Shown: positions 1 through 64,000 of the stretch, piece by piece | Numbering within the stretch: the first letter of the stretch is position 1 | How the letters are laid out: every line of letters begins with the position of its first letter | NCBI RefSeq assembly: GCF_019139815.1 | Contig: NZ_CP077079.1 | Coordinates: 744,001-808,000 of the forward strand | DNA: 64,000 bases | Direction of reading: 5' to 3' | From: Pseudomonas asgharzadehiana | GTDB lineage: Bacteria > Pseudomonadota > Gammaproteobacteria > Pseudomonadales > Pseudomonadaceae | The notes under the pieces: model-generated | What the model saw: the letters and a program-made list of their open reading frames with translations, nothing else | Told to the model about the DNA's origin: nothing | Database searches by the model: none | Position numbers and translations under genes: made by a program

Positions 1-237
1 GTGCTGGTCTCGGCGGTGTGTGGTTATGCCCACTACATCAGTGAGGCCGACAGCGGCCTGGTGCTGGATGAGCCCTTCGAACAAACCCAGCTCAACGGCT
101 ACCTGACGCGCATGTTGAGTGATTCTGCACAGCGCGCGGCCTGGGGCCGCAACGGGTTGGCCTTCGCCGAGACGGCCGACCTCTACAGCATGCCGCAGCA
201 CGCGGCGGATGTGATCCTGGCGGAGCCAAAACGATGA
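1..237 (+). CDS. waaG: Lipopolysaccharide core glucosyltransferase I, C-terminal end (partial)
   Basis: Only the last 78 residues are in the window; the true start lies upstream. The segment runs through SGLVLDEPF and a final helix, which fits the C-terminal lobe of a GT4 glycosyltransferase that would add the first hexose to the inner-core heptose. The assignment rests mainly on context: the stop overlaps the waaP start by four bases (ATGA), the pairing expected in the pseudomonad waaF-waaC-waaG-waaP cluster. The family assignment of so short a piece alone would be weak. Confidence 0.8.
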   Translation: MLVSAVCGYAHYISEADSGLVLDEPFEQTQLNGYLTRMLSDSAQRAAWGRNGLAFAETADLYSMPQHAADVILAEPKR

Positions 238-1040
238 AGTTGATGCTTGCCGAACCGTTCAAGACCCTCTGGGCCGGGCGTGATGCGTTCGCCGCCGTCG
301 AGGCGCTGGAAGGCGAGGTCTACCGTGAGCTTGAAGCGCGTCGCACCCTGCGCACGGTGGTCGATGGCCGTGGCTATTTCGTGAAGATCCACCGCGGCAT
401 CGGCTGGGGCGAGATCGTCAAGAACCTGGTCACCGCCAAGCTTCCGGTGCTGGGCGCGGGCCAGGAATGGCTGGCGATCCAGCGCTTGCAGCAACTGGGC
501 GTGCCGACCATGACCGCCGTGGCCTACGGCGAGCGCGGCAGCAACCCGGCCGACCAGCACTCGTTCATCATCACCGAGGAGCTGGCGCCCACCGTCAGCC
601 TGGAAGACTTCAGCATCGATTGGCTCAAGCAGCCGCCCGAGCCGCGTCTCAAGCGCGCGCTGATCGCCGAAGTGGCGCGCATGACCGGCATGATGCATCG
701 CGGTGGGGTCAACCACCGTGACTGTTACATCTGCCACTTCCTGCTGCACACCGACACGCCGGTGACCGCCGATCACTTCAGGCTCTCGGTGATCGACCTG
801 CACCGCGCCCAGACCCGCGACAAGATCAGCCATCGCTGGCGTGACAAGGACCTGGCCGCGCTGTACTTCTCGGCGCTGGACATCGGCCTGACGCGCCGCG
901 ACAAACTGCGCTTCCTCAAGGGTTACTTCCAGCAGCCGCTGCGCCAGATCCTCGCCGAAGAGGCCGCGTTGCTGCAGTGGCTGCAGGGCAAGGCCGACAA
1001 GCTCTACGCGCGTAAGCAGCGATACGGGGATGCGCTCTGA
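234..1040 (+). CDS. waaP: Lipopolysaccharide core heptose(I) kinase WaaP
   Basis: A 268-residue cytoplasmic kinase that phosphorylates heptose I of the LPS inner core, a step reported as essential in P. aeruginosa. The kinase-like fold is visible: a candidate ATP-binding lysine K51 in YFVKIHRG, the catalytic loop NHRDCYICH with Asp163, and the metal-binding Asp188 in VIDLHR. Asp163 has the same number as the catalytic Asp described for P. aeruginosa WaaP. The ATG overlaps the waaG stop and the stop overlaps the next start, so translation is probably coupled along the cluster. Length is normal for the family. Confidence 0.96.
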   Translation: MKLMLAEPFKTLWAGRDAFAAVEALEGEVYRELEARRTLRTVVDGRGYFVKIHRGIGWGEIVKNLVTAKLPVLGAGQEWLAIQRLQQLGVPTMTAVAYGERGSNPADQHSFIITEELAPTVSLEDFSIDWLKQPPEPRLKRALIAEVARMTGMMHRGGVNHRDCYICHFLLHTDTPVTADHFRLSVIDLHRAQTRDKISHRWRDKDLAALYFSALDIGLTRRDKLRFLKGYFQQPLRQILAEEAALLQWLQGKADKLYARKQRYGDAL

Positions 1041-1774
1041 TGGCGGGTTGGAACCTGGAACCTGCCTATGCCGCCCTGGCGGACGACTTTGGAAGCCTCG
1101 AAGCGGTGTTCGCGCTGCAGGGCGAGCGGCTAACACGCGACCCGTTGTCGGAAGTGATCCGGGTGCAGCGTGACGGAGTCAATTACTACGTCAAGCGCTA
1201 CGTCGGCGCCGGCAAGGGCTTGCGTCGCTACCTGGGCAAGCCGCGGGTCAAGTCCGAATGGCAGAACCTCAAACGCTTCGCCAAGTGGGGCATTCCCACC
1301 GCCGACGTGGTGGCCTGGGGCTTGGAGCGCAACGGCCTGGCCTACGATCGCGGCGCGATGATCACCCGTGAATTGCCGAAAACAGAAGACCTCTCCGCCC
1401 TGGCCGATCGCAAAGATACGCGCCTGCGCGACCCCAAGTGGGTGAGCGTGATCAGCCGCCAGCTCGCCGAATATACGCGCACGATGCACGATCACCGCTT
1501 CACTCATAACGACTTGAAGTGGCGCAACCTGTTGGTCGACGACCAGCAGACCCTGTACCTGATCGATTGCCCCAACGGCGATTTCTGGCGTGGTTTCTGG
1601 CTTAAGTACCGCATTACCAAAGACCTGGCGTGCCTGGACAAGGTGGCCAAATATCACCTGTCGGCTACCCAGCGCTTGCGTTTCTACATGCAGTACCGTG
1701 GGTGTCGGCGACTGACCGAGTCTGACAAGCGGCGTATTCGCCACGTAGTGAAGTTTTTCGAGGGGCGCGAATGA
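1040..1774 (+). CDS. wapP: Lipopolysaccharide core kinase, InaA/WapP family
   Basis: A 244-residue kinase-like protein expected to phosphorylate a second heptose position of the core. Kinase features are intact: K52 in YYVKRY, catalytic loop THNDLKWRN with Asp158 and Asn163, and Asp176 in LIDCPNG. It overlaps waaP by one base (TGATG) and wapQ by four. The family is RIO/InaA-like rather than classical protein kinase. The symbol follows the P. aeruginosa gene order waaP-wapP-wapQ; the exact hydroxyl phosphorylated cannot be read from the sequence. Confidence 0.88.
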   Translation: MAGWNLEPAYAALADDFGSLEAVFALQGERLTRDPLSEVIRVQRDGVNYYVKRYVGAGKGLRRYLGKPRVKSEWQNLKRFAKWGIPTADVVAWGLERNGLAYDRGAMITRELPKTEDLSALADRKDTRLRDPKWVSVISRQLAEYTRTMHDHRFTHNDLKWRNLLVDDQQTLYLIDCPNGDFWRGFWLKYRITKDLACLDKVAKYHLSATQRLRFYMQYRGCRRLTESDKRRIRHVVKFFEGRE

Positions 1775-2523
1775 GTGATTTCCTGGCGGCTGAAGACCGT
1801 GCCTTGCTGGAGCGCAATGGCCTGGCGACGTTCGACGCGTTGTGGGCCAAGCAGTTGGACGCGGTTGACGAGCCCAATACCAGTGGCGGCGGCTGGAGCA
1901 GCGTATTTCGGCTGGAACTCGACGGCCACGCTTATTACCTCAAGCGCCAAAGCAATTACCTCACTCGCAGCCTTCGCAAGCCGTTGGGTGAGCCGAGTTT
2001 CTCTCGTGAGTTTCGCAATATCAGCCGTTACCGCACGCTGGGTATCCCGGCGTTGCAGGCGGCGTTCTATGGCGAGCGAAAAGTGGCGGGTGAGTACCGC
2101 GCGATGTTATTGACCCGGGCCCTGGATGGCTGGAATGACCTTGATTCGCTGCTCGAGCAATGGCCGTCGCTGAGCGAGGCCCAGCACCGCGCCATTCTGC
2201 TGGCCTGCGGCAAGCTTGCGCGTCAGTTGCACGGCGTCGGTCAGGTGCACGGCTGTTTCTATCCCAAGCATATTTTCCTGCAGGCCACCGGTGACGGTTA
2301 CGCCGCGCAGTTGATCGACCTGGAGAAAACCCGCCCGCTGTTGTTCGGCTGGCGTGACCGGGTCAAGGACCTGGAGCCGTTGTTGCGCCGCGCGCCGCAG
2401 TGGTCGGATGCGCAGGTGCGCCAACTGCTGGCGGCCTATGCCGACCAGCCGCAAGACAGCGCGCTGGTCGCCACCTGGCTGCAACGCCTGACGACGCGGC
2501 GTAGCCACAAGGAGAACCGCTGA
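1771..2523 (+). CDS. wapQ: InaA-family lipopolysaccharide kinase-like protein (WapQ position)
   Basis: A 250-residue relative of the two preceding kinases, with a candidate lysine K58 in YYLKRQ and the metal-binding Asp183 in LIDLEK. The catalytic loop is unusual: where WaaP has HRDCYICH this protein has HGCFYPKH (residues 160-167), so by eye the catalytic Asp is replaced by Cys162. I recall that E. coli InaA has a similar loop, so this may be a family trait rather than a mutation. Whether it is an active kinase is uncertain. It is embedded in the core operon with 4-base and 1-base overlaps. Confidence 0.82.
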   Translation: MSDFLAAEDRALLERNGLATFDALWAKQLDAVDEPNTSGGGWSSVFRLELDGHAYYLKRQSNYLTRSLRKPLGEPSFSREFRNISRYRTLGIPALQAAFYGERKVAGEYRAMLLTRALDGWNDLDSLLEQWPSLSEAQHRAILLACGKLARQLHGVGQVHGCFYPKHIFLQATGDGYAAQLIDLEKTRPLLFGWRDRVKDLEPLLRRAPQWSDAQVRQLLAAYADQPQDSALVATWLQRLTTRRSHKENR

Positions 2524-3977
2524 TGCGCCTGTCCGAGCTGAAAAACGCCGGCCGCACACCGAGCCTGCCCCTGACCCTCGACCTGGCGGATGCCGCAGGC
2601 CCCGGCCAACTGCAACTGCTGAGCCTGGTGCGCGTAATGCCTGGCGAGCGTTATGTGGGCGCAGCGGTGTGGCGCGGGCGCCCGGTGCTGGCCAAGTTGT
2701 TGGTGGGCAGCAAGGCTGCGCGGCACTTTCAGCGTGAACTCAGCGGCGTGCGCCTGTTGGCCGAGCAAGGCCTGACCACGCCTTTGCTGTTGGCCGATGG
2801 GTTGCAGGAGGGCGAAGGGGGCTGGCTGCTGTTCGAGTTTATCGAAGGCGCCGAAAGCTTGGCCGACGCCTGGCACGCTGTCGAAAGCCTGCCGCCATTG
2901 GCTGACGAGCAAACCGCCGTGCTTGCCCAGGCGTTAGGTGCGATTGCGCACATGCACACGCAAGGCTTGTGGCAGGAAGATCTGCACCTGGACAACCTGC
3001 TGCGTCAGCGCGACAAGCTGTACTTGATCGACGGTGCCGGTATCCGTGTCGAAGAGGCGGGCAAGCCGCTGTCGCGTCACCGAGTGCTGGAAAACCTCGG
3101 CGTGTTTTTCGCCCAGCTGCCCAAAAACCTCGAGCCGTTTACCGAAGAGTTGCTGGTGTACTACCTGCTCGGCAATGGCGAACATGCTTTGCCGCTGCAA
3201 GCGCTGGAGAAACAGGTGCGCAAGGTCAGCGCCTGGCGCTTGAAGGACTTTTTGAACAAGGTCGGCCGCGAATGCACGCTGTTCAGCGTGGCTCGCGGCG
3301 CATTTGGCTTGCGCGCGATTCGGCGTGAAGAAGAGCCTGCGATGCTGCCGGTACTGGAGCAGGCCGATGCGCTGCTCGACAACGGCCACATGTACAAGAC
3401 CGGCGGCGCCGCCAGCGTGGCCAAGGTCGAAGTGGACGGTCGCGCGCTGGTGATCAAGCGCTACAACATCAAGGGCTTCGCTCATTGGCTCAAGCGCTTC
3501 TGGCGCCCGAGCCGCGCCTGGCATTCATGGCGCGAAGGCAACCGCCTGGCGTTCCTCGGCATCGCTACGCCAACGCCGTTGGCCGTGCTGGAAAAGCGTT
3601 TTTTCTGGCTGCGCAGCCGTGCTTACCTGATCACCGAATACCTGCCGGGGCCGGACATCATCGAGCGCTTCGCGCCCTACGTCGAACACGGCGACGCGCC
3701 GGAAAACGAATTGCTGGCGCTGGATCACCTGTTTGCCGAACTGATCCGCGAGCGCATCAGCCATGGCGACTTCAAGGGCCATAACCTGTTCTGGCATGAA
3801 GGCCGCTGGGCGCTGATCGACCTCGATGCCATGTGCCAGCACCACTCGGCCGCCAGCTTCGCGCCGGCGTTTGCCCGGGACCGCGCGCGGTTCATGCGGA
3901 ACTGGCCGCGGGAGAGTGCGTTGTATCAGTTGATCGATCAGCGGTTACCCAGGGAGGTCGACGCCCCTGGCCGTTAA
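2523..3977 (+). CDS. Tandem double-kinase protein of the LPS core cluster
   Basis: A 484-residue protein holding two successive kinase-like lobes. Lobe one (about 1-250) has K58, a catalytic loop QEDLHLDN with Asp153 and Asn158, and Asp170 in LIDGAG. Lobe two (about 285-470) has K312 in VIKRYN, the loop SHGDFKGHN with Asp416 and Asn421, and Asp433 in LIDLDA. Both keep the residues needed for phosphotransfer. It corresponds in position to P. aeruginosa PA5006, whose substrate I do not know. It starts one base inside the wapQ stop and is the last gene of the kinase run. Confidence 0.85.
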   Translation: MRLSELKNAGRTPSLPLTLDLADAAGPGQLQLLSLVRVMPGERYVGAAVWRGRPVLAKLLVGSKAARHFQRELSGVRLLAEQGLTTPLLLADGLQEGEGGWLLFEFIEGAESLADAWHAVESLPPLADEQTAVLAQALGAIAHMHTQGLWQEDLHLDNLLRQRDKLYLIDGAGIRVEEAGKPLSRHRVLENLGVFFAQLPKNLEPFTEELLVYYLLGNGEHALPLQALEKQVRKVSAWRLKDFLNKVGRECTLFSVARGAFGLRAIRREEEPAMLPVLEQADALLDNGHMYKTGGAASVAKVEVDGRALVIKRYNIKGFAHWLKRFWRPSRAWHSWREGNRLAFLGIATPTPLAVLEKRFFWLRSRAYLITEYLPGPDIIERFAPYVEHGDAPENELLALDHLFAELIRERISHGDFKGHNLFWHEGRWALIDLDAMCQHHSAASFAPAFARDRARFMRNWPRESALYQLIDQRLPREVDAPGR

Positions 3978-4081
3978 GCGGAACAGGACGTTTCCCACGC
4001 CAATTGGCGCATCCAGGCTCTGAACAACGGGTTTCGTGGTGCTAGATTTCCGCTCCCTTTTGATTAAAAGAAGAGCGGGTC

Positions 4082-4417
4082 ATGCGCACTAAAATTGTCG
4101 GGTTATGGGTATTGGGGTGGGCATCCTTGGTTGTGAGTGGCTGCGGTACGGTGACCACGGCATTGCGCGAAGACGCCGTCACCGTCCAGGCGCTCAAGGC
4201 GAAAAAAACCTATTGCGAGTCTGTCCCACGTATCTACAGCGGTGTGGCCTACAACCTGTGTGTATTGCATGGGCCGCCGAATTCGCGAGCGGGGTTCACA
4301 TTGAATAGCGTTCCCTGGGCTTTCATCGATGTGCCCCTCTCGGGTGTCATGGACACGCTCATCCTGCCCTATACGATCTACCGGCAAAGTGCCGACGGCA
4401 GCATTGAGCTTCGCTAG
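4082..4417 (+). CDS. Small YceK/YidQ-like lipoprotein
   Basis: A 111-residue protein with a lipoprotein signal: positive start MRTK, hydrophobic core, and lipobox V-S-G-C with Cys21 as the lipidated residue, followed by GTVTT. The mature part contains PRIYSGV, PWAFIDVPLSGVMDT and LPYTIY, which I associate with the YceK/YidQ family of small lipoproteins of unknown function. GAAGAGCGGGT just before the ATG is the likely ribosome-binding region. It stands between the kinase run and wapO with gaps on both sides, so it is probably not part of the core operon. Base composition is lower in GC than its neighbours. Confidence 0.75.
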   Translation: MRTKIVGLWVLGWASLVVSGCGTVTTALREDAVTVQALKAKKTYCESVPRIYSGVAYNLCVLHGPPNSRAGFTLNSVPWAFIDVPLSGVMDTLILPYTIYRQSADGSIELR

Positions 4418-4453
4418 CCCTTTGTCGCTAACTGCTTTTCAACGCTTTTACGC

Positions 4454-4459
4454 TATAAT
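4454..4459 (+). promoter_or_regulatory. Candidate sigma-70 -10 element upstream of wapO
   Basis: A perfect TATAAT lies about 95 bases before the wapO GTG start, in the gap after the small lipoprotein gene. The hexamer 17 bases upstream (ACTGCT) is a poor -35 match, so only the -10 is clear. It suggests the second half of the core cluster has its own promoter. Confidence 0.5.
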
Positions 4460-4551
4460 CCCGCCCTTTAGCTGTTTCTCGCCCAGGCGGGATGCACACT
4501 TTTTTCAGGCGCAACCCGCCTGCATGCTGACCAAAAAGAGGCTAGACCCCT

Positions 4552-6309
4552 GTGGCATTGACGATTCTTGGCCTGTCCGGCGCCCTTAGCCATGATCCTT
4601 CCGCAGCCCTGTATATCGACGGCAAGCTGATCGCGGCCGCCGAAGAAGAGCGCTTCGTGCGCGACAAACATGCAAAGAACCGCATGCCCTACGAGTCGGC
4701 GAAGTTCTGCCTGGAGCAGGCCGGCATCAAACCTTGCGACGTTGACGTGGTGGCCATTCCGTTCGCCCCGATCAGCCTGTTCGGCGAGGCGCGCTGGCAC
4801 TACGCCAAGCGTTACTGGTACGCCCCTGACCGTGCGCTCGACGCGATCCTGATGGGCAACCGTCGCTACAAGCGCTACCGCAACAAGATCGTCTGGTGCC
4901 TGGAGCAACTGGGTTTCGATCCGAAGAAAATCAAGATCGAACCGGTTGAACACCACCTGGCCCACGCTTCCAGCGCCTACCACTGCTCGGGTTTCCAGGA
5001 AAAAACCGCGATCCTCGGTATCGACGGTAAAGGTGAGTACGCAACCACGTTCTTCGGCTACGGCGAGAACGGCAAGATCCACAAGATCAAGGAATTCTAC
5101 GACCCTGATTCCCTCGGTGGCCTGTATGGCGCGATCACCGAGTTTCTCGGTTTCGAGATGCTCGACGGCGAGTTCAAGGTCATGGGCATGGCGCCGTACG
5201 GCGATGCCAGCAAATACGATTTCTCGCGCCTGGCCTCCTTTGAAAACGGCGAATTGGTGATCAACACCGACTACGCCAACGTCATCGGCCTGCGCCGCTA
5301 TAAAGAGAAGGGCAAGGGTTTCTACTTTTCGCCAAAACTGATCGAGTGGCTGGGCCCGAAACGCGAAGGCGACATCGCCGACGAGCCTTACATCCACTAC
5401 GCCGCGAGCATGCAAGCGCTGTTCGAGAAGCTGGCCTTGCAGATGATCGACCACTACTTGGGCGACATCCTCAAGGACACCGGCAAGCTGGCCTTCGCCG
5501 GCGGCTGCGCGCTGAACGTCAAGCTGAACCAGAAGATCATCGCCCGCGACGACGTCAAGGAACTGTTCGTGCAGCCGGCGTCCGGCGATGCCGGCACCGC
5601 TGTCGGTGCGGCCGCCTACGTGTCCCACGCCCGTGGTGTGCCGGTGGAGAAGATGGAACACGTCTATCTCGGCCCGTCCTACAGCAACGAGGAGGTGATC
5701 GCCGCGTGCGCCAGGCACGAGAGCAAGCCGAACTGGCGCAAGATCGAAAATATGCCCCAGCGCATCGCCAAGATCATGGTCGACGGCAACCCGGTGGCCT
5801 GGTTCCAGGGCCGCATGGAGTTTGGCCCGCGCGCGTTGGGCGGTCGCTCGATCATCGGTTGCCCGAGCGCGACCGGCGTAGCGGATCGCATCAACCACCA
5901 GATCAAGTTCCGCGAGCGCTGGAGGCCTTTCTGCCCGTCGATGCTCGACACCGTCGCCCCGCAGATGATCAAGGTCGATCACCCGGCGCCGTTCATGACC
6001 TTCACCTTTGAAGTCGCCGAAGAATGGAAGGCCCGTGTGCCGGAAGTGGTCCATGAAGATGGCACCTCCCGCGCCCAGGTGCTCAAGCGCGAATACAACC
6101 CGCGTTACTACGACATGATGAAAGAGCTCGAAGTACTGACCGGCAACGGCGTGTCGCTGAACACCTCGCTCAACCGTCGTGGCGAAGCGATGATCTGCTC
6201 GCCGAAAGACGCGCTGGACATGTTCTTCGGCTCTGACCTGCAATACCTGATCATGGAAGACATCCTGGTCGTCAAAGACGGCGTGGATCCTTATGACGCG
6301 CTCGGCTGA
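4552..6309 (+). CDS. wapO: LPS core O-carbamoyltransferase, NodU/CmcH family
   Basis: A 585-residue carbamoyltransferase, expected to use carbamoyl phosphate and ATP to carbamoylate an inner-core heptose. The N-terminal Kae1/YrdC-type domain shows the metal-binding HHLAHASSAY segment (about 134-143), AGGCALN (316-322) and a C-terminal domain with GRMEFGPRALGGRS (420-433). Translation starts at GTG 4552, which gives the family-typical MALTILG beginning. The stop lies 17 bases inside the next gene. The equivalent P. aeruginosa gene is PA5005, named wapO. Confidence 0.9.
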   Translation: MALTILGLSGALSHDPSAALYIDGKLIAAAEEERFVRDKHAKNRMPYESAKFCLEQAGIKPCDVDVVAIPFAPISLFGEARWHYAKRYWYAPDRALDAILMGNRRYKRYRNKIVWCLEQLGFDPKKIKIEPVEHHLAHASSAYHCSGFQEKTAILGIDGKGEYATTFFGYGENGKIHKIKEFYDPDSLGGLYGAITEFLGFEMLDGEFKVMGMAPYGDASKYDFSRLASFENGELVINTDYANVIGLRRYKEKGKGFYFSPKLIEWLGPKREGDIADEPYIHYAASMQALFEKLALQMIDHYLGDILKDTGKLAFAGGCALNVKLNQKIIARDDVKELFVQPASGDAGTAVGAAAYVSHARGVPVEKMEHVYLGPSYSNEEVIAACARHESKPNWRKIENMPQRIAKIMVDGNPVAWFQGRMEFGPRALGGRSIIGCPSATGVADRINHQIKFRERWRPFCPSMLDTVAPQMIKVDHPAPFMTFTFEVAEEWKARVPEVVHEDGTSRAQVLKREYNPRYYDMMKELEVLTGNGVSLNTSLNRRGEAMICSPKDALDMFFGSDLQYLIMEDILVVKDGVDPYDALG

Positions 6310-7423
6310 CCGCCACGTCCTGCAGTTTTGCCACGGTTACGATGGGCCGTTCCTGGACTGCGCACGGCAATACGCCAGTTTGTTCGCAGGCACAGGCTAC
6401 AAGGTGACCACGGTGTTTCTCACCGGGGTCGCCGACCCGCACGTGGCCGCCGGTTGCGCGTCCGATGAGGTGTTGTTCATGGAGTTCAGCTCCAAGGCCA
6501 TTCGTGGTTTGAAGCTGGGCGCCATCCGTGAGCTGCGCAAAATCGCTGCGTCGCGCAACTTCAGTTTTTGTATTGCGCATCGCTTCAAGCCGATCTACAT
6601 CGCCTTGCTCGGTACGCGGCTGCCGGTGATCGGTGTGCATCACGCCTTTGGGGATTACCTGCGTGGCAGCCGCAAGCTGTTTGCCGGGTTTTTCCGCAAG
6701 CGCCTGAGCCTGCTCGGGGTTTCCGACGCGGTGCGTGACGACATGCGCCGCTGTCTGCCGGCCTGGCCTGCGGCGCGTATCCAGACCTTGTATAACCGCA
6801 TTGATGTCGACGCGTTGCAGGCCATTCAGGTGCCTGTGGACGAGGCGCGCGACGCCTTGGGCGTGTCGCCGGACGAATGGGTAGTCGGCAATGTCGGCCG
6901 CCTGCACCCGGACAAGGACCAGGCCACGCTGCTCAAGGGCTTTGCCCTGGCGCTGCCGCACTTACCGGCGCAAAGCCGCCTGGCGATCCTCGGTACCGGG
7001 CGGCTGGAGCAAGACCTGAAAAGCCAGGCCCGCGAACTGGGTATTGCCGACAACGTGCTGTTCCTCGGCCAGGTGCCGGATGCGCGCCGCTATTTTCGCG
7101 CGTTCGATGTGTTTGCCCTGAGTTCCGACCACGAACCGTTCGGCATGGTGTTGCTCGAAGCCATGGCGGCCGGCGTGCCGTTGCTGGCCACGGCGTGTGG
7201 CGGTGCGCGGGAAGTGGTCGAAGGCGTGGGTATCCTGTTTCCCTTCGGCGACGCCGAACACCTCGCCCAGGGGCTGCGGCACCTGGCGGCAATGGATCAC
7301 CACCAGCGACGGCAGTGCGCCGAGATGATGCTGGAGCGTCTGCGCACGCATTTCTCGGATCAGGCGGTACGCGATACCTTCTGGCAACTGCCGCATGTTA
7401 TTGAACTGACTGCGGGGGCTTGA
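6293..7423 (+). CDS. wapH: LPS core glycosyltransferase, GT4 family (WapH)
   Basis: A 376-residue GT-B glycosyltransferase. The acceptor lobe begins with VLQFCHGYDGPF; the donor lobe has VGRLHPDKDQ (201-210) and the retaining-GT motif EPFGMVLLE with Glu281 and Glu289, followed by AAGVPLLAT. It should transfer a hexose to the outer core on the cytoplasmic face. It overlaps wapO by 17 bases and the next gene by one, so coupled translation is likely. It resembles Ssg downstream, notably RFKP plus a G-x-x-H-x-F-G stretch. The acceptor sugar cannot be read directly. Confidence 0.87.
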   Translation: MTRSADRHVLQFCHGYDGPFLDCARQYASLFAGTGYKVTTVFLTGVADPHVAAGCASDEVLFMEFSSKAIRGLKLGAIRELRKIAASRNFSFCIAHRFKPIYIALLGTRLPVIGVHHAFGDYLRGSRKLFAGFFRKRLSLLGVSDAVRDDMRRCLPAWPAARIQTLYNRIDVDALQAIQVPVDEARDALGVSPDEWVVGNVGRLHPDKDQATLLKGFALALPHLPAQSRLAILGTGRLEQDLKSQARELGIADNVLFLGQVPDARRYFRAFDVFALSSDHEPFGMVLLEAMAAGVPLLATACGGAREVVEGVGILFPFGDAEHLAQGLRHLAAMDHHQRRQCAEMMLERLRTHFSDQAVRDTFWQLPHVIELTAGA

Positions 7424-8319
7424 TGCTCAATCGATTCCAAGGTTGGCGCGAGCGCGGCTGGTCCGTCGTCGACGCACCTGCCTACAGCGACGCCTGGCAA
7501 CGCTTTGGCGGCAGCGTCGCCACCCATCCGCAGGTGATCGAACGCCTGGCCGGGTTGGCCGATATCCCGGTGCGCTACCTGGCCTGGGAACAGGGCGGTG
7601 AGTTGCAGGCGTGTATCGCCACCTGGGGGCGCGACCTGGCGTTGTCCAAAGATGTGCTCAAGCAAAAGGGCAAGAAAGGCCTGTTTGACCTGGGCAATGC
7701 CGAGTTGATCCTGCCGGCCGCCGCTAACGCCCAGGCGCCGTTGCGTCATCGCGCACGTTACCTGTCGACCTTGAACGAAGGCCGTTTCAGCGGTCTCAAG
7801 TTGCAGGCCGAGCAGTTGGCCATGGCGCGAACCCCGGAAGAGCTGTCGAAGAAGTTTCGCTACAACCAGCGCCGCGAACTGCGCCTGCTGGAGGAGGCCG
7901 GGGGAGTGGTGCGACCGGTGAGTGAGTTTTCCAGTCGGGAGCTGGCGGCGATCTACTGCGATTTGTTCCTGCGTCGCTGGGGCTTTGTCGCCACGGGCGC
8001 CGAGCGCATGGCCGAGGTGATCGAGCTGCTGCGTGAATGGCTGATCGGCTCGGTGATCTTCCTCAACGAGGCGCCCATTGCCGTTCAGTTGGTGTACCGG
8101 GTCGAGTCGCCCGAGTGGATCAGCGTGGAATACGTCAACGGCGGTGTTGACCCGCAAACTCGCGCGTTCAGCCCGGGTAGCGTGTTGAGCTTCCTCAACA
8201 CCCAAAGCGCCTGGGAACAGGCGCGCGAACTCGGCAAGCCGCTGCGTTTTTCCTTTGGGCGTGCCGACCGCGAATACAAGGACCGTTGGTGCAACCCCGT
8301 GCCGGTGTTCAGCGTATGA
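7423..8319 (+). CDS. Mig-14-like GNAT-fold protein
   Basis: A 298-residue soluble protein, recognised as a relative of Mig-14, the Salmonella factor linked to antimicrobial-peptide resistance. P. aeruginosa carries a homologue in the same place (PA5003). The second half (about 140-290) looks like an acetyltransferase-type fold, with KFRYNQRRELRLLEEAGG and LRFSFGRADREYKDRW. The start is taken as ATG 7423, which overlaps the wapH stop; TTG 7420 would add one residue. It overlaps dnpA by four bases. An LPS-modifying acyl or aminoacyl transfer is plausible, but the reaction is not known to me. Confidence 0.8.
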   Translation: MLNRFQGWRERGWSVVDAPAYSDAWQRFGGSVATHPQVIERLAGLADIPVRYLAWEQGGELQACIATWGRDLALSKDVLKQKGKKGLFDLGNAELILPAAANAQAPLRHRARYLSTLNEGRFSGLKLQAEQLAMARTPEELSKKFRYNQRRELRLLEEAGGVVRPVSEFSSRELAAIYCDLFLRRWGFVATGAERMAEVIELLREWLIGSVIFLNEAPIAVQLVYRVESPEWISVEYVNGGVDPQTRAFSPGSVLSFLNTQSAWEQARELGKPLRFSFGRADREYKDRWCNPVPVFSV

Positions 8320-9731
8320 GTGAGTCCGCGAGCCGTAAACAGGCGCTGCTCAAGCGCCATCGTCGTAATAAACGCATAAGCCTGTTGGTCGGCTTGCTGC
8401 TGTTGGTCTGCATCGGTGTGATGGTGGCCTGGTGGTTGCCGCTGCTGTTGGCGGTCGTGGGGTGGGTGGCCCATGAAGCCTGGTTTGCCGACCACCTGTT
8501 TTACTCGCCCAGCGACGACTATCAGTATCAGTTCGAGTCGCCGGATGAGCAGCCGCCAGTCAGCTTGGAAAATGGCCGGCTGGTGCTGGGCCAGGCGCTG
8601 GAGCTGTCGGGCGATGAGACGCTGGTCCTGGCGCTGCGCCTCAAGAGTGGTTGGTTGGGCCGCTTTATCGACCCCTGTATTGAATTGCCCGGGGGCGATC
8701 GTCAGGTCTTCGAGCGCGGCGTCGATGGGCTGCGCTACCTGAACCTCACCGGCCAGACGCAAGCCTTGATCGAGGGGCGGCTTGTGTTGCGCGGTCGCTT
8801 CTGTCGCGTGTTGGGCGCGCCGGTGCTGTCTGTATTCCGTCAGCCCGATGTGTGCCGGCAACGCATCATGGTCATTGCGCCCCATGCCGATGATGCCGAG
8901 CTTGCGGCTTTTGGCCTGTACAGCCAGGCCACGCAGCCGTGGATTGTGACGTTGACGGCCGGCGAGATCGAAGCCGGGCACTACCAGCAAATGGGCCTGA
9001 GCAAGCCTGACGCCGCACGGCTCAAAGGGCGTTTGCGAGCCTGGGACAGTATTGCCGTGCCGCGCTGGGCCGGGGTGGCACAGGAAAATTGCGTGCAGTT
9101 GGGGTATTTCTGCCTGCAACTGGCGGCGATGAAGGCTGAGCCTGACCGCGCAGTGGCTTCCCGAGAAGCCGATTTGAGTGATATCCGCCTATTTCGCCAG
9201 TTCAATCCGTTCCCGTTGCCTGCGGACGCCGATGGCTTACCGACCTGGAACAACCTGGTGGCGGACCTGCGGGCGCTGCTGCTGAAGGCGCGGCCTGAGG
9301 TCATCGTGCTGCCTCATCCGGTGCTCGATCCGCACCCCGATCATATCTGCGCCCAGCAAGCCGTGCTGGAGGCCTTGCAGGGGCTGGCATGGCAGCCGGA
9401 CACATTGCTCGGCTACGCCAACCACCTGCATGACAATGACCGCTGGCCGATGGGGGATTCAGGGGCCAGTGTCGCTTTGCCACCCTGCTTTGATCCAACG
9501 TACACTTTGCGACCTTATTGCCTGTCGTTATCCGCGCAGCGCCAGTGTGACAAGGCGATGTCGCTTGGCATGATGCATGACCTGCAACCAAGGATGCCGT
9601 TCAAGCGGCGGGTGCGGCGGCTGATTCAACGCGTATTGGCTGCACGGGCGGTCTCGCCCTGGGGCGAGAACGAATTTTTCCGCAAGGCCATTCGGCGCCA
9701 TGAACTTTTTTGGGTCATCAAGCACAAGTAA
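8316..9731 (+). CDS. dnpA: PIG-L family LPS de-N-acetylase DnpA
   Basis: A 471-residue inner-membrane protein with a basic N-terminus (KRHRRNKR), one or two membrane helices at about 21-50, and a PIG-L deacetylase domain. The zinc site is visible as PHADDAEL (189-196), a variant of the usual HPDDE, with a second cluster HPVLDPHPDH near residue 340. In P. aeruginosa DnpA (PA5002) is implicated in LPS core modification and in fluoroquinolone persistence. ATG 8316 overlaps the Mig-14-like stop (ATGA), which decides the start; an upstream GTG is less likely. Confidence 0.85.
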   Translation: MSESASRKQALLKRHRRNKRISLLVGLLLLVCIGVMVAWWLPLLLAVVGWVAHEAWFADHLFYSPSDDYQYQFESPDEQPPVSLENGRLVLGQALELSGDETLVLALRLKSGWLGRFIDPCIELPGGDRQVFERGVDGLRYLNLTGQTQALIEGRLVLRGRFCRVLGAPVLSVFRQPDVCRQRIMVIAPHADDAELAAFGLYSQATQPWIVTLTAGEIEAGHYQQMGLSKPDAARLKGRLRAWDSIAVPRWAGVAQENCVQLGYFCLQLAAMKAEPDRAVASREADLSDIRLFRQFNPFPLPADADGLPTWNNLVADLRALLLKARPEVIVLPHPVLDPHPDHICAQQAVLEALQGLAWQPDTLLGYANHLHDNDRWPMGDSGASVALPPCFDPTYTLRPYCLSLSAQRQCDKAMSLGMMHDLQPRMPFKRRVRRLIQRVLAARAVSPWGENEFFRKAIRRHELFWVIKHK

Positions 9732-9772
9732 CGTATGCCACGTACCTGGGGCGCAGAGCGCTCCATTAAAAA

Positions 9773-10675
9773 ATGACAGTGAGTCTCCTTGTGATCAAAC
9801 AGTGCCCTCGCATTCTGTTCCTCATCCCTTACTTTGGCCGTTGGCCGTTCTGGATGCCCTTTTTTCTCGAAAGCTGCCGGCATAACGCCGATATTGACTG
9901 GCTGCTGTTCAGCGATTGCCCGGTTCCAAATAACGTGCCTGACAACGTCAGGATTGAAAGCATTACGTTTGCCGATTATTGCGCGTTGGTTTCACGGCGG
10001 TTGAATATCAAGTTTGCGCCTCAGCAGGCCTACAAGTTGTGTGACATCAAGCCTGCGCTGGGGCATATCCATGCTGATCGCCTCACGGGTTATGACTTCT
10101 GGGCGTTTGGTGACCTGGATTTGATCTATGGCAACCTGCGCCGGTATTTCACCGCCGAGCGCCTGGCTGGTTTTGACCTGTTCTCGACACATGAGCGACG
10201 GGTCGCCGGCCATTTGTGCCTGATGCGTAACACCGCCAGAAAGCGCGAAGTGTTTATGCAGATGAAGGATTGGGAAGCGCGCTTCACTGATCAGGAGCAT
10301 CATGCGCTGGATGAAGGGGCCTTCAGTAGGATCTTTCTGTGGCGTAAGAACTTTCCGAAGCCGTTGTTCGAGCTGGTGGGTAAGTTCAACCCCTGGCGCC
10401 GTCGCAGTGATTTCACCGAGGCGTACAGTACGCCCGGTGGTGTGATCAAGTGGCATGACGGCACTGACCGCTTCCCGCACCAATGGTTTTGGAAGAAGGG
10501 TCGCTTGACCAATGACCGGGATGGCGACCGGGAATTTCCGTATTTTCATTTCGTCTGTTGGAAGCGTAATCAGTGGTCGTCGCTGCCGCCGCCAAGCGCC
10601 GAGCACGTCGAGGCGCTGGCCGCCGAGACGTCCTGGGTCGTTGATGCCGAAGGTTTCCATCGAGGAGAGTTATGA
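9773..10675 (+). CDS. DUF6625-like putative glycosyltransferase
   Basis: A 300-residue protein placed between dnpA and ssg. It starts with CPRILFLIPYFGRWP and carries an acidic motif FGDLDLIYGN around residue 120, like the metal-binding DxD of GT-A glycosyltransferases, followed by RRYF and later SRIFLWRKN. I associate it with DUF6625, which has no firm reaction. Its stop overlaps the ssg start by four bases, tying it to core assembly. GC content is visibly lower than that of the kinases upstream (roughly half GC in parts), which hints at a strain-variable gene. Ribosome-binding signal before ATG 9773 is weak. Confidence 0.65.
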   Translation: MTVSLLVIKQCPRILFLIPYFGRWPFWMPFFLESCRHNADIDWLLFSDCPVPNNVPDNVRIESITFADYCALVSRRLNIKFAPQQAYKLCDIKPALGHIHADRLTGYDFWAFGDLDLIYGNLRRYFTAERLAGFDLFSTHERRVAGHLCLMRNTARKREVFMQMKDWEARFTDQEHHALDEGAFSRIFLWRKNFPKPLFELVGKFNPWRRRSDFTEAYSTPGGVIKWHDGTDRFPHQWFWKKGRLTNDRDGDREFPYFHFVCWKRNQWSSLPPPSAEHVEALAAETSWVVDAEGFHRGEL

Positions 10676-11826
10676 GCCGGCGTTTCAAAGTCCTGCAATT
10701 GCAGCCGGACTACAATGTTAAATCCCATGATTTTGCCGACCTGGCCGAACAGATCGTCAAAGCGCTGCCCGCTGACCGCTACGAAGTCACCGCAGCGTTC
10801 CTGCGGGGCCGACCGGGGCCTGGCGAGCCGACAAGCCGCGCTGCGACCTCCGTCTACTTCGAGTTTCCCGATAAGGCTCTCAAGGGCATGAGATTGCGCG
10901 CCATGTGGCGGCTTTATCAGTTTTGTCGCAAGGAAAAGTTTGACGTGGTGGTGTGCAACCGCTTCAAGCCCGTCAACATGATGTTGCAGCTCAATCGGTG
11001 GCTGAAGATCCCGTTGTGCATCGGCATTTCCCATGGTTTTGGTGAGTATGACCGTCTCTACCGGCGCAAACAGGCGCAGCGCCTGATCGATGAACACTGG
11101 CGTTTCGTGGGTGTATCGCCGGCGGTCAAGCAGTACCTGCTGGATTGCCAGTGCGGGTTTACCGACCGCAACACCTACGCCATTACCAATGCGATCGATA
11201 TCGAGCAGGCCGAAGCCTTGCAGCATTCGCGTGAAGCCGCGCGCGAGTTGTTGGGCATTGACCCGGCGGTACGCTTGATCGGTGCCTTGGGGCGCCTGGT
11301 GCCCGTCAAGGGCCATACCTATTTGTTGCAGGCGTTCGCCGCCCTGAAAGACAAGTACCCGACCGCGCAACTCGCCATCATTGGCGCCGGGCGCGAGGCG
11401 TCCAGCCTGGCCGCGCAAATCCAGAGCCTTGGCCTGGATGGTCGCGTGCATTTGCTGGGGTTCAAGGAGAATGCGCTGCAATACGTGCGCGCCTTTGATA
11501 TCTGGGCAATGCCTTCGCTGGCGGAGGGCCTGGGGCTCGCGCTGCTGGAGGGCATGAGTGGGCGCCTGCCGGTGATCGCCTCGAGCGTACCGGCCATGCT
11601 TCCACTGATTGAAGGGGCGGGCGGCCTGGCGGTGGAGCCGGCCAACGTGCCTGAATTGACCCAGGCACTCGACACTTACCTGGCGCTGTCCGATGAAGCG
11701 CTCGCGCAGAAAGGCGAGCAGGCCTACCGGTACCTGCAGGCGCAACACGATATCGAGGTGTTCCGCCAGGAGTACCTGGCATTGATCGACTCAGGATTGG
11801 CTCAAGCACGCAGGAACGACATATGA
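10672..11826 (+). CDS. ssg: Cell-surface polysaccharide glycosyltransferase Ssg, GT4 family
   Basis: A 384-residue GT-B glycosyltransferase. The donor lobe shows LGRLVPVKGHTYLLQAF (207-223) and the EX7E motif EGLGLALLE with Glu285 and Glu293. The N-terminal lobe contains NRFKPVNMM and GISHGFGEYDR. It is a likely paralogue of WapH. Ssg in pseudomonads affects LPS and exopolysaccharide, and thereby motility and biofilm. It overlaps its upstream and downstream neighbours by four bases each, as in an operon. Confidence 0.84.
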   Translation: MSRRFKVLQLQPDYNVKSHDFADLAEQIVKALPADRYEVTAAFLRGRPGPGEPTSRAATSVYFEFPDKALKGMRLRAMWRLYQFCRKEKFDVVVCNRFKPVNMMLQLNRWLKIPLCIGISHGFGEYDRLYRRKQAQRLIDEHWRFVGVSPAVKQYLLDCQCGFTDRNTYAITNAIDIEQAEALQHSREAARELLGIDPAVRLIGALGRLVPVKGHTYLLQAFAALKDKYPTAQLAIIGAGREASSLAAQIQSLGLDGRVHLLGFKENALQYVRAFDIWAMPSLAEGLGLALLEGMSGRLPVIASSVPAMLPLIEGAGGLAVEPANVPELTQALDTYLALSDEALAQKGEQAYRYLQAQHDIEVFRQEYLALIDSGLAQARRNDI

Positions 11827-12707
11827 ATCAGAGTCAGGCCTTGGTCACAGTGATCATCGCGTCTTACAACCATGGGCCCTACATTGAGGACAGCATCCTC
11901 AGTGCCTTGAACCAGACGTATCCCAACATCGAACTATTGGTGATTGATGATGGCTCGACAGACGACAGCGTCGAACGCATCCGCCGCCTGCAGGAGCGCT
12001 ACACGTTCGATTTTCGCGTCCAGCAGAATCAGGGGCTGACCAATACGCTCAACGGTGCTATTGCGCGGGCCAAGGGGACGCTGATCGTGCCGTTCGGTTC
12101 GGACGACATCATGTTGCCCGAGCGTATCGCGATACAGGTTGCGTATATGGATGGCAAGCCTGAGGTGGGAATCTGCGCGGGCAACATCGAGCTGATCGAT
12201 TCCAATGGCGAGCTTTTCCCGGAAAAACGCCAGCGTCGTGATGTGCCGTTCCGGCGCCTGGACTTCGACGATATGTTCTTGGAGCGTAAACCTTACCCGC
12301 CGGCGCCCACGCTGATGATCCGGCGCGAGGCGCTGGAAAAGGTCGGTGGGTTTGACCCTGAGATTCGTCTGGAAGACTTGTTGATCGAGTTGAAAATTAC
12401 CCGTGCCGGGTACTTCATCGACGGTTTGAACGTGCTCATGGCCCGGTACCGTAAACACGCTACCAACTCGTACAAGAATCATCGATTCATGGTCGACAAC
12501 ATCCTGCGTTCCTACGCGTTGTTCAGTGATCATCCGCAGTACGACGAGGTGCGTTACAAGTTCCTCAGTTCCATGTTCCTCAAGACCTCCAACCGTAATC
12601 GGGCGTTGGCTCGTGAGCTGCTGGCACAGATTCCTTTCCGTGCCTGGAACAAGAAGACCTGGCGTGGCCTGGCCCGTCTGTATTTTTCGCCGCTGGAAAA
12701 AGACTGA
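11823..12707 (+). CDS. wapR: LPS core GT2 glycosyltransferase (WapR position)
   Basis: A 294-residue inverting GT-A glycosyltransferase. The nucleotide-binding region IIASYNHG (11-18) is followed by VIDDGSTDD (40-48) and by FGSDDIMLPERI, the metal-binding DxD equivalent. In P. aeruginosa the GT2 gene here, wapR, adds the rhamnose that serves as the attachment point for O antigen; the same role is inferred from position, next to the O-antigen ligase gene. It ends the plus-strand core operon and meets the ligase gene head-on over a hairpin. Confidence 0.8.
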   Translation: MNQSQALVTVIIASYNHGPYIEDSILSALNQTYPNIELLVIDDGSTDDSVERIRRLQERYTFDFRVQQNQGLTNTLNGAIARAKGTLIVPFGSDDIMLPERIAIQVAYMDGKPEVGICAGNIELIDSNGELFPEKRQRRDVPFRRLDFDDMFLERKPYPPAPTLMIRREALEKVGGFDPEIRLEDLLIELKITRAGYFIDGLNVLMARYRKHATNSYKNHRFMVDNILRSYALFSDHPQYDEVRYKFLSSMFLKTSNRNRALARELLAQIPFRAWNKKTWRGLARLYFSPLEKD

Positions 12708-12729
12708 ACCCGGCGCCGCTACGCCGGGT
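12708..12729. terminator. Hairpin between convergent wapR and ligase genes
   Basis: A perfect 8-bp inverted repeat ACCCGGCG/CGCCGGGT with a 6-base loop sits in the 27-base gap between two convergent genes. It could stop transcription from both sides, but a long U tract is missing on the plus strand. Confidence 0.55.
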
Positions 12730-12734
12730 CAACG

Positions 12735-14630
12735 TTAGCGTGTTGCCGCCGGCCCCGTAGCCTGCGGCGTGCGTAGCGTGAACGACTGGGCCTGCTCGCG
12801 GATGCTCAGCGTGGCTTGTGGGGATGCAACGCACGCGTAGCCCGTGGCCAGTTGTTCAAAGTGAGTTTCGAACAGCCAGCCGCGGTCCTGGGGATAGCGC
12901 TGCATATGCTTCAAGTTGCGCTGGCGCAAGGCGTTGCGCAGCGCCGACGGATAGATGCGCATGTCCGCCAGGTCGATCAAGCCGAACTCACCGTCATCCA
13001 TCAACAGTACGTTGCCCAGATGCAGGGAGCGGAAGTACACGCCGCGTTCGTGCAGTTGAGCGACGAACCGGCCAAAACGCTCTACCAGCGATTCCTGCAG
13101 GCTGGTGTCGAGGCCTTGCAGCACCTGGCGCAGTGTCTGACCGGGCAACGGTTGATAGCGAACCGCAGTGCTGCCATCGCGCAGGGTGTACAGGTTGAGC
13201 ACCGAAGGTGAGGCAATGCCGTGCTCGCGCAGCTGTTGGCTGTTGCGGGCGAAGCGTTCCGACAGCGGGTTGAACCTGCCGGAGGTGTACCAGCGGCGGG
13301 CACGGAACAGCTTCAGGAAGCTGCCGTCTTCCAGTCGCAGGACTTTCGGGCCCAGACCGTCGGCTTCAACGACGTGGGCGTTGGCACACAATTGTTCGCG
13401 AGCCTGTGGAGCAAGCGTTTGCACGGGCACGCGTAGCAGGCTGCGACGGCGTTGGGCGATGCTCAAGCCGGCAATCAGGGCCAGCGGTATCCATAACAGG
13501 AACCAGTGTTCCTTGGGGCGCGAAAGAATCCCGCCGCCTTCGGTCAGGCCGCCGCCAATCCCATAGGCCAACAGCGAAGAGGCCAGGATGAACAACGGTT
13601 GTGCGCGTTGCTGCAGACCTACGTACAGGCCACGGCCGAGCATGAAGACCCATGGGATAAAGCCGATGATGCCAACGTAATAGAGCACGCCCAGGCTGAA
13701 ACTGTGGGGTTCGCGAAGTTCATAGCCGTCGGAAGGTGTCAGAAAGAGTTCGGCGTTGTAGCTGTGCCCGATCCATGGGTGCTCGGCGATACGTTGCAGG
13801 GTCATGCCCCACAACTCGAAGCGCAATGAACTTCCGCGGTTGGTGATCAGCTCGGGGTAAAACAGCAAGATCGCGGCGCCCAGCAGTACCATGCCGACAA
13901 TCAGCAGGGCCGAGCGACGGTTGCGGGTGGTGAAGCTCATCCACAGTATCGCCAGCACCAGGGCCACCAGTGGCGTTCTTGAGCCCGTCGCCAGTACGGC
14001 GGCGGTCATGATCACCAGGGCAGGCAGGCTGAACAGGAACACCTGCAGGCGCTGGGTGGTCATGCAGATATATAGCCAATAGACGCAGAAGAACCCGAAT
14101 ACGTGGGAGCTCAGCAGCGGGTTGTCCAGCGCGCCCAGCCCACCCACCATGCGCAAGCCTTCAGCAAAGTGGGGAGCAAAGGCCACCAGGTTGCACGCAC
14201 TGACTACCAGGGCGATCACGGCGGCGCTGAAAAAAATCGGCGCCAGCAATTCGCTGCGATAGTGCAGCAGCAAGCCGCACCCGGCGAACAGCATGAACGT
14301 GTGCAATGGCGTTTTGAATAAGCCTGAGTCCAACTCGGGTTCCGGGCTCCAGAACAGGCTGATCAGGGCCCAGCCCGCAAACAGCAGGAACGCGATGATC
14401 AGTGGCTCGCGCACCAGCTGTTTGAGTTCGCTGGGGCGCAGGCAAAGCAGCACAAGTGCAGGGGCACTGAACAGGAGGTAATAGAGCCGGTGCAGGCCAT
14501 TGCGATTGGCCAGAAAGAACAATGAACTCAGTAACAACAGCAGTCCGACCGGCAAAACCCATAGGACCAGAAAATCGAAAACACGGTTGGAACCGTAGAG
14601 AAAACGCTTGGACTGCATAAATGAAGCCAT
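12735..14630 (-). CDS. waaL: O-antigen ligase fused to a kinase-like domain
   Basis: A 631-residue two-part protein. Residues 1-395 hold about ten to twelve membrane helices and the Wzy_C/WaaL-type periplasmic region, with TGSRTP (215-220) and HPWIGHSYN (284-292). This part should ligate O antigen to lipid A-core in the periplasm. Residues 410-600 form a cytoplasmic RIO/InaA-like kinase fold: K440 in FLKLFR, the loop YFRSLHLGN (532-540) and Asp553 in LIDLAD. The loop has Ser535 where a catalytic Asp is expected. P. aeruginosa has separate waaL and PA4998 genes here, so this looks like their fusion. Start could also be Met5. Confidence 0.85.
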   Translation of the reverse strand: MASFMQSKRFLYGSNRVFDFLVLWVLPVGLLLLLSSLFFLANRNGLHRLYYLLFSAPALVLLCLRPSELKQLVREPLIIAFLLFAGWALISLFWSPEPELDSGLFKTPLHTFMLFAGCGLLLHYRSELLAPIFFSAAVIALVVSACNLVAFAPHFAEGLRMVGGLGALDNPLLSSHVFGFFCVYWLYICMTTQRLQVFLFSLPALVIMTAAVLATGSRTPLVALVLAILWMSFTTRNRRSALLIVGMVLLGAAILLFYPELITNRGSSLRFELWGMTLQRIAEHPWIGHSYNAELFLTPSDGYELREPHSFSLGVLYYVGIIGFIPWVFMLGRGLYVGLQQRAQPLFILASSLLAYGIGGGLTEGGGILSRPKEHWFLLWIPLALIAGLSIAQRRRSLLRVPVQTLAPQAREQLCANAHVVEADGLGPKVLRLEDGSFLKLFRARRWYTSGRFNPLSERFARNSQQLREHGIASPSVLNLYTLRDGSTAVRYQPLPGQTLRQVLQGLDTSLQESLVERFGRFVAQLHERGVYFRSLHLGNVLLMDDGEFGLIDLADMRIYPSALRNALRQRNLKHMQRYPQDRGWLFETHFEQLATGYACVASPQATLSIREQAQSFTLRTPQATGPAATR

Positions 14631-14669
14631 TCCAGAAAGAGAAAGCCGACCATCTTAAGGTGGTGGCTA

Positions 14670-14675
14670 TATAAT
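14670..14675 (+). promoter_or_regulatory. Candidate -10 element for msbA
   Basis: TATAAT lies in the divergent gap between the ligase gene and msbA, about 100 bases before the chosen msbA start. The matching -35 region (CGACCA, 17 bases upstream) is weak. Confidence 0.4.
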
Positions 14676-14776
14676 GTCGCCGGTCGCATCCAACCAGGCT
14701 GTGGGGTCAAGCCGGGTGCAAGTACAACAGAGAAGCTGTGCTAAAGTCAGCATCCTTTTCAAAAACGCCGCGTGAT

Positions 14777-16582
14777 ATGACCGACTCCAGTCCGAGCGCA
14801 AGCCCTTCGAGCTTGAAAATATACTTCCGCCTGCTCAGTTACGTTAAGCCCTATGCCGGCTTGTTCGCGCTGAGTATCGTTGGATTTCTGATTTTCGCGT
14901 CGACCCAGCCTATGCTGGGTTACATCCTCAAATATTTCGTGGATGGCCTTTCCAATCCGCAAGCCGTGCTGTTCCCGAACGTGCCGTACCTGCGGGACCT
15001 TCAGTTGCTGCAGGCGGTACCGCTGCTGATCATTCTGATCGCGGCCTGGCAGGGCCTGGGTTCGTTCCTGGGCAACTACCTGCTGGCCAAGGTTTCCCTG
15101 GGCCTGGTCCACGACCTGCGTGTGCAGTTGTTCAATAATTTGTTGACCTTGCCCAACCGCTACTTTGACAACCACAACTCCGGGCACCTGATTTCGCGTA
15201 TCACCTTCAACGTGACTATGGTCACGGGGGCGGCCACTGATGCGATCAAGGTGGTGATCCGTGAAGGCATGACGGTGATCTTCCTGTTTGCCTCGTTGCT
15301 CTACATGAACTGGCGATTGACGCTGGTGATGATCGCCATCCTGCCGTTGATCGCGGTCATGGTCAGCACCGCCAGCAAAAAATTCCGCAAGCAGAGCAAG
15401 AAGATCCAGGCGGCGATGGGTGATGTCACGCACGTTGCGTCGGAAACCATTCAGGGCTACCGCGTGGTGCGCAGTTTTGGCGGTGAGGTCTATGAGGAGA
15501 AGCGCTTCCTCAAGGCCAGCCAAAGCAATACCGACAAGCAACTGCGCATGACCCGCACCGGCGCCATCTACACGCCGGCGCTGCAACTGGTGATCTACAC
15601 CGCAATGGCCGTGTTGATGTTCCTGGTGCTTTACCTGCGTGGCGATGCCTCCGCCGGTGACATGGTGGCCTACATCACGCTGGCCGGCTTGTTGCCCAAG
15701 CCGATTCGCCAATTGTCGGAAGTCAGCTCGACTATCCAGAAGGGCGTGGCAGGGGCCGAGAGCATTTTTGAGCAGTTGGACGAGGAGATGGAGGTCGATC
15801 GCGGCACCATCGAGCGCGATAAAGTCAGCGGCCGCCTGGAAGTGCGTCACCTGAACTTCACCTATCCTGGCACCGAACGCCATGTGCTCAAGGACATCAG
15901 CTTTACCGCCGAGCCCGGACAGATGATCGCCCTGGTCGGACGTTCCGGCAGCGGCAAGTCGACCCTGGCCAGCCTCATCCCGCGTTTCTACCATCATGAA
16001 AGCGGCGAGATCCTGCTCGATGGCGTCGAGATCGAGGACTACAAGCTGCTCAACCTGCGCAAGCACATTGCCCAGGTGACCCAGCATGTGACCCTGTTCA
16101 GCGACACCGTGACCAACAACATCGCCTATGGCGATTTGGCGGGCGCACCGCGCGAGGACGTTGAAGCGGCGGCGGCGGATGCCAATGCCAAGGACTTCAT
16201 CGACCAGTTGCCCAAAGGCTTCGACACGCAGGTGGGCGAAAACGGCGTGCTCCTGTCCGGCGGCCAGCGCCAGCGTCTGGCGATCGCCCGGGCCTTGCTC
16301 AAGAATGCGCCGCTGCTGATTCTCGATGAGGCCACCTCGGCGCTGGACACCGAGTCCGAGCGGCACATCCAGGTGGCGCTGGACAAGGTCATGCAGGGCC
16401 GCACCACGCTGGTGATTGCGCATCGCTTGTCCACCATCGAGAAAGCCGACCTGATCCTGGTGATGGACGATGGGCGGATTGTCGAGCGTGGCACCCATCG
16501 CGAGCTGCTGGCACAAAATGGCTATTACGCTCGCCTGCACGCCATGGGCCTGGATGCGCCAGTGTCGGCGGATATCACCTGA
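14777..16582 (+). CDS. msbA: Lipid A-core flippase, ABC exporter MsbA
   Basis: A 601-residue ABC half-transporter that flips lipid A-core across the inner membrane as a homodimer. The N-terminal membrane domain has six helices (about 25-315). The nucleotide-binding domain has Walker A GRSGSGKST (about 388-396), signature LSGGQRQR (493-500), Walker B ILDEATSALD (about 514-523) and the H-loop IAHRLST. The ATG at 14777 gives MTDSSPS; an upstream GTG at 14738 would add 13 residues and cannot be excluded. It is followed by hldE after a hairpin, so the two may be separate units. Confidence 0.95.
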   Translation: MTDSSPSASPSSLKIYFRLLSYVKPYAGLFALSIVGFLIFASTQPMLGYILKYFVDGLSNPQAVLFPNVPYLRDLQLLQAVPLLIILIAAWQGLGSFLGNYLLAKVSLGLVHDLRVQLFNNLLTLPNRYFDNHNSGHLISRITFNVTMVTGAATDAIKVVIREGMTVIFLFASLLYMNWRLTLVMIAILPLIAVMVSTASKKFRKQSKKIQAAMGDVTHVASETIQGYRVVRSFGGEVYEEKRFLKASQSNTDKQLRMTRTGAIYTPALQLVIYTAMAVLMFLVLYLRGDASAGDMVAYITLAGLLPKPIRQLSEVSSTIQKGVAGAESIFEQLDEEMEVDRGTIERDKVSGRLEVRHLNFTYPGTERHVLKDISFTAEPGQMIALVGRSGSGKSTLASLIPRFYHHESGEILLDGVEIEDYKLLNLRKHIAQVTQHVTLFSDTVTNNIAYGDLAGAPREDVEAAAADANAKDFIDQLPKGFDTQVGENGVLLSGGQRQRLAIARALLKNAPLLILDEATSALDTESERHIQVALDKVMQGRTTLVIAHRLSTIEKADLILVMDDGRIVERGTHRELLAQNGYYARLHAMGLDAPVSADIT

Positions 16583-16587
16583 ACCTG

Positions 16588-16614
16588 AGGTGAGGCGGGC
16601 AATCCGCCTCACCT
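16588..16614 (+). terminator. Hairpin after msbA
   Basis: A perfect 11-bp inverted repeat (AGGTGAGGCGG with its complement) and a 5-base GCAAT loop lie just after the msbA stop. No U tract follows, so it may be a weak terminator or a REP-like mRNA-stabilising hairpin. Confidence 0.5.
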
Positions 16615-16667
16615 GTGGCTCCTGCAACATCTTCTTCACACCCCCCACAAGCCTTCTGTAACCCTGT

Positions 16668-16676
16668 GCTAATATC
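16668..16676 (+). promoter_or_regulatory. Extended -10 promoter element for hldE
   Basis: TGC-TAATAT fits an extended -10 element and lies 33 bases before the hldE ATG. No strong -35 is visible, as is common for extended -10 promoters. It implies that hldE and the following epimerase are transcribed separately from msbA. Confidence 0.5.
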
Positions 16677-16709
16677 GCGCCCCTGTTCATTTTGTATGTG
16701 GGTTGCTCC

Positions 16710-18134
16710 ATGAAGTTGTCCATGCCGCGATTCGATCAAGCCCCTGTCTTGGTGGTCGGCGATGTCATGCTCGACCGTTACTGGCATGGTGGTACCTCAC
16801 GGATTTCCCCTGAGGCACCGGTACCGGTAGTCAAGGTCGAGCAAATCGAAGACCGTCCAGGTGGCGCTGCCAACGTTGCCCTCAATATTGCCGCCCTCGG
16901 CGCCCCGGCCTCCCTGGTGGGAGTGACCGGCGACGACGAAGCCGCCGACAGCCTGGCCAACAGCCTGCGCGGTGCTGGCGTGCGTGCGCTGTTCCAGCGC
17001 ATCGCCCATCAGCCGACCATCGTCAAGCTGCGGGTCATGAGCCGTCACCAGCAATTGCTGCGTATCGATTTCGAAGAACCCTTCGCCACCGACGCATTGG
17101 CCCTCAGCGGCCAGGTCGACGAACTGCTCGAAGGCATCAAGGTGCTGGTGCTGTCCGACTACGGCAAAGGCGCGTTGAAGAACCACCAGGCGTTGATCCA
17201 GGCCGCCAAGGCCAAGGGCATCCCGGTATTGGCCGATCCCAAGGGCAAGGACTTCTCGATTTATCGAGGCGCCAGCCTGATCACGCCAAACCTCAGCGAG
17301 TTCGAAGCCATCGTCGGCGGTTGCGCCGATGAGCACGAACTGGTGAGCAAAGGCGCCGCGCTGATGGCCGATCTCGACCTGGGGGCCTTGCTGGTGACCC
17401 GTGGCGAGCACGGCATGACCCTGCTGCGCCCCGGCCACCCGGCCATGCACCTGCCGGCGCGGGCGCGTGAAGTGTTCGACGTCACCGGTGCCGGTGACAC
17501 GGTGATTTCCACCCTGGCCGCGTCCATCGCGGCCGGCGAAGAACTGCCCCACGCCGTGGCGCTGGCCAACCTGGCGGCGGGCATCGTGGTCGGCAAACTG
17601 GGTACTGCTGCCATCAGCGCGCCTGAGCTGCGCCGCGCTATCCAGCGTTCCGAGGGTTCGGAGCGCGGTGTGTTGACCATCGAGCAATTGCTGCTGGCGA
17701 TTGACGATGCGCGTGCGCATAACGAAAGCATTGTGTTCACCAATGGCTGCTTCGACATCCTGCACGCAGGCCACGTGACCTACCTTGAGCAGGCGCGTGC
17801 CCAAGGCGATCGCCTGATCGTCGCGGTCAACGACGACGCTTCGGTCAGCCGCTTGAAAGGTCCGGGCCGTCCGATCAACAGTGTCGACCGACGCATGGCC
17901 GTGCTGGCCGGGTTGGGCGCGGTGGACTGGGTGATCAGCTTCCCTGAAGCGACCCCGGAAAACCTGCTGGCCCAGGTCAAGCCCGACGTGCTGGTCAAGG
18001 GCGGCGACTACTCCGTCGACCAGGTGGTCGGCGCCGATATCGTCAGCGCCTACGGTGGTACGGTCAAAGTGCTGGGCCTGGTTGAGAACAGCTCGACCAC
18101 GGCGATTGTCGAGAAGATCCGCAGCAATGACTAA
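16710..18134 (+). CDS. hldE: Bifunctional heptose kinase/adenylyltransferase HldE
   Basis: A 474-residue cytoplasmic enzyme that makes ADP-heptose for the LPS inner core. The N-terminal ribokinase-type domain (about 1-315) phosphorylates heptose 7-phosphate at C1 and has GGAANVALN and the catalytic DVTGAGDT (257-264). The C-terminal cytidylyltransferase-like domain (about 340-474) has FTNGCFDILHAGHV with the nucleotide-binding HAGH. Length matches E. coli HldE (477). ATG 16710 is chosen over an upstream TTG because it gives the family-typical MKLSMPRF start. The stop lies 8 bases inside the next gene. Confidence 0.96.
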   Translation: MKLSMPRFDQAPVLVVGDVMLDRYWHGGTSRISPEAPVPVVKVEQIEDRPGGAANVALNIAALGAPASLVGVTGDDEAADSLANSLRGAGVRALFQRIAHQPTIVKLRVMSRHQQLLRIDFEEPFATDALALSGQVDELLEGIKVLVLSDYGKGALKNHQALIQAAKAKGIPVLADPKGKDFSIYRGASLITPNLSEFEAIVGGCADEHELVSKGAALMADLDLGALLVTRGEHGMTLLRPGHPAMHLPARAREVFDVTGAGDTVISTLAASIAAGEELPHAVALANLAAGIVVGKLGTAAISAPELRRAIQRSEGSERGVLTIEQLLLAIDDARAHNESIVFTNGCFDILHAGHVTYLEQARAQGDRLIVAVNDDASVSRLKGPGRPINSVDRRMAVLAGLGAVDWVISFPEATPENLLAQVKPDVLVKGGDYSVDQVVGADIVSAYGGTVKVLGLVENSSTTAIVEKIRSND

Positions 18135-19062
18135 GGCTGATCCACGGGTTCTGATTACCGGCGGCGCGGGCTTTATTGGCTCGCACCTGGTCGATGCGCT
18201 GCTTGCCAAGGGCTACGCCGTGCGTGTGCTGGACAACCTGTCCACGGGCAAGCGCGGCAATCTGGCGTTGGACAACCCGCGTGTCGAGCTGATCGAAGGT
18301 GATGTGGCCGATGCCGAGCTGATGGCGCGCGCCGCTGTCGGCGCGATGGCGGTGGTGCACCTGGCGGCGGTGGCGTCGGTACAGGCTTCGGTGGATGACC
18401 CGGTCAGCACGCACCAAAGCAATTTCGTCGGCACCTTGAACGTCTGCGAAGCCATGCGCAAAGCGGGCGTCAAGCGCGTGGTGTATGCCTCCAGCGCTGC
18501 GGTGTACGGCAATAACGGCGAAGGTGCTTCAATCAATGAAGAGACCACCAAGGCACCGTTGACGCCCTATGCCGTGGACAAGCTGGCCGGCGAGCACTAC
18601 TTCGATTTCTACCGTCGCCAGCATGGTCTGGAGCCGGTGATTTTCCGCTTCTTCAATATCTTCGGGCCGCGCCAGGACCCGTCCTCGCCGTACTCCGGCG
18701 TGATTAGTATCTTCAGCGAACGTGCCCAGCAGGGCTTGCCGATTGCCGTGTTTGGCGATGGCGAGCAGACCCGCGACTTCATGTACGTGGAAGACCTGGT
18801 GGACGTGTTAGTGCAGGCCATCGAAGCGCCGGACGCGCCGTTGGGCGCGATCAACGTAGGCTGGAACCGCACCACCACGCTCAAGCAAGTGCTGCAGGCA
18901 TTGGAAGAAGCAGTGGGCTCGCTGCCTGCCGTGACCTACGGGCCTGCGCGTTCGGGGGACATTCGGCATTCGCGGGCGAATAACCAGCGGTTGCTGGCCA
19001 ACTTCACATTGCCGCAGCCAACACCGTTAAAGGTGGGGCTGCAGCGCCTGCTTAACGGCTAA
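18127..19062 (+). CDS. NAD-dependent sugar-nucleotide epimerase, extended SDR family
   Basis: A 311-residue extended short-chain dehydrogenase. The Rossmann motif GGAGFIGSH (12-20) binds NAD; the catalytic pair is Tyr148 and Lys152 in PYAVDK, with an upstream Ser in YASSAAVYG. RFFNIFGPRQDPSSPYSGV is the substrate-binding stretch seen in UDP-hexose/HexNAc 4-epimerases such as GalE and WbpP. It overlaps hldE by 8 bases, so it is probably co-translated, but it lacks an obvious reason to be called HldD. The exact sugar cannot be decided. Confidence 0.82.
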   Translation: MTKADPRVLITGGAGFIGSHLVDALLAKGYAVRVLDNLSTGKRGNLALDNPRVELIEGDVADAELMARAAVGAMAVVHLAAVASVQASVDDPVSTHQSNFVGTLNVCEAMRKAGVKRVVYASSAAVYGNNGEGASINEETTKAPLTPYAVDKLAGEHYFDFYRRQHGLEPVIFRFFNIFGPRQDPSSPYSGVISIFSERAQQGLPIAVFGDGEQTRDFMYVEDLVDVLVQAIEAPDAPLGAINVGWNRTTTLKQVLQALEEAVGSLPAVTYGPARSGDIRHSRANNQRLLANFTLPQPTPLKVGLQRLLNG

Positions 19063-19073
19063 CCGCGATCTCA

Positions 19074-19101
19074 ATGTGGCAGGGGGCAACCCCTGCCACA
19101 T
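19074..19101. repeat. REP-like palindrome between convergent genes
   Basis: A perfect 12-bp inverted repeat (ATGTGGCAGGGG and its complement) around a GCAA loop fills the gap between the epimerase gene and the convergent Nudix-like gene. It shares the TGTGG..GGGGGCAA..CCCC..CCACA architecture with other palindromes in this window, and may also act as a bidirectional terminator. Confidence 0.7.
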
Positions 19102-19109
19102 GTGAGTAT

Positions 19110-20069
19110 TTAGCCTTTGGCCTTTTTCTTCGGCACGATCTTGCGCAGCACGCGCCGCGCCAATCCCTTCAACTTCGATTCTTTCTCCGGCTCCGCCAGG
19201 CCTTGCTGCCTCAGCCAATCCTTCCAGCGAATGCGTTCTTCACGCACCAGCCATCCCTCTTGCCGGGCGAAACTTTCTGCCAGGTACAAACCCCGTGTAC
19301 TGGCCGGGTATAACTGGTCTTTCTTGACGGTATAAAGCTCCGGAAGCGGCTGGCCATCTTTGAGCGGCATCAGGTACAAATCCGGCCGCTTGCGATCAAG
19401 GCGTGCGACCAATTGGTCGCCCTCCAAGCGCTCATCCACATGGAACAGGCTCAGGGACTTGGCTTCCTTCGGCACTTCCAGGCGCAGGTCGTAAATCAGT
19501 TGCAGCGACGCCGTGGGCAAATGCACATAGGCCCGAGGACGTTCAATCAGTTGGGTGGTTGCGCAACGCACCGGGCGGGCGGCGCCAGACAGCGGGCTCA
19601 AGCGAAAGGGCAGCGCTTCGCGGTAATGCAGCGCGGCGGAGTAGGGCGCGGGTAGCCACGTGTCATTGAAGCGCCCGCCGAGCCAGCCTTCAGGTGTTTC
19701 CAGCAGGCACTCCTCGGCAATTTCCTGGATGGCCGTGTGCAGTGGCAGGTTCAGTTCATGGGCCGGGACGTAGCCGGAGATCAGCTTGAGCACCACATCG
19801 CCACGGTCTTGGCGGCGTTGGCGCACCAGCACCCAATAATCGCGATTTTGCCAATGCAGGGTCAGTCGCACCGACACGCCGAGGTTCGCCAGTTCGACGG
19901 CGAAGCGCTCGGCGTCTGGCACGTCGACCGGCTTGCGCCGTTGCAGGGTCTGGGCGAAATTGAGCGGCATGCCCACGCTTTGGTAGCTCAGGCCTTCGGG
20001 GGTGGCTTCGACGTGCAGCGGCAGTGTTTTAAAGTTGCTCGGGTTTTTTCTAATGAGCGTTCGCGGCAT
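19110..20069 (-). CDS. Conserved pseudomonad protein with a degenerate Nudix-like domain
   Basis: A 319-residue soluble protein of unknown function, in the position of P. aeruginosa PA4993. A segment around 92-140 reads as a possible Nudix fold: a strand DVVLKLISGY and then a helix AIQEIAEECLL (113-123) that mimics REUxEExGU, with Gln115 in place of Arg and Leu122 in place of Gly. The C-terminus is very basic (RRVLRKIVPKKKAKG). The start at 20069 is set by AAAGGAG six bases upstream. It is the last gene of a minus-strand trio. Homologues are sometimes labelled as metal ABC transporter ATPase, but I see no Walker motif. Confidence 0.65.
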   Translation of the reverse strand: MPRTLIRKNPSNFKTLPLHVEATPEGLSYQSVGMPLNFAQTLQRRKPVDVPDAERFAVELANLGVSVRLTLHWQNRDYWVLVRQRRQDRGDVVLKLISGYVPAHELNLPLHTAIQEIAEECLLETPEGWLGGRFNDTWLPAPYSAALHYREALPFRLSPLSGAARPVRCATTQLIERPRAYVHLPTASLQLIYDLRLEVPKEAKSLSLFHVDERLEGDQLVARLDRKRPDLYLMPLKDGQPLPELYTVKKDQLYPASTRGLYLAESFARQEGWLVREERIRWKDWLRQQGLAEPEKESKLKGLARRVLRKIVPKKKAKG

Positions 20070-20110
20070 GTCGGCTCCTTTGTGCGACTGGGTCGGCCGC
20101 GTCGGCGGCA

Positions 20111-20923
20111 TCAGAGTTGACGAATGACCTTGGCGGCGGTTGCCACGTTATGGGCCAGGTGCAGCGGGTTGATGGTCCCGACAATAGCACTGGCAACGCC
20201 CGTGTGCGCAAACAACAGCATGAAACTGGCGTGTATTGGATCCATTCCAGGCTCCAGGCAGACATGGCCGCTGGCCAGCGCCTTTTTGACCAGGATTCCC
20301 TTGCCGTGGGCCGCCGCATAGTCAATGACGGCTTCCTCGGCCTGTTCGTTCAAATTGTAGGTGACCATCGCGCAGTCGCCCTGTTCCAGAGCCTTAACGC
20401 CGCCTTCGACGGTTTTGCCGGAGAAGCCGAAACCACGAATCTTGCCCTCTTGTTTCAACTGCGCCAGGGTCTGGTAAACCTCGCAGTCGTTGAGGATGTG
20501 CAGGTCGTTGCCGTCGGAATGCACGAGCACCAGGTCGATAAAATCCGTTTCCAGGCGTTTCAAGCTGCGCTCGATCGACAGGCGCGTATGGGCTGCGCTG
20601 AAATCGTGGCGGGACACGCCGTTGTCGAACTCTTCGCCGACCTTGCTGACGATTACCCAGTCTTTGCGCTGGCCACGCAACAGCGGCCCGAGGCGTTCTT
20701 CGCTGCGCCCATAGGCGGGCGCGGTGTCGATCAGGTTGATGCCCAGTTGGTGTGCCTGGCGCAGCAACATCCGCGCTTCGTCGTCATCCGGGATCTGGAA
20801 ACCGTTGGGGTACTTCACCCCTTGGTCGCGGCCCAGCTTGACGGTGCCCAGGCCGAGTGGCGATACCAGCAGGCCGGTGCTGCCCAGGGGGCGATGCAGG
20901 TCGTGCAGGGTGGGCAGGCTCAT
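20111..20923 (-). CDS. Aldo/keto reductase
   Basis: A 270-residue NADPH-dependent aldo/keto reductase with a TIM-barrel fold. The catalytic tetrad is readable: Asp66 and Tyr71 in LIDTAPAYGRSE, Lys94 in VSKVGEE and His135 in LVLVHSDG. The C-terminal cofactor-binding region includes ASAIVGTINPLHL. The start overlaps the stop of the FAD oxidoreductase gene by four bases (ATGA), so the two are translationally coupled. The substrate is not evident. Confidence 0.88.
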   Translation of the reverse strand: MSLPTLHDLHRPLGSTGLLVSPLGLGTVKLGRDQGVKYPNGFQIPDDDEARMLLRQAHQLGINLIDTAPAYGRSEERLGPLLRGQRKDWVIVSKVGEEFDNGVSRHDFSAAHTRLSIERSLKRLETDFIDLVLVHSDGNDLHILNDCEVYQTLAQLKQEGKIRGFGFSGKTVEGGVKALEQGDCAMVTYNLNEQAEEAVIDYAAAHGKGILVKKALASGHVCLEPGMDPIHASFMLLFAHTGVASAIVGTINPLHLAHNVATAAKVIRQL

Positions 20924-22095
20924 GGCAACAGATGCTCCCAGGCCGGTACGCCGACGCTGGGTTTTGGCAGGTCGGGCAGCGGCGCCGATGCGCTTGGGCG
21001 GATGCCGTCACGTTCGAGGCTGTTGATCACCCGGTCGGCGAAGTCCGGCGCCAGGGCCAGTTTGGTCGGCCAGCCGACCAGCAGGCGGTCGTTTTCGGCC
21101 AGGAAGGCGTTGTCGGGGCGGCTCAGGCCCGACTGCAGCGGTTCGGCCCGTTCGACGCGCAGGGTGGCCCACTGGGTGTGGCTCATGTCGATCCACGGCA
21201 GCAGTTGCGCCAGTTCTTTTTGCGCGGTGACGATTTGTTCTTCGGGGGTACGGGCCACACCGTCGGCTTCGGCAATATCGCCGCCGATGTACCACACCCA
21301 GTTGCCATCGGCCGCGGGGTGAGTGGTGACGGTGAGGCGCGGCTTGGTGCCGCCCCCCAGGCAATGCGCGTACAGCGGCTTCAGGCCCGGCCCTTTGGCG
21401 ATGATCATGTGCAATGGGCGGGTTTGCATGGCCGGCTGGCTCAGGCCAAGGGCGGCGAGTAAATCAGCGGTACCGCCGCCGGCGCTCAGCACGATGCGTT
21501 GGGCGCGGATCTCACGGCCATCGACCCTCAAGCCCACCAGGGTCTCGCCGTCGCGCAGCGGTTCGATGTGTTGCCCGGCGAGCAGACCGTCACCGGCCAA
21601 TTGCGCCAGGCGGTTGATCACGCTGGGCACATCCACCACCAACTCCGACAGGCGATACACCTTGCCCTTGAAACGGCGGTCTTGCAGCGCCGGCGGCAAG
21701 TCGTCGCCCTTGACCTGGTCGACTCGGCCGCGCACGGCCTTGCTCGCGAAGAAGCTGGTGAGGTTGCCGGCGAGCGTGCCAGGCGACCACAGGTAATGAG
21801 CCTGGGAGAGCACGCGCACGCCGGACAGGTCCAGCTCGCCGGTGCCGGCCAGGGCTTCGCGCCAGCGGCGCGGCATATCGGCAATGGCTTCGGAGGCGCC
21901 GGTGAGGGCGCCGTGCAGGGCGTATTTCGCGCCGCCGTGAATAATCCCCTGGGACTTCACGCTTTGTCCGCCACCCAAGGTGGCGCTTTCAACCACCACC
22001 GTGGAAAAGCCCTGGCGGCGCAGGCGCGCGTTCAGCCAAAGGCCGGCAACCCCAGCGCCGACAATCAGAACGTCGGTGGAAATAACGGATGGCAT
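20920..22095 (-). CDS. FAD-dependent oxidoreductase, DAO family
   Basis: A 391-residue flavoprotein related to D-amino-acid or glycerol-3-phosphate oxidoreductases. It opens with the dinucleotide-binding motif VLIVGAGVAGLWLNARL (about 8-24), then VVVES, and later has VGLRVDGREIRAQRIVLSAGGG, the usual second FAD contact. No signal peptide is seen. It is the first gene of a minus-strand run with the aldo/keto reductase (4-base overlap) and the Nudix-like protein. Substrate unknown; the trio corresponds to P. aeruginosa PA4991-PA4993. Confidence 0.82.
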   Translation of the reverse strand: MPSVISTDVLIVGAGVAGLWLNARLRRQGFSTVVVESATLGGGQSVKSQGIIHGGAKYALHGALTGASEAIADMPRRWREALAGTGELDLSGVRVLSQAHYLWSPGTLAGNLTSFFASKAVRGRVDQVKGDDLPPALQDRRFKGKVYRLSELVVDVPSVINRLAQLAGDGLLAGQHIEPLRDGETLVGLRVDGREIRAQRIVLSAGGGTADLLAALGLSQPAMQTRPLHMIIAKGPGLKPLYAHCLGGGTKPRLTVTTHPAADGNWVWYIGGDIAEADGVARTPEEQIVTAQKELAQLLPWIDMSHTQWATLRVERAEPLQSGLSRPDNAFLAENDRLLVGWPTKLALAPDFADRVINSLERDGIRPSASAPLPDLPKPSVGVPAWEHLLP

Positions 22096-22150
22096 GGGCG
22101 ACCTCAGTGTTCAAGACAAGAGGCGCAGTATACAGGCTGTTGAGTGACGG

Positions 22151-22486
22151 TCAGTGCCCGGCGGTTTTCGAGAACAGTTGGATGACCACCACGCCCAGCA
22201 CAATCAGGCCCATGCCCAGCATTGCCGGCAGGTCGAGCTTTTGCCCGTAAATAAACAACGCCGCAATGCTGACCATCACGATACCCATGCCGGCCCACAC
22301 GGCGTAGGCCACGCCCACCGGCACGGTGCGCACGACCAGGGTCAGCATCCAGAAGGCCACACCGTAGCCGACGATCACCAGCAACAGCGGGATAGGCGTG
22401 CTCAAACCTTTGATGGCTTTCATCGACACAGTGGCGATCACTTCCGAGCAAATGGCAATGGCCAGGTAGTAGTAAGCAGCGTTCAT
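22151..22486 (-). CDS. Small multidrug resistance (SMR) efflux protein
   Basis: A 111-residue inner-membrane protein of four helices, the typical SMR size. The essential membrane glutamate is Glu15 in AICSEVIATVSMK; AYAVWAGMGIV is the conserved loop before helix three. EmrE-like members export cationic drugs as antiparallel dimers in exchange for protons; Gdx-like members export guanidinium. The sequence looks closer to the EmrE branch, but this is by eye. It is divergent from a LysR gene that probably controls it. Confidence 0.88.
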   Translation of the reverse strand: MNAAYYYLAIAICSEVIATVSMKAIKGLSTPIPLLLVIVGYGVAFWMLTLVVRTVPVGVAYAVWAGMGIVMVSIAALFIYGQKLDLPAMLGMGLIVLGVVVIQLFSKTAGH

Positions 22487-22526
22487 GGCGTCAATCCTCG
22501 GTGTGGAACTCTTTGATATGGCCGCT

Positions 22527-22554
22527 ATTCTAGGCGTTGCCCAGATGGGGTAAA
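22527..22554 (-). promoter_or_regulatory. Candidate promoter of the SMR gene
   Basis: On the minus strand TTTACC (22549-22554) and TAGAAT (22527-22532) are separated by 16 bases, a plausible sigma-70 promoter pointing into the SMR gene. It lies just downstream of a LysR-type box. Confidence 0.5.
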
Positions 22555-22559
22555 GTCAT

Positions 22560-22584
22560 TACCTATCCGATTTGAAGATGGGTT
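22560..22584. promoter_or_regulatory. Candidate LysR-type regulator box
   Basis: The dyad TACCTATC-N9-GATGGGTT contains the classical LysR-family core ATC-N9-GAT. It is centred near 22572, upstream of the SMR promoter at a distance usual for activation, and just before the start of the LysR gene, which suggests autoregulation as well. Confidence 0.55.
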
Positions 22585-22589
22585 ATGCC

Positions 22590-23480
22590 ATGAGTGTGCA
22601 GTGGAACCTGGAGCAGATGCGGCTGTTTGTGAGCGTTGCCGAACAGCGTTCGTTTTCGGCGGTAGCGCGCGGGCAGCGCAAGGCGCAATCGGCGGTGAGT
22701 AATGGCATCGCCTTGCTGGAGGCGGACTTGGGTGTAAGCCTGTTTGAACGCAGCAGTGGCCGCCAGCCGCGCTTGACCGAAGCCGGCGCGGTGCTGCTCG
22801 AAGAAGCCAGGGAAGTGTTGCGTCAATGCGAGCGCCTCAACGGCCGCGCGCTGTCGCTGATGCGCGGCGAAGAAGCGCGTCTGCGCCTGGCCCAGGACGA
22901 GGCGATGTTGTACCAGCCGGTTCTGGACAGCCTGGATGCCCTGGCCGGGAAATTTCCGAACCTGGAGGTGCAGCTTTCCAGCGCCGCACAAGGCGATGTC
23001 GCACGCAAGCTGGTGGAGCGCAAGGCGGACCTGGGCCTGTTGTTCTATCACGACCAGATCCCCGAAGCGCTGGAGCGCCGGGTGGTGGGCAGTGTTGAAA
23101 TGGTCACCGTCTGTGGGCGCAATCACCCCTTGGCTGCGCAGAGCAGCGTGGATTGTCAGCGTCTGGCGCAGTTTCGGCAGTTGCTGATGTCGACCCAGAC
23201 CAGCGTGTACCCCGGCAGCGAAGCCGCCAGCCCGCAGGTATGGCGCGCCGACAGCTTCTACGTGCTGGCCGAATGGTTGATCCGTGGCCTGGGCTGGGCC
23301 TGGTTGCCCAGGCACGTGGTGCAATACCCCGCCTATCAAACTCATATGGTCGAACTCGACAGCGAATGGACCCCGCCCGCGCTGGTTGTTGAGTTGGTGT
23401 GGCGCCGCGACGAGCCCCTGGGCCCCGCCGCGCGCTTTCTCGCCCAACGTTTTGCCGAGTGCCTGCGGGCCATTGACTAA
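22590..23480 (+). CDS. LysR-family transcriptional regulator
   Basis: A 296-residue regulator with an N-terminal winged helix-turn-helix (about 5-65: VAEQRSFSAVARGQRKAQSA, then LEADLGVSLFERS) and a periplasmic-binding-type effector domain from about 90. It is divergent from the SMR efflux gene and probably regulates it through the dyad between them. The start is ATG 22590 (MSVQWNLEQM); ATG 22578 is also in frame but would place the operator inside the coding sequence. The inducer is unknown. Confidence 0.88.
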   Translation: MSVQWNLEQMRLFVSVAEQRSFSAVARGQRKAQSAVSNGIALLEADLGVSLFERSSGRQPRLTEAGAVLLEEAREVLRQCERLNGRALSLMRGEEARLRLAQDEAMLYQPVLDSLDALAGKFPNLEVQLSSAAQGDVARKLVERKADLGLLFYHDQIPEALERRVVGSVEMVTVCGRNHPLAAQSSVDCQRLAQFRQLLMSTQTSVYPGSEAASPQVWRADSFYVLAEWLIRGLGWAWLPRHVVQYPAYQTHMVELDSEWTPPALVVELVWRRDEPLGPAARFLAQRFAECLRAID

Positions 23481-23503
23481 AAAAGCCGATAAACTCCGCC
23501 GCC

Positions 23504-24781
23504 ATGAATAGAACTCTCTATAGCTGTCTGTTTTACCTGGCGCTGCCGTTGGTGGCTTTACGTCTGTGGCTGCGCGCGCGCAAGGCGCCGGCCTATGCCA
23601 GGCGCGTGGGCGAGCGATTTTCCTACGGCTTGCCGGCCATGCAGCCTGGCGGGATCTGGGTGCATGCCGTGTCGGTGGGCGAAAGCATTGCCGCGGCGCC
23701 GATGATCCGTGGGTTGCTGGCGCGTTATCCACAGCTGCCGATCACCGTCACCTGCATGACGCCCACCGGTTCCGAGCGGATCCAGGCGTTGTTCGCCAAT
23801 GAGCCGCGCATTCAGCATTGCTACTTGCCCTATGACTTGCCCTGCGCCGCCAAGCGTTTTCTCGACCGTGTGCAGCCCACGCTCGCGGTGATCATGGAAA
23901 CCGAACTGTGGCCCAACCACATCCATGCCTGCGCCATGCGCGGTATTCCGGTGGCGCTGGCCAATGCGCGGCTGTCGGCGCGTTCGGCCAAGGGGTATGG
24001 GCGGTTTGCCAGGCTGACGGCGCCGATGCTGGCGCAAATGAGTTGGTTCGCCGTGCAGACGCAGGCCGAGGCCCAGCGTTTCCTGAGCCTTGGGGCCCGG
24101 CCGGAAACCGTGGAAGTCACCGGCTCGATCAAGTTCGACCTGACCATCGACCCGCAGTTGCTCGCGCGTGCGGCCGCCCTGCGTGAACAATGGGGCGCCA
24201 GCGAGCGCCCGGTGTGGATCGCCGCCAGTACTCACGAAGGTGAAGATGAAGTGGTGTTGGCGGCACATCGTCAATTGCTCGCCAGCTATCCGAATGCCCT
24301 GTTGATTCTTGTGCCGCGTCACCAGGAACGCTTTGGCCCGATGTTCGACTTGTGCGAGCAGCAAGGCTTTGCCACGGTGCGCCGTTCCACCGGTGAGCCG
24401 GTGAGCGCAAACACTGCGGTGTTGCTCGGCGATACGATGGGCGAACTGCTGTTTCTATACGCCTTGGCCGACAGCGCTTTTGTCGGCGGCAGCCTGGTTG
24501 CGACGGGCGGGCACAACCCGCTGGAGCCGGCGGCCCTGGCTAAGCCTGTGATCATGGGGCCACATGTATTCAATTTCCTGGAAATCACCGCAATGCTGCG
24601 TGAAGCGGGAGCGCTGCGAGAGGTTGATGACGCTGAAGGACTCGCTGAAGCCGTGCGCCAGTTGTTCGAACTGCCGCAGGACGCGCGCAAGATGGCGCAG
24701 GCGGGGCTGACGGTGATGCAGGCGAACCAGGGCGCGCTGAAGCGTTTGCTGGATGGGTTGGGCAGACTGCTAAGTCGCTGA
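23504..24781 (+). CDS. waaA: 3-deoxy-D-manno-octulosonic acid (Kdo) transferase
   Basis: A 425-residue GT30 enzyme anchored by an N-terminal helix (MNRTLYSCLFYLALPLVALR). It transfers Kdo from CMP-Kdo to lipid IVA at the cytoplasmic face of the inner membrane. The catalytic Glu60 is in HAVSVGES; other family marks are METELWPN, SARSAKGY, GSIKFD, AASTHEGEDE and GGHNPLEPAA. It follows the LysR gene by 23 bases and ends at a REP-like palindrome facing the TolC gene. Confidence 0.96.
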   Translation: MNRTLYSCLFYLALPLVALRLWLRARKAPAYARRVGERFSYGLPAMQPGGIWVHAVSVGESIAAAPMIRGLLARYPQLPITVTCMTPTGSERIQALFANEPRIQHCYLPYDLPCAAKRFLDRVQPTLAVIMETELWPNHIHACAMRGIPVALANARLSARSAKGYGRFARLTAPMLAQMSWFAVQTQAEAQRFLSLGARPETVEVTGSIKFDLTIDPQLLARAAALREQWGASERPVWIAASTHEGEDEVVLAAHRQLLASYPNALLILVPRHQERFGPMFDLCEQQGFATVRRSTGEPVSANTAVLLGDTMGELLFLYALADSAFVGGSLVATGGHNPLEPAALAKPVIMGPHVFNFLEITAMLREAGALREVDDAEGLAEAVRQLFELPQDARKMAQAGLTVMQANQGALKRLLDGLGRLLSR

Positions 24782-24791
24782 CATGTTCAAC

Positions 24792-24821
24792 ATGTGGGAG
24801 GGGGCAAGCCCCATCCCACAT
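24792..24821. repeat. REP-like palindrome between waaA and the TolC-family gene
   Basis: ATGTGGGAGGGGG-CAA-GCCCCATCCCACAT is a near-perfect palindrome in the 56-base gap between convergent genes. It belongs to the same family as the elements near 40973 and 43890, and may also end transcription from both sides. Confidence 0.8.
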
Positions 24822-24837
24822 TTGTTTTGTGTTGTGG

Positions 24838-26277
24838 TCAGTAGCCCGGGCGAGCCTTGAGCTGCTCGGCGGCGGCTTTGGCCAGGTCCGGCGGCAGGAA
24901 ATCCTTGTCCGGGTTGTAGTCGGCCTTGAGGTAGCGCGCCAGGTCCTGCAAGTCACCTGGGTTCAACGTCCCCGCCGCCTGCTTCAAGCGCAGGTTATCG
25001 AGGATGTAGTCGTAGCGGCTGTTGTTGTAATTGCGCACCGACGCGTACAGCTGGCGCTGGGAGTCGAGTACGTCGACGATATTGCGCGTGCCCACCTGGT
25101 AACCGATTTCCGTGGCTTCCACGGCGCTCTGGTTGGAGATGATCGACTGGCGGCGTGCCTGCACCTGTTCCACATCGGTGTTCACCGCGCGATGCAGGTT
25201 GCGGGTGTTTTCCACCACTTGGCGGCGCAGGCCTTCGCGCTGCTGCTCGGTCTGGCCCAGGCGCGAGTAGGACTCACGCACTTGTGAGCTGGTCAAGCCG
25301 CCGCTGTACAGCGGAATGCTCAGGCGCAAACCGATGGTGCGTTGCTCTACGTCGCCACGGTACGGCGTGCCGAAGGCGTTCGGGTTGCTGAAACCGAGGG
25401 CGTCGTTATCACCTTTTTCATACTGTGCCACCGCGTCCAGGGTGGGGGCGTGGCCGGCCTTGCGCTGCTTGAGGGTTTCTTCGGCGGCGGTGACGGCGTA
25501 ATTGCTGGCGAGCAGGTTCAGGTTCTGGCGGCCGGCGGTGTCGACCCAGGCCTTGGCGTCGTTGGGCAGCGGCGGCAACACCGGCAGCGTATGGACAATG
25601 CCCTGGATCGAGTTGTATTGGCGGTTGGTCAGCGTGATCAGTGCTTCAAAGGCGTCTTCGACCTGGCGCTGGGCGAGGATGCGGTTGGCCCGGGCGGTGT
25701 CGTAGCTGGCTTGGGATTGCAGCACGTCGGTCTTGTCCGACAGGCCCACATCGAAGCGCTCGTTGGATTGGTCCAACTGGCGCTTGAACGCATTTTCTTC
25801 GGCTTTGGTGGACGCCAGGTTGTCCTGGGCGCGCAGCACGGCGAAGTAGTTTTCGGCGCTTTGCAGAATCAGGTTCTGTTCGGTGGCCGACAGTTGCAGC
25901 GCGGCCTGTTCGTTGACGGCTTCGGCGGCTTGCAACTGGAACCAGCGGTCGGCGCGGAACAGCGGCTGGCTCAGGGTGGCGCGCCACGAATGGGCATCCC
26001 GGTTGGCGGTGGCTGCGGGGGTGTCGATCTGGGTGCGGACATTGTTGATATCGGCACCGGCCGACAGGTTTGGCAGCAACCCGGCACGGGCCTGGGGTAT
26101 CACTTCCTTTTGTGCGCCGTACTGCGCGCGGGCGGCGGCCAGGTCGGCGTTGTTATCCACCGCTTCCTGATACACGCTGACCAGGTCGGTTTTGGCGGAC
26201 AAGGGCGCTTCAACTGCCCAGACCATCGTGTTGGTTGCACAAGACACGGCAACAGCCAGTGAAAGTTTGCGCAGCAT
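24838..26277 (-). CDS. TolC-family outer-membrane channel protein
   Basis: A 479-residue outer-membrane efflux protein with a Sec signal peptide (MLRKLSLAVAVSC..., likely cleaved after VWA near residue 21). Two repeated halves with long coiled coils follow: FEALITLTNRQYNSIQG in the first, RNIVDVLDSQRQLY and YDYILDNLRLKQAAGTL in the second, all typical of TolC. It would form the trimeric exit duct for type I secretion or RND/ABC efflux. No inner-membrane partner is adjacent, so it probably serves distant pumps. The 5' gap is shared with the thiC riboswitch. Confidence 0.92.
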   Translation of the reverse strand: MLRKLSLAVAVSCATNTMVWAVEAPLSAKTDLVSVYQEAVDNNADLAAARAQYGAQKEVIPQARAGLLPNLSAGADINNVRTQIDTPAATANRDAHSWRATLSQPLFRADRWFQLQAAEAVNEQAALQLSATEQNLILQSAENYFAVLRAQDNLASTKAEENAFKRQLDQSNERFDVGLSDKTDVLQSQASYDTARANRILAQRQVEDAFEALITLTNRQYNSIQGIVHTLPVLPPLPNDAKAWVDTAGRQNLNLLASNYAVTAAEETLKQRKAGHAPTLDAVAQYEKGDNDALGFSNPNAFGTPYRGDVEQRTIGLRLSIPLYSGGLTSSQVRESYSRLGQTEQQREGLRRQVVENTRNLHRAVNTDVEQVQARRQSIISNQSAVEATEIGYQVGTRNIVDVLDSQRQLYASVRNYNNSRYDYILDNLRLKQAAGTLNPGDLQDLARYLKADYNPDKDFLPPDLAKAAAEQLKARPGY

Positions 26278-26434
26278 GAGGCGATCCCTGATTAATATTA
26301 CGGCTATAATTTATCGGCCAAGGCTACGGCGACTCTTCCAGAGCGTCAAGCCTTAAGCCGTAGCCGAGTGTAGTGGCGGTTCCACGGCTCAACAATCTGC
26401 AATCACGCCATTCATCACGCTGAATGCACCGCCA

Positions 26435-26463
26435 TTGGCAATTTGCCCACGCCATGGTCTAGA
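26435..26463 (+). promoter_or_regulatory. Candidate thiC promoter
   Basis: TTGGCA (26435-26440) and TCTAGA (26458-26463) with 17 bases between them would start transcription almost exactly at the 5' base of the TPP riboswitch. The -10 match is only moderate. Confidence 0.4.
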
Positions 26464-26473
26464 CTGGCCGCGT

Positions 26474-26564
26474 TCTTGTCGGGGTGCCTTGTTGGAAGGC
26501 TGAGATCGGTAAATACCGGATCCCGTTGAACCTGATCAGGTTAGCGCCTGCGTAGGGAACAAGA
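26474..26564 (+). ncRNA. TPP riboswitch (THI element)
   Basis: The aptamer is recognised by its invariant parts in order: outer stem TCTTGT pairing with ACAAGA, CTGAGA (26500-26505), a P3 arm ATCGGTAAATACCGGAT, then GAACCTGATCAGGTTAG and GCGTAGGGA. It binds thiamine pyrophosphate and would repress thiC when thiamine is sufficient. It ends about 160 bases before the thiC start. Confidence 0.96.
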
Positions 26565-26607
26565 TTTCTCGTCACCCGGCGAGTCCTCTTGTGCTTCGTC
26601 CGGGATG

Positions 26608-26660
26608 CTGTTCGACAATCGAACAGTCCTCTGTATTGAGCACAGCACTGCTTGCAGTGC
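26608..26660 (+). promoter_or_regulatory. Hairpins of the thiC leader (possible expression platform)
   Basis: Between the TPP aptamer and thiC are two perfect hairpins: CTGTTCG-acaat-CGAACAG (26608-26626) and GCACTGC-tt-GCAGTGC (26645-26660). Neither has a U tract, so they are not simple intrinsic terminators; they may act at the level of translation or Rho-dependent termination. Confidence 0.45.
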
Positions 26661-26708
26661 GTCCATCCGTCACAGGTTCGCTCCGACAAAAATCCACCGC
26701 CTGGATAA

Positions 26709-28613
<1,905 letters not shown>

Positions 28614-28643
28614 TCAAAGATTGGAGGTGCTGGTACTGGCCTC

Positions 28644-28663
28644 ATCGGGGGCTTGCCCCCGAT
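28644..28663. repeat. REP-like half element between thiC and cytX
   Basis: ATCGGGGGC-TT-GCCCCCGAT is a perfect 9-bp palindrome sharing the GGGGGCTTGC core with other elements of the window. It lies between two co-directional thiamine genes and could attenuate readthrough. Confidence 0.65.
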
Positions 28664-28705
28664 AGCAATCTCCCAAACAACAAATGTTCTTCAGAGACAA
28701 CACCC

Positions 28706-29995
28706 TTGAGCATTCAACCCAGCACCTACTCCCCTGATATCGCAGTGCCGAGCGACAAACGCGTGTTCGGCGCCCGCGACCTGTTCTCTCTATGGTTCTC
28801 CCTCGGCATCGGCCTGATGGTCCTGCAAACCGGCGCCCTACTCGCGCCGGGCCTGGGGTTGTTCGGCTCGTTGCTGGCGATCTTCCTCGGCACGCTGGTG
28901 GGCGTGCTGTTGCTGGCCGCCGTCGGTGTAATCGGCAGCGACACTGGCCTGTCCGCCATGGCCGCGCTCAAGCTCAGCCTCGGTACCCAGGGGGCCAGCC
29001 TGCCCGCGCTGCTTAACCTGCTGCAACTGGTCGGCTGGGGTTCGTTTGAAATCATCGTGATGCGCGATGCGGCCAGCCTCTTGGGCGCGCGGGCGTTCGG
29101 CGAGGGTGGTCTATGGGCCAGCCCGTTGCTGTGGACCCTGTTTTTCGGGGGGTTGGCGACCTTGCTGGCAGTCAGCGGGCCATTGACCTTTGTGCGCCAG
29201 ATCCTGCGCAAATGGGGTATCTGGCTGTTGCTCGCCGCGTGCCTGTGGCTGACCTGGAACCTGTTTGCCAAGGCCGACCTGGCGGCGCTCTGGGCCCAGG
29301 CGGGTGATGGTTCGATGCCGTTTGCCGTGGGCTTTGACATTGCCATCGCCATGCCGCTGTCGTGGTTGCCGCTGATTGCCGACTACTCACGCTTCGGCAA
29401 ACGCGCCAAAAGTGTATTCGGCGGCACTGCGCTGGGGTTTTTTATCGGTAATTTCTGGCTGATGAGCCTGGGCGTGGCCTACACCCTGGCGTTTGCGCCA
29501 AGTGGCGAGGTGAATGCGCTGCTGTTGGCGCTGGCCGGCGCGGGCCTGGGGATTCCGCTGTTGCTGATCCTGTTGGACGAGTCGGAGAACGCCTTCGCCG
29601 ATATTCACTCGGCTGCGGTGTCCAGCGGGATTCTATTGCGCTTGAAGGTCGAGCATCTGGCGTTGGCCATCGGCGTCATCTGCACCTTGATCGCCTGTTT
29701 TGCTCCGTTGGCGCAGTACCAGAACTTCCTGTTGCTGATCGGCTCGGTGTTCGCGCCGCTGTTCGGCGTGGTGCTGGTCGATCATTTCGTGCTTCGCCGT
29801 CGTGGCCGGGGCGTGGTCGCCGGCCTGCGTTGGCCAGCGCTGTTGGCCTGGCTGGGTGGCATCGGCACTTATCATCTGCTGGCCAACCTGTATCCGGATG
29901 TCGGCGCAACCCTGCCGGCGCTGGTGCTGGCAGGGCTGTTGCAGTTCATCCTTGGTCGGGCTTTCAGCGGCGTACGGGCACCAGCTCAGGCTTGA
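28706..29995 (+). CDS. cytX: Hydroxymethylpyrimidine transporter CytX
   Basis: A 429-residue inner-membrane permease of the NCS1 (purine-cytosine) family with about twelve helices and a soluble N-terminus ending FGARDLFSLWFS. The CytX subgroup is assigned because it follows thiC and because such transporters bring in the thiamine pyrimidine HMP. It starts with TTG at 28706 (MSIQPSTY). Its end overlaps the convergent DUF3298 gene by 32 bases. The substrate is inferred from context. Confidence 0.87.
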   Translation: MSIQPSTYSPDIAVPSDKRVFGARDLFSLWFSLGIGLMVLQTGALLAPGLGLFGSLLAIFLGTLVGVLLLAAVGVIGSDTGLSAMAALKLSLGTQGASLPALLNLLQLVGWGSFEIIVMRDAASLLGARAFGEGGLWASPLLWTLFFGGLATLLAVSGPLTFVRQILRKWGIWLLLAACLWLTWNLFAKADLAALWAQAGDGSMPFAVGFDIAIAMPLSWLPLIADYSRFGKRAKSVFGGTALGFFIGNFWLMSLGVAYTLAFAPSGEVNALLLALAGAGLGIPLLLILLDESENAFADIHSAAVSSGILLRLKVEHLALAIGVICTLIACFAPLAQYQNFLLLIGSVFAPLFGVVLVDHFVLRRRGRGVVAGLRWPALLAWLGGIGTYHLLANLYPDVGATLPALVLAGLLQFILGRAFSGVRAPAQA

Positions 29996-30701
29996 GGATG
30001 CCGTCCAGGCGCGAGTAGGGGATCTGCAACTCGACATGGCCCAGGGCATAGGGCGCGATGGTGGTGGTGGGGTATTTGAGGATCACGCCACCGTAAGTCA
30101 GCGCCACGTTTGGGGTTTTCTGGAAGGGATATTTTTTGACGAATTCCGCTTCCAGGCTCAGGCGGGTGCTGATCAGCCAACTGTTGTGCGCCACCTGGGC
30201 GGCTTTCCAGAACGCGTCTTCCTTGCCGGGCAGCAGCATATCGCTGAGCGACAGGGCTTTTTGCTGCTGACGCGAATAGTTGATGAACGCGCGGCCCGGC
30301 TCGCCATGGGTGGCGCCCTGGTCCAGGTAGCTGGACAACTCGATGATCACCAAGCCGTCATGCTGCTCACGTACCTTGGCCTGCAAATACATGCTGTTGT
30401 TCGGTGCGGCGGTTTGCAGGAATTGCTCGCGATAGGTCGCAAGGCTGGTCGGCAGCGGGTTGGCGCCGGTCATCTCCAGCAGGCGCTGTTCGATCAGCGC
30501 GTCCAGCTTGGGTTCCTTGGCAAAGTGCACGGTGTCGATATTCACCAGCGCGCAATCGGCGCTGGCACAGCCCGGCCGGGTTTGTTCGGTGGTGTCTCGG
30601 GTGGCTTCCAGCGGGGTGCGCCAGTTGGGTTGGAACAGGCTTTGGCAGGCGCCGAGGGTCAAGGCGATGCAGGCCACGGAGGCGATTTTTAAAAGCGACA
30701 T
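29964..30701 (-). CDS. DUF3298/RsiV-like lipoprotein
   Basis: A 245-residue lipoprotein: signal MSLLKIASVACIALTLGAC with lipobox LGAC and Cys19. The mature part begins with CASADCALVNIDTVHF and ends in a DUF3298-type domain (about 140-245: RAFINYSRQQQKALSLSDML, later LEAEFVKKYPF and LTYGGVILKYP), seen in the anti-sigma factor RsiV and in periplasmic proteins. There is no adjacent sigma factor, so a regulatory role is not supported. Equivalent in place to P. aeruginosa PA4972. Confidence 0.78.
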   Translation of the reverse strand: MSLLKIASVACIALTLGACQSLFQPNWRTPLEATRDTTEQTRPGCASADCALVNIDTVHFAKEPKLDALIEQRLLEMTGANPLPTSLATYREQFLQTAAPNNSMYLQAKVREQHDGLVIIELSSYLDQGATHGEPGRAFINYSRQQQKALSLSDMLLPGKEDAFWKAAQVAHNSWLISTRLSLEAEFVKKYPFQKTPNVALTYGGVILKYPTTTIAPYALGHVELQIPYSRLDGILKPELVPVRR

Positions 30702-30893
30702 GGATGTCCTTCGTCTATCGATAAGAGCGAAATTGTGCAGCTTCGACTACCGGCAAGGCAGTCAGTTCGCCACTAAGCTGATTAGAGTGAGTTTGAGGCC
30801 CGCCGTCTATCCCGGCAACCGGAAAGGGGCTGCGCCAACCGACGCGAGCGCGTTAGGATGGCGCGAATTGCCCAGGCACAACGAGGAAGGGAT

Positions 30894-31511
30894 ATGACGG
30901 ACTTTGCAAAATCGACGCCGAACACGATTGAAATCGTGCAGCGCGACAATGCCTACAAGGGCTTCTATAAACTTGACCGTGTGCAACTGCGCCACGAGAA
31001 GTTCGACGGCGGCATGAGCCGCGTGATCAACCGCGAAGTCTTTGTCCGTCACGACGCGGTGTGTGTACTGCCCTATGACCCGCAGCGTGATGAAGTGGTG
31101 CTGATCGAGCAGTTTCGCGTGGGCGCCATGGGCCGTGCCGACAACCCGTGGCTGATCGAGATGGTCGCCGGCCTGATCGACAAGGATGAAGAACCGGAGG
31201 AGGTTGCACACCGCGAAGCCGAAGAGGAAGCTGGGCTGACCTTCTCCGCGCTGTGGCCGATCACCAAGTATTTTCCGTCGCCCGGCGGCAGTACCGAATT
31301 TGTGCACCTATACCTGGGGCGCTGCGACAGCTCCGGAGCGGGTGGCGTGCATGGGCTGGAAGAAGAAGCAGAAGACATCCGCGTGACGGTCTGGGCATTC
31401 GAAGACGCCCTGCAAGCCGTGCGCGACGGCAGGATTTCCAACGCAGCCAGCATTATCGCCCTGCAATGGCTTGCGCTTAATCGCGCGGAAGTGAGGGGGT
31501 TATGGCAGTAA
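30894..31511 (+). CDS. nudF: ADP-ribose pyrophosphatase NudF
   Basis: A 205-residue Nudix hydrolase that splits ADP-ribose into AMP and ribose 5-phosphate. The Nudix box is complete: Gly93, Glu99, then REAEEEAGL with Arg107, Glu108, Glu111, Glu112 and Gly114. Start ATG 30894 (MTDFAKST) is preferred over ATG 30858 because GAGGAAGG precedes it. It overlaps the DUF1249 gene by 10 bases; nudF, DUF1249 and cpdA are a conserved gammaproteobacterial neighbourhood. Confidence 0.95.
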   Translation: MTDFAKSTPNTIEIVQRDNAYKGFYKLDRVQLRHEKFDGGMSRVINREVFVRHDAVCVLPYDPQRDEVVLIEQFRVGAMGRADNPWLIEMVAGLIDKDEEPEEVAHREAEEEAGLTFSALWPITKYFPSPGGSTEFVHLYLGRCDSSGAGGVHGLEEEAEDIRVTVWAFEDALQAVRDGRISNAASIIALQWLALNRAEVRGLWQ

Positions 31512-31951
31512 AGGCACGGGAACGTTATCGAGTCGACCTGATCGGGCTGCAAGCGGCCTGCGAGGCCAACTATGCGCGGCTGATGCGCCTGCTGCCCGAC
31601 ATGCGCCACACGCCCGAGGCGCGTCGCATCGGCGTGACCCACGGCGACCAGATGCTGGGCGTGCTGGCCCTTGAAGTCATCGTCAACTGCCCGTACACCA
31701 CCACCCTGCGCGTACGCCAGGAGCACAGCCTGCCGTGGCTGCCCGTGCCGCAACTGGAAGTGCAGGTGTACCACGACGCCCGTATGGCCGAAGTGATCAG
31801 CGCCGAACACGCGCGGCGCTTTCGCAGCATCTATCCTTACCCGAATGTGTTCATGCACCAACCCGATGAGAAAGCGCAGCTCAATGTGTTCCTCGGTGAG
31901 TGGCTGAGCCACTGCCTGGCGCTGGGCCATGAGTTCGAAGTCGTGCGGTAG
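31502..31951 (+). CDS. DUF1249 protein (YqiB family)
   Basis: A 149-residue cytoplasmic protein of unknown function. The family is recognised from YRVDLIGLQAACEANYARLMRLLP and YHDARMAEVISAEHARRF. It overlaps nudF by 10 bases and precedes cpdA, as yqiB does in E. coli. The conserved linkage suggests a role with nucleotide-phosphate signalling genes, but none is established. Confidence 0.88.
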   Translation: MAVKARERYRVDLIGLQAACEANYARLMRLLPDMRHTPEARRIGVTHGDQMLGVLALEVIVNCPYTTTLRVRQEHSLPWLPVPQLEVQVYHDARMAEVISAEHARRFRSIYPYPNVFMHQPDEKAQLNVFLGEWLSHCLALGHEFEVVR

Positions 31952-32048
31952 ATGTGAACTGCATCTGGTTCCTGGGTTTCCTCTTTGCGTCCTGCCCCAG
32001 CATAATCACGCCAAACGTCCATTCCTGTGATTGCCTTGGGAGAGCGCC

Positions 32049-32864
32049 TTGCCGAGCGTATCCACCGTGAACCCCGACGCTTCGGCGTTACTGGTGCAAC
32101 TGTCCGACAGCCATCTGTTTGCCGAGGCCGACGTTACGCTGCTGGGCATGAATACCCGTGAGAGCCTGCGACGGGTGATCGAGCTGGCGCGCGCGCAACA
32201 GCCGCAGGTCGACCTGGTGCTGGCCACCGGGGACCTGTCCCAGGACGGCACGCTTGAGTCGTACCAGCAGTTTCGCCAGATGACCGCGCCTATCGGTGCC
32301 CCGGCGCGCTGGATTCCGGGTAATCATGATGAGCCTCAAGTCATGGTCCGGGCCGCCGAGCACAGTGATTTTCTGGAGCCGGTAGTCGATATCGGCCACT
32401 GGCGCGTCATCCTGCTGGACTCCGCCGTACCCGGTTCCGTGCCGGGTTACCTGCAAGACCAACAACTGCAACTACTGGCTCAGGCCCTGAGCGAAGCGCC
32501 AAACCGTCACCACCTGGTGTGTTTCCACCATCATCCGGTGCCCATCGGCTGTGCCTGGATGGAGCCCATCGGCCTGCGCAACCCCGAGGCACTGTTTGCC
32601 GTGCTGGACCGCTTCCCCCAGGTCAAGGCAGTACTCTGGGGCCATGTGCATCAGGAAATCGACCGTGAGCGCAACGGCGTGCGCCTGCTGGCGTCGCCAT
32701 CCACCTGCATCCAGTTCGCACCGGGCAGCGAGGACTTCAAGGTCAGCGAGCAAGCGCCAGGGTATCGTTGGCTGCGTTTGCATGCCGACGGACGGTTGGA
32801 GACTGGCGTAGAGCGGCTGGTCGGCTTCGCGTTTACGGTGGATTACGGTAGCAACGGTTATTAA
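32049..32864 (+). CDS. cpdA: 3',5'-cyclic-AMP phosphodiesterase CpdA
   Basis: A 271-residue class III cyclic nucleotide phosphodiesterase that hydrolyses cAMP to AMP and so tunes Vfr/CRP signalling. The metallophosphoesterase motifs appear in order: LSDSHLF (Asp20, His22), ATGDLSQDG, PGNHDEP, CFHHHPVP and WGHVHQEID. The start is TTG 32049 behind GGGAGA; an upstream TTG at 32031 is in frame but lacks such a site. It is the last conserved gene before the accessory insert. Confidence 0.93.
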   Translation: MPSVSTVNPDASALLVQLSDSHLFAEADVTLLGMNTRESLRRVIELARAQQPQVDLVLATGDLSQDGTLESYQQFRQMTAPIGAPARWIPGNHDEPQVMVRAAEHSDFLEPVVDIGHWRVILLDSAVPGSVPGYLQDQQLQLLAQALSEAPNRHHLVCFHHHPVPIGCAWMEPIGLRNPEALFAVLDRFPQVKAVLWGHVHQEIDRERNGVRLLASPSTCIQFAPGSEDFKVSEQAPGYRWLRLHADGRLETGVERLVGFAFTVDYGSNGY

Positions 32865-32880
32865 ACGTCCTCCGCGTTGG

Positions 32881-32906
32881 GCTCGAGCACTGAATGTTTA
32901 GTGCGG
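32881..32906 (+). repeat. Left copy of an imperfect direct repeat flanking the ImmA insert
   Basis: GCTCGAGCAC..ATGTTTAGTGCGG resembles 33996-34019 (GCTCGGGCGC..ATGTTTATTCCGC), about 19 matches over 24 positions with a two-base gap. The two copies bracket the AT-richer two-gene insert. It could be a target-site duplication or recombination scar, or chance. Confidence 0.4.
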
Positions 32907-32949
32907 TTCCGGTCATTTACAACTCGACTCAGATAACCCGCTGGGCGTT

Positions 32950-32978
32950 TTGATTTTCTTCGTAGACGCGCCTATATA
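32950..32978 (+). promoter_or_regulatory. Candidate promoter of the ImmA insert
   Basis: TTGATT (32950-32955) and TATATA (32973-32978) are spaced by 17 bases, a good sigma-70 arrangement, about 95 bases before the peptidase start. The leader between them also carries CTGTAC twice (near 32989 and 33010) and a CCTTCGGCGGAAGG dyad, which may be operator-like. Confidence 0.5.
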
Positions 32979-33073
32979 TTCAGCAGATCTGTACCCATCG
33001 ATAGTTTTCTGTACAATTTTGCCTCCTTCGGCGGAAGGATATCTATCCACCAGTACTGACAAGGAGATCGCTC

Positions 33074-33550
33074 ATGCCTGTTCGCACCGCTCAAGATGTC
33101 CTAAATAGGTACTGGGACCGTCAACTTCCTATTGATCCCTATCGTATTGCACGTGCAGCGGGCGCTTCAGTGGAACCGGATTACGGCATGAGCGCTCATG
33201 ATCTGAGTGGCTGCTTTGACGTTGTGAATAACATTCCAACCATCCGTTTCAATCCTGATGATGCGGTTGTTCGGCAGCGCTTTACTATTGCTCATGAGTT
33301 AGGGCATATGTTTTTAAGGCACGGTCATTCCTTCAGGGATAATGCGAGAAACTATAGTTCGGGAACACATCTTTACCGAGAGCGGGATGCAAATAGTTTT
33401 GCGGCGGAGTTGTTGATGCCTAAAGAAGTTGTCGAGTGGCTGGTCTTCAAGGAAAAAAAACACGATGTTGAGGAAATGGCGGCAATACTAAATGTGTCAG
33501 GCGCGGCAATGCATTATCGCTTGATGAACCTCGGACTAATTCGTTACTGA
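33074..33550 (+). CDS. ImmA/IrrE family zinc metallopeptidase
   Basis: A 158-residue single-domain peptidase. The zinc motif HELGH is at 74-78 in FTIAHELGHMFLRH; the third-ligand region is ERDANSFAAELLMP (103-116), and the C-terminal helix-turn-helix-like VSGAAMHYRLMNLGL is usual for ImmA. Family members cleave repressors of mobile elements or act in toxin-antitoxin and defence pairs. Here no XRE-type repressor is adjacent; the partner is a small membrane protein 15 bases downstream. GC is about 42-48 percent against over 60 in the neighbours, a sign of acquisition. AAGGAG at 33061-33066 supports ATG 33074. Confidence 0.88.
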   Translation: MPVRTAQDVLNRYWDRQLPIDPYRIARAAGASVEPDYGMSAHDLSGCFDVVNNIPTIRFNPDDAVVRQRFTIAHELGHMFLRHGHSFRDNARNYSSGTHLYRERDANSFAAELLMPKEVVEWLVFKEKKHDVEEMAAILNVSGAAMHYRLMNLGLIRY

Positions 33551-33565
33551 AATGAGAGTAGAGTT

Positions 33566-33970
33566 TTGAAGGATCAGAATCTCCAAAAGGATGTGGACTA
33601 TTCGGAAGGCAGTATCCCTAAGCTTCCGGACACGGAGCGCTTCAATAGAAGCCAGCTCGACGAGGCTGATACTCGTAGGCTCCAACGAGGGATTATCTTC
33701 GTTACAATTTATGTTGCGGCTGTTTATGTGTTTGGAGCGTTTGTCGTCTACACATTCAAGCTTATTCATGGTGCCAAGCTGGAAACTACACCCATGCTCT
33801 TGTGGTTATTGGCAATTATGCCGATAGCCTTGATTCTATTGATGATGAAGCTCGCTGCGGAGCCTGCCAAAGTTGAGGATAAACCTGCTGGCCTGGGTAG
33901 CGATATTGTTGCGATTTTTCAGGAGCTCGCCGCTGCGCTGAAGGATTTTCTCAAATCCAAGACTGGATAG
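33566..33970 (+). CDS. Small two-helix membrane protein partnered with ImmA peptidase
   Basis: A 134-residue protein I do not recognise. It has a charged soluble N-terminus (1-40), two predicted membrane helices (about 42-66 and 77-97), a short loop with HGAKLETT, and a C-terminal tail with an amphipathic helix (about 112-131: IVAIFQELAAALKDFLKS). The only in-frame start near the 5' end is TTG 33566, preceded by GAGAGTAGAG. It is probably co-transcribed with the peptidase and shares its low GC. A substrate, inhibitor or membrane effector of the peptidase are all possible; none is shown. Confidence 0.7.
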   Translation: MKDQNLQKDVDYSEGSIPKLPDTERFNRSQLDEADTRRLQRGIIFVTIYVAAVYVFGAFVVYTFKLIHGAKLETTPMLLWLLAIMPIALILLMMKLAAEPAKVEDKPAGLGSDIVAIFQELAAALKDFLKSKTG

Positions 33971-33995
33971 CCTTGAAATAAATAATTAGAGAGAC

Positions 33996-34019
33996 GCTCG
34001 GGCGCGATGTTTATTCCGC
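33996..34019 (+). repeat. Right copy of the imperfect direct repeat flanking the ImmA insert
   Basis: See the left copy at 32881-32906; here GCTCGGGCGC..ATGTTTATTCCGC follows the two accessory genes directly and precedes the yqiA leader. Confidence 0.4.
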
Positions 34020-34100
34020 ACCTCATTGTGACGAACTCTGCTCAGATTCTCTGGTTCCCTGTAAACTGCGCCCTTTTGGCGCAAGCACGGAGAGCCCGGC

Positions 34101-34709
34101 ATGTCCGCTTCGATCCTGTACATCCACGGCTTCAACAGTGCGCCGGCGTCCAACAAGGCCAGCCAGTTGATCCGCGTGATGGACGCCCTTGGCCTGGCCG
34201 ATCAATTGCGCGTGCCAGCCTTGCATCACCATCCCCGTCAGGCGATTCCCCAGTTGGAAGAGGCCATTGCGCAACTGGGTCGACCACTGCTGGTCGGCAG
34301 CTCACTCGGCGGCTACTATGCAACCCATCTTGCTGAACGCCATGGCCTCAAGGCGCTGCTGGTCAACCCGGCGGTGAGTCCCCATCGCATGTTCGACGGT
34401 TACCTGGGCACCCAGAAGAACCTCTACACCGATGAAACCTGGGAGTTGACCCACGACCACGTCACGGCGCTGGCCGAGCTGGAAGTACCGGCGCCCCAGG
34501 ATGCGGGACGTTATCAGGTGTGGTTGCAAACCGGCGATGAAACCTTGGATTATCGCCTCGCCCAGCAGTATTACCGAGCCTGTGCCTTGCGCATCCAGCC
34601 CGGTGGCGACCATGGCTACCAAGGATTCGCCCAGCAATTGCCGGCGCTTTTGAGTTTTGCCGGCGTGGGTGCGGATCAGTATCAATCCTTCGATTTTTCG
34701 GCACTGTAA
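34101..34709 (+). CDS. yqiA: YqiA/YcfP-family alpha/beta-hydrolase (esterase)
   Basis: A 202-residue alpha/beta-hydrolase. It begins ILYIHGFNSAP, with the oxyanion HGF motif, and has the nucleophile elbow VGSSLGGYYAT; the acid and base are likely in LQTGDETLDY and PGGDHGYQGF. E. coli YqiA shows esterase activity on acyl-CoA and short esters. In other pseudomonads it follows cpdA directly and precedes parE, so the ImmA genes interrupt an otherwise conserved order. Confidence 0.88.
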   Translation: MSASILYIHGFNSAPASNKASQLIRVMDALGLADQLRVPALHHHPRQAIPQLEEAIAQLGRPLLVGSSLGGYYATHLAERHGLKALLVNPAVSPHRMFDGYLGTQKNLYTDETWELTHDHVTALAELEVPAPQDAGRYQVWLQTGDETLDYRLAQQYYRACALRIQPGGDHGYQGFAQQLPALLSFAGVGADQYQSFDFSAL

Positions 34710-34763
34710 TTGCCTTGGAAACCGCAGGTTATTTTTTAATCGAACGACTCACGACGAGACCCC

Positions 34764-36668
34764 ATGGCCACTCCCAGCGCTAGCTCTTATAACGCCGACG
34801 CCATCGAAGTCCTCTCGGGCCTCGACCCGGTGCGCAAACGCCCCGGCATGTACACCGACACCAGTCGGCCGAATCACCTCGCCCAGGAAGTCATCGACAA
34901 CAGCGTCGACGAAGCCTTGGCCGGGCACGCCAAATCGGTGCATGTCATTCTCCACGCTGACCACTCCCTGGAAGTGTCCGACGACGGTCGTGGCATGCCG
35001 GTGGACATTCACCCGGAAGAGGGTGTGCCGGGTGTTGAGCTGATCCTCACCAAGCTCCACGCCGGTGGCAAGTTCTCCAATAAGAACTACCAGTTCTCCG
35101 GTGGTTTGCACGGCGTGGGTATTTCTGTGGTCAACGCCTTGTCGACCCTGGTCCGCGTCAAGGTCAAGCGTGACGGCAACGAGTACCAGATGACCTTTGC
35201 CGATGGCTACAAAGCCACCGACCTTGAAGTGATCGGCACCGTCGGCAAGCGCAACACCGGCACCAGCGTGTACTTCGCGCCGGACCCTAAATACTTCGAT
35301 TCGCCGAAATTCTCCATCAGCCGCCTCAAGCACGTACTCAAGGCCAAGGCGGTGTTGTGCCCGGGCCTTTTGGTTACCTTTGAAGACAAAGGCACCGGCG
35401 AAAAGGTCGAGTGGCATTACGAAGACGGTTTGCGTTCCTATCTGGAAGACTCCGTCAGCGACTTCGAACGCCTGCCCAACGAGCCGTTCTGCGGCAGCCT
35501 GGCGGGTAACAAAGAGGCCGTCGATTGGGCATTGCTGTGGTTGCCCGAGGGCGGCGACAGCGTGCAGGAAAGCTACGTCAACCTGATCCCCACCGCTCAG
35601 GGCGGCACCCACGTCAACGGTTTGCGCCAGGGCCTGCTGGATGCCATGCGCGAGTTCTGCGAATACCGCAGCCTGCTGCCGCGCGGTGTGAAGCTGGCGC
35701 CGGAAGACGTGTGGGAGCGCATCGCGTTCGTGCTGTCGATGAAGATGCAGGAGCCGCAATTCTCCGGCCAGACCAAAGAACGCCTGTCGTCCCGCGAGGC
35801 GGCGGCGTTTGTCTCCGGTGTGGTCAAGGACGCGTTCAGCCTGTGGCTCAACGAGCACCCGGAACTGGGCCTGGCCCTGGCCGAACTGGCGATCAACAAC
35901 GCCGGCCGTCGTCTCAAGGCCAGCAAGAAGGTCGAGCGCAAGCGCATCACCCAAGGCCCGGCACTGCCTGGCAAGCTGGCTGACTGCGCGGGTCAAGACC
36001 CGATGCGCTCCGAACTGTTCCTGGTGGAAGGTGACTCCGCCGGCGGTTCCGCCAAGCAAGCACGGGACAAAGAGTTCCAGGCGATCCTGCCGTTGCGCGG
36101 CAAGATCCTCAACACGTGGGAAGTCGATGGCAGCGAAGTGCTGGCCAGCCAGGAAGTACACAATATCGCCGTGGCCATCGGTGTCGACCCGGGCGCGGCA
36201 GACATGACCCAACTGCGCTACGGCAAGATCTGCATCCTCGCCGACGCCGACTCCGACGGCCTGCACATTGCCACCTTGTTGTGCGCGCTGTTCGTGCAGC
36301 ACTTCCGCCCGCTGGTAGATGCCGGTCACGTCTACGTCGCCATGCCGCCGCTATACCGCATCGACCTGGGCAAAGAGATTTTCTACGCCCTCGACGAAGC
36401 CGAGCGCGATGGCATCCTCGACCGCCTGGTGGCCGAGAAGAAACGCGGTAAGCCACAGGTCACGCGATTCAAAGGCCTGGGTGAAATGAACCCGCCGCAG
36501 TTGCGTGAAACCACCATGGACCCGAACACCCGGCGCCTGGTGCAACTCACCTTGGACGATTTCGCCGCCACCTCGGAAATGATGGACATGCTGCTGGCGA
36601 AAAAACGCGCGCCGGACCGTAAATCCTGGCTGGAGTCCAAAGGCAACCTGGCCGAGGTGCTGGGTTGA
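34764..36668 (+). CDS. parE: DNA topoisomerase IV subunit B
   Basis: A 634-residue ATPase subunit of topoisomerase IV, which decatenates daughter chromosomes. The GHKL fold shows EVIDNSVDEALAG (Glu42, Asn46), DDGRGMPVDIH, and GGLHGVGISVVN. The C-terminal TOPRIM domain has LFLVEGDSAGGSAKQ and ILADADSDGLHI. The PMYT/RPGMYT start and lack of a long insert point to ParE rather than GyrB, as does linkage with parC. Its stop overlaps the next start (TTGATG). Confidence 0.97.
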   Translation: MATPSASSYNADAIEVLSGLDPVRKRPGMYTDTSRPNHLAQEVIDNSVDEALAGHAKSVHVILHADHSLEVSDDGRGMPVDIHPEEGVPGVELILTKLHAGGKFSNKNYQFSGGLHGVGISVVNALSTLVRVKVKRDGNEYQMTFADGYKATDLEVIGTVGKRNTGTSVYFAPDPKYFDSPKFSISRLKHVLKAKAVLCPGLLVTFEDKGTGEKVEWHYEDGLRSYLEDSVSDFERLPNEPFCGSLAGNKEAVDWALLWLPEGGDSVQESYVNLIPTAQGGTHVNGLRQGLLDAMREFCEYRSLLPRGVKLAPEDVWERIAFVLSMKMQEPQFSGQTKERLSSREAAAFVSGVVKDAFSLWLNEHPELGLALAELAINNAGRRLKASKKVERKRITQGPALPGKLADCAGQDPMRSELFLVEGDSAGGSAKQARDKEFQAILPLRGKILNTWEVDGSEVLASQEVHNIAVAIGVDPGAADMTQLRYGKICILADADSDGLHIATLLCALFVQHFRPLVDAGHVYVAMPPLYRIDLGKEIFYALDEAERDGILDRLVAEKKRGKPQVTRFKGLGEMNPPQLRETTMDPNTRRLVQLTLDDFAATSEMMDMLLAKKRAPDRKSWLESKGNLAEVLG

Positions 36669-37663
36669 TGCGTACAGGTTTCGCCCTGGCGATCCTGTTG
36701 TTCAGCGGCTTGGCGAGCGCCCAGGGGGTTGCGGCGCCCGGGGCGCAGCTCAAACTGGTGTCCGAACACCCGGTGGATGGCATGCGCGGTGGCAACCTGT
36801 CGGGCCTGGCCCTGTGTGGCAATGAGCTGTGGACGGTTTCCGACCGCGATGACGATCAGATCTACCGTTTGGATATCAGCATGCCGACCTGGCAGGCCAC
36901 GGCGGTGAAGATCGACGTGCCGCCGGTGCCGGATTCCGGTTTGCCTTGGGGGTTGCGTTCGCGCACGAAGGCCGCCTCGTTCATTCGCGGTGGCGACCTG
37001 GATTTCGAGGCCATCAGTTGCGATGCCGTCGGTAACCGATACATCGTCAGTGAAGCCCATGCCGCCGTGCTGCAAGTGCCCGCTGCCGGTGCGCCCGAGT
37101 GGTTGAAGATCGCGCCGAGCGTGGTGCGTGAAGCCCGCGCCAGTGGCCTGTTGCTGCACTTCAATGCGCTGTTTGAAGGGCTGGCGGTGAACCCCGAGGG
37201 CAATCGGATCTGGCTGGCGGCAGAGCGTGAGGGGCGCGGGCTTATCTCCATCAAGCGTGCGCAAAGCCTGTGGGATTGTGACGGTCCGTGCGTATTACTG
37301 AGTGAGGCCGGCACGCAGATGCAGCCCGCCCAGGTGCCCAAGGCCAAGGCCGTTTCCAGGAATTTCTCCGATGTGGTGTGGTTCAAGGGCAAGTTGTTTT
37401 CCCTTGAGAGCAGCCAATATCAGTTGTGCCGCCGCGATGCGCTGACAGCGGCAGTTGAGCAGTGTTGGTCATTTGCCGCAGACATGCTTGCGCCGCAACG
37501 CCAATACGACCAGCCCTATGGCTTGGCCGAGGCGCTGGTAATTGATGATGACGGTGCCTGGATCGGCCTGGACAACAACTTCGGCCCGCGTGCCGATGGT
37601 GAAAAACGCCCGGTGGTCTATCGTTTTGCCGCCCCGGTCGGTGGCTGGAGTGCCCGGCCATGA
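36668..37663 (+). CDS. Secreted phytase-like esterase domain protein
   Basis: A 331-residue exported protein with a Sec signal (MRTGFALAILLFSGLASA, cleaved near residue 18). The rest is a beta-propeller-like domain of the 'esterase-like activity of phytase' family, with NLSGLALCGNELWTVSDRDDDQIY near the start, GGDLDFEAISCD and GLAVNPEGNRIWLAAEREG in the middle and AWIGLDNNFGPRADGE at the end. Substrate unknown. It sits between parE and parC, overlapping the parE stop by one base, so the topoisomerase subunits are separated by an unrelated exported protein. Confidence 0.8.
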   Translation: MRTGFALAILLFSGLASAQGVAAPGAQLKLVSEHPVDGMRGGNLSGLALCGNELWTVSDRDDDQIYRLDISMPTWQATAVKIDVPPVPDSGLPWGLRSRTKAASFIRGGDLDFEAISCDAVGNRYIVSEAHAAVLQVPAAGAPEWLKIAPSVVREARASGLLLHFNALFEGLAVNPEGNRIWLAAEREGRGLISIKRAQSLWDCDGPCVLLSEAGTQMQPAQVPKAKAVSRNFSDVVWFKGKLFSLESSQYQLCRRDALTAAVEQCWSFAADMLAPQRQYDQPYGLAEALVIDDDGAWIGLDNNFGPRADGEKRPVVYRFAAPVGGWSARP

Positions 37664-37736
37664 ATGATCAAACAATTGAATTGACCCGGCGCGGCGGCAT
37701 TTCCGCTGCGCCTCACCCAATAATGATGAGGCCCGC

Positions 37737-40001
37737 ATGAGTGACATCCTCGCAGACAGCTTAGACGGCGTAGAGCGCCGGTCGCTGGCTGACTTCACCG
37801 AAAATGCCTACCTCAACTACTCCATGTACGTGATCATGGACCGTGCATTGCCGCACATCGGCGACGGCCTCAAGCCCGTACAGCGGCGCATTATCTACGC
37901 CATGAGTGAGCTGGGCCTGGACGCCGATTCCAAGCACAAGAAGTCGGCGCGTACCGTCGGTGACGTACTGGGCAAGTTCCACCCCCACGGCGATTCGGCG
38001 TGCTACGAAGCCATGGTGCTGATGGCCCAGCCGTTCAGCTACCGCTACACGCTGGTGGACGGCCAGGGTAACTGGGGGGCGCCGGACGATCCCAAGTCCT
38101 TCGCCGCCATGCGATACACCGAGGCACGGTTGTCGCGTTATTCGGAGGTACTGCTGAGCGAACTGGGCCAGGGCACCGCTGACTGGGGCCCGAACTTCGA
38201 CGGCACCCTCGACGAACCCCTGGTGTTGCCGGCACGTTTGCCGAATATCCTGCTCAATGGCACCACCGGCATCGCCGTCGGCATGGCCACCGACGTGCCG
38301 CCGCACAACCTGCGCGAAGTCGCCACGGCCTGTGTGCGCTTGCTCGATGAGCCCAAGGCTACCGTCGAGCAGCTCTGCGAGCACATCCAGGGCCCGGATT
38401 ACCCGACCGAAGCGGAAATCATCACCCCGCGCGCCGACCTGCTGAAGATGTACGAGACCGGCAAGGGCTCGGTGCGCATGCGCGCCGTGTACCACGTCGA
38501 AGATGGCGACATTATTGTGACCGCGCTGCCGCATCAGGTGTCCGGCGCCAAGGTGCTGGAGCAGATCGCCGCGTTGATGCAGGCCAAACCGTCGAAGCTG
38601 CCCCAGGTGGCCGACCTGCGTGACGAGTCCGACCACGAAAACCCTTGCCGCATTGTGATCATCCCGACCAACAGCCGGGTCGATCACGAAGTGCTGATGC
38701 AGCATCTGTTTGCCAGCACGGACCTTGAGTCCAGCTACCGGGTCAACGTCAATATCATTGGCCTGGACGGCAAGCCGCAGCTGAAAAACCTGCGCAACCT
38801 GCTGGTGGAGTGGCTTGAGTTCCGGGTACAGACCGTTCGTCGTCGCCTGCAATTTCGCTTGGACAAGGTCGAGCGCCGTCTGCACCTGTTGGACGGCTTG
38901 CTGATCGCCTACCTCAACCTGGATGAAGTGATCCATATCATCCGCACCGCCGAGCACCCCAAAGCCGAGCTGATCGCGCGTTTCGAGCTGAGCGAGATCC
39001 AGGCCGACTACATCCTCGACACCCGCTTGCGTCAATTGGCGCGACTCGAAGAAATGAAGCTGCGCGACGAACAGGACGCGCTGCTCAAGGAACAAGCCAA
39101 GCTGCAAGCGCTGCTGGGCAGCGAAGCCAAGCTGAAAAAGCTGGTACGCAGCGAGCTGATCAAAGACGCCGAAACCTATGGCGATGACCGCCGTTCGCCG
39201 ATTGTTCAGCGTGCCGAAGCCAAGGCTCTGACAGAAACCGAACTGCTGCCTAACGAGAAAATTACCGTCGTTCTGTCGGAAAAGGGTTGGGTTCGTTCCG
39301 CCAAAGGGCATGATATTGACGCCACTGGCTTGTCTTACAAGGCGGGCGATGGTTTTAAAACCGCCGCTGCCGGGCGTTCCAACCAGTTTGCGGTGTTTAT
39401 CGACTCCACGGGGCGCAGTTATTCGGTGCCGGCGCATACCTTGCCATCCGCACGGGGGCAGGGCGAGCCGCTGACCGGGCGCCTGACACCGCCACCGGGC
39501 GCGAATTTTGAGTGTGTGCTGCTGCCGGACGATGACTCGTTGTACGTCATCGCTTCCGATGCGGGCTACGGCTTCGTCGTTAAGGGCGAAGACCTGCAGG
39601 CCAAGAACAAGGCGGGCAAGGCGCTGTTGAGCCTGCCGAATAATGCCAAGGTGATCCTGCCGCGGCCGGTGGATGATCGCGAAGGCAACTGGCTGGCGTC
39701 GGTGACCACCGAAGGGCGCTTGCTGGTGTTCAAGATCAGCGATCTGCCGCAGTTGGGCAAAGGCAAGGGCAACAAGATTATTGGTATACCAGGGGAGCGG
39801 GTGGCCAGTCGCGAAGAGTACGTGACCGACATCGCGGTGATCCCCGAGGGCTCGACCCTGGTGCTCCAGGCCGGCAAACGCACGCTATCGTTGCGTCCCG
39901 ACGACCTGGAACATTACAAGGGTGAGCGTGGCAGGCGCGGTAACAAACTGCCTCGAGGCTTCCAGCGTGTGGATGCTTTGTTGGTGGAAACGCCGGTTTA
40001 A
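37737..40001 (+). CDS. parC: DNA topoisomerase IV subunit A
   Basis: A 754-residue breakage-reunion subunit. The catalytic Tyr127 lies in [15 protein letters not shown], and the quinolone-resistance region has the order [14 protein letters not shown], with Ser and Glu-type positions in the usual form for sensitive strains as far as can be read. The C-terminal part (about 500-750) is a reduced pinwheel domain with repeated blades, ending in [20 protein letters not shown]. Length fits Pseudomonas ParC. Confidence 0.97.
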
Positions 40002-40177
40002 GCCGGATTAGAGCCCTCGATCTACGATTTAACGGGTAGATCGACGCTTTGGCGCTGGAGTCATGGCGCATATTCACGGATGATATGCCCTTTCCAGCGC
40101 CGGCGTGGCCGAGCGTGTTTAGGTTATTTTTAGTATTACATTGTGGTTCGCCTTGTGGCAGCCACCTGGATGGGATG

Positions 40178-40885
40178 ATGACTGCTCCACGCCTTCCTTT
40201 TATTTTCATGCTCGCTGGCCTTTTGGGGTTGGCGGGTTGCAGCACCCACCAACCGGTGTCGCTGTACCAGTTGGACAGCGGAAGTCCGGCGCAACCAGCA
40301 CAAACCGCCGGCATGGCCGTGTTGCTGGGGCCGGTGGTCGTAGCCGACTATCTGCAACGCGAAACCCTGCTGCAACGTCAGAACGACGGCAGTCTGCAAG
40401 GTTCCACCGATGGTCGTTGGGCGGGCAGTTTGTCGTCCGACATCAACCAATTGATGTTGCGCCAGGTAGCGGGTCAGTTGGACAGCCAGCGTGTGGTCCT
40501 CTCGCCTGCGCCAACTGGCTTTACCCCGGACGTGCAGGTGTTGCTGACCATCACCCGGCTCGACTCCGGTACTTCGCAGCCGGCGATCCTTGATGCGCAG
40601 TGGCGCCTGATCGACCGCCGTGGCCAGGTGCGTGATAACCGCATCGTTCATCTGCAGGAAGAACACACGGGCACGACAGCTTCCCAGGTTCAGGCCCAGG
40701 GCGTGCTGTTGCAGCACTTGGCGCAGCAGTTGTCGGTGGCCCTCAAGCCATTGGCCAACCAACCGCCGATTGCTGAGGCACCACGCAAGCAAGCCCCGGC
40801 TCAGGCCAAACCGGCCGAGCCGCAGAAGCCCAAGATGCCGATGGCTACGCCGATCCGTACGGATATGGAAGTGTTCAGGTTCTGA
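40178..40885 (+). CDS. PqiC-like ABC-type transport auxiliary lipoprotein
   Basis: A 235-residue outer-membrane lipoprotein: signal with lipobox LAGC and Cys21, then the PqiC/YmbA domain with YQLDSG, GMAVLLGPVVVADYLQR and WAGSLSSDINQLMLRQVAGQL. PqiC forms an outer-membrane ring for the MCE lipid-transport protein PqiB. Here no pqiA or pqiB gene is nearby. The C-terminus (about 195-225) is rich in Pro, Ala and Lys. ATG 40178 (or 40175) is preferred; longer frames lack a lipoprotein signal. Confidence 0.82.
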   Translation: MTAPRLPFIFMLAGLLGLAGCSTHQPVSLYQLDSGSPAQPAQTAGMAVLLGPVVVADYLQRETLLQRQNDGSLQGSTDGRWAGSLSSDINQLMLRQVAGQLDSQRVVLSPAPTGFTPDVQVLLTITRLDSGTSQPAILDAQWRLIDRRGQVRDNRIVHLQEEHTGTTASQVQAQGVLLQHLAQQLSVALKPLANQPPIAEAPRKQAPAQAKPAEPQKPKMPMATPIRTDMEVFRF

Positions 40886-40889
40886 CCTG

Positions 40890-40947
40890 AATCGCGCACA
40901 AACAAAAGGCCCGCTTACTCAGCGGGCCTTTTTGTTTGTGCGCGATT
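40890..40947. terminator. Long bidirectional intrinsic terminator
   Basis: A 26-bp near-perfect inverted repeat with one indel and a TACTC loop: the core AAAAGGCCCGCT/AGCGGGCCTTTTT is a textbook terminator, and pairing continues outward through CAAACA/TGTTTG and AATCGCGCA/TGCGCGATT. It ends the PqiC-like gene and can serve the convergent gene too. Confidence 0.9.
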
Positions 40948-40972
40948 TACTTGAAGCCTGTGCAGATCCCAA

Positions 40973-41002
40973 GTGTGGTAGGGGGCAAGCCCCACCCCAC
41001 AT
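40973..41002. repeat. REP-like palindrome
   Basis: GTGTGGTAGGGGG-CAA-GCCCCACCCCACAT, a slightly imperfect palindrome of the same family as 24792-24821, sits directly at the stop of the convergent membrane-protein gene. Confidence 0.75.
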
Positions 41003-41005
41003 TCT

Positions 41006-42535
41006 TCACGGCTTGGCGCGGGTCTCATGCATCCGCGCCAACTGCCGCTCCAGCATCGATGGGTACGGCTCCATCAGACGCTCCACACAGCTGGCGCCTT
41101 CAGGGCTGGCAATCGGGCGGATGCGCGCGCGTTGGCGGATCAGCGTGTCTTCACTGATCTTGCGCTCCACCAGCAACAGGTTGCGGCTGTGTTGGGACAA
41201 GGCCAGGGCGTCCTGGGCGATTTCCGTAAGCAGCAGGTCGATCTGGCTCATGCCAAACAGGTCGTCACCCACGGTTAAGCCAAGTTGCAGTTGCAGGGTG
41301 ATGCCGCTGTCCGCCACTTCGATCTGCAGCTCATGGCCCAGCGCACGTAATAACTCGCCGCAGCAGATGGCGTTGGTCAGGTAATCCTCACCGCTGTCTT
41401 CACTGTGGAACAGCATCAGCGTGCTGCCGTCATTGAGGGTATGCAGCTCGCTCTGGTACAGCGAGGCGGCCTGGTCGAGGCAGTCGCGGTAGCGTTCCAA
41501 TAACTCGGTCAGGCGCGCGCGGGGCAGGCGACGCAGTTGGTCCTGGGCGCCCAATTGCACGGCCAGTACGGCGCTGTACTGAGGCTCGGTGCTGCGCGCC
41601 GGCGCGGGCTTTGGCGTCACGGCAGCGCTGTCGTTTGACGTGTCGCGCAGATCGGCGAAGGGGTCTTCGTCGTCCAGTTCGTCTTCTTCGGCCTTGACCA
41701 CATGGCGCGGCGCAGGCTTCGGGCGGGCGGCGGGTGCGCTTTCGTCAAAACCCGGATCGCGCAGGTCGCGTACTTCAAACTCGGGTTCGTCGTCGTAATC
41801 GCTGTCGTCGAACTCGGGTTCAGGTTCAACCTGGGGTGCCGGCTCCGGGGCGAAGCTGGCGTGCAGTTGGCGGGCGATGTCGCCGATTTCGTCCTGGCGA
41901 TCAGTGGCCGGGGTGTGTTCGTCGATATCTCGCAGCCAGATGCGCAATTGCATCAGCGGTGTAGAGATATGCCGACCCAGGCGCAGGCTCAAGGCCAGAG
42001 CCAGGGCCAGCAGGATTGCGCTGAGGATGCCCATGCTTTGCAGGCTAATGGTCATCGGCTGCTGGAATTGCTGCATGTCCAGGCTGATGCGCAGTTGGCC
42101 GGCCTTTACATCCTGAAAGGTGATATTGCTCTGGTACAGGCCTTCGGCCTCGCCCAGCAGGCCGTTTTTCGGGCGCTGCCCGGCTTCGGCCATGATCCGG
42201 TTGTCCACGCTGTAGATGGCGGCGTGGGCCACCAGCGGGTTCTTGGTCAGGTTGTTGAGCAGCACGTTGAGGCTGAGGATGTCGTTGGACACCAACAGTT
42301 CAGTCGCCGATGTGGCGGTCTGAGTGGTCAAGCTCTCGCCCAGGGCGTCGGCTTGCTCGTGCATGGCCTGTTTGAACTGCAAACCCATCACGCAGGCATA
42401 AATCACCAGGGCCAGGGCGACCAGGATCACGTTATGGCTGGCGATGCGTAATGCGATCGGTACACGGCGGTGGCGCAGTGCCCGGAAGATCAGCAGGAAG
42501 AAGTTATCGGTTTTTACTGGCGTGGGCCGGTTCAC
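41006..42535 (-). CDS. AhpA/YtjB-like (SMP domain) inner-membrane protein with HAMP-like region
   Basis: A 509-residue protein with two membrane helices (about 32-53 and 165-187) around a periplasmic domain of about 110 residues, then a HAMP-like segment (RHISTPLMQLRIWLRDID), a long acidic and proline-rich linker (about 230-315), and a cytoplasmic domain resembling a degenerate cyclase-like fold. The N-terminal half resembles the SMP domain of AhpA/YtjB, encoded next to serB in many gammaproteobacteria, as here. The start is GTG 42535 (MNRPTPVK). It is divergent from serB. No output reaction can be assigned. Confidence 0.72.
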   Translation of the reverse strand: MNRPTPVKTDNFFLLIFRALRHRRVPIALRIASHNVILVALALVIYACVMGLQFKQAMHEQADALGESLTTQTATSATELLVSNDILSLNVLLNNLTKNPLVAHAAIYSVDNRIMAEAGQRPKNGLLGEAEGLYQSNITFQDVKAGQLRISLDMQQFQQPMTISLQSMGILSAILLALALALSLRLGRHISTPLMQLRIWLRDIDEHTPATDRQDEIGDIARQLHASFAPEPAPQVEPEPEFDDSDYDDEPEFEVRDLRDPGFDESAPAARPKPAPRHVVKAEEDELDDEDPFADLRDTSNDSAAVTPKPAPARSTEPQYSAVLAVQLGAQDQLRRLPRARLTELLERYRDCLDQAASLYQSELHTLNDGSTLMLFHSEDSGEDYLTNAICCGELLRALGHELQIEVADSGITLQLQLGLTVGDDLFGMSQIDLLLTEIAQDALALSQHSRNLLLVERKISEDTLIRQRARIRPIASPEGASCVERLMEPYPSMLERQLARMHETRAKP

Positions 42536-42668
42536 TTGCGCTCGGCTCTCGGTCCGTGAAGTTGACGCGCAGTATAGCGACAGGCCCAAGACCGGCAAAG
42601 CGCTGGCTGTGCCCGATGGTCACTGAAAGTGGGTAGAATGCGGTTTTTTTCCAGCCTGGGGGTGCGCC

Positions 42669-43883
42669 TTGCGCGAAATTGTCCTGATAAACATCACGGG
42701 TGTTGACCGTCCGGGTCTCACCGCTGCCATTACCGGTGTGCTGGCCCAGGGTGGTGTGAACATTCTCGACATCGGCCAGGCTGTGATTCACGACACCCTG
42801 TCGTTCGGCATCCTGGTGGAAATTCCCAGCACCGAGCAGGCCTCGTCCGTGCTCAAGGACATCCTGTTCACAGCGTACAAGCTGGATCAACAGGTGCGTT
42901 TCACCCCGGTGTCCGAGGAGGACTACCAGCATTGGGTGGCCGGCCAAGGCAAGAAACGCCACATCGTCACGCTGTTGACTCGCAAGGTCACGGCTGAACA
43001 GTTGCAACGTGTCAGTTCGATCACCGCGCAATACGGTTTGAATATCGACCACATCGACCGTCTGTCGGGCCGTATGCCGCTGGACACACCCGCTCATCAG
43101 GGCAAGGGTTGCATCGAGTTCTCCGTGCGCGGTGAGCCGGCCGACCCGCAAGCCTTGCGCGCCGAGTTCCTCAGCGTGGCCCAGGCGTTGAATGTCGATA
43201 TCGCCTTCCAGGAAGACTCGCTGTTCCGCCGCAACCGTCGCCTGGCGGTGTTCGACATGGATTCCACACTGATCGAAGCCGAAGTCATCGACGAATTGGC
43301 CAAGGCCGCCGGTGTGGGTGAACAGGTGTCCGCGATCACCGAGCGCGCCATGGCCGGTGAACTGGATTTCCGCGCCAGCTTCAAGGAGCGCCTGGCGCTG
43401 CTCAAGGGCCTGGATGTGAGCGTGCTGGACTCCATCGGCGCGTCGCTGCGCCTGACGGAAGGCGCCGAAACGCTGTTCGCCGAACTCAAGCGCCTGGGCT
43501 ACAAGACTGCGATCCTGTCCGGTGGCTTTACCTACTTCGCCAAACAATTGCAGGCCAAGTTGGGCATCGACTACGTCTTCGCCAATGAGCTGGAAGTGGT
43601 CGATGGCAAAGTGACCGGTGTGGCGGTGGAGCCGATTGTCGACGCCCAGCGCAAAGCGGATCTGTTGAAGGAATTGGCCCATAAGGAAGGCTTGCGCCTG
43701 GAGCAGACCATTGCGGTCGGCGACGGCGCGAATGACTTGCCGATGCTGGCGATTGCCGGGTTGGGCGTGGCGTTTCGCGCCAAGCCGTTGGTGAAGCAAT
43801 CGGCGAAGCAGGCGATTTCGACCTTGGGGCTGGACGGTGTGCTGTACCTGCTGGGCTTTCGCGACCGCGACGGGCAGCTGTAA
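42669..43883 (+). CDS. serB: Phosphoserine phosphatase SerB
   Basis: A 404-residue enzyme that performs the last step of serine synthesis. Two N-terminal ACT-type domains (about 1-170, starting LINITGVDRPG) precede a HAD domain with nucleophile Asp196 in FDMDSTLIEAE (Asp198 as general acid), motif II SGGFTYF and motif IV GDGANDLPM. Translation starts at TTG 42669 after GGGGGT. It is divergent from the SMP-domain membrane protein, an arrangement conserved in enterobacteria and pseudomonads. Confidence 0.95.
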   Translation: MREIVLINITGVDRPGLTAAITGVLAQGGVNILDIGQAVIHDTLSFGILVEIPSTEQASSVLKDILFTAYKLDQQVRFTPVSEEDYQHWVAGQGKKRHIVTLLTRKVTAEQLQRVSSITAQYGLNIDHIDRLSGRMPLDTPAHQGKGCIEFSVRGEPADPQALRAEFLSVAQALNVDIAFQEDSLFRRNRRLAVFDMDSTLIEAEVIDELAKAAGVGEQVSAITERAMAGELDFRASFKERLALLKGLDVSVLDSIGASLRLTEGAETLFAELKRLGYKTAILSGGFTYFAKQLQAKLGIDYVFANELEVVDGKVTGVAVEPIVDAQRKADLLKELAHKEGLRLEQTIAVGDGANDLPMLAIAGLGVAFRAKPLVKQSAKQAISTLGLDGVLYLLGFRDRDGQL

Positions 43884-43889
43884 CTGAAA

Positions 43890-43982
43890 ATGTAGGAAGG
43901 GGCTTGCTCCCGATGGCCGTGGATCAGTCACCCGATGAGTTGACTCAAACACAGCTATCGGGAGCAAGCCCCCTCCCACAAT
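43890..43982. repeat. REPIN: pair of inverted REP elements
   Basis: Two REP-like sequences in opposite orientation: TGTAGGAAGGGGCTTGCTCC followed by CGAT, and ATCGGGAGCAAGCCCCCTCC followed by CACA, separated by about 40 bases. This is the doublet form (REPIN) mobilised in trans by a RAYT transposase in pseudomonads. It lies between convergent serB and psd. Confidence 0.85.
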
Positions 43983-44002
43983 TGACCTGGATTGGCGTCA
44001 GG

Positions 44003-44863
44003 TCAGGCGTTGGGCAGTGCGATACCCTGGCCCATCTGCACCGGCGAACCGGCCACCAATTCTTCCGCCCATTTCACCTGATCCGGCCCGAACAGCACGA
44101 TGGCGGTCGAGCCCAGCTTGAAGCGGCCCAACTCGGCACCTTTCTCCAGATAAATCGGCGCACGCGCGGCTTCGTCGTAGCGGAAGGTTTTCAGCTCGCG
44201 CTTGGGCGGCGTGACGAGGCCAGCCCACACGGTTTCAATCGATGCCACGATCATCGCGCCGACCAATACCACCGCCATCGGGCCGCGCTCGGTGTCGAAC
44301 AGGCACACAACACGCTCATTGCGCGCAAACAGTTCCGGTACGTTTTCGGCGGTGGTCTGGTTGACCGAGAAGATCCGGCCCGGCACGTAGACCATCTCGC
44401 GCAGGGTGCCGGCCAGCGGCATGTGAACTCGGTGGTAGTCCTTCGGTGACAGGTAGATGGTGGCAAAGTCGCCGCCCATGAACGGCGCCGCTACAGCGGC
44501 GTCGCCGCCCAGCAATTCCAGCACGCTGAAGCTGTGGCCCTTGGCCTGGAACACACGACCATGTTCGATCGGGCCAAGCTGGCTGACCGCGCCATCGGCG
44601 GGGCTGAGTACGGCGCCAGGGGCCTGGTCCAGCGGGCGCGCGCCGTCTTTGAGGGCGCGAGTGAAGAACGCGTTGAAGTGCTCGTAGGCGGTTACGTCTT
44701 CAACCAGTGCCTGGGACATGTCCACTTGATAGCGTTTGGCGAACCAGGTGGTGAAGGCGTTCTTGAACCAGCGCACGCGGCACTCGGCAATGCAGCCGGC
44801 CAGGCGCGACAGCAGATGGTGCGGCAGCAAGTACTGGCTGAGGATAAACAACTGCTTTTTCAT
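44003..44863 (-). CDS. psd: Phosphatidylserine decarboxylase proenzyme
   Basis: A 286-residue membrane-associated enzyme that makes phosphatidylethanolamine. The proenzyme self-cleaves at LGST (250-253), where Ser252 becomes the pyruvoyl group of the alpha chain. Other marks are [17 protein letters not shown] (87-91), and [11 protein letters not shown] with the active-site His. It follows rhdA by eight bases, so the two are co-transcribed. Confidence 0.97.
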
Positions 44864-44871
44864 AACTGTCC

Positions 44872-45693
44872 TTAAACCTTAATCTCAACGGGGGTGTCGG
44901 GGTGGTTGCCCCATTCGCCCCAGGAACCGGCATAACCTTTGACTCGCGGATAACCGAGCGCCTTGGCCACCAGGTAGGTGAAGCCAGAGCGGTGGTGAGT
45001 CTGGCAATGGGTGATGATTTCTTTGTCGGGGGTCAGCCCAAGCTCTTCAAGGACCTGCGGCATGTCGCGGCGGATGCGCAGGCTGCGCGCCTTATCCATG
45101 CCGGCGGTCCATTCGAAGTTCACGGCGCCGGGGATGTGCCCGCCTTTGGCCGCGAGCACCTTCTCGCCGGAATATTCCAGCGGGCCGCGTGCGTCCCAGA
45201 TGCCCAGGTCGGCGGCGCCGAGGCGGCTTTGCAGGTATTCGCGGGTGGCGGTGGGGCCATCGTGCAGCGTGAGGCTGACCGGGCCGCCGCGCGCTGGCGG
45301 CACGTCGGTCGACACGGTGTACTCAGCGGCCAGCCAGGCCAGCAGGCCGCCGTCGAGGTAGTGGTATTTCGGGTGACCGATCACGTCGAGCATCCAGATG
45401 AAGCGTCCGGCCCAGCCGCCGCCTTCGTCGTCATAGACCACGTAGGTGGCATCCGGGGTGTGGCCCAGTTCACCGAAGAGTTTTTCCAGGTCGGCTTTGT
45501 GGGGCAGCAGGCCGGGTGCCGGCGGCTGGCCCAACTGGGTGCGCTTGGGGTCAACGAAATGCGCCCCCGGGATATGCCCTTCGGCGTAGCGGGCGGCACT
45601 GGTGAGGTCCACCAGAATCAGGTGTTCGGCATCAAGGCGACCGATCAGGTCGCTGGGTTCGATCACCAGCGGCAAGCCAGAGAAGTCAGGCAT
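44872..45693 (-). CDS. rhdA: Thiosulfate sulfurtransferase (rhodanese) RhdA
   Basis: A 273-residue two-domain rhodanese that transfers sulfane sulfur from thiosulfate to cyanide or other acceptors. The catalytic Cys230 lies in [10 protein letters not shown], the loop characteristic of Azotobacter/Pseudomonas RhdA, whose catalytic residue has the same number. The N-terminal domain (1-about 130) is inactive, with Asp88 in VYDDEGG in place of the Cys. The start at 45693 has AGGAGA upstream. It lies between an HDOD gene and psd. Confidence 0.95.
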
Positions 45694-45750
45694 GTGAGGT
45701 CTCCTGGGCACAAATGTTGGCGATAAAGGAGGGCGATTGTAGCGCAAGCA

Positions 45751-47286
45751 TCAGACGCTGCGGTTGGTAAAGCTGTGCAGGGCTTTCTCGATGCACTGCG
45801 CGGTTTTGCCGAAGGCTTGCACGGTGGTTTCCGAGAACGGCCCACCGCCCTGGTCGGCGATCATCACCATCACCACGCGACCGTTGCAGCTCATGGAACG
45901 CAACAACAGGTGCTCACCGTTGAACAGGCGACGCAGGATCGGCGGCAGCAAGGCCGAGAACTGCGCATGATTGTCCGGTGTGAGGCGCACTTGGGCGGAT
46001 TTTTCCAGCAGGCGCTGCAGCAGTGTGCTGTTGACCACGTCCAGGCTCAGGTTGGCGGCGTCTTTAGGTAGGCCGTCGGCTTGGTGTACGCGCAGCGTGC
46101 TCAAGGCGCGATCGGCCATGAACAACAACACTCGCTGCATGCCACTGGCCACCAGGGCTTCTTTGGCGCACGTGGTCAAATGCATGGCGTTGGCAAAACG
46201 GCTCGGCTCCACCAGCAGTTCGGTGCAGCGGTTGCGCCATACCGCCAAGGCTTCGGCGGTGGGCGGCGGCGCGGGCAGCAGGCCGCGATGGATCTTCTGT
46301 ACATGCCACGGCCAGATCAGCGAAAGCGCCGGGTGCCAGAGGTCGGGCATCAGCGTGGTGCGAGCGCTGGTGACGGCTTGTTGATGCGAGTGTTGCTGCA
46401 CCTCAGCCAGCGGTTGTTGCAGATACAGAGCTGTAAGGTACTGCCAGCGCTGTGTGTGCGGGCAGGTCCAGGATTCTTGCGCGGACATCGCCAAACCGTT
46501 GGCCAGCAGCACGGTATTGGCCGGCTGGTTCAGCCAGCGGCGCAGGTTGGGCTCGGCGTCGAGCAACTGCTGATGGCGCAACGGGTCATCTTCACGGGCG
46601 ATATGCAGCGCCTTGACCAGCAACCGTTGCTCGTTCTTCAGCAGGTTATAACCCTGGGACACCCAGATCGGCAGGTGCCAGGTTTCGGTCAGTGCCAGGC
46701 ACAGGTCCAGCAGGCGTACGCCGAACAATTGCTGCTCGACCTTGCGTGCCGACTCGCCCTTGTGAATCACGCGCAGCTCCCACTCTTCGAGAAGCTTGGG
46801 GTGGGCAACGGCCATCGGCCACAGCGGCGACAGAAACAGCAGGCTGCCCCAGTGAATGTCTTGCCACAACCGTGCCAGGCGGCTGCCGAACAAACCGTTG
46901 GCTTGTTGCGATGCATGCTGGCTCACCAGCAACAATTGACGCAATGCAATGGGGATCTCTTGGGCCGGCACCGAGGGCAGGCGCGCCAGCAGTTCTTCGG
47001 CGCGCTTGAGGCCCAGGCGGTTGAGCGCCACTTCGAGATTTTCCGCCGGCTCCGTCAGGCTGCCATGGGTATGGCTGTTTGCCTCGCGCATCACGCTGAG
47101 TACAAGGGCTGGGCTGTTTTGCATCAGTTCGGCAATATCTCGCAACGAACTGCGGCTGTCGCGGATCGCCTTGCACACCCGGTCGTGGCTGGCCTGGGGA
47201 ACAGGCAGCGGCACTTCGTCCAGGCACTTGATCCAAGCGGCGAGAGAGAGAGGTCTTACAGATGGGACTGTCGTTTTATTAGCCAT
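45751..47286 (-). CDS. HDOD domain protein
   Basis: A 511-residue cytoplasmic protein. The first 250 residues form an HDOD domain, a degenerate HD phosphohydrolase lacking the HD metal pair: LPVPQASHDRVCKAI, ELMQNSPALVLSVMREAN and LNRLGLKRAEELL. The C-terminal part (about 330-510) includes RVLLFMADRALSTLRVHQ and RVVMVMIADQGG, reading as a GAF-like sensory domain. Such proteins act in signalling without known enzymatic activity. It is divergent from motA and upstream of rhdA; a motility or cyclic-di-GMP role is only suggested by place. ATG 47286 gives MANKTTVPS. Confidence 0.82.
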   Translation of the reverse strand: MANKTTVPSVRPLSLAAWIKCLDEVPLPVPQASHDRVCKAIRDSRSSLRDIAELMQNSPALVLSVMREANSHTHGSLTEPAENLEVALNRLGLKRAEELLARLPSVPAQEIPIALRQLLLVSQHASQQANGLFGSRLARLWQDIHWGSLLFLSPLWPMAVAHPKLLEEWELRVIHKGESARKVEQQLFGVRLLDLCLALTETWHLPIWVSQGYNLLKNEQRLLVKALHIAREDDPLRHQQLLDAEPNLRRWLNQPANTVLLANGLAMSAQESWTCPHTQRWQYLTALYLQQPLAEVQQHSHQQAVTSARTTLMPDLWHPALSLIWPWHVQKIHRGLLPAPPPTAEALAVWRNRCTELLVEPSRFANAMHLTTCAKEALVASGMQRVLLFMADRALSTLRVHQADGLPKDAANLSLDVVNSTLLQRLLEKSAQVRLTPDNHAQFSALLPPILRRLFNGEHLLLRSMSCNGRVVMVMIADQGGGPFSETTVQAFGKTAQCIEKALHSFTNRSV

Positions 47287-47358
47287 GATTGGGGCGCGAT
47301 CATCACATGCGGTCAACACGCCCGGAGCGGGCCGAACTGGCTTTTCGCCTTAACGGGC

Positions 47359-47385
47359 TATAGTCTGGCGCAGTTTTGCCGATAA
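47359..47385 (+). promoter_or_regulatory. Sigma-28 (FliA) type promoter of motAB
   Basis: TATAGTCT (47359-47366), an 11-base spacer and GCCGATAA (47378-47385) match the flagellar sigma consensus TAAAGTTT-N11-GCCGATAA at 14 of 16 positions. It lies about 70 bases before motA and ties the stator genes to the late flagellar regulon. Confidence 0.85.
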
Positions 47386-47453
47386 GTAGAACAAGAGTTT
47401 TTCAGTTCCCCCAAATATGTCCATGAACCCGACGGCGCAAGTACTCATCTCCT

Positions 47454-48305
47454 ATGGCTAAAATTATCGGCATCATCGTCGTCTTCGCGAGCGTGCTCGG
47501 CGGGTACGTCCTGTCCCACGGTAAAATTGCGGCACTGATCCAGCCTTTCGAGGTGATGATTATCGGTGGTGCGGCACTGGGCGCTTTCCTGCAGGCCAAC
47601 CCCGGCTACATGACCATGCACGTGATCAAGAAGTCATTGGCCATGTTTGGTTCGCGCTTTACCCACACCTTCTACCTGGAAGTGCTGGGGCTGGTGTACG
47701 AGATCCTCAACAAGAGCCGCCGCGAAGGCATGATGGCCATCGAGGCTGACATCGAGGACGCCGCGGCCAGCCCGATTTTCGCCAAGTATCCGGCCGTGCT
47801 CAAAGACGAGCGCATGACCGCTTATATCTGTGATTACCTGCGCATCATGTCCTCCGGCAACATGGCTCCCCATGAGCTTGAAGGCTTGTTCGACATGGAA
47901 TTGTTCAGCCTTAAAGAGGAGCTGGAGCATCCGTCCCACGCCGTGACCGGCGTCGCAGACGGCATGCCCGGTTTCGGTATCGTCGCGGCGGTACTCGGTA
48001 TTGTGGTGACCATGGCCTCCCTGGGTGAGGGTGACCAGGCGGCCATCGGCATGCACGTCGGTGCGGCGTTGGTGGGGACCTTCTTCGGTATTCTCGCGGC
48101 CTACGGTTTCTTCGGCCCTCTGGCGACCTCCCTGGCCCATGATGCCAAGGAAGAAATCAACCTTTACGAATCGATCAAGGCCAGTCTGGTGGCGTCCGCT
48201 TCCGGCATGCCGCCGTCGCTGGCGGTGGAGTTCGGTCGCAAGGTCCTGTACCCGAAGCATCGCCCAAGCTTCGCCGAGCTGGAACAAGCGGTTCGCGGTC
48301 GCTAA
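47454..48305 (+). CDS. motA: Flagellar motor stator protein MotA
   Basis: A 283-residue inner-membrane stator subunit with four helices: two near the N-terminus (KIIGIIVVFASVLGGYVLS, then VMIIGGAALGAFLQA) and two in the second half (PGFGIVAAVLGIVVTMASLG and HVGAALVGTFFGILAAYGFFGP). The cytoplasmic loop contacts the rotor. With MotB it forms the proton channel. It starts behind the sigma-28 promoter and is followed by motB after three bases. Confidence 0.96.
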   Translation: MAKIIGIIVVFASVLGGYVLSHGKIAALIQPFEVMIIGGAALGAFLQANPGYMTMHVIKKSLAMFGSRFTHTFYLEVLGLVYEILNKSRREGMMAIEADIEDAAASPIFAKYPAVLKDERMTAYICDYLRIMSSGNMAPHELEGLFDMELFSLKEELEHPSHAVTGVADGMPGFGIVAAVLGIVVTMASLGEGDQAAIGMHVGAALVGTFFGILAAYGFFGPLATSLAHDAKEEINLYESIKASLVASASGMPPSLAVEFGRKVLYPKHRPSFAELEQAVRGR

Positions 48306-48308
48306 GCC

Positions 48309-49328
48309 ATGGAAAACAACCAGCCGATAATCATCAAGCGCGTCAAGCGCTTCGCTGCGGGGCACCATGGTGGCGCCTGGAAAATCGCCTTCGCCGACTT
48401 TGCGACGGCGATGATGGCGTTCTTCCTGGTGCTGTGGCTGATGTCGACGGCCACGCCCGAACAGAAAATCGCCATTGCCGGCTACTTCAAAGACCCGATT
48501 GGCTTTTCGGAAAGCGGCACGCCTTTCGTGATCGATCTGGGCGGCTCGCCGCAATTGGCGCCTGAGCGCACCATCAACCCCGAAGTCAAAACCGAGGCGC
48601 CCCAGGAAAAAATCCCGATCGAGCGCGATACCGTCGAGGCCATGGCCGAGCAGGTCGAGCAAGAGCGCCTTGAGTTGCTGTTGCAAGAGTTGCAGAACAA
48701 GGTCGAAGAAAACCCGCAGTTGCTGAAATTCAAGGATCAGATTTCGTTCGAAATCACTCCGGAAGGCTTGCGCATCCAGATCACCGACGCCGCCAACCGG
48801 CCGATGTTCGACTCCGGCAGCGCACGCTTGAAGCCGTATTTCGAAGACATCCTGCTGGCCATGGCCGACACCATCAAGACGGTGCCGAACAAGATCAGCA
48901 TCAGCGGTCACACCGACGCCAAGCCGTATGCGGGCCAGGGTGACTTCGGCAACTGGGAGCTATCGGCCAACCGCGCCAACGCCGCACGTCGCGCGTTGGT
49001 AGCCGGCAGCTACCCGGACCCGCAAGTCGCGCGCGTGGTGGGTTTTGCATCCTCGCAGCTGTTTGATCACAAGGATCCGTTCAACCCGGCCAACCGGCGC
49101 ATCGATATCGTCGTGCTGACCAAAAAGGCCCAGCGTGCGATTGAGGGTGATCAGCCCCCACCGCCACAACCGACCCCTGGTGCTGGCGCGCCCGGCGAAG
49201 TACCGGCCGACCCGAACGCCATCCCGCCAGGGCAAGAACCCTTGCCGGCGCATGAGCTGCGTCAGAAATTGAATCTGTTTGATGATGGTGGGGTGAAAGA
49301 CCCTACGGTGCCTGGGACGGGATCCTAG
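48309..49328 (+). CDS. motB: Flagellar motor stator protein MotB
   Basis: A 339-residue stator subunit with one membrane helix (about 28-47) holding the proton-binding Asp30 in FADFATAMMAFF, a plug/linker region and a C-terminal OmpA-like peptidoglycan-binding domain with ISGHTDAKPYAG and ELSANRANAARR. A proline-rich tail (about 280-310) follows. It forms the 5:2 stator with MotA. Confidence 0.96.
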   Translation: MENNQPIIIKRVKRFAAGHHGGAWKIAFADFATAMMAFFLVLWLMSTATPEQKIAIAGYFKDPIGFSESGTPFVIDLGGSPQLAPERTINPEVKTEAPQEKIPIERDTVEAMAEQVEQERLELLLQELQNKVEENPQLLKFKDQISFEITPEGLRIQITDAANRPMFDSGSARLKPYFEDILLAMADTIKTVPNKISISGHTDAKPYAGQGDFGNWELSANRANAARRALVAGSYPDPQVARVVGFASSQLFDHKDPFNPANRRIDIVVLTKKAQRAIEGDQPPPPQPTPGAGAPGEVPADPNAIPPGQEPLPAHELRQKLNLFDDGGVKDPTVPGTGS

Positions 49329-49337
49329 GCTTCACAT

Positions 49338-49370
49338 ACAACAAGGCCGCGATAATCGCGGCCTTGTTGT
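49338..49370. terminator. Bidirectional terminator between motB and rsgA
   Basis: ACAACAAGGCCGCGA-taa-TCGCGGCCTTGTTGT is a perfect 15-bp stem with a 3-base loop in the short gap between convergent genes, with T runs on the right side. Confidence 0.85.
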
Positions 49371-49379
49371 TTCGGCGGT

Positions 49380-50411
49380 TTAGTAACTGCTCTCCGGCAA
49401 GCTCGCAATAATCGACCGATAACTGTTCATTCGCTGCTGCTGCACGCGGCCGTCTTCCAGGGCCTTGAGCAACGCACAACCCGGCTCGCGGTCGTGTTTG
49501 CAGTCGCGGAAGCGACAGGTGCCAATCAGGTCGTTGAACTCGATGAAGCCCGCTTCCACATCGCTGCGGCTCACGTGGCCGAGGCCGAATTCACGAATGC
49601 CCGGGGAGTCGATCAGTTCGCCGCCGCCGGGGAAGTGGAACAACCGCGCGGTGGTGGTGGTGTGCGTACCTTGGCCGGACAGTTCCGACAGCGGGCCTAC
49701 ACGGGTGTCGACCTCGGGCAGCAAGCTGTTGACCAGCGACGACTTACCCACGCCGGACTGGCCGACAAACACGCTGATGCGTCCGTCCAACTGCTGTTGC
49801 AGTTGTTCCATGCCATTGCCGTGATGGGCCGACACTTCCAGCACCGGGTAGCCCAAGGTGCGGTAGACCGCCAGCAGCGCATTCAGCGCAGGGGCGTTCT
49901 GTTCGTCGATCAGGTCGAACTTGTTCAGCAACAGCAACGGGCGGATGCCGGCATGTTCGGCGGCTACCAGGTAGCGGTCGATCAGGTTGGCATGAGGCTC
50001 GGGCAAGGGGGCGAATACGATCACGATCATGTCGACGTTGGCCGCCACCGGCTTGAGCTGGCCGCGGCTGTCGGGCCGGCGCAGTTCGGTGGTGCGTGGC
50101 AACTGGGCGACGATCACGCCGATGCCCTGGTTGCCGGCGCGCCATACCACTTTGTCGCCGGTCACCAGCGCCGGCAGGTTGGCGCGCAGGTGGCAACGGG
50201 AGACTGAGCCCGCGAGTTCGCCTTCCAGCGCCTCGACTTCGACCTGCACACCGAAGTGCGCGATTACCAGGCCCGTTTGCTCGGGGCCCAGGTCGCCGCC
50301 TTCAAGCGCTTCTACGGCGGAGGATTCACGTTTGGCGGCGCGCGCGGCGCGTTCACCTTGAATCTTTTCGATGCGCCAGTTTTGGCGGCGGTTGAGCTGG
50401 CGTTTGGCCAT
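49380..50411 (-). CDS. rsgA: Ribosome small subunit-dependent GTPase RsgA (YjeQ)
   Basis: A 343-residue assembly factor that checks 30S maturation. An OB-fold (about 45-115) precedes a circularly permuted GTPase domain, with G4 LNKFDL (162-167) before G1 GQSGVGKSS (217-225) and G3 DSPG (268-271). The C-terminal zinc knuckle has Cys299, Cys304, His306 and Cys312. Start ATG 50411 gives [10 protein letters not shown]. It is divergent from orn, a conserved arrangement. Confidence 0.97.
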
Positions 50412-50520
50412 TGGTGTTCCGTGTCGATAATGCAAAGGTTTGGGTAAAACGGTCGCGAGTCTAGCACGGCCCCGCCTGCTAAACTGCGCAGCTACGCCAA
50501 GGTGCCAAGAGAATCAAGCC

Positions 50521-51063
50521 ATGCAAAACCCACAGAACCTGATTTGGATCGATCTGGAAATGACCGGTCTGAACCCCGACACCGACGTCATCATCGAGAT
50601 GGCCACCATTGTCACCGACAGCAACCTCAACACCTTGGCCGAAGGTCCGGTGATCGCCATCCACCACAGCGACGCCGTGCTGGCCACCATGGACGAGTGG
50701 AACACCCGCACCCACGGCAACTCCGGCCTGACTCAGCGTGTGCGCGACAGCCGCGTCAGCATGGCCGAAGCCGAAGCCCAGACCATCGCCTTCCTGGAAA
50801 AATGGGTGCCCAAGGGCAAATCGCCGATCTGTGGCAACAGCATCTGCCAGGACCGTCGCTTCCTTTATACGCACATGAAAGGGCTCGAAAGCTACTTCCA
50901 CTACCGCAACCTGGATGTCTCGACGCTCAAAGAGCTGGCCGCACGCTGGGCGCCGGAGGTCAAAGACAGCTTCCATAAAGGCAGTACTCACCTGGCGCTG
51001 GATGATATTCGCGAGTCGATCGCCGAGCTGCAGCATTACCGCAAGCATTTCATCAAGGCCTGA
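50521..51063 (+). CDS. orn: Oligoribonuclease
   Basis: A 180-residue DEDDh exonuclease that degrades two- to few-nucleotide RNAs, including pGpG from c-di-GMP turnover. Catalytic residues Asp11 and Glu13 are in WIDLEMTGL; later motifs are [11 protein letters not shown] and [13 protein letters not shown] 50521 is chosen because it gives the family-typical [11 protein letters not shown]; a longer frame starting at 50440 would add a non-conserved leader. Confidence 0.97.
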
Positions 51064-51081
51064 AGCTGTAGCGACTGAGCT

Positions 51082-51156
51082 GACGCCATCGTAGGCAAGC
51101 CCACACATTTTGATTTGTGAACACATTTCAAATGTGGGGGCTTGCTCCCGATGGCC
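51082..51156. repeat. Partly decayed REPIN after orn
   Basis: Left arm GCCATCGTAGGCAAGCCCAC and right arm GTGGGGGCTTGCTCCCGATG are inverted copies; the left arm differs at several positions. They flank ACATTTTGATTTGTGAACAC. It is the same family as 43890-43982. Confidence 0.7.
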
Positions 51157-51241
51157 GGCGACGCGGTTTATCGCCAAGTGCCCCCTTTTGGTGCCCTCGG
51201 CAAATGATTAGACTGCCGGCCTCTCTGCCAGGATCACCATC

Positions 51242-51856
51242 ATGCTGCTGATGCTCTACCTCATTGCCATCACCGCCGAAGCCATGACCGGCGCCCTCTC
51301 TGCGGGGCGCCGTGGCATGGACTGGTTCGGCGTGGTGCTGATCGCCTGTGTGACGGCGTTGGGGGGCGGTTCGGTGCGCGACGTGTTACTGGGGCACTAC
51401 CCGCTGACGTGGGTCAAGCACCCCGAATACCTGGTGCTGACCTCGGTTGCGGCGCTGGTGACGATCTTTGCCGCGCCGCTGATGCGCCACCTGCGCTCGC
51501 TGTTTCTCGCGCTGGACGCCGTCGGCCTGGTGGCCTTCACCCTGATCGGCTGCATGACTGCCCTGGAAATGGGCCACGGCATGCTGGTGGCGTCGGTCAG
51601 CGGCGTGATTACCGGGGTTTTCGGCGGCATCCTGAGGGATATCTTCTGTAACGACATTCCGCTGATTTTCCGTCGTGAGCTGTATGCCAGCGTGTCGTTC
51701 CTTGCCGCCTGGTTCTATTTGCTGTGTCTTTATCTGGAGTTGCCCAGCGAGCAAGCGATTCTGCTGACGTTGTTCAGCGGCTTTCTATTGCGCCTGCTGG
51801 CGATCCGTTTTCACTGGGAAATGCCCAAGTTTGTCTACAACGACGACGTGCACTAG
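51242..51856 (+). CDS. Trimeric intracellular cation (TRIC/UPF0126) channel family protein
   Basis: A 204-residue inner-membrane protein of two internal repeats, each about three helices. The repeat signatures are ALSAGRRGMDWFGVVLIACVT with GGGSVRDVLLG, and GVITGVFGGILRDIF. Prokaryotic TRIC proteins are potassium-conducting trimers; the role here is not known. It ends four bases inside the convergent queG end. Confidence 0.88.
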   Translation: MLLMLYLIAITAEAMTGALSAGRRGMDWFGVVLIACVTALGGGSVRDVLLGHYPLTWVKHPEYLVLTSVAALVTIFAAPLMRHLRSLFLALDAVGLVAFTLIGCMTALEMGHGMLVASVSGVITGVFGGILRDIFCNDIPLIFRRELYASVSFLAAWFYLLCLYLELPSEQAILLTLFSGFLLRLLAIRFHWEMPKFVYNDDVH

Positions 51857-52917
51857 CGCGTGGCGTGCTGGTTCAGCGCCCACTCCACGTGTTCGCGTAC
51901 CAGCTCGGACGGGTAATCCCGGCGCGCCTTCAAGGCCTCGATCACCGGAATACTCGATGGCGCATTGCCCAAACCCACCGCGAGGTTACGCAGCCAGCGC
52001 TCGTAACCGGCACGGCGCAAAGGTGAGCCTTCGGTGCTGCTGAGGAATTTATCCTCGTCCCACATGAACAGCTCGGCCAGTTCTGCGTTATCCAGGTTGT
52101 GTCGCGGCTGGAAATCGCCTTCGGCGGTGGACCGGGCGAAACGATTCCAGGGGCAAACGATCTGACAGTCATCACAGCCGAATACACGGTTGCCGATCAA
52201 GGGACGCAGATCCTCCGGGATCGCATGCTTGAGTTCGATGGTCAGGTAGGAAATGCAGCGCCGGGCATCCAGCACGTAGGGGCCGACAAAGGCATTGGTC
52301 GGGCAGATGTCCAGGCACGCTGTGCAGCGCCCGCAATGTTCAGTGCTGTGTGGCTCATCGATCGGCAGCGGTAAATCGACAAACAGTTCGCTCAAAAAGA
52401 AATAGCTGCCGGCCTTGCGATTGAGCACCAAGGTATTTTTACCGATCCAGCCGAGGCCGGCCTTTTCTGCGATGGCTTTTTCCAGGACGGGCGCGCTATC
52501 GACAAAAGCGCGAAAGCCAAACGGGCCGATCTGCGCCTGAATGCGGTCGGCCAGTTGCTGCACGCGCTTGCGGATCAGCTTGTGGTAGTCACGGCCCAGG
52601 GCATAGCGCGAGATGTAGGCTTTTTCCGGCTGAGCGAGCAACTGCGCCATTTGGGAGTCGCCTGGCAGATAATCCATGCGCAGCGACACCACGCGCAGGG
52701 TGCCCGGTACCAACTCTTCGGGGTGGGAACGTTTGCTGCCATGGGCGCCCATGTAGTCCATTTCGCCGTGGTAGCCCGCGTCGAGCCAGCGTTGCAGGTG
52801 CTGTTCATGCTCGGCCAGGTCCAGCCCGCTGATGCCGACTTGTTGAAAGCCCAGCTCGCGACCCCAGTCTTTGATCGATTGGGCGAGGGCGGGCAGATCG
52901 GAGGTAATAGCAGGCAT
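51853..52917 (-). CDS. queG: Epoxyqueuosine reductase QueG
   Basis: A 354-residue cobalamin-dependent iron-sulfur enzyme that finishes queuosine in tRNA. Two ferredoxin-like clusters are visible, Cys195-X2-Cys-X2-Cys-X3-Cys205 in CGRCTACLDICP and Cys248-X2-Cys-X3-Cys255 in CDDCQIVCP, with Asp140 in AFVDSAPVLEK as probable acid. HEAT-like repeats follow. ATG 52917 gives MPAITSDL; the frame extends upstream but opposite nnrD and is not coding there. Confidence 0.96.
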   Translation of the reverse strand: MPAITSDLPALAQSIKDWGRELGFQQVGISGLDLAEHEQHLQRWLDAGYHGEMDYMGAHGSKRSHPEELVPGTLRVVSLRMDYLPGDSQMAQLLAQPEKAYISRYALGRDYHKLIRKRVQQLADRIQAQIGPFGFRAFVDSAPVLEKAIAEKAGLGWIGKNTLVLNRKAGSYFFLSELFVDLPLPIDEPHSTEHCGRCTACLDICPTNAFVGPYVLDARRCISYLTIELKHAIPEDLRPLIGNRVFGCDDCQIVCPWNRFARSTAEGDFQPRHNLDNAELAELFMWDEDKFLSSTEGSPLRRAGYERWLRNLAVGLGNAPSSIPVIEALKARRDYPSELVREHVEWALNQHATR

Positions 52918-52980
52918 GAGACACGGGAAACCACAAGTTAGATGCGTATAATTCTGCCAGACATCGGAGCTTGAAGACGC

Positions 52981-53841
52981 ATGCCTCAGACAAAACACCC
53001 AATAACCGACGTTCAGCTCCTGTTGCACGGGAATTTGCCGCAACTGGCTGCGCGTTCTCCGGACGCCCATAAAGGCCGGTTCGGCCACCTGTTGGTGATC
53101 GGCGGCGACCGTGGCCTCGGCGGCGCAGCGTTGCTGAGTGCCGAAAGCGCTTTGCGCAGTGGCGCGGGCATGGTGTCGCTGGCCACCCGCGTTGAGCACG
53201 TGCCCGCCGCGCTGGCGCGCTTGCCGGAACTCATGGCCGTGGGCGTAAGTTCTGCCAATCAACTGATGGGCCTGCTGGAAAAAATCTCGGTCATCGTCAT
53301 CGGCCCCGGCTTGGGCGCAGCCTCGTGGGGTAGCAGCCTGTTGTCGGTCGCCGCCAATGCGCGCCAGCCGCAAGTGTGGGACGCGGACGCCTTGAATCAG
53401 TTGGCCACGGGTAGCGTCAACCTTCCGGCCAATTGCGTGATCACACCGCATCCGGGGGAAGCTGCGCGCCTGCTGGGCATTTCGACAGCAGAGGTTCAGG
53501 CCGACCGGCTTAAGGTGGCGCGCGCGTTGAGCCAGACATTTAATGCCGTCGCTGTCCTCAAGGGTGCTGGCAGTTTGATTGCCAGCCCGGATGGGCGTGT
53601 TTCCCGCTGTGATCAGGGCCACCCGGCAATGGCCACGGCGGGCCTGGGCGATGTGTTGGCCGGCCTGGTGGGGGCATTGCTGGCCCAGGGCATGCCGGCT
53701 TATGAAGCAAGTTGCCTGGCTGTGTGGTTGCACGCCACTGCAGGGCAGCGCCAAGGCACCTTGGGTCGCGGCTTGGCAGCCAGCGATCTCATACCTGCCA
53801 TTCGTCAATTGCTGGAGGAGCAGTCGCCGTGCCTGAAGTAA
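52981..53841 (+). CDS. nnrD: ADP-dependent (S)-NAD(P)H-hydrate dehydratase NnrD
   Basis: A 286-residue ribokinase-like repair enzyme that restores NAD(P)H from its hydrate using ADP. Motifs include VIGGDRGLGGAALLSAESAL (39-58), WDADALN (133-139), TPHPGEAARLL (155-165) and AGLGDVLAG with Asp224. E. coli Nnr also carries an epimerase domain in front; here only the dehydratase is present. It is divergent from queG, followed by tsaE whose start lies 12 bases before its stop. Confidence 0.9.
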   Translation: MPQTKHPITDVQLLLHGNLPQLAARSPDAHKGRFGHLLVIGGDRGLGGAALLSAESALRSGAGMVSLATRVEHVPAALARLPELMAVGVSSANQLMGLLEKISVIVIGPGLGAASWGSSLLSVAANARQPQVWDADALNQLATGSVNLPANCVITPHPGEAARLLGISTAEVQADRLKVARALSQTFNAVAVLKGAGSLIASPDGRVSRCDQGHPAMATAGLGDVLAGLVGALLAQGMPAYEASCLAVWLHATAGQRQGTLGRGLAASDLIPAIRQLLEEQSPCLK

Positions 53842-54299
53842 TTCTTTTCCTGGCCGATGAAGACGCCATGGTCGCGTTGGGTCATCGTATTGCCCAGCTC
53901 ACACGTGGGGCGGGGTTGATCTTCCTCGAAGGCGACCTGGGGGCGGGCAAGACCACGTTATCCCGCGGGATTATTCGCGGGCTGGGCCATGCGGGCGCGG
54001 TAAAAAGCCCGACGTTTACCTTGGTCGAACCCTATGAGATCGGCGACCTGCGCGCCTTTCACTTCGACCTCTATCGCTTGGTGGACCCCGAAGAGCTGGA
54101 GTTCATGGGCATCCGTGATTACTTCGATGAAGACCCGCTGTGTTTGATTGAATGGCCAGATAAAGGCACAGGCTTTTTGCCAAAGCCGGACCTGACCATT
54201 ACCATTACGCCGCATGAGCACGGACGTCAGCTGAAGTTGTTGCCCCAGAGCCCGCGCGGTGAATCGTGGTGTGCCGCTCTGGCATTGGAATTCAAATAA
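53829..54299 (+). CDS. tsaE: tRNA threonylcarbamoyladenosine biosynthesis ATPase TsaE
   Basis: A 156-residue P-loop ATPase that works with TsaB, TsaD and TsaC to put t6A on tRNAs. The Walker A GDLGAGKTT is at 35-43; VKSPTFTLVEPY and FHFDLYRL are family motifs. Translation starts at GTG 53829 behind GGAGGAG, inside the end of nnrD, which couples the two. It ends one base group before amiB. Confidence 0.95.
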   Translation: MPEVILFLADEDAMVALGHRIAQLTRGAGLIFLEGDLGAGKTTLSRGIIRGLGHAGAVKSPTFTLVEPYEIGDLRAFHFDLYRLVDPEELEFMGIRDYFDEDPLCLIEWPDKGTGFLPKPDLTITITPHEHGRQLKLLPQSPRGESWCAALALEFK

Positions 54300-54314
54300 T
54301 TGGTGGGGTTAGGT

Positions 54315-55736
54315 ATGCGCTTTCGCGCGTTGGTTGCTGTCGTAGGGGTGTTGCTTGCGGCAATGACTGTCAATGCTCTGGCTGCTTCACAGGTAAAGAG
54401 TGTGCGCCTGTGGCGAGCGCCGGATAACACGCGACTGGTGTTCGACCTGTCTGGCCCGGTCCAGCACAGTGTCTTTACCCTCACGGCGCCTGATCGCCTG
54501 GTGATCGACATCAACGGTGCAACCCTGGCCGCGCCGCTGAAGGTGTCCACCGCCAATACCCCCATCACCGCCATGCGCTCGGCCCAGCGCACGCCGACCG
54601 ACTTGCGCGTGGTCATCGACCTGAAAAAAGTCGTGACGCCGAAAAGCTTCTCCCTGGCCCCGAATGCCCAGTATGGCAACCGGTTGGTGGTCGACCTGTT
54701 CGATAACGCCGCCGATGCCGCACCCCCGCCTGCGCCAACCCCGAGCGTGGCGACTGTGCCTGCGGTGCCGGTGAACCCGTCGCAACCCCAGGTCAAGCTG
54801 CCGCCACCACCACCGGCGCCGGCCGGCAAGCGCGACATCATCGTGGTGATCGATGCCGGCCACGGCGGTGAAGACCCGGGCGCCTCCGGCTCACGTGGGC
54901 AGCATGAAAAAGACGTGGTATTGGCCATTGCCCGCGAACTGCAACGCCAGGTCAACGGCATGAAAGGCTACCGCGCCGAGCTGACCCGTACCGGCGACTA
55001 CTTCATTCCATTGCGCGGGCGTACCGAAATCGCCCGCAAGAAAGGCGCTGACCTGTTCGTGTCGATCCACGCCGATGCGGCGCCGTCGACCGCTGCGTTC
55101 GGCGCTTCGGTGTTTGCCTTGTCTGATCGCGGCGCCACGTCCGAGACCGCTCGTTGGCTGGCCGACAGCGAAAACCGTTCCGACCTGATCGGCGGGGCCG
55201 GCAACGTGTCCCTCGATGACAAAGACAAGATGCTCGCCGGCGTACTGCTCGACCTGTCGATGACCGCCTCGCTGACTTCCAGCCTGAACGTGGGCCAGAA
55301 GGTCCTGAGCAACATCGGCCGTGTGACCTCCCTGCACAAACAGCGTGTGGAGCAGGCCGGGTTCATGGTGCTGAAGTCGCCGGATATTCCCTCGATCCTG
55401 GTGGAAACGGGGTTTATCTCCAACGCCAACGAAGCCTCGAAGCTCGCCAGTGCCAGTCACCAGCAAGCGTTGGCGCGCTCCATCAGCGCGGGTGTGCGCC
55501 AGTTCTTCCAGCAGAACCCGCCGCCGGGCACTTACATCGCCTGGCTGCGCGACTCCGGCAAAATTGCCCAGGGCCCGCGTGACCATCGCGTTCAGCCCGG
55601 CGACACCCTGGCGATGTTGGCGGTGCGTTTCCAGGTGTCGGCGGCGACGTTGCGCAATGCCAATAACCTGAAGACGGATGAGCTGAAAGTCGGCCAGGTA
55701 TTGACCATCCCCGGCACTGAATTGGCGGCACAGTAA
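54315..55736 (+). CDS. amiB: N-acetylmuramoyl-L-alanine amidase AmiB
   Basis: A 473-residue periplasmic amidase that splits daughter cells. It has a signal peptide ([17 protein letters not shown]..., cut near ALA), an AMIN domain (about 25-130), a proline-rich linker, an Amidase_3 domain with zinc ligands His183 and Glu198-type residues in [10 protein letters not shown] and HEKD, catalytic Glu in VETGFISN, and a C-terminal LysM (about 423-471). It overlaps mutL by one base (TAATG). Confidence 0.95.
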
Positions 55737-57652
55737 TGAGCGAATCAACCTTGAACAGCGGGTCGCGTATTGAATTACTCAGCCCGCGCCTGGCTAACCA
55801 GATCGCGGCGGGCGAAGTCGTCGAGCGCCCGGCATCGGTGATCAAGGAGCTACTGGAAAACAGCATCGATTCCGGCGCCAAGCGCATCGATGTCGACGTG
55901 GAGCAGGGCGGCGTCAAGTTACTGCGCGTGCGCGACGACGGCAGCGGCATCTCCTCCGATGACCTGCCGCTGGCCCTGGCCCGCCACGCCACCAGCAAGA
56001 TCCGCGACCTGGAAGACCTTGAACGGGTGATGAGCCTGGGTTTTCGCGGTGAGGCCCTGGCCTCGATCAGCTCTGTGGCCCGCCTGACGCTTACGTCCCG
56101 CACGCGCAGCGCCGAGCAGGCCTGGCAAGTGGAGACCGAGGGCCGCGACATGGCGCCTCGGGTCCAGCCGGCGGCGCATCCGGTGGGTACCTCGGTGGAG
56201 GTGCGCGACCTGTTCTTCAACACCCCCGCGCGGCGCAAATTCCTCAAGGCCGAAAAGACCGAATTCGATCACCTGCAAGAAGTCATCAAACGCCTGGCCC
56301 TGGCGCGCTTCGACGTGGCATTTCACCTGCGCCATAACGGCAAGACCATCCTCAGCCTGCACGAAGCCCATGACGAGGCGGCACGTGCGCGTCGAGTGTC
56401 GGCGATCTGTGGCGCGGGTTTCCTGGAGCAGGCGCTGCCGATTGAGATCGAGCGCAATGGCCTGCGCCTGTGGGGCTGGGTCGGGTTGCCGACGTTCTCC
56501 CGTAGCCAGGCGGATTTGCAGTACTTCTTTGTGAATGGCCGCGCGGTACGCGACAAACTGGTCGCCCACGCGGTGCGCCAGGCGTATCGCGATGTGTTGT
56601 TCAACGGGCGGCACCCGACGTTCGTACTGTTTTTCGAGGTCGACCCTGCGGTGGTCGACGTCAACGTGCACCCGACCAAGCACGAAGTGCGCTTCCGTGA
56701 TGGGCGCATGGTGCATGACTTCCTGTACGGCACCTTGCACCGAGCCTTGGGCGATGTGCGCCCGGACGATCAACTGTCGGCGCCGATTGTGACGGCGGTG
56801 GTGCGCCCGAGCGGTCCCGAGGCCGGTGAGTTCGGCCCTCAGGGCGAAATGAGCCTGGCGGGCAACCTGCTGCAAACGCCGCAGTCGCAGCCGGCCTATA
56901 CCGCGCCGGGTTCCGGTGCCGGAGCGGGTTATCAATATCAATACACGCCGCGCCCGCAGTCAGCGGTACCGGTGGCTGAGGCCCAGGCGGCCTATCGCGA
57001 ATTCTTTGCGCCACTGCCGGGGGGCGAGCCGGGTGCGGCGGCGTCCTTGCCGGAAGGCGGCGGGGATATTCCGCCGCTGGGGTATGCGCTGGCGCAGCTT
57101 AAAGGCATCTATATCCTCGCTGAAAACGCCCACGGGCTGGTGCTGGTCGACATGCATGCCGCCCACGAGCGAATCATGTACGAACGCCTGAAGATTGCCA
57201 TGGCCAGCGAAGGCCTCAGCGGCCAACCACTGCTGGTGCCGGAGTCCCTGGCCGTGAGCCAGCGTGAAGCCGATTGCGCAGAAGAACACCACAGCGTATT
57301 CCAGAAGCTGGGCTTCGAACTGCAACGCCTGGGGCCAGAAACCCTCGCGATCCGCCAGATTCCTGCGCTGCTCAAGCAAGCCGAAGCCAACCGGCTGGTG
57401 GCCGACGTGCTGGCGGACCTGATGGAGTACGGCACGAGTGACCGTATCCAGGCGCATATCAACGAATTGCTCGGCACCATGGCCTGTCACGGTGCCATCC
57501 GCGCCAATCGCCGCCTGGCCCTGCCGGAAATGAATGGTTTGCTGCGTGATATGGAAAACACCGAGCGCAGCGGTCAATGCAACCATGGCCGACCGACCTG
57601 GACCCAGATGGGCCTGGACGATCTGGACAAATTGTTTTTGCGCGGGCGTTGA
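55736..57652 (+). CDS. mutL: DNA mismatch repair protein MutL
   Basis: A 638-residue mismatch-repair ATPase. GHKL motifs are [16 protein letters not shown] (33-48; Glu38, Asn42), DDGSGI and [15 protein letters not shown]. The DQHAxxE-type linker-end motif reads [14 protein letters not shown] Pro/Gly-rich linker (about 350-430) separates the dimerisation domain. Like other MutL of this group, the C-terminus includes the conserved CNHGRPT near the end. Its stop overlaps the miaA start. Confidence 0.97.
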
Positions 57653-58623
57653 TGAGCGCCTTGCCCCCCGCAATCTTCCTGATGGGCCCCACGGCCGCCG
57701 GCAAGACCGACCTGGCCATCGAGCTGACGAAGGTGTTGCCATGCGAACTGATCAGTGTCGACTCTGCCCTGGTTTACCGGGGCATGGATATCGGCACCGC
57801 CAAGCCCTCCAAGGAGCTGCTTGCCGAGCATCCGCACCGTCTGATCGACATCATCGACCCGGCCGAGAGCTATAGCGCCGCGGATTTTCGTACTGACGCG
57901 CTGGCCGCCATGGCTGAAATCACGGCGCGGGGCAACATCCCGCTGCTGGTGGGCGGCACGATGCTCTATTACAAGGCTTTACAGGAAGGCTTGGCTGACA
58001 TGCCGGCCGCCGATGCCCGAGTGCGCGCAGAACTCGAAGAAGAGGCCGCACGCCTTGGCTGGCAAGCCCTGCACGACCAGTTGGCGGCGGTGGATCCGGT
58101 ATCCGCCGCGCGGATTCACCCGAATGATCCCCAGCGGCTCAGCCGTGCCTTGGAAGTCTGGCGTGTCAGCGGCCAGACCATGACTGAACTGCGGCTGAAA
58201 CAAACTGCGCAAAGTGCTGATGCAGGCGCATCTGGACAGTCACAATTGCCCTATACTGTGGCGAATCTGGCTATCGCTCCGGCAAATCGCCAGGTGCTGC
58301 ATGATCGAATTGCACAAAGATTCACAATTATGTTGGAACAGGGGTTTATCGACGAGGTCGTAGCACTGCGTTCACGAGGTGACCTGCACCCAGGGCTGCC
58401 TTCGATACGTGCTGTAGGCTACCGCCAAGTCTGGGACCATCTGGATGGCAAGCTGACGTCAGCCGAAATGCAGGAGCGCGGCATCATTGCCACGCGCCAA
58501 TTGGCGAAGCGCCAGTTCACCTGGCTGCGCAGCTGGAGCGATTTGCACTGGTTGGACAGTCTGGACAGCGACAATCTGTCACGCACCTTGAAATACTTGG
58601 GAACGGTCTCCATATTGAGCTGA
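57652..58623 (+). CDS. miaA: tRNA dimethylallyltransferase MiaA
   Basis: A 323-residue enzyme that prenylates A37 of tRNAs reading U-starting codons. The P-loop GPTAAGKT is at 12-19; [18 protein letters not shown] and [11 protein letters not shown] are family blocks, and the ending region has [12 protein letters not shown]. It lies in the amiB-mutL-miaA-hfq-hflX superoperon. Confidence 0.97.
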
Positions 58624-58717
58624 GTCCTTGCAATTGCCGTCTATCCTTGGGGGTGTGACGGCCATGAGCTACCTATTTTCCGATTTTTTATTATTGATCC
58701 TTAAAGGAGTGCGGCAC

Positions 58718-58978
58718 ATGTCAAAAGGGCATTCGCTACAAGACCCTTACTTGAATACTTTACGTAAAGAGAAAGTGGGGGTTTCCATCTACCTGGTCAA
58801 CGGTATCAAACTGCAAGGCACGATCGAGTCGTTCGACCAATTCGTGATCCTGCTGAAAAACACCGTCAGCCAAATGGTCTACAAACACGCTATCTCGACA
58901 GTCGTTCCAGTTCGTCCAATCCGTCTGCCTAGCGCAGCAGGTGATGAACAGGGTGACGCTGAGCCAGGTAACGCCTGA
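58718..58978 (+). CDS. hfq: RNA chaperone Hfq
   Basis: An 86-residue Sm-like hexameric RNA chaperone for small RNAs. Sm1 is in [21 protein letters not shown], Sm2 in [10 protein letters not shown]; Gln8, Phe42-type and Lys56/His57 residues of the proximal RNA site are present. The acidic tail is short, as in other pseudomonads. AAAGGAG before ATG 58718 decides the start against a longer frame. Confidence 0.98.
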
Positions 58979-58990
58979 TAGGAGTCTCCT

Positions 58991-60292
58991 TTGTTCTTTG
59001 AGCGCCACGGTGGTGGTGAGCGAGTGATCCTCGTTCACTTGGATGGACAGGACCCTGAGGCGCGCGAAGATCCGCAGGAGTTTCAGGAGTTGGCAAATTC
59101 TGCCGGCGCCGAGACCGTTGCGTTTTTTAACGTGCCGCGTCATCGGCCAACCGCCAAATACCTGATTGGCAGCGGCAAGGTCGAGGAGCTGCGCGACCTT
59201 GTACACGCCGAAGAAGCCGATCTGGTGATCTTCAACCATACCCTCACGCCCAGTCAGGAGCGTAACCTCGAACGTGTTTTCGAGTGTCGCGTGATCGACC
59301 GTACCGGCCTGATTCTCGATATTTTCGCCCAGCGCGCCCGTACCCATGAAGGCAAGCTCCAGGTCGAACTGGCCCAGCTTGACCACATGAGCACGCGGCT
59401 GGTTCGCGGTTGGACTCACCTTGAGCGTCAGGGTGGCGGTATCGGCATGCGCGGCCCTGGTGAAACCCAACTGGAAACCGACCGGCGCCTGCTGCGGGTT
59501 CGCCTGCGCCAGATCAAGGGGCGTCTGGAAAAAGTACGTAGCCAGCGCGAGCAATCGCGACGTGGCCGTTCACGTGCGGATATCCCGACCGTCTCCCTGG
59601 TGGGCTATACCAACGCCGGCAAGTCCACGCTGTTCAACAACGTGACCAAATCCGACGTGTACGCGGCCGACCAACTGTTCGCCACCCTCGACCCGACCTT
59701 GCGCCGTCTGGATATCGACGACCTGGGGCCGATTGTCCTGGCCGACACCGTGGGTTTCATTCGCCACCTGCCACACAAACTGGTCGAGGCATTTCGGTCT
59801 ACGCTCGAAGAGTCGAGCAACTCCGACCTGCTGCTGCACGTGATCGATGCGGCTGAGCCGGATCGCATGTTGCAGATCGAGCAGGTAATGGTGGTGTTGG
59901 GCGAGATCGGGGCCCAGGACTTGCCGATCCTCGAGGTCTATAACAAACTCGATTTGCTTGAGGGCGTTGAGCCGCAAATTCAGCGCGACGAGAACGGCAA
60001 GCCCCAACGGGTATGGCTGTCGGCGCGCGATGGCAGTGGTTTGGAGCTGCTTGAACAAGCCATTGCCGAATTGCTCGGCAGCGATTTGTTTGTCGGCACC
60101 TTGCGCTTGCCTCAGCGTTTTGCTCGACTGCGTGCACAGTTTTTCGAGCTGGGCGCGGTACAGAAAGAAGAACACGACGAAGAAGGTGTCAGCTTGCTGG
60201 CCGTTCGATTGCCGCGCTCGGAGCTCAATCGGCTGGTCAGCCGTGAAGGCGTTGTACCGACAGAGTTCATCGAACAACACACTTTGCAATAA
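58991..60292 (+). CDS. hflX: GTPase HflX
   Basis: A 433-residue ribosome-splitting GTPase. The N-terminal HflX domain ends in GGIGMRGPGETQLETDRR; the G domain has GYTNAGKST (205-213), DTVGFIRHLP and YNKLDL. Translation starts at TTG 58991 after GGAGTC, 12 bases behind hfq. The C-terminal extension (about 360-433) is usual for proteobacterial HflX. Confidence 0.95.
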   Translation: MFFERHGGGERVILVHLDGQDPEAREDPQEFQELANSAGAETVAFFNVPRHRPTAKYLIGSGKVEELRDLVHAEEADLVIFNHTLTPSQERNLERVFECRVIDRTGLILDIFAQRARTHEGKLQVELAQLDHMSTRLVRGWTHLERQGGGIGMRGPGETQLETDRRLLRVRLRQIKGRLEKVRSQREQSRRGRSRADIPTVSLVGYTNAGKSTLFNNVTKSDVYAADQLFATLDPTLRRLDIDDLGPIVLADTVGFIRHLPHKLVEAFRSTLEESSNSDLLLHVIDAAEPDRMLQIEQVMVVLGEIGAQDLPILEVYNKLDLLEGVEPQIQRDENGKPQRVWLSARDGSGLELLEQAIAELLGSDLFVGTLRLPQRFARLRAQFFELGAVQKEEHDEEGVSLLAVRLPRSELNRLVSREGVVPTEFIEQHTLQ

Positions 60293-60388
60293 AAGCCTCC
60301 GAAAGCGGTTGTGCCGCAGTAGCAGGCATTCTGTAGCATTGGTCGGCGCGCCGTGGGTGCGTCTTTGCTTTATCAGATGGAGAGCGCT

Positions 60389-61564
60389 ATGGCTTGGAAT
60401 GAGCCGGGTGGCAACTCGAATAATCAGGATCCTTGGGGTGGTAAACGCCGCAATAATGGCGACCGCAAGGGGCCACCAGATCTCGACGAGGCCTTCCGAA
60501 AGCTGCAGGAAAGCCTGAATGGGTTGTTCGGTGGTGGAAAAAAACGGGGTGGTGACGACGGCGGTCGCACAAGCAAGGGCGGTGGCTATGGCCTGCTGGG
60601 CCTGGGTCTTGTCGTACTGGCGGCCGTCTGGCTGTACAGCGCTGTCTACGTCGTGGACGAGCAGGAGCAGGCCGTGGTGCTGCGCTTCGGCAAGTACTAC
60701 GAGACGGTCGGGCCAGGCCTGAACATCTACTTCCCGCCGATCGACAAGAAGTACATGGAGAACGTCACGCGTGAGCGTGCCTACACCAAGCAGGGCCAGA
60801 TGCTGACTGAAGACGAAAACATCGTCGAAGTGCCGCTGACCGTGCAGTACAAGATCAGCAACCTGCAGGACTTCGTGCTGAACGTTGATCAGCCGGAAAT
60901 CAGCCTGCAACACGCCACCGAAAGCGCCCTGCGCCATGTGGTGGGTTCCACCGCCATGGACCAGGTGCTGACCGAAGGTCGTGAATTGATGGCCAGCGAA
61001 ATCAAGGAGCGCCTGCAACGGTTCCTCGACACCTACCGCACCGGTATCACTGTGACCCAGGTGAACGTACAGAGCGCAGCGGCACCGCGTGAAGTGCAGG
61101 AAGCCTTCGATGACGTGATCCGCGCGCGTGAAGACGAGCAGCGTTCGCGTAACCAGGCCGAAACCTACGCCAATGGCGTGGTGCCGGAGGCCCGTGGCCA
61201 GGCCCAGCGCATCATCGAAGATGCCAACGGTTACCGCGACGAAGTGGTCTCGCGCGCCAAGGGTGAGGCGGATCGCTTTACCAAGTTGGTCGTCGAGTAC
61301 CGCAAGGCACCTGAAGTCACTCGCCAGCGTCTGTACCTGGACACCATGCAGGAAGTCTTCAGCAACACCAGCAAGGTTCTCGTGACCGGCAGCAAGGGTG
61401 GGCAGAACAACCTGCTGTACCTGCCGCTGGACAAGATGATCGAAGGTGGTCGTAGTGGCACCAGCGCGCCGTCCACCGGTTCGAATGCCGCTGCCAACGA
61501 AGCGAGCGCCCGTGCGGCCGCTGACTTGCTGCAACAGCAAACACGTACCAGGGAGAGTCGTTGA
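60389..61564 (+). CDS. hflK: FtsH protease modulator HflK
   Basis: A 391-residue SPFH/prohibitin-family membrane protein. The cytoplasmic N-terminus is glycine-rich (DPWGGKRRNNGD, GGGKKRGGDDGG), one helix at about 67-89 anchors it, and the periplasmic SPFH domain follows with VVLRFGKYYETVGPGL. With HflC it forms the cage around FtsH. ATG 60389 gives MAWNEPGG. It overlaps hflC by one base. Confidence 0.95.
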   Translation: MAWNEPGGNSNNQDPWGGKRRNNGDRKGPPDLDEAFRKLQESLNGLFGGGKKRGGDDGGRTSKGGGYGLLGLGLVVLAAVWLYSAVYVVDEQEQAVVLRFGKYYETVGPGLNIYFPPIDKKYMENVTRERAYTKQGQMLTEDENIVEVPLTVQYKISNLQDFVLNVDQPEISLQHATESALRHVVGSTAMDQVLTEGRELMASEIKERLQRFLDTYRTGITVTQVNVQSAAAPREVQEAFDDVIRAREDEQRSRNQAETYANGVVPEARGQAQRIIEDANGYRDEVVSRAKGEADRFTKLVVEYRKAPEVTRQRLYLDTMQEVFSNTSKVLVTGSKGGQNNLLYLPLDKMIEGGRSGTSAPSTGSNAAANEASARAAADLLQQQTRTRESR

Positions 61565-62430
61565 TGAGCAATAAATCGCTGACCGCCCTGATTGTGGGCG
61601 TCGTCGTGGTCATCGCTGCCTGGAACTGCTTCTACATCGTGGCTCAGACCGAGCGTGCGGTGCTGCTGCAATTCGGTCGTGTGGTCCAGGCGGATGTCCA
61701 GCCGGGCCTGCATGTGAAAGTCCCCTACGTCAACCAGGTGCGCAAGTTCGACGCCCGCCTGATGACCCTGGATGCACCGACACAACGCTTCCTGACCCTG
61801 GAAAAGAAAGCCGTGATGGTTGACGCCTACGCCAAGTGGCGCGTCAAGGATGCCGAACGCTTCTACACCGCGACCTCCGGCCTCAAGCAGATCGCCGACG
61901 AGCGTTTGTCGCGCCGTCTGGAGTCGGGCCTGCGTGACCAGTTTGGTAAGCGCACCCTGCACGAGGTGGTATCCGGTGAGCGTGACGCGCTGATGGCTGA
62001 CATCACGCGTTCGTTGAACACGATGGCGGAAAAAGAGCTGGGCATCGAAGTGGTCGATGTCCGGGTCAAGGCTATCGACCTGCCGAAGGAAGTGAACCGC
62101 AGTGTGTTCGAGCGCATGAGCACCGAGCGTGAGCGTGAAGCCCGTGAGCACCGCGCCAAGGGTAACGAACTGGCTGAAGGTATCCGTGCGGATGCCGACC
62201 GTCAGCGTCGTGTCCTTCTGGCAGAGGCCTATCGCGAGTCTGAAGAGGCCCGTGGTGATGGCGACGCTCAAGCCGCGGCAATCTATGCCAAGGCCTACGG
62301 TCAGGACCAGGAGTTCTACGCGTTCTACCGTAGCCTGCGTGCCTACCGTGAAAGCTTCGCGAACAAAACCGACGTCATGGTGCTGGACCCAAGTAGCGAC
62401 TTCTTCCGCTACCTGGAAAAATCCAAGTAA
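61564..62430 (+). CDS. hflC: FtsH protease modulator HflC
   Basis: A 288-residue SPFH-family partner of HflK with an N-terminal membrane helix (about 6-26) and a periplasmic body with VLLQFGRVVQADVQPGLHVK, MSTEREREAREHRAKGNE and a long coiled-coil arm ending in VMVLDPSSDFFRYL. It closes the hfl series; a terminator follows within 120 bases. Confidence 0.95.
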   Translation: MSNKSLTALIVGVVVVIAAWNCFYIVAQTERAVLLQFGRVVQADVQPGLHVKVPYVNQVRKFDARLMTLDAPTQRFLTLEKKAVMVDAYAKWRVKDAERFYTATSGLKQIADERLSRRLESGLRDQFGKRTLHEVVSGERDALMADITRSLNTMAEKELGIEVVDVRVKAIDLPKEVNRSVFERMSTEREREAREHRAKGNELAEGIRADADRQRRVLLAEAYRESEEARGDGDAQAAAIYAKAYGQDQEFYAFYRSLRAYRESFANKTDVMVLDPSSDFFRYLEKSK

Positions 62431-62517
62431 TCAGCTCGTCACTGTGTAGGACACACTCCGTCGGGCGGCTAAAACGCCTGGCGGGGTGATCCTTTCAGAA
62501 AACGGGTGTATGATGCG

Positions 62518-62545
62518 GCAGCCGGGAAATTCCCGGCTTTTTTGC
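62518..62545 (+). terminator. Intrinsic terminator upstream of hisZ
   Basis: GCCGGGAA-a-TTCCCGGC followed by six T residues is a good Rho-independent terminator for the hflX-hflK-hflC run. It stands 180 bases before hisZ. Confidence 0.85.
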
Positions 62546-62723
62546 GTCTGCATGTTTGATTCGGCAGGCGTGACAGGTTTTTCGAGGAAAGTGCCCGACG
62601 AGGCCGCTGGCAGGCCGTTCGTCACGTCGCTCTTGCGCGTGGTTTATGCGAGGGCCGGGTATTTTCTGCTTCACTCAAGGCTCGGCCGAGGGCTGGCCGC
62701 CCGGATCTAAGGGGAATGGCGTA

Positions 62724-63911
62724 ATGGCAACGGTAGACCGCTGGCTGCTGCCAGATGGCATCGAAGAAGTACTGCCACCGGAGGCGGCGCGCATTGAAGT
62801 AGCGCGTCGCCAGGTGTTGGATCTGTTCCAGAGCTGGGGTTACGAGTTTGTCGTGACCCCGCATATCGAGTACCTGGAATCCCTGCTGACCGGCGCGGGC
62901 CAGGACCTGGATCTGCGCACCTTCAAGGTCATCGACCCGCAGTCGGGCCGGCAAATGGGTTTCCGTGCCGACATCACGCCGCAAGTGGCGCGCATCGATG
63001 CGCACACCCTGCGTCGTGAAGGCCCGAGCCGCCTGTGCTACGCCGGCAGCGTGCTGCATGCTCAGCCGCGTGCCTTGTCGTCGTCCCGTAGCCCGATCCA
63101 GTTGGGCGCCGAGTTGTACGGCGACGCCAGCCCGAGCAGCGATGTCGAAGTGATCAGCTTGATGCTGGCCATGCTGCAACTGGCTGACGTACCGGATGTC
63201 CACATGGACCTGGGCCATGTCGGCATTTACCGTGGCCTGGCCCGTGCGGCCGGTTTGTCGGGTGAGGTTGAGCAACAGTTGTTCGATGCCCTGCAGCGCA
63301 AGGCTATCGATGAAGTCATCGCCCTGACCGAAGGCGTGCCGGCCGACCTGGCCGCTATGCTGCGGGCGCTGGTCAACCTGTGCGGCGGCCGCGAAGTGTT
63401 GGTGGCTGCACGCGAGCGCCTGGCGAATGCGCCGGCGCCGGTGCTGGCGGCACTCGACGACCTGCTGGCGATTGCCGAGCGGTTGTCGGCACGTTTCCCG
63501 CAGTTGCCGTTGTACTTTGATTTGGGCGAGCTGCGCGGTTACCACTACCACACGGGTGTGGTGTTCGCGGTGTTCGTTCCGGGTGTTGGCCAAGCCATTG
63601 CCCAAGGTGGTCGTTATGACGATATCGGCGCTGACTTCGGTCGCGCGCGTCCGGCCACTGGTTTCTCCACCGATTTGAAAACCCTGGTGACCCTGGGGCG
63701 TGCTGAGGTCGAGCTGCCGTCTGGTGGCATTTGGATGCCCGACAGTACGGACGCGGCACTCTGGCAGCAGGTCTGCCAGTTGCGCAGTGAGGGTCAGCGT
63801 GTTGTGCAGGCCTTGCCTGGGCAACCATTGGCCGCCGCCCGTGAAGCGGACTGCGACCGGCAATTGATTCTGCAGAACGGGCTTTGGCAAGTATCGCCAC
63901 TGGCTTCTTGA
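62724..63911 (+). CDS. hisZ: ATP phosphoribosyltransferase regulatory subunit HisZ
   Basis: A 395-residue class II histidyl-tRNA-synthetase paralogue that has no aminoacylation role but partners the short HisG in the first step of histidine synthesis. Motifs include [50 protein letters not shown] and, later, [19 protein letters not shown]. Start ATG 62724 (MATVDRW) is preferred to an upstream ATG. The linkage hisZ-purA is usual in pseudomonads. Confidence 0.95.
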
Positions 63912-63965
63912 GTTTTCCTGCCGGCCATCGCCGGCACCAAGTTTGCGCGAATGAGGACAAGTGTT

Positions 63966-64000
63966 ATGGGTAAGAATGTCGTAGTCCTGGGCACCCAATG
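63966..64000 (+). CDS. purA: Adenylosuccinate synthetase, N-terminal start (partial)
   Basis: Only the first eleven codons are present, reading MGKNVVVLGTQ. This matches the start of PurA, which begins the nucleotide-binding loop (GTQWGDEGK in the family), and the gene is expected after hisZ. The call rests on the short match plus context. Confidence 0.8.
   Translation, partial: MGKNVVVLGTQ

Follow-up and report, generated by a model that had tools for sequence, protein, structure and literature searches.

Proteases of the ImmA/IrrE (M78) type are known as repressor-cleaving switches. In ImmA/ImmR of ICEBs1, IrrE/PprI–DdrO and other M78–XRE modules, which are small and often mobile, the protease is paired with an XRE repressor, whereas at the Pseudomonas locus described here the same protease fold and motif stand beside a two-helix membrane protein (MP) with no adjacent XRE gene, a partner that points to a new output. 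The protease of CapP–CapH (CBASS), a pair linked to defence, is related to ours (PADLOC capP model, 3e-22; PDB 7t5t) but has a chain of 291 amino acids (aa) against 158, and our locus is flanked by cpdA and yqiA, with no CapH, XRE or CBASS operon seen there. PD-Lambda-2 (PMC9519451) and the RmrA models of PADLOC likewise hold an ImmA peptidase domain within tested or catalogued defence systems; PD-Lambda-2 has a fused XRE domain and a HigB-like partner, whereas our protease is stand-alone and has a membrane partner. Lambda RexAB, P. putida RexABpp and CarolAnn gp44/gp43 also combine a soluble with a membrane protein and are prophage-borne, but RexA is DNA-binding or DUF4747-like rather than a protease, and the literature gives RexB-type proteins four helices rather than two. 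Both a DUF4747 partner and a four-helix partner are absent from our pair (Pfam returns M78 and a sub-threshold M43 for the soluble protein, and nothing else), which is best read as one that would work like RexAB while being unrelated to it. The pair belongs to a two-gene cargo module that is widespread on prophages and other mobile DNA, and we put at about 0.5 the probability that it acts as a lysogeny-borne superinfection-exclusion or abortive-infection system in which the protease controls a membrane effector.

The window analysed is a stretch of 64,000 nucleotides from Pseudomonas asgharzadehiana (contig NZ_CP077079.1, positions 744,001 to 808,000), in which a first-pass annotation had marked an AT-richer two-gene insert with its own promoter between cpdA and yqiA. 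Its features, in window positions, are:

32031–32864, + strand: cpdA, Metallophos (Pfam); flank, outside the module; start codon uncertain
32865–33073, + strand: insert leader, AT-richer, upstream of the protease gene (GC profile, sequence)
33074–33550, + strand: ImmA-type M78 zinc protease, XRE-less, 158 aa (Pfam Peptidase_M78, E 2e-17)
33293–33307, + strand: HELGH codons (residues 74–78), zinc-binding and catalytic motif (26-row alignment)
33380–33382, + strand: Glu103 codon, invariant (26-row alignment)
33566–33970, + strand: MP, two-helix membrane protein, 134 aa, TTG start (ORF, hydropathy)
33596–33610, + strand: DYSEG codons (MP residues 11–15), local form of D[LFIYM][SA]xG, a recurrent but not universal motif
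33692–33748, + strand: membrane helix 1, MP residues 43–61 (hydropathy; low-confidence AlphaFold helix 24–67)
33791–33847, + strand: membrane helix 2, MP residues 76–94 (hydropathy; low-confidence AlphaFold helix 72–98)
33893–33964, + strand: predicted C-terminal MP helix, residues 110–133, amphipathic over 113–130 (low-confidence AlphaFold, hydrophobic moment)
34101–34709, + strand: yqiA, UPF0227 (Pfam); flank, outside the module

GC computed along the window bears out the difference in composition, with 46–47% in the two-gene insert, whose coding part is 33074–33970, against 0.58–0.65 in the flanks. The flanking genes are indeed normally neighbours: yqiA was located in 24 other Pseudomonas genomes, and in every one cpdA lies with it, at a spacing of at most 481 bases in 22 and of 959 and 1404 bases in the remaining two (median 131.5). 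Because none of these 24 relatives carries the pair between the two genes, its presence there is an insertion; the long cpdA–yqiA gaps of L022 and L024 showed no AT-rich two-gene insert of any kind. The promoter could not be confirmed. A consensus scan found none on the + strand, and looser matching in the leader gave two weak candidates, each at 8/12 (TTGATT-17-TATATA at 32950/32973 and TGTACC-16-TACAAT at 32990/33012), while AAGGAG directly before the ImmA ATG is a plausible Shine–Dalgarno sequence. The absence of an XRE repressor was upheld by two home-made HMMs, for XRE and CI, which matched no window ORF of at least 60 aa at E ≤ 0.01.

The stand-alone zinc peptidase called at first pass is a genuine M78 (ImmA/IrrE) member, with the M78 domain, HExxH and the downstream Glu all present. 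HELGH and Glu103 are invariant across the 26-row alignment; by comparison with IrrE, Glu103 is presumably the third zinc ligand. Among proteases with a two-helix partner, HExxH occurs in 115/115 and a downstream E..AN.F-type motif in 113/115. Its relatives of known structure include IrrE, PprI and CapP, and its AlphaFold model has a pLDDT of 89.9. The protein also matches the PADLOC RmrA models (RosmerTA). A second M78 gene in this genome has the HTH fusion customary for such proteins.

The second gene starts 15 bases past the ImmA stop, and hydropathy supports the two membrane helices originally assigned to its product. The amphipathic tail is also supported, with a moment of 0.515 over residues 113–130 against a shuffle mean of 0.22 (42/5000 shuffles equally high), and is less clear over 111–132 (211/5000). 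Basic residues number eight in the N-terminal tail, two in the inter-helix loop and six in the C-terminal tail; AlphaFold models the protein with low confidence (pLDDT 61). The protein has no above-threshold match in Pfam, NCBIfam, PADLOC or PHROG, and no confident family. Single-sequence searches suggested an orphan, returning four homologues including itself among 5.8 billion proteins and none in genome contigs, a picture overturned by searches anchored on ImmA. MP diverges fast (mean identity 16%, against 40% for ImmA), and tblastn gave no match for the window MP in plasmids and phages or for a class Ib MP in plasmids; such divergence might fit an effector in an arms race. PADLOC gave one weak PDC-M11A match among 15 MPs (E 0.02) and weak, scattered ones among 48 diverse partners (PglZ in two, best 3e-4; a 4TM effector model in one, best 3e-4). 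With the window MP matching no PADLOC 2.0 model and its ImmA drawn to capP or RmrA, the pair is a candidate defence module missed by catalogues.

ImmA and MP form a real two-gene system. Across 398 Pseudomonas genomes, MP lies directly after 12 of 13 such ImmA genes, the thirteenth being broken, and all 11 MPs follow an ImmA, none being found without one; the pair occurs in about 3% of these genomes, patchily and at several sites. The initial proposal of a two-gene system would have been refuted by an MP unlinked to ImmA or by a pair universal in the genus; with linkage conserved across genomes and the pair rare, neither was found. An adjacent two-helix partner is present at 70 of 80 viral-contig loci, plus four borderline cases, against a background of 7 in 490 genes, and at 35 of 80 bacterial loci. 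The viral genes abut or overlap in 49 of 74 pairs, 33 of them by four bases. The two genes are co-inherited: identities of ImmA and MP across 68 representative pairs correlate (Spearman 0.34; maximum of 1000 permutations, 0.14). Lack of a nearby XRE gene is the rule among bacterial two-helix loci (33/35), with XRE found within 1.5 kb at 2/35 of them and at 32/45 of the others, and the ImmA tree clusters by partner (10 label changes versus 29.7 under shuffling). MP thus occupies the place where XRE usually stands. At decayed or partnerless loci, MP profiles matched L100, L049 and, weakly, G303, where ImmA is broken by an internal stop, and did not match L047, L073, L095, L217 or L222.

Such tight linkage would also suit a toxin–antitoxin style addiction module that keeps the pair on mobile DNA, with MP as a toxin acting at the membrane and ImmA neutralizing it by degradation. 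The 11/11 association, the weak MP match beside the broken ImmA of G303, the overlapping genes and the carriage on plasmids and phages are all compatible with this, but the protease gene comes first and is the well-conserved member of the pair, COG2856 is predicted as the toxin side in PMC2701414, no ImmA-family protease antitoxin is described in the literature consulted, and patchy presence suits any mobile cargo. We regard addiction as distinctly improbable.

The pair is mobile, with copies on plasmids and phages and at otherwise unrelated sites; the window copy and some others have ordinary chromosomal surroundings. As with RexAB, some copies lie directly downstream of a CI-like repressor, a likeness of gene order: L145 and L153 by PHROGs, and L147 and L148 by a home-made HMM built partly from L147. 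The window copy does not. A phage sigma factor follows the pair in L145, terminase genes lie nearby in L146 and L149, and prophage tail genes adjoin it in two Pseudomonas cases (L124, L126). A CI neighbourhood as a general rule was rejected, the CI HMM, of limited sensitivity, matching 5 of 160 loci, of which three were its own training loci and one, L224, lacks a two-helix partner. The annotation 'antirepressor' is attached to three copies from Pseudoalteromonas phages.

These neighbourhoods bear on a regulatory alternative, in which MP would tether and restrain ImmA until a membrane or infection signal freed it to cut a distant XRE or CI repressor, of its own or a competing prophage, thereby controlling prophage induction rather than defence. 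The characterized relatives consulted cleave XRE-type repressors, namely ImmR (PMC2701414) and DdrO and CapH (PMC10904395), and the repressors adjoining four copies, the antirepressor annotations and the HTH fusion of the genome's second M78 gene lean the same way. Against it stand the lack of nearby XRE genes in the window and at 33 of 35 loci, the few CI matches and the lack of any constant repressor across the unrelated sites at which the pair occurs, and we consider this switch rather unlikely.

Relatives of the window pair are also cargo of the P2 gpA–gpQ interval, an anti-phage hotspot (PMC9122126). Among 5426 E. coli genomes, 49 have a match; the eight copies inspected, in P2-type prophages, all follow the replication endonuclease, called gpA by position, and in seven the portal gene gpQ comes next. 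Old/tin and other gpA–gpQ cargo use this slot with different proteins, and the main text of PMC9122126 mentions ImmA zero times. Placement in prophages, named as a check at first pass, is borne out, but defence-island enrichment is not. Among 119 neighbouring proteins hand-picked from 163 (leaving out big proteins and near-duplicates from a single site), the 25 PADLOC matches listed of 99 included single-member families alone (methyltransferase, type I specificity, mads), so enrichment near the pair is unsupported, while the 25 PHROG matches listed of 127 included integrases (three and two members), terminases, tail and portal proteins.

The phage contexts equally raise the possibility of an envelope-acting phage pair, in which a holin-like MP, matured by ImmA, would time lysis or block entry in the service of the phage and not as a triggered defence. 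Two helices with basic residues mainly outside the loop would suit a holin-like protein, viral contigs hold many of the copies, and Phage_holin_3_6 gave a weak hit to one relative (E 0.076). Holin families nonetheless gave no useful E-value, the window flanks are cpdA and yqiA with no lysis cassette, and the contexts inspected are cI, terminase, gpA, tail or plain chromosome, with lysis genes next door at a single P2 remnant (H35); MP varies in length between roughly 113 and 256 aa, some members having long loops. This reading appears improbable.

For a superinfection-exclusion or abortive-infection system, the reading we prefer, the soluble ImmA protease would be the sensor or switch, and MP, at the inner membrane, its partner, substrate and effector. 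Infection or damage would activate the protease, which would cut a cytoplasmic tail of MP; the altered MP might then damage or close the membrane and stop phage growth. We found no reports of phage resistance, toxicity or cleavage for any member. It is conceivable, at somewhat less than even odds, that the pair represents an undescribed anti-phage class in which an M78 protease gates a two-helix MP that replaces XRE, wiring sensing to the membrane without transcription. Prophages of Proteobacteria would spread this class, and with another class of partner it would extend to Actinobacteria, Bacteroidota and Clostridia.

A single family for all two-helix partners was rejected: homology of these class II partners (actinobacterial, clostridial and Bacteroidota) to the window MP is unsupported (hhalign probability 37%). 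One supposed decoy in that test turned out to be a genuine class II partner (L110). Two profiles scored reversed sequences at E 4e-4 and 6e-3, and weak matches in the test were therefore set aside. The idea that the N-terminal D[LFIYM][SA]xG motif serves all members for docking or cleavage was rejected, its strict form occurring in none of seven held-out clusters unlike the earlier ones and its loose form in two (0.9 expected). It is kept as a recurrent feature, present in 13 of 22 MP clusters (0.67 expected; the pattern was derived from the same sequences) and in 6 of 28 viral clusters (0.77 expected).

The 1236-base interval between cpdA and yqiA in the window carries a stand-alone M78 zinc protease (ImmA) followed by a two-helix membrane protein (MP), and the GC content of its coding part is 46–47%, against 58–65% in the surroundings.

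Features of the cpdA–yqiA interval
ends at 32864: cpdA, upstream flank of the insert
33074-33550: ImmA, 158 aa; Pfam M78 (E 2e-17), HELGH at residues 74-78, Glu103
33566-33970: MP, 134 aa, TTG start, 15 bases after ImmA
starts at 34101: yqiA, downstream flank of the insert

The ImmA–MP segment is an insertion, as the first-pass annotation had proposed: 38 relatives were searched, yqiA was found at the cut-off in 25 (own genome counted), and in the 24 of these other than the window's own genome neither gene occurs between cpdA and yqiA, the gap having a median of 131.5 bases. In the two nearest relatives, with 90% identity in cpdA and 95–97% in yqiA, the genes lie 121 and 184 bases apart. Inspection of ORFs and GC at two loci with long gaps, L022 (959) and L024 (1404), revealed no comparable insert; these gaps have host-like GC and repeated ORF fragments, and are perhaps expanded intergenic repeats. 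The promoter that the same annotation had assigned to the insert was not confirmed.

The suspected linkage between the two genes held in both directions. Among 398 Pseudomonas genomes, 13 have an ImmA match at E <= 1e-15, and a two-helix protein is encoded directly next in 12 of these (window counted), the 13th, G303, having a stop within ImmA and a weak MP match; conversely, all 11 MPs in the 11 genomes found by the MP profile abut or closely follow ImmA by their coordinates. The nearest copy among the 398 (genome G338; 61% ImmA and 32% MP identity) sits at another site, beside a gene named by sequence reading as alcohol-dehydrogenase-like. Comparing flanks at the window locus and at 10 further loci in Pseudomonas, with the G303 and G285 copies left out, placed L123, L128 and L130 at one shared site; L124 and L126 adjoin prophage tail-type genes (Phage_tail_L at L126; JAB and NlpC/P60 at both).

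Loci were chosen by ImmA similarity; MP as a query against one-genome-per-species contigs gave no matches. Among the best 80 of 450 loci retrieved from these contigs with A3, a 26-row ImmA alignment, 29 passed a fixed rule that asked for an adjacent protein of 100-270 aa with two helices, and six were added by inspection or HMM (L069, L101, L078, L089, L110 and L049, the last having as partner just an open segment that matches the MP profile), giving a two-helix partner at 35/80. With a home-made HMM, XRE was detected within 1.5 kb at 2 of the 35 (L052, on the opposite strand, and L110) versus 32 of the 45 other loci, a contrast with a Fisher P of 1e-9, or 6e-5 minus 18 HMM-training loci, among loci that are phylogenetically non-independent. 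Partner type was clustered on an 88-row ImmA tree, with 10 changes for the two-helix state against a shuffled mean of 29.7, in a tree with weak inner branches (42/85) and L049 scored as 'other'.

The same query against IMG/VR placed a two-helix protein directly downstream of ImmA at 70 of the best 80 of 200 viral loci; four further loci are borderline (L146, L214, L215, L223), three are truncated by a contig edge (L158, L185, L199), and the partner is missing at L217, L222 and L224. The XRE HMM matched at L224 and, of the 70, just at L150, two genes upstream. As a background rate, two-helix proteins of 90-280 aa account for 7/490 flanking genes at viral and 12/582 at bacterial loci. The 74 viral pairs, which form 46 ImmA clusters at 85% identity, have a 4-base gene overlap in 33 cases and abut or overlap in 49. 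The two proteins evolve together: over 68 representative pairs their identities are correlated (Spearman 0.34; 1000-permutation maximum 0.14), with means of 0.395 for ImmA and 0.162 for MP. All 115 paired proteases retain HExxH, and 113 the extended motif.

Several copies lie in phages and P2-type prophages. In the Peduoviridae, Burkholderia phage Carl1 carries the pair with other genes between cosL and the portal gene, and Salmonella phage MET_P1_103_31 and a P2 isolate carry it after gpA. In the P2 record OU784750 (L134:5542-6165; annotated start 5686), MP probably starts 144 bases upstream of its annotation; the longer frame gains the N-terminal tail that relatives have, and its length agrees with the annotation of an E. 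coli copy in RefSeq. Matches occur in 49/5426 complete E. coli genomes (at least 80% query coverage in 3 of the 49). A replication endonuclease, gpA by position, precedes all eight copies inspected (two small genes intervene in genome H35; gpA is frameshifted in H57), and the portal gene gpQ follows in seven, H35 being a remnant followed by lysis genes. Rousset et al. 2022 (PMC9122126) report the gpA–gpQ interval as an anti-phage hotspot. A further gene follows the pair there in 6/8 inspected genomes.

Gene after the pair in the E. coli P2 hotspot
L142:6234-7175, reverse strand: ~313-aa gene; also in L143, L144 and L238-L240

At L145, among the closest viral-contig relatives, a CI-like repressor, the pair and a phage sigma factor follow one another; such a repressor also precedes the pair in L153 and, by a home-made HMM, in L147 and L148, and terminase genes lie near it in L146 and L149. 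Gordonia phage Polly encodes a metalloprotease (gp29) and a 'membrane protein' (gp30) about 2 kb from an integrase. Seven plasmids have an ImmA match; on each of the two inspected, the genes for ImmA and a two-helix protein are accompanied by a third.

Third gene after the pair on plasmids, 304-306 aa
L137:5204-6124: Vibrio plasmid
L138:5182-6096: Enterobacter plasmid

At 158 aa, the window ImmA is a minimal enzyme. Its AlphaFold model is confident (pLDDT 89.9), and among solved structures Foldseek matched it best to IrrE, CapP and PprI; a sequence profile against the PDB recovered the same three plus an HTH cro/C1-type chain (9vzy). Because ssDNA activation of PprI requires its GAF-like domain, according to the part covered of PMC10904395, ssDNA sensing cannot be assumed for the window ImmA. 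The same genome has a second M78 gene (L226:1237-2382, near 1475587; 381 aa), with an HTH-like N-terminal region by eye, the usual XRE–ImmA fusion architecture.

MP has hydrophobic helices at residues 43-61 and 76-94, called, as are all membrane helices here, by a simple hydropathy rule, and an amphipathic C-terminal stretch (113-130; as high in 42/5000 shuffles). Its AlphaFold model is poor (pLDDT 61), and it had no above-threshold match in Pfam, NCBIfam, PADLOC or PHROG. Family matches of its relatives are weak and scattered: Pfam DUF3681 in 8/15 (best E 8e-4) and Oxidored_q3 in 4/15 (7e-5), and among diverse partners DUF2207_C in 2/48 (6e-5) and, in PADLOC, PglZ in 2/48 and a 4TM effector model in 1/48 (best 3e-4). 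In profile comparison, the window MPs joined a set drawn mainly from Burkholderiales at a probability of 97.7%; their links to the Desulfovibrio and long-loop sets (90% each) and to Pseudomonas class Ib, another set of two-helix partners (70%), are weaker. The P2 set joins via the Burkholderiales set (95.5%; 5% directly to the window set), and relatedness is not established for class II (37% with the window set), which takes in Actinobacteria, Clostridia, Hymenobacter, Gordonia phage and others. A candidate N-terminal motif, D[LFIYM][SA]xG, recurs among the partners but failed a held-out test.

ImmA and MP form an operon-like pair with an intact catalytic motif and membrane helices, carried as mobile cargo, usually with no XRE nearby and in some copies within a defence hotspot or beside cI. 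The pair is most likely a membrane-acting anti-phage module working like RexAB. Infection or damage would lead ImmA to cut MP in its N- or C-terminal cytoplasmic tail; the cut MP, or MP released from a brake, may then damage or shut the membrane, and phage growth would stop. RexAB, in the sections covered of PMC12894663 and PMC6426606, likewise combines a soluble sensor with a membrane effector. However, the pair is not a RexAB member, because it lacks a DUF4747 partner and MP has two helices rather than the four given for RexB-type proteins in the covered part of PMC7542560.

Within the portion covered, Makarova et al. 2009 (PMC2701414) name XRE, RelE and PIN, and no membrane protein, as partners of COG2856 (ImmA), and Vassallo et al. 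2022 (PMC9519451) report an XRE–peptidase fusion in PD-lambda-2. The DefensePredictor main text (PMC13092281) has zero mentions of ImmA, IrrE or M78. An XRE-less ImmA plus two-helix module is undescribed in the open-licence PMC text covered; subscription papers, preprints and supplements, including Rousset Table S5, may list it.

Five XRE-less ImmA genes (L087, L088, L090, L118, L102) are followed by different partners, some 354-478 aa long, and could form a partner-swapping series. An upstream two-helix protein is also present at L088, L090 and L102; none was seen at L087, and at L118 it is shorter and slightly overlaps ImmA.
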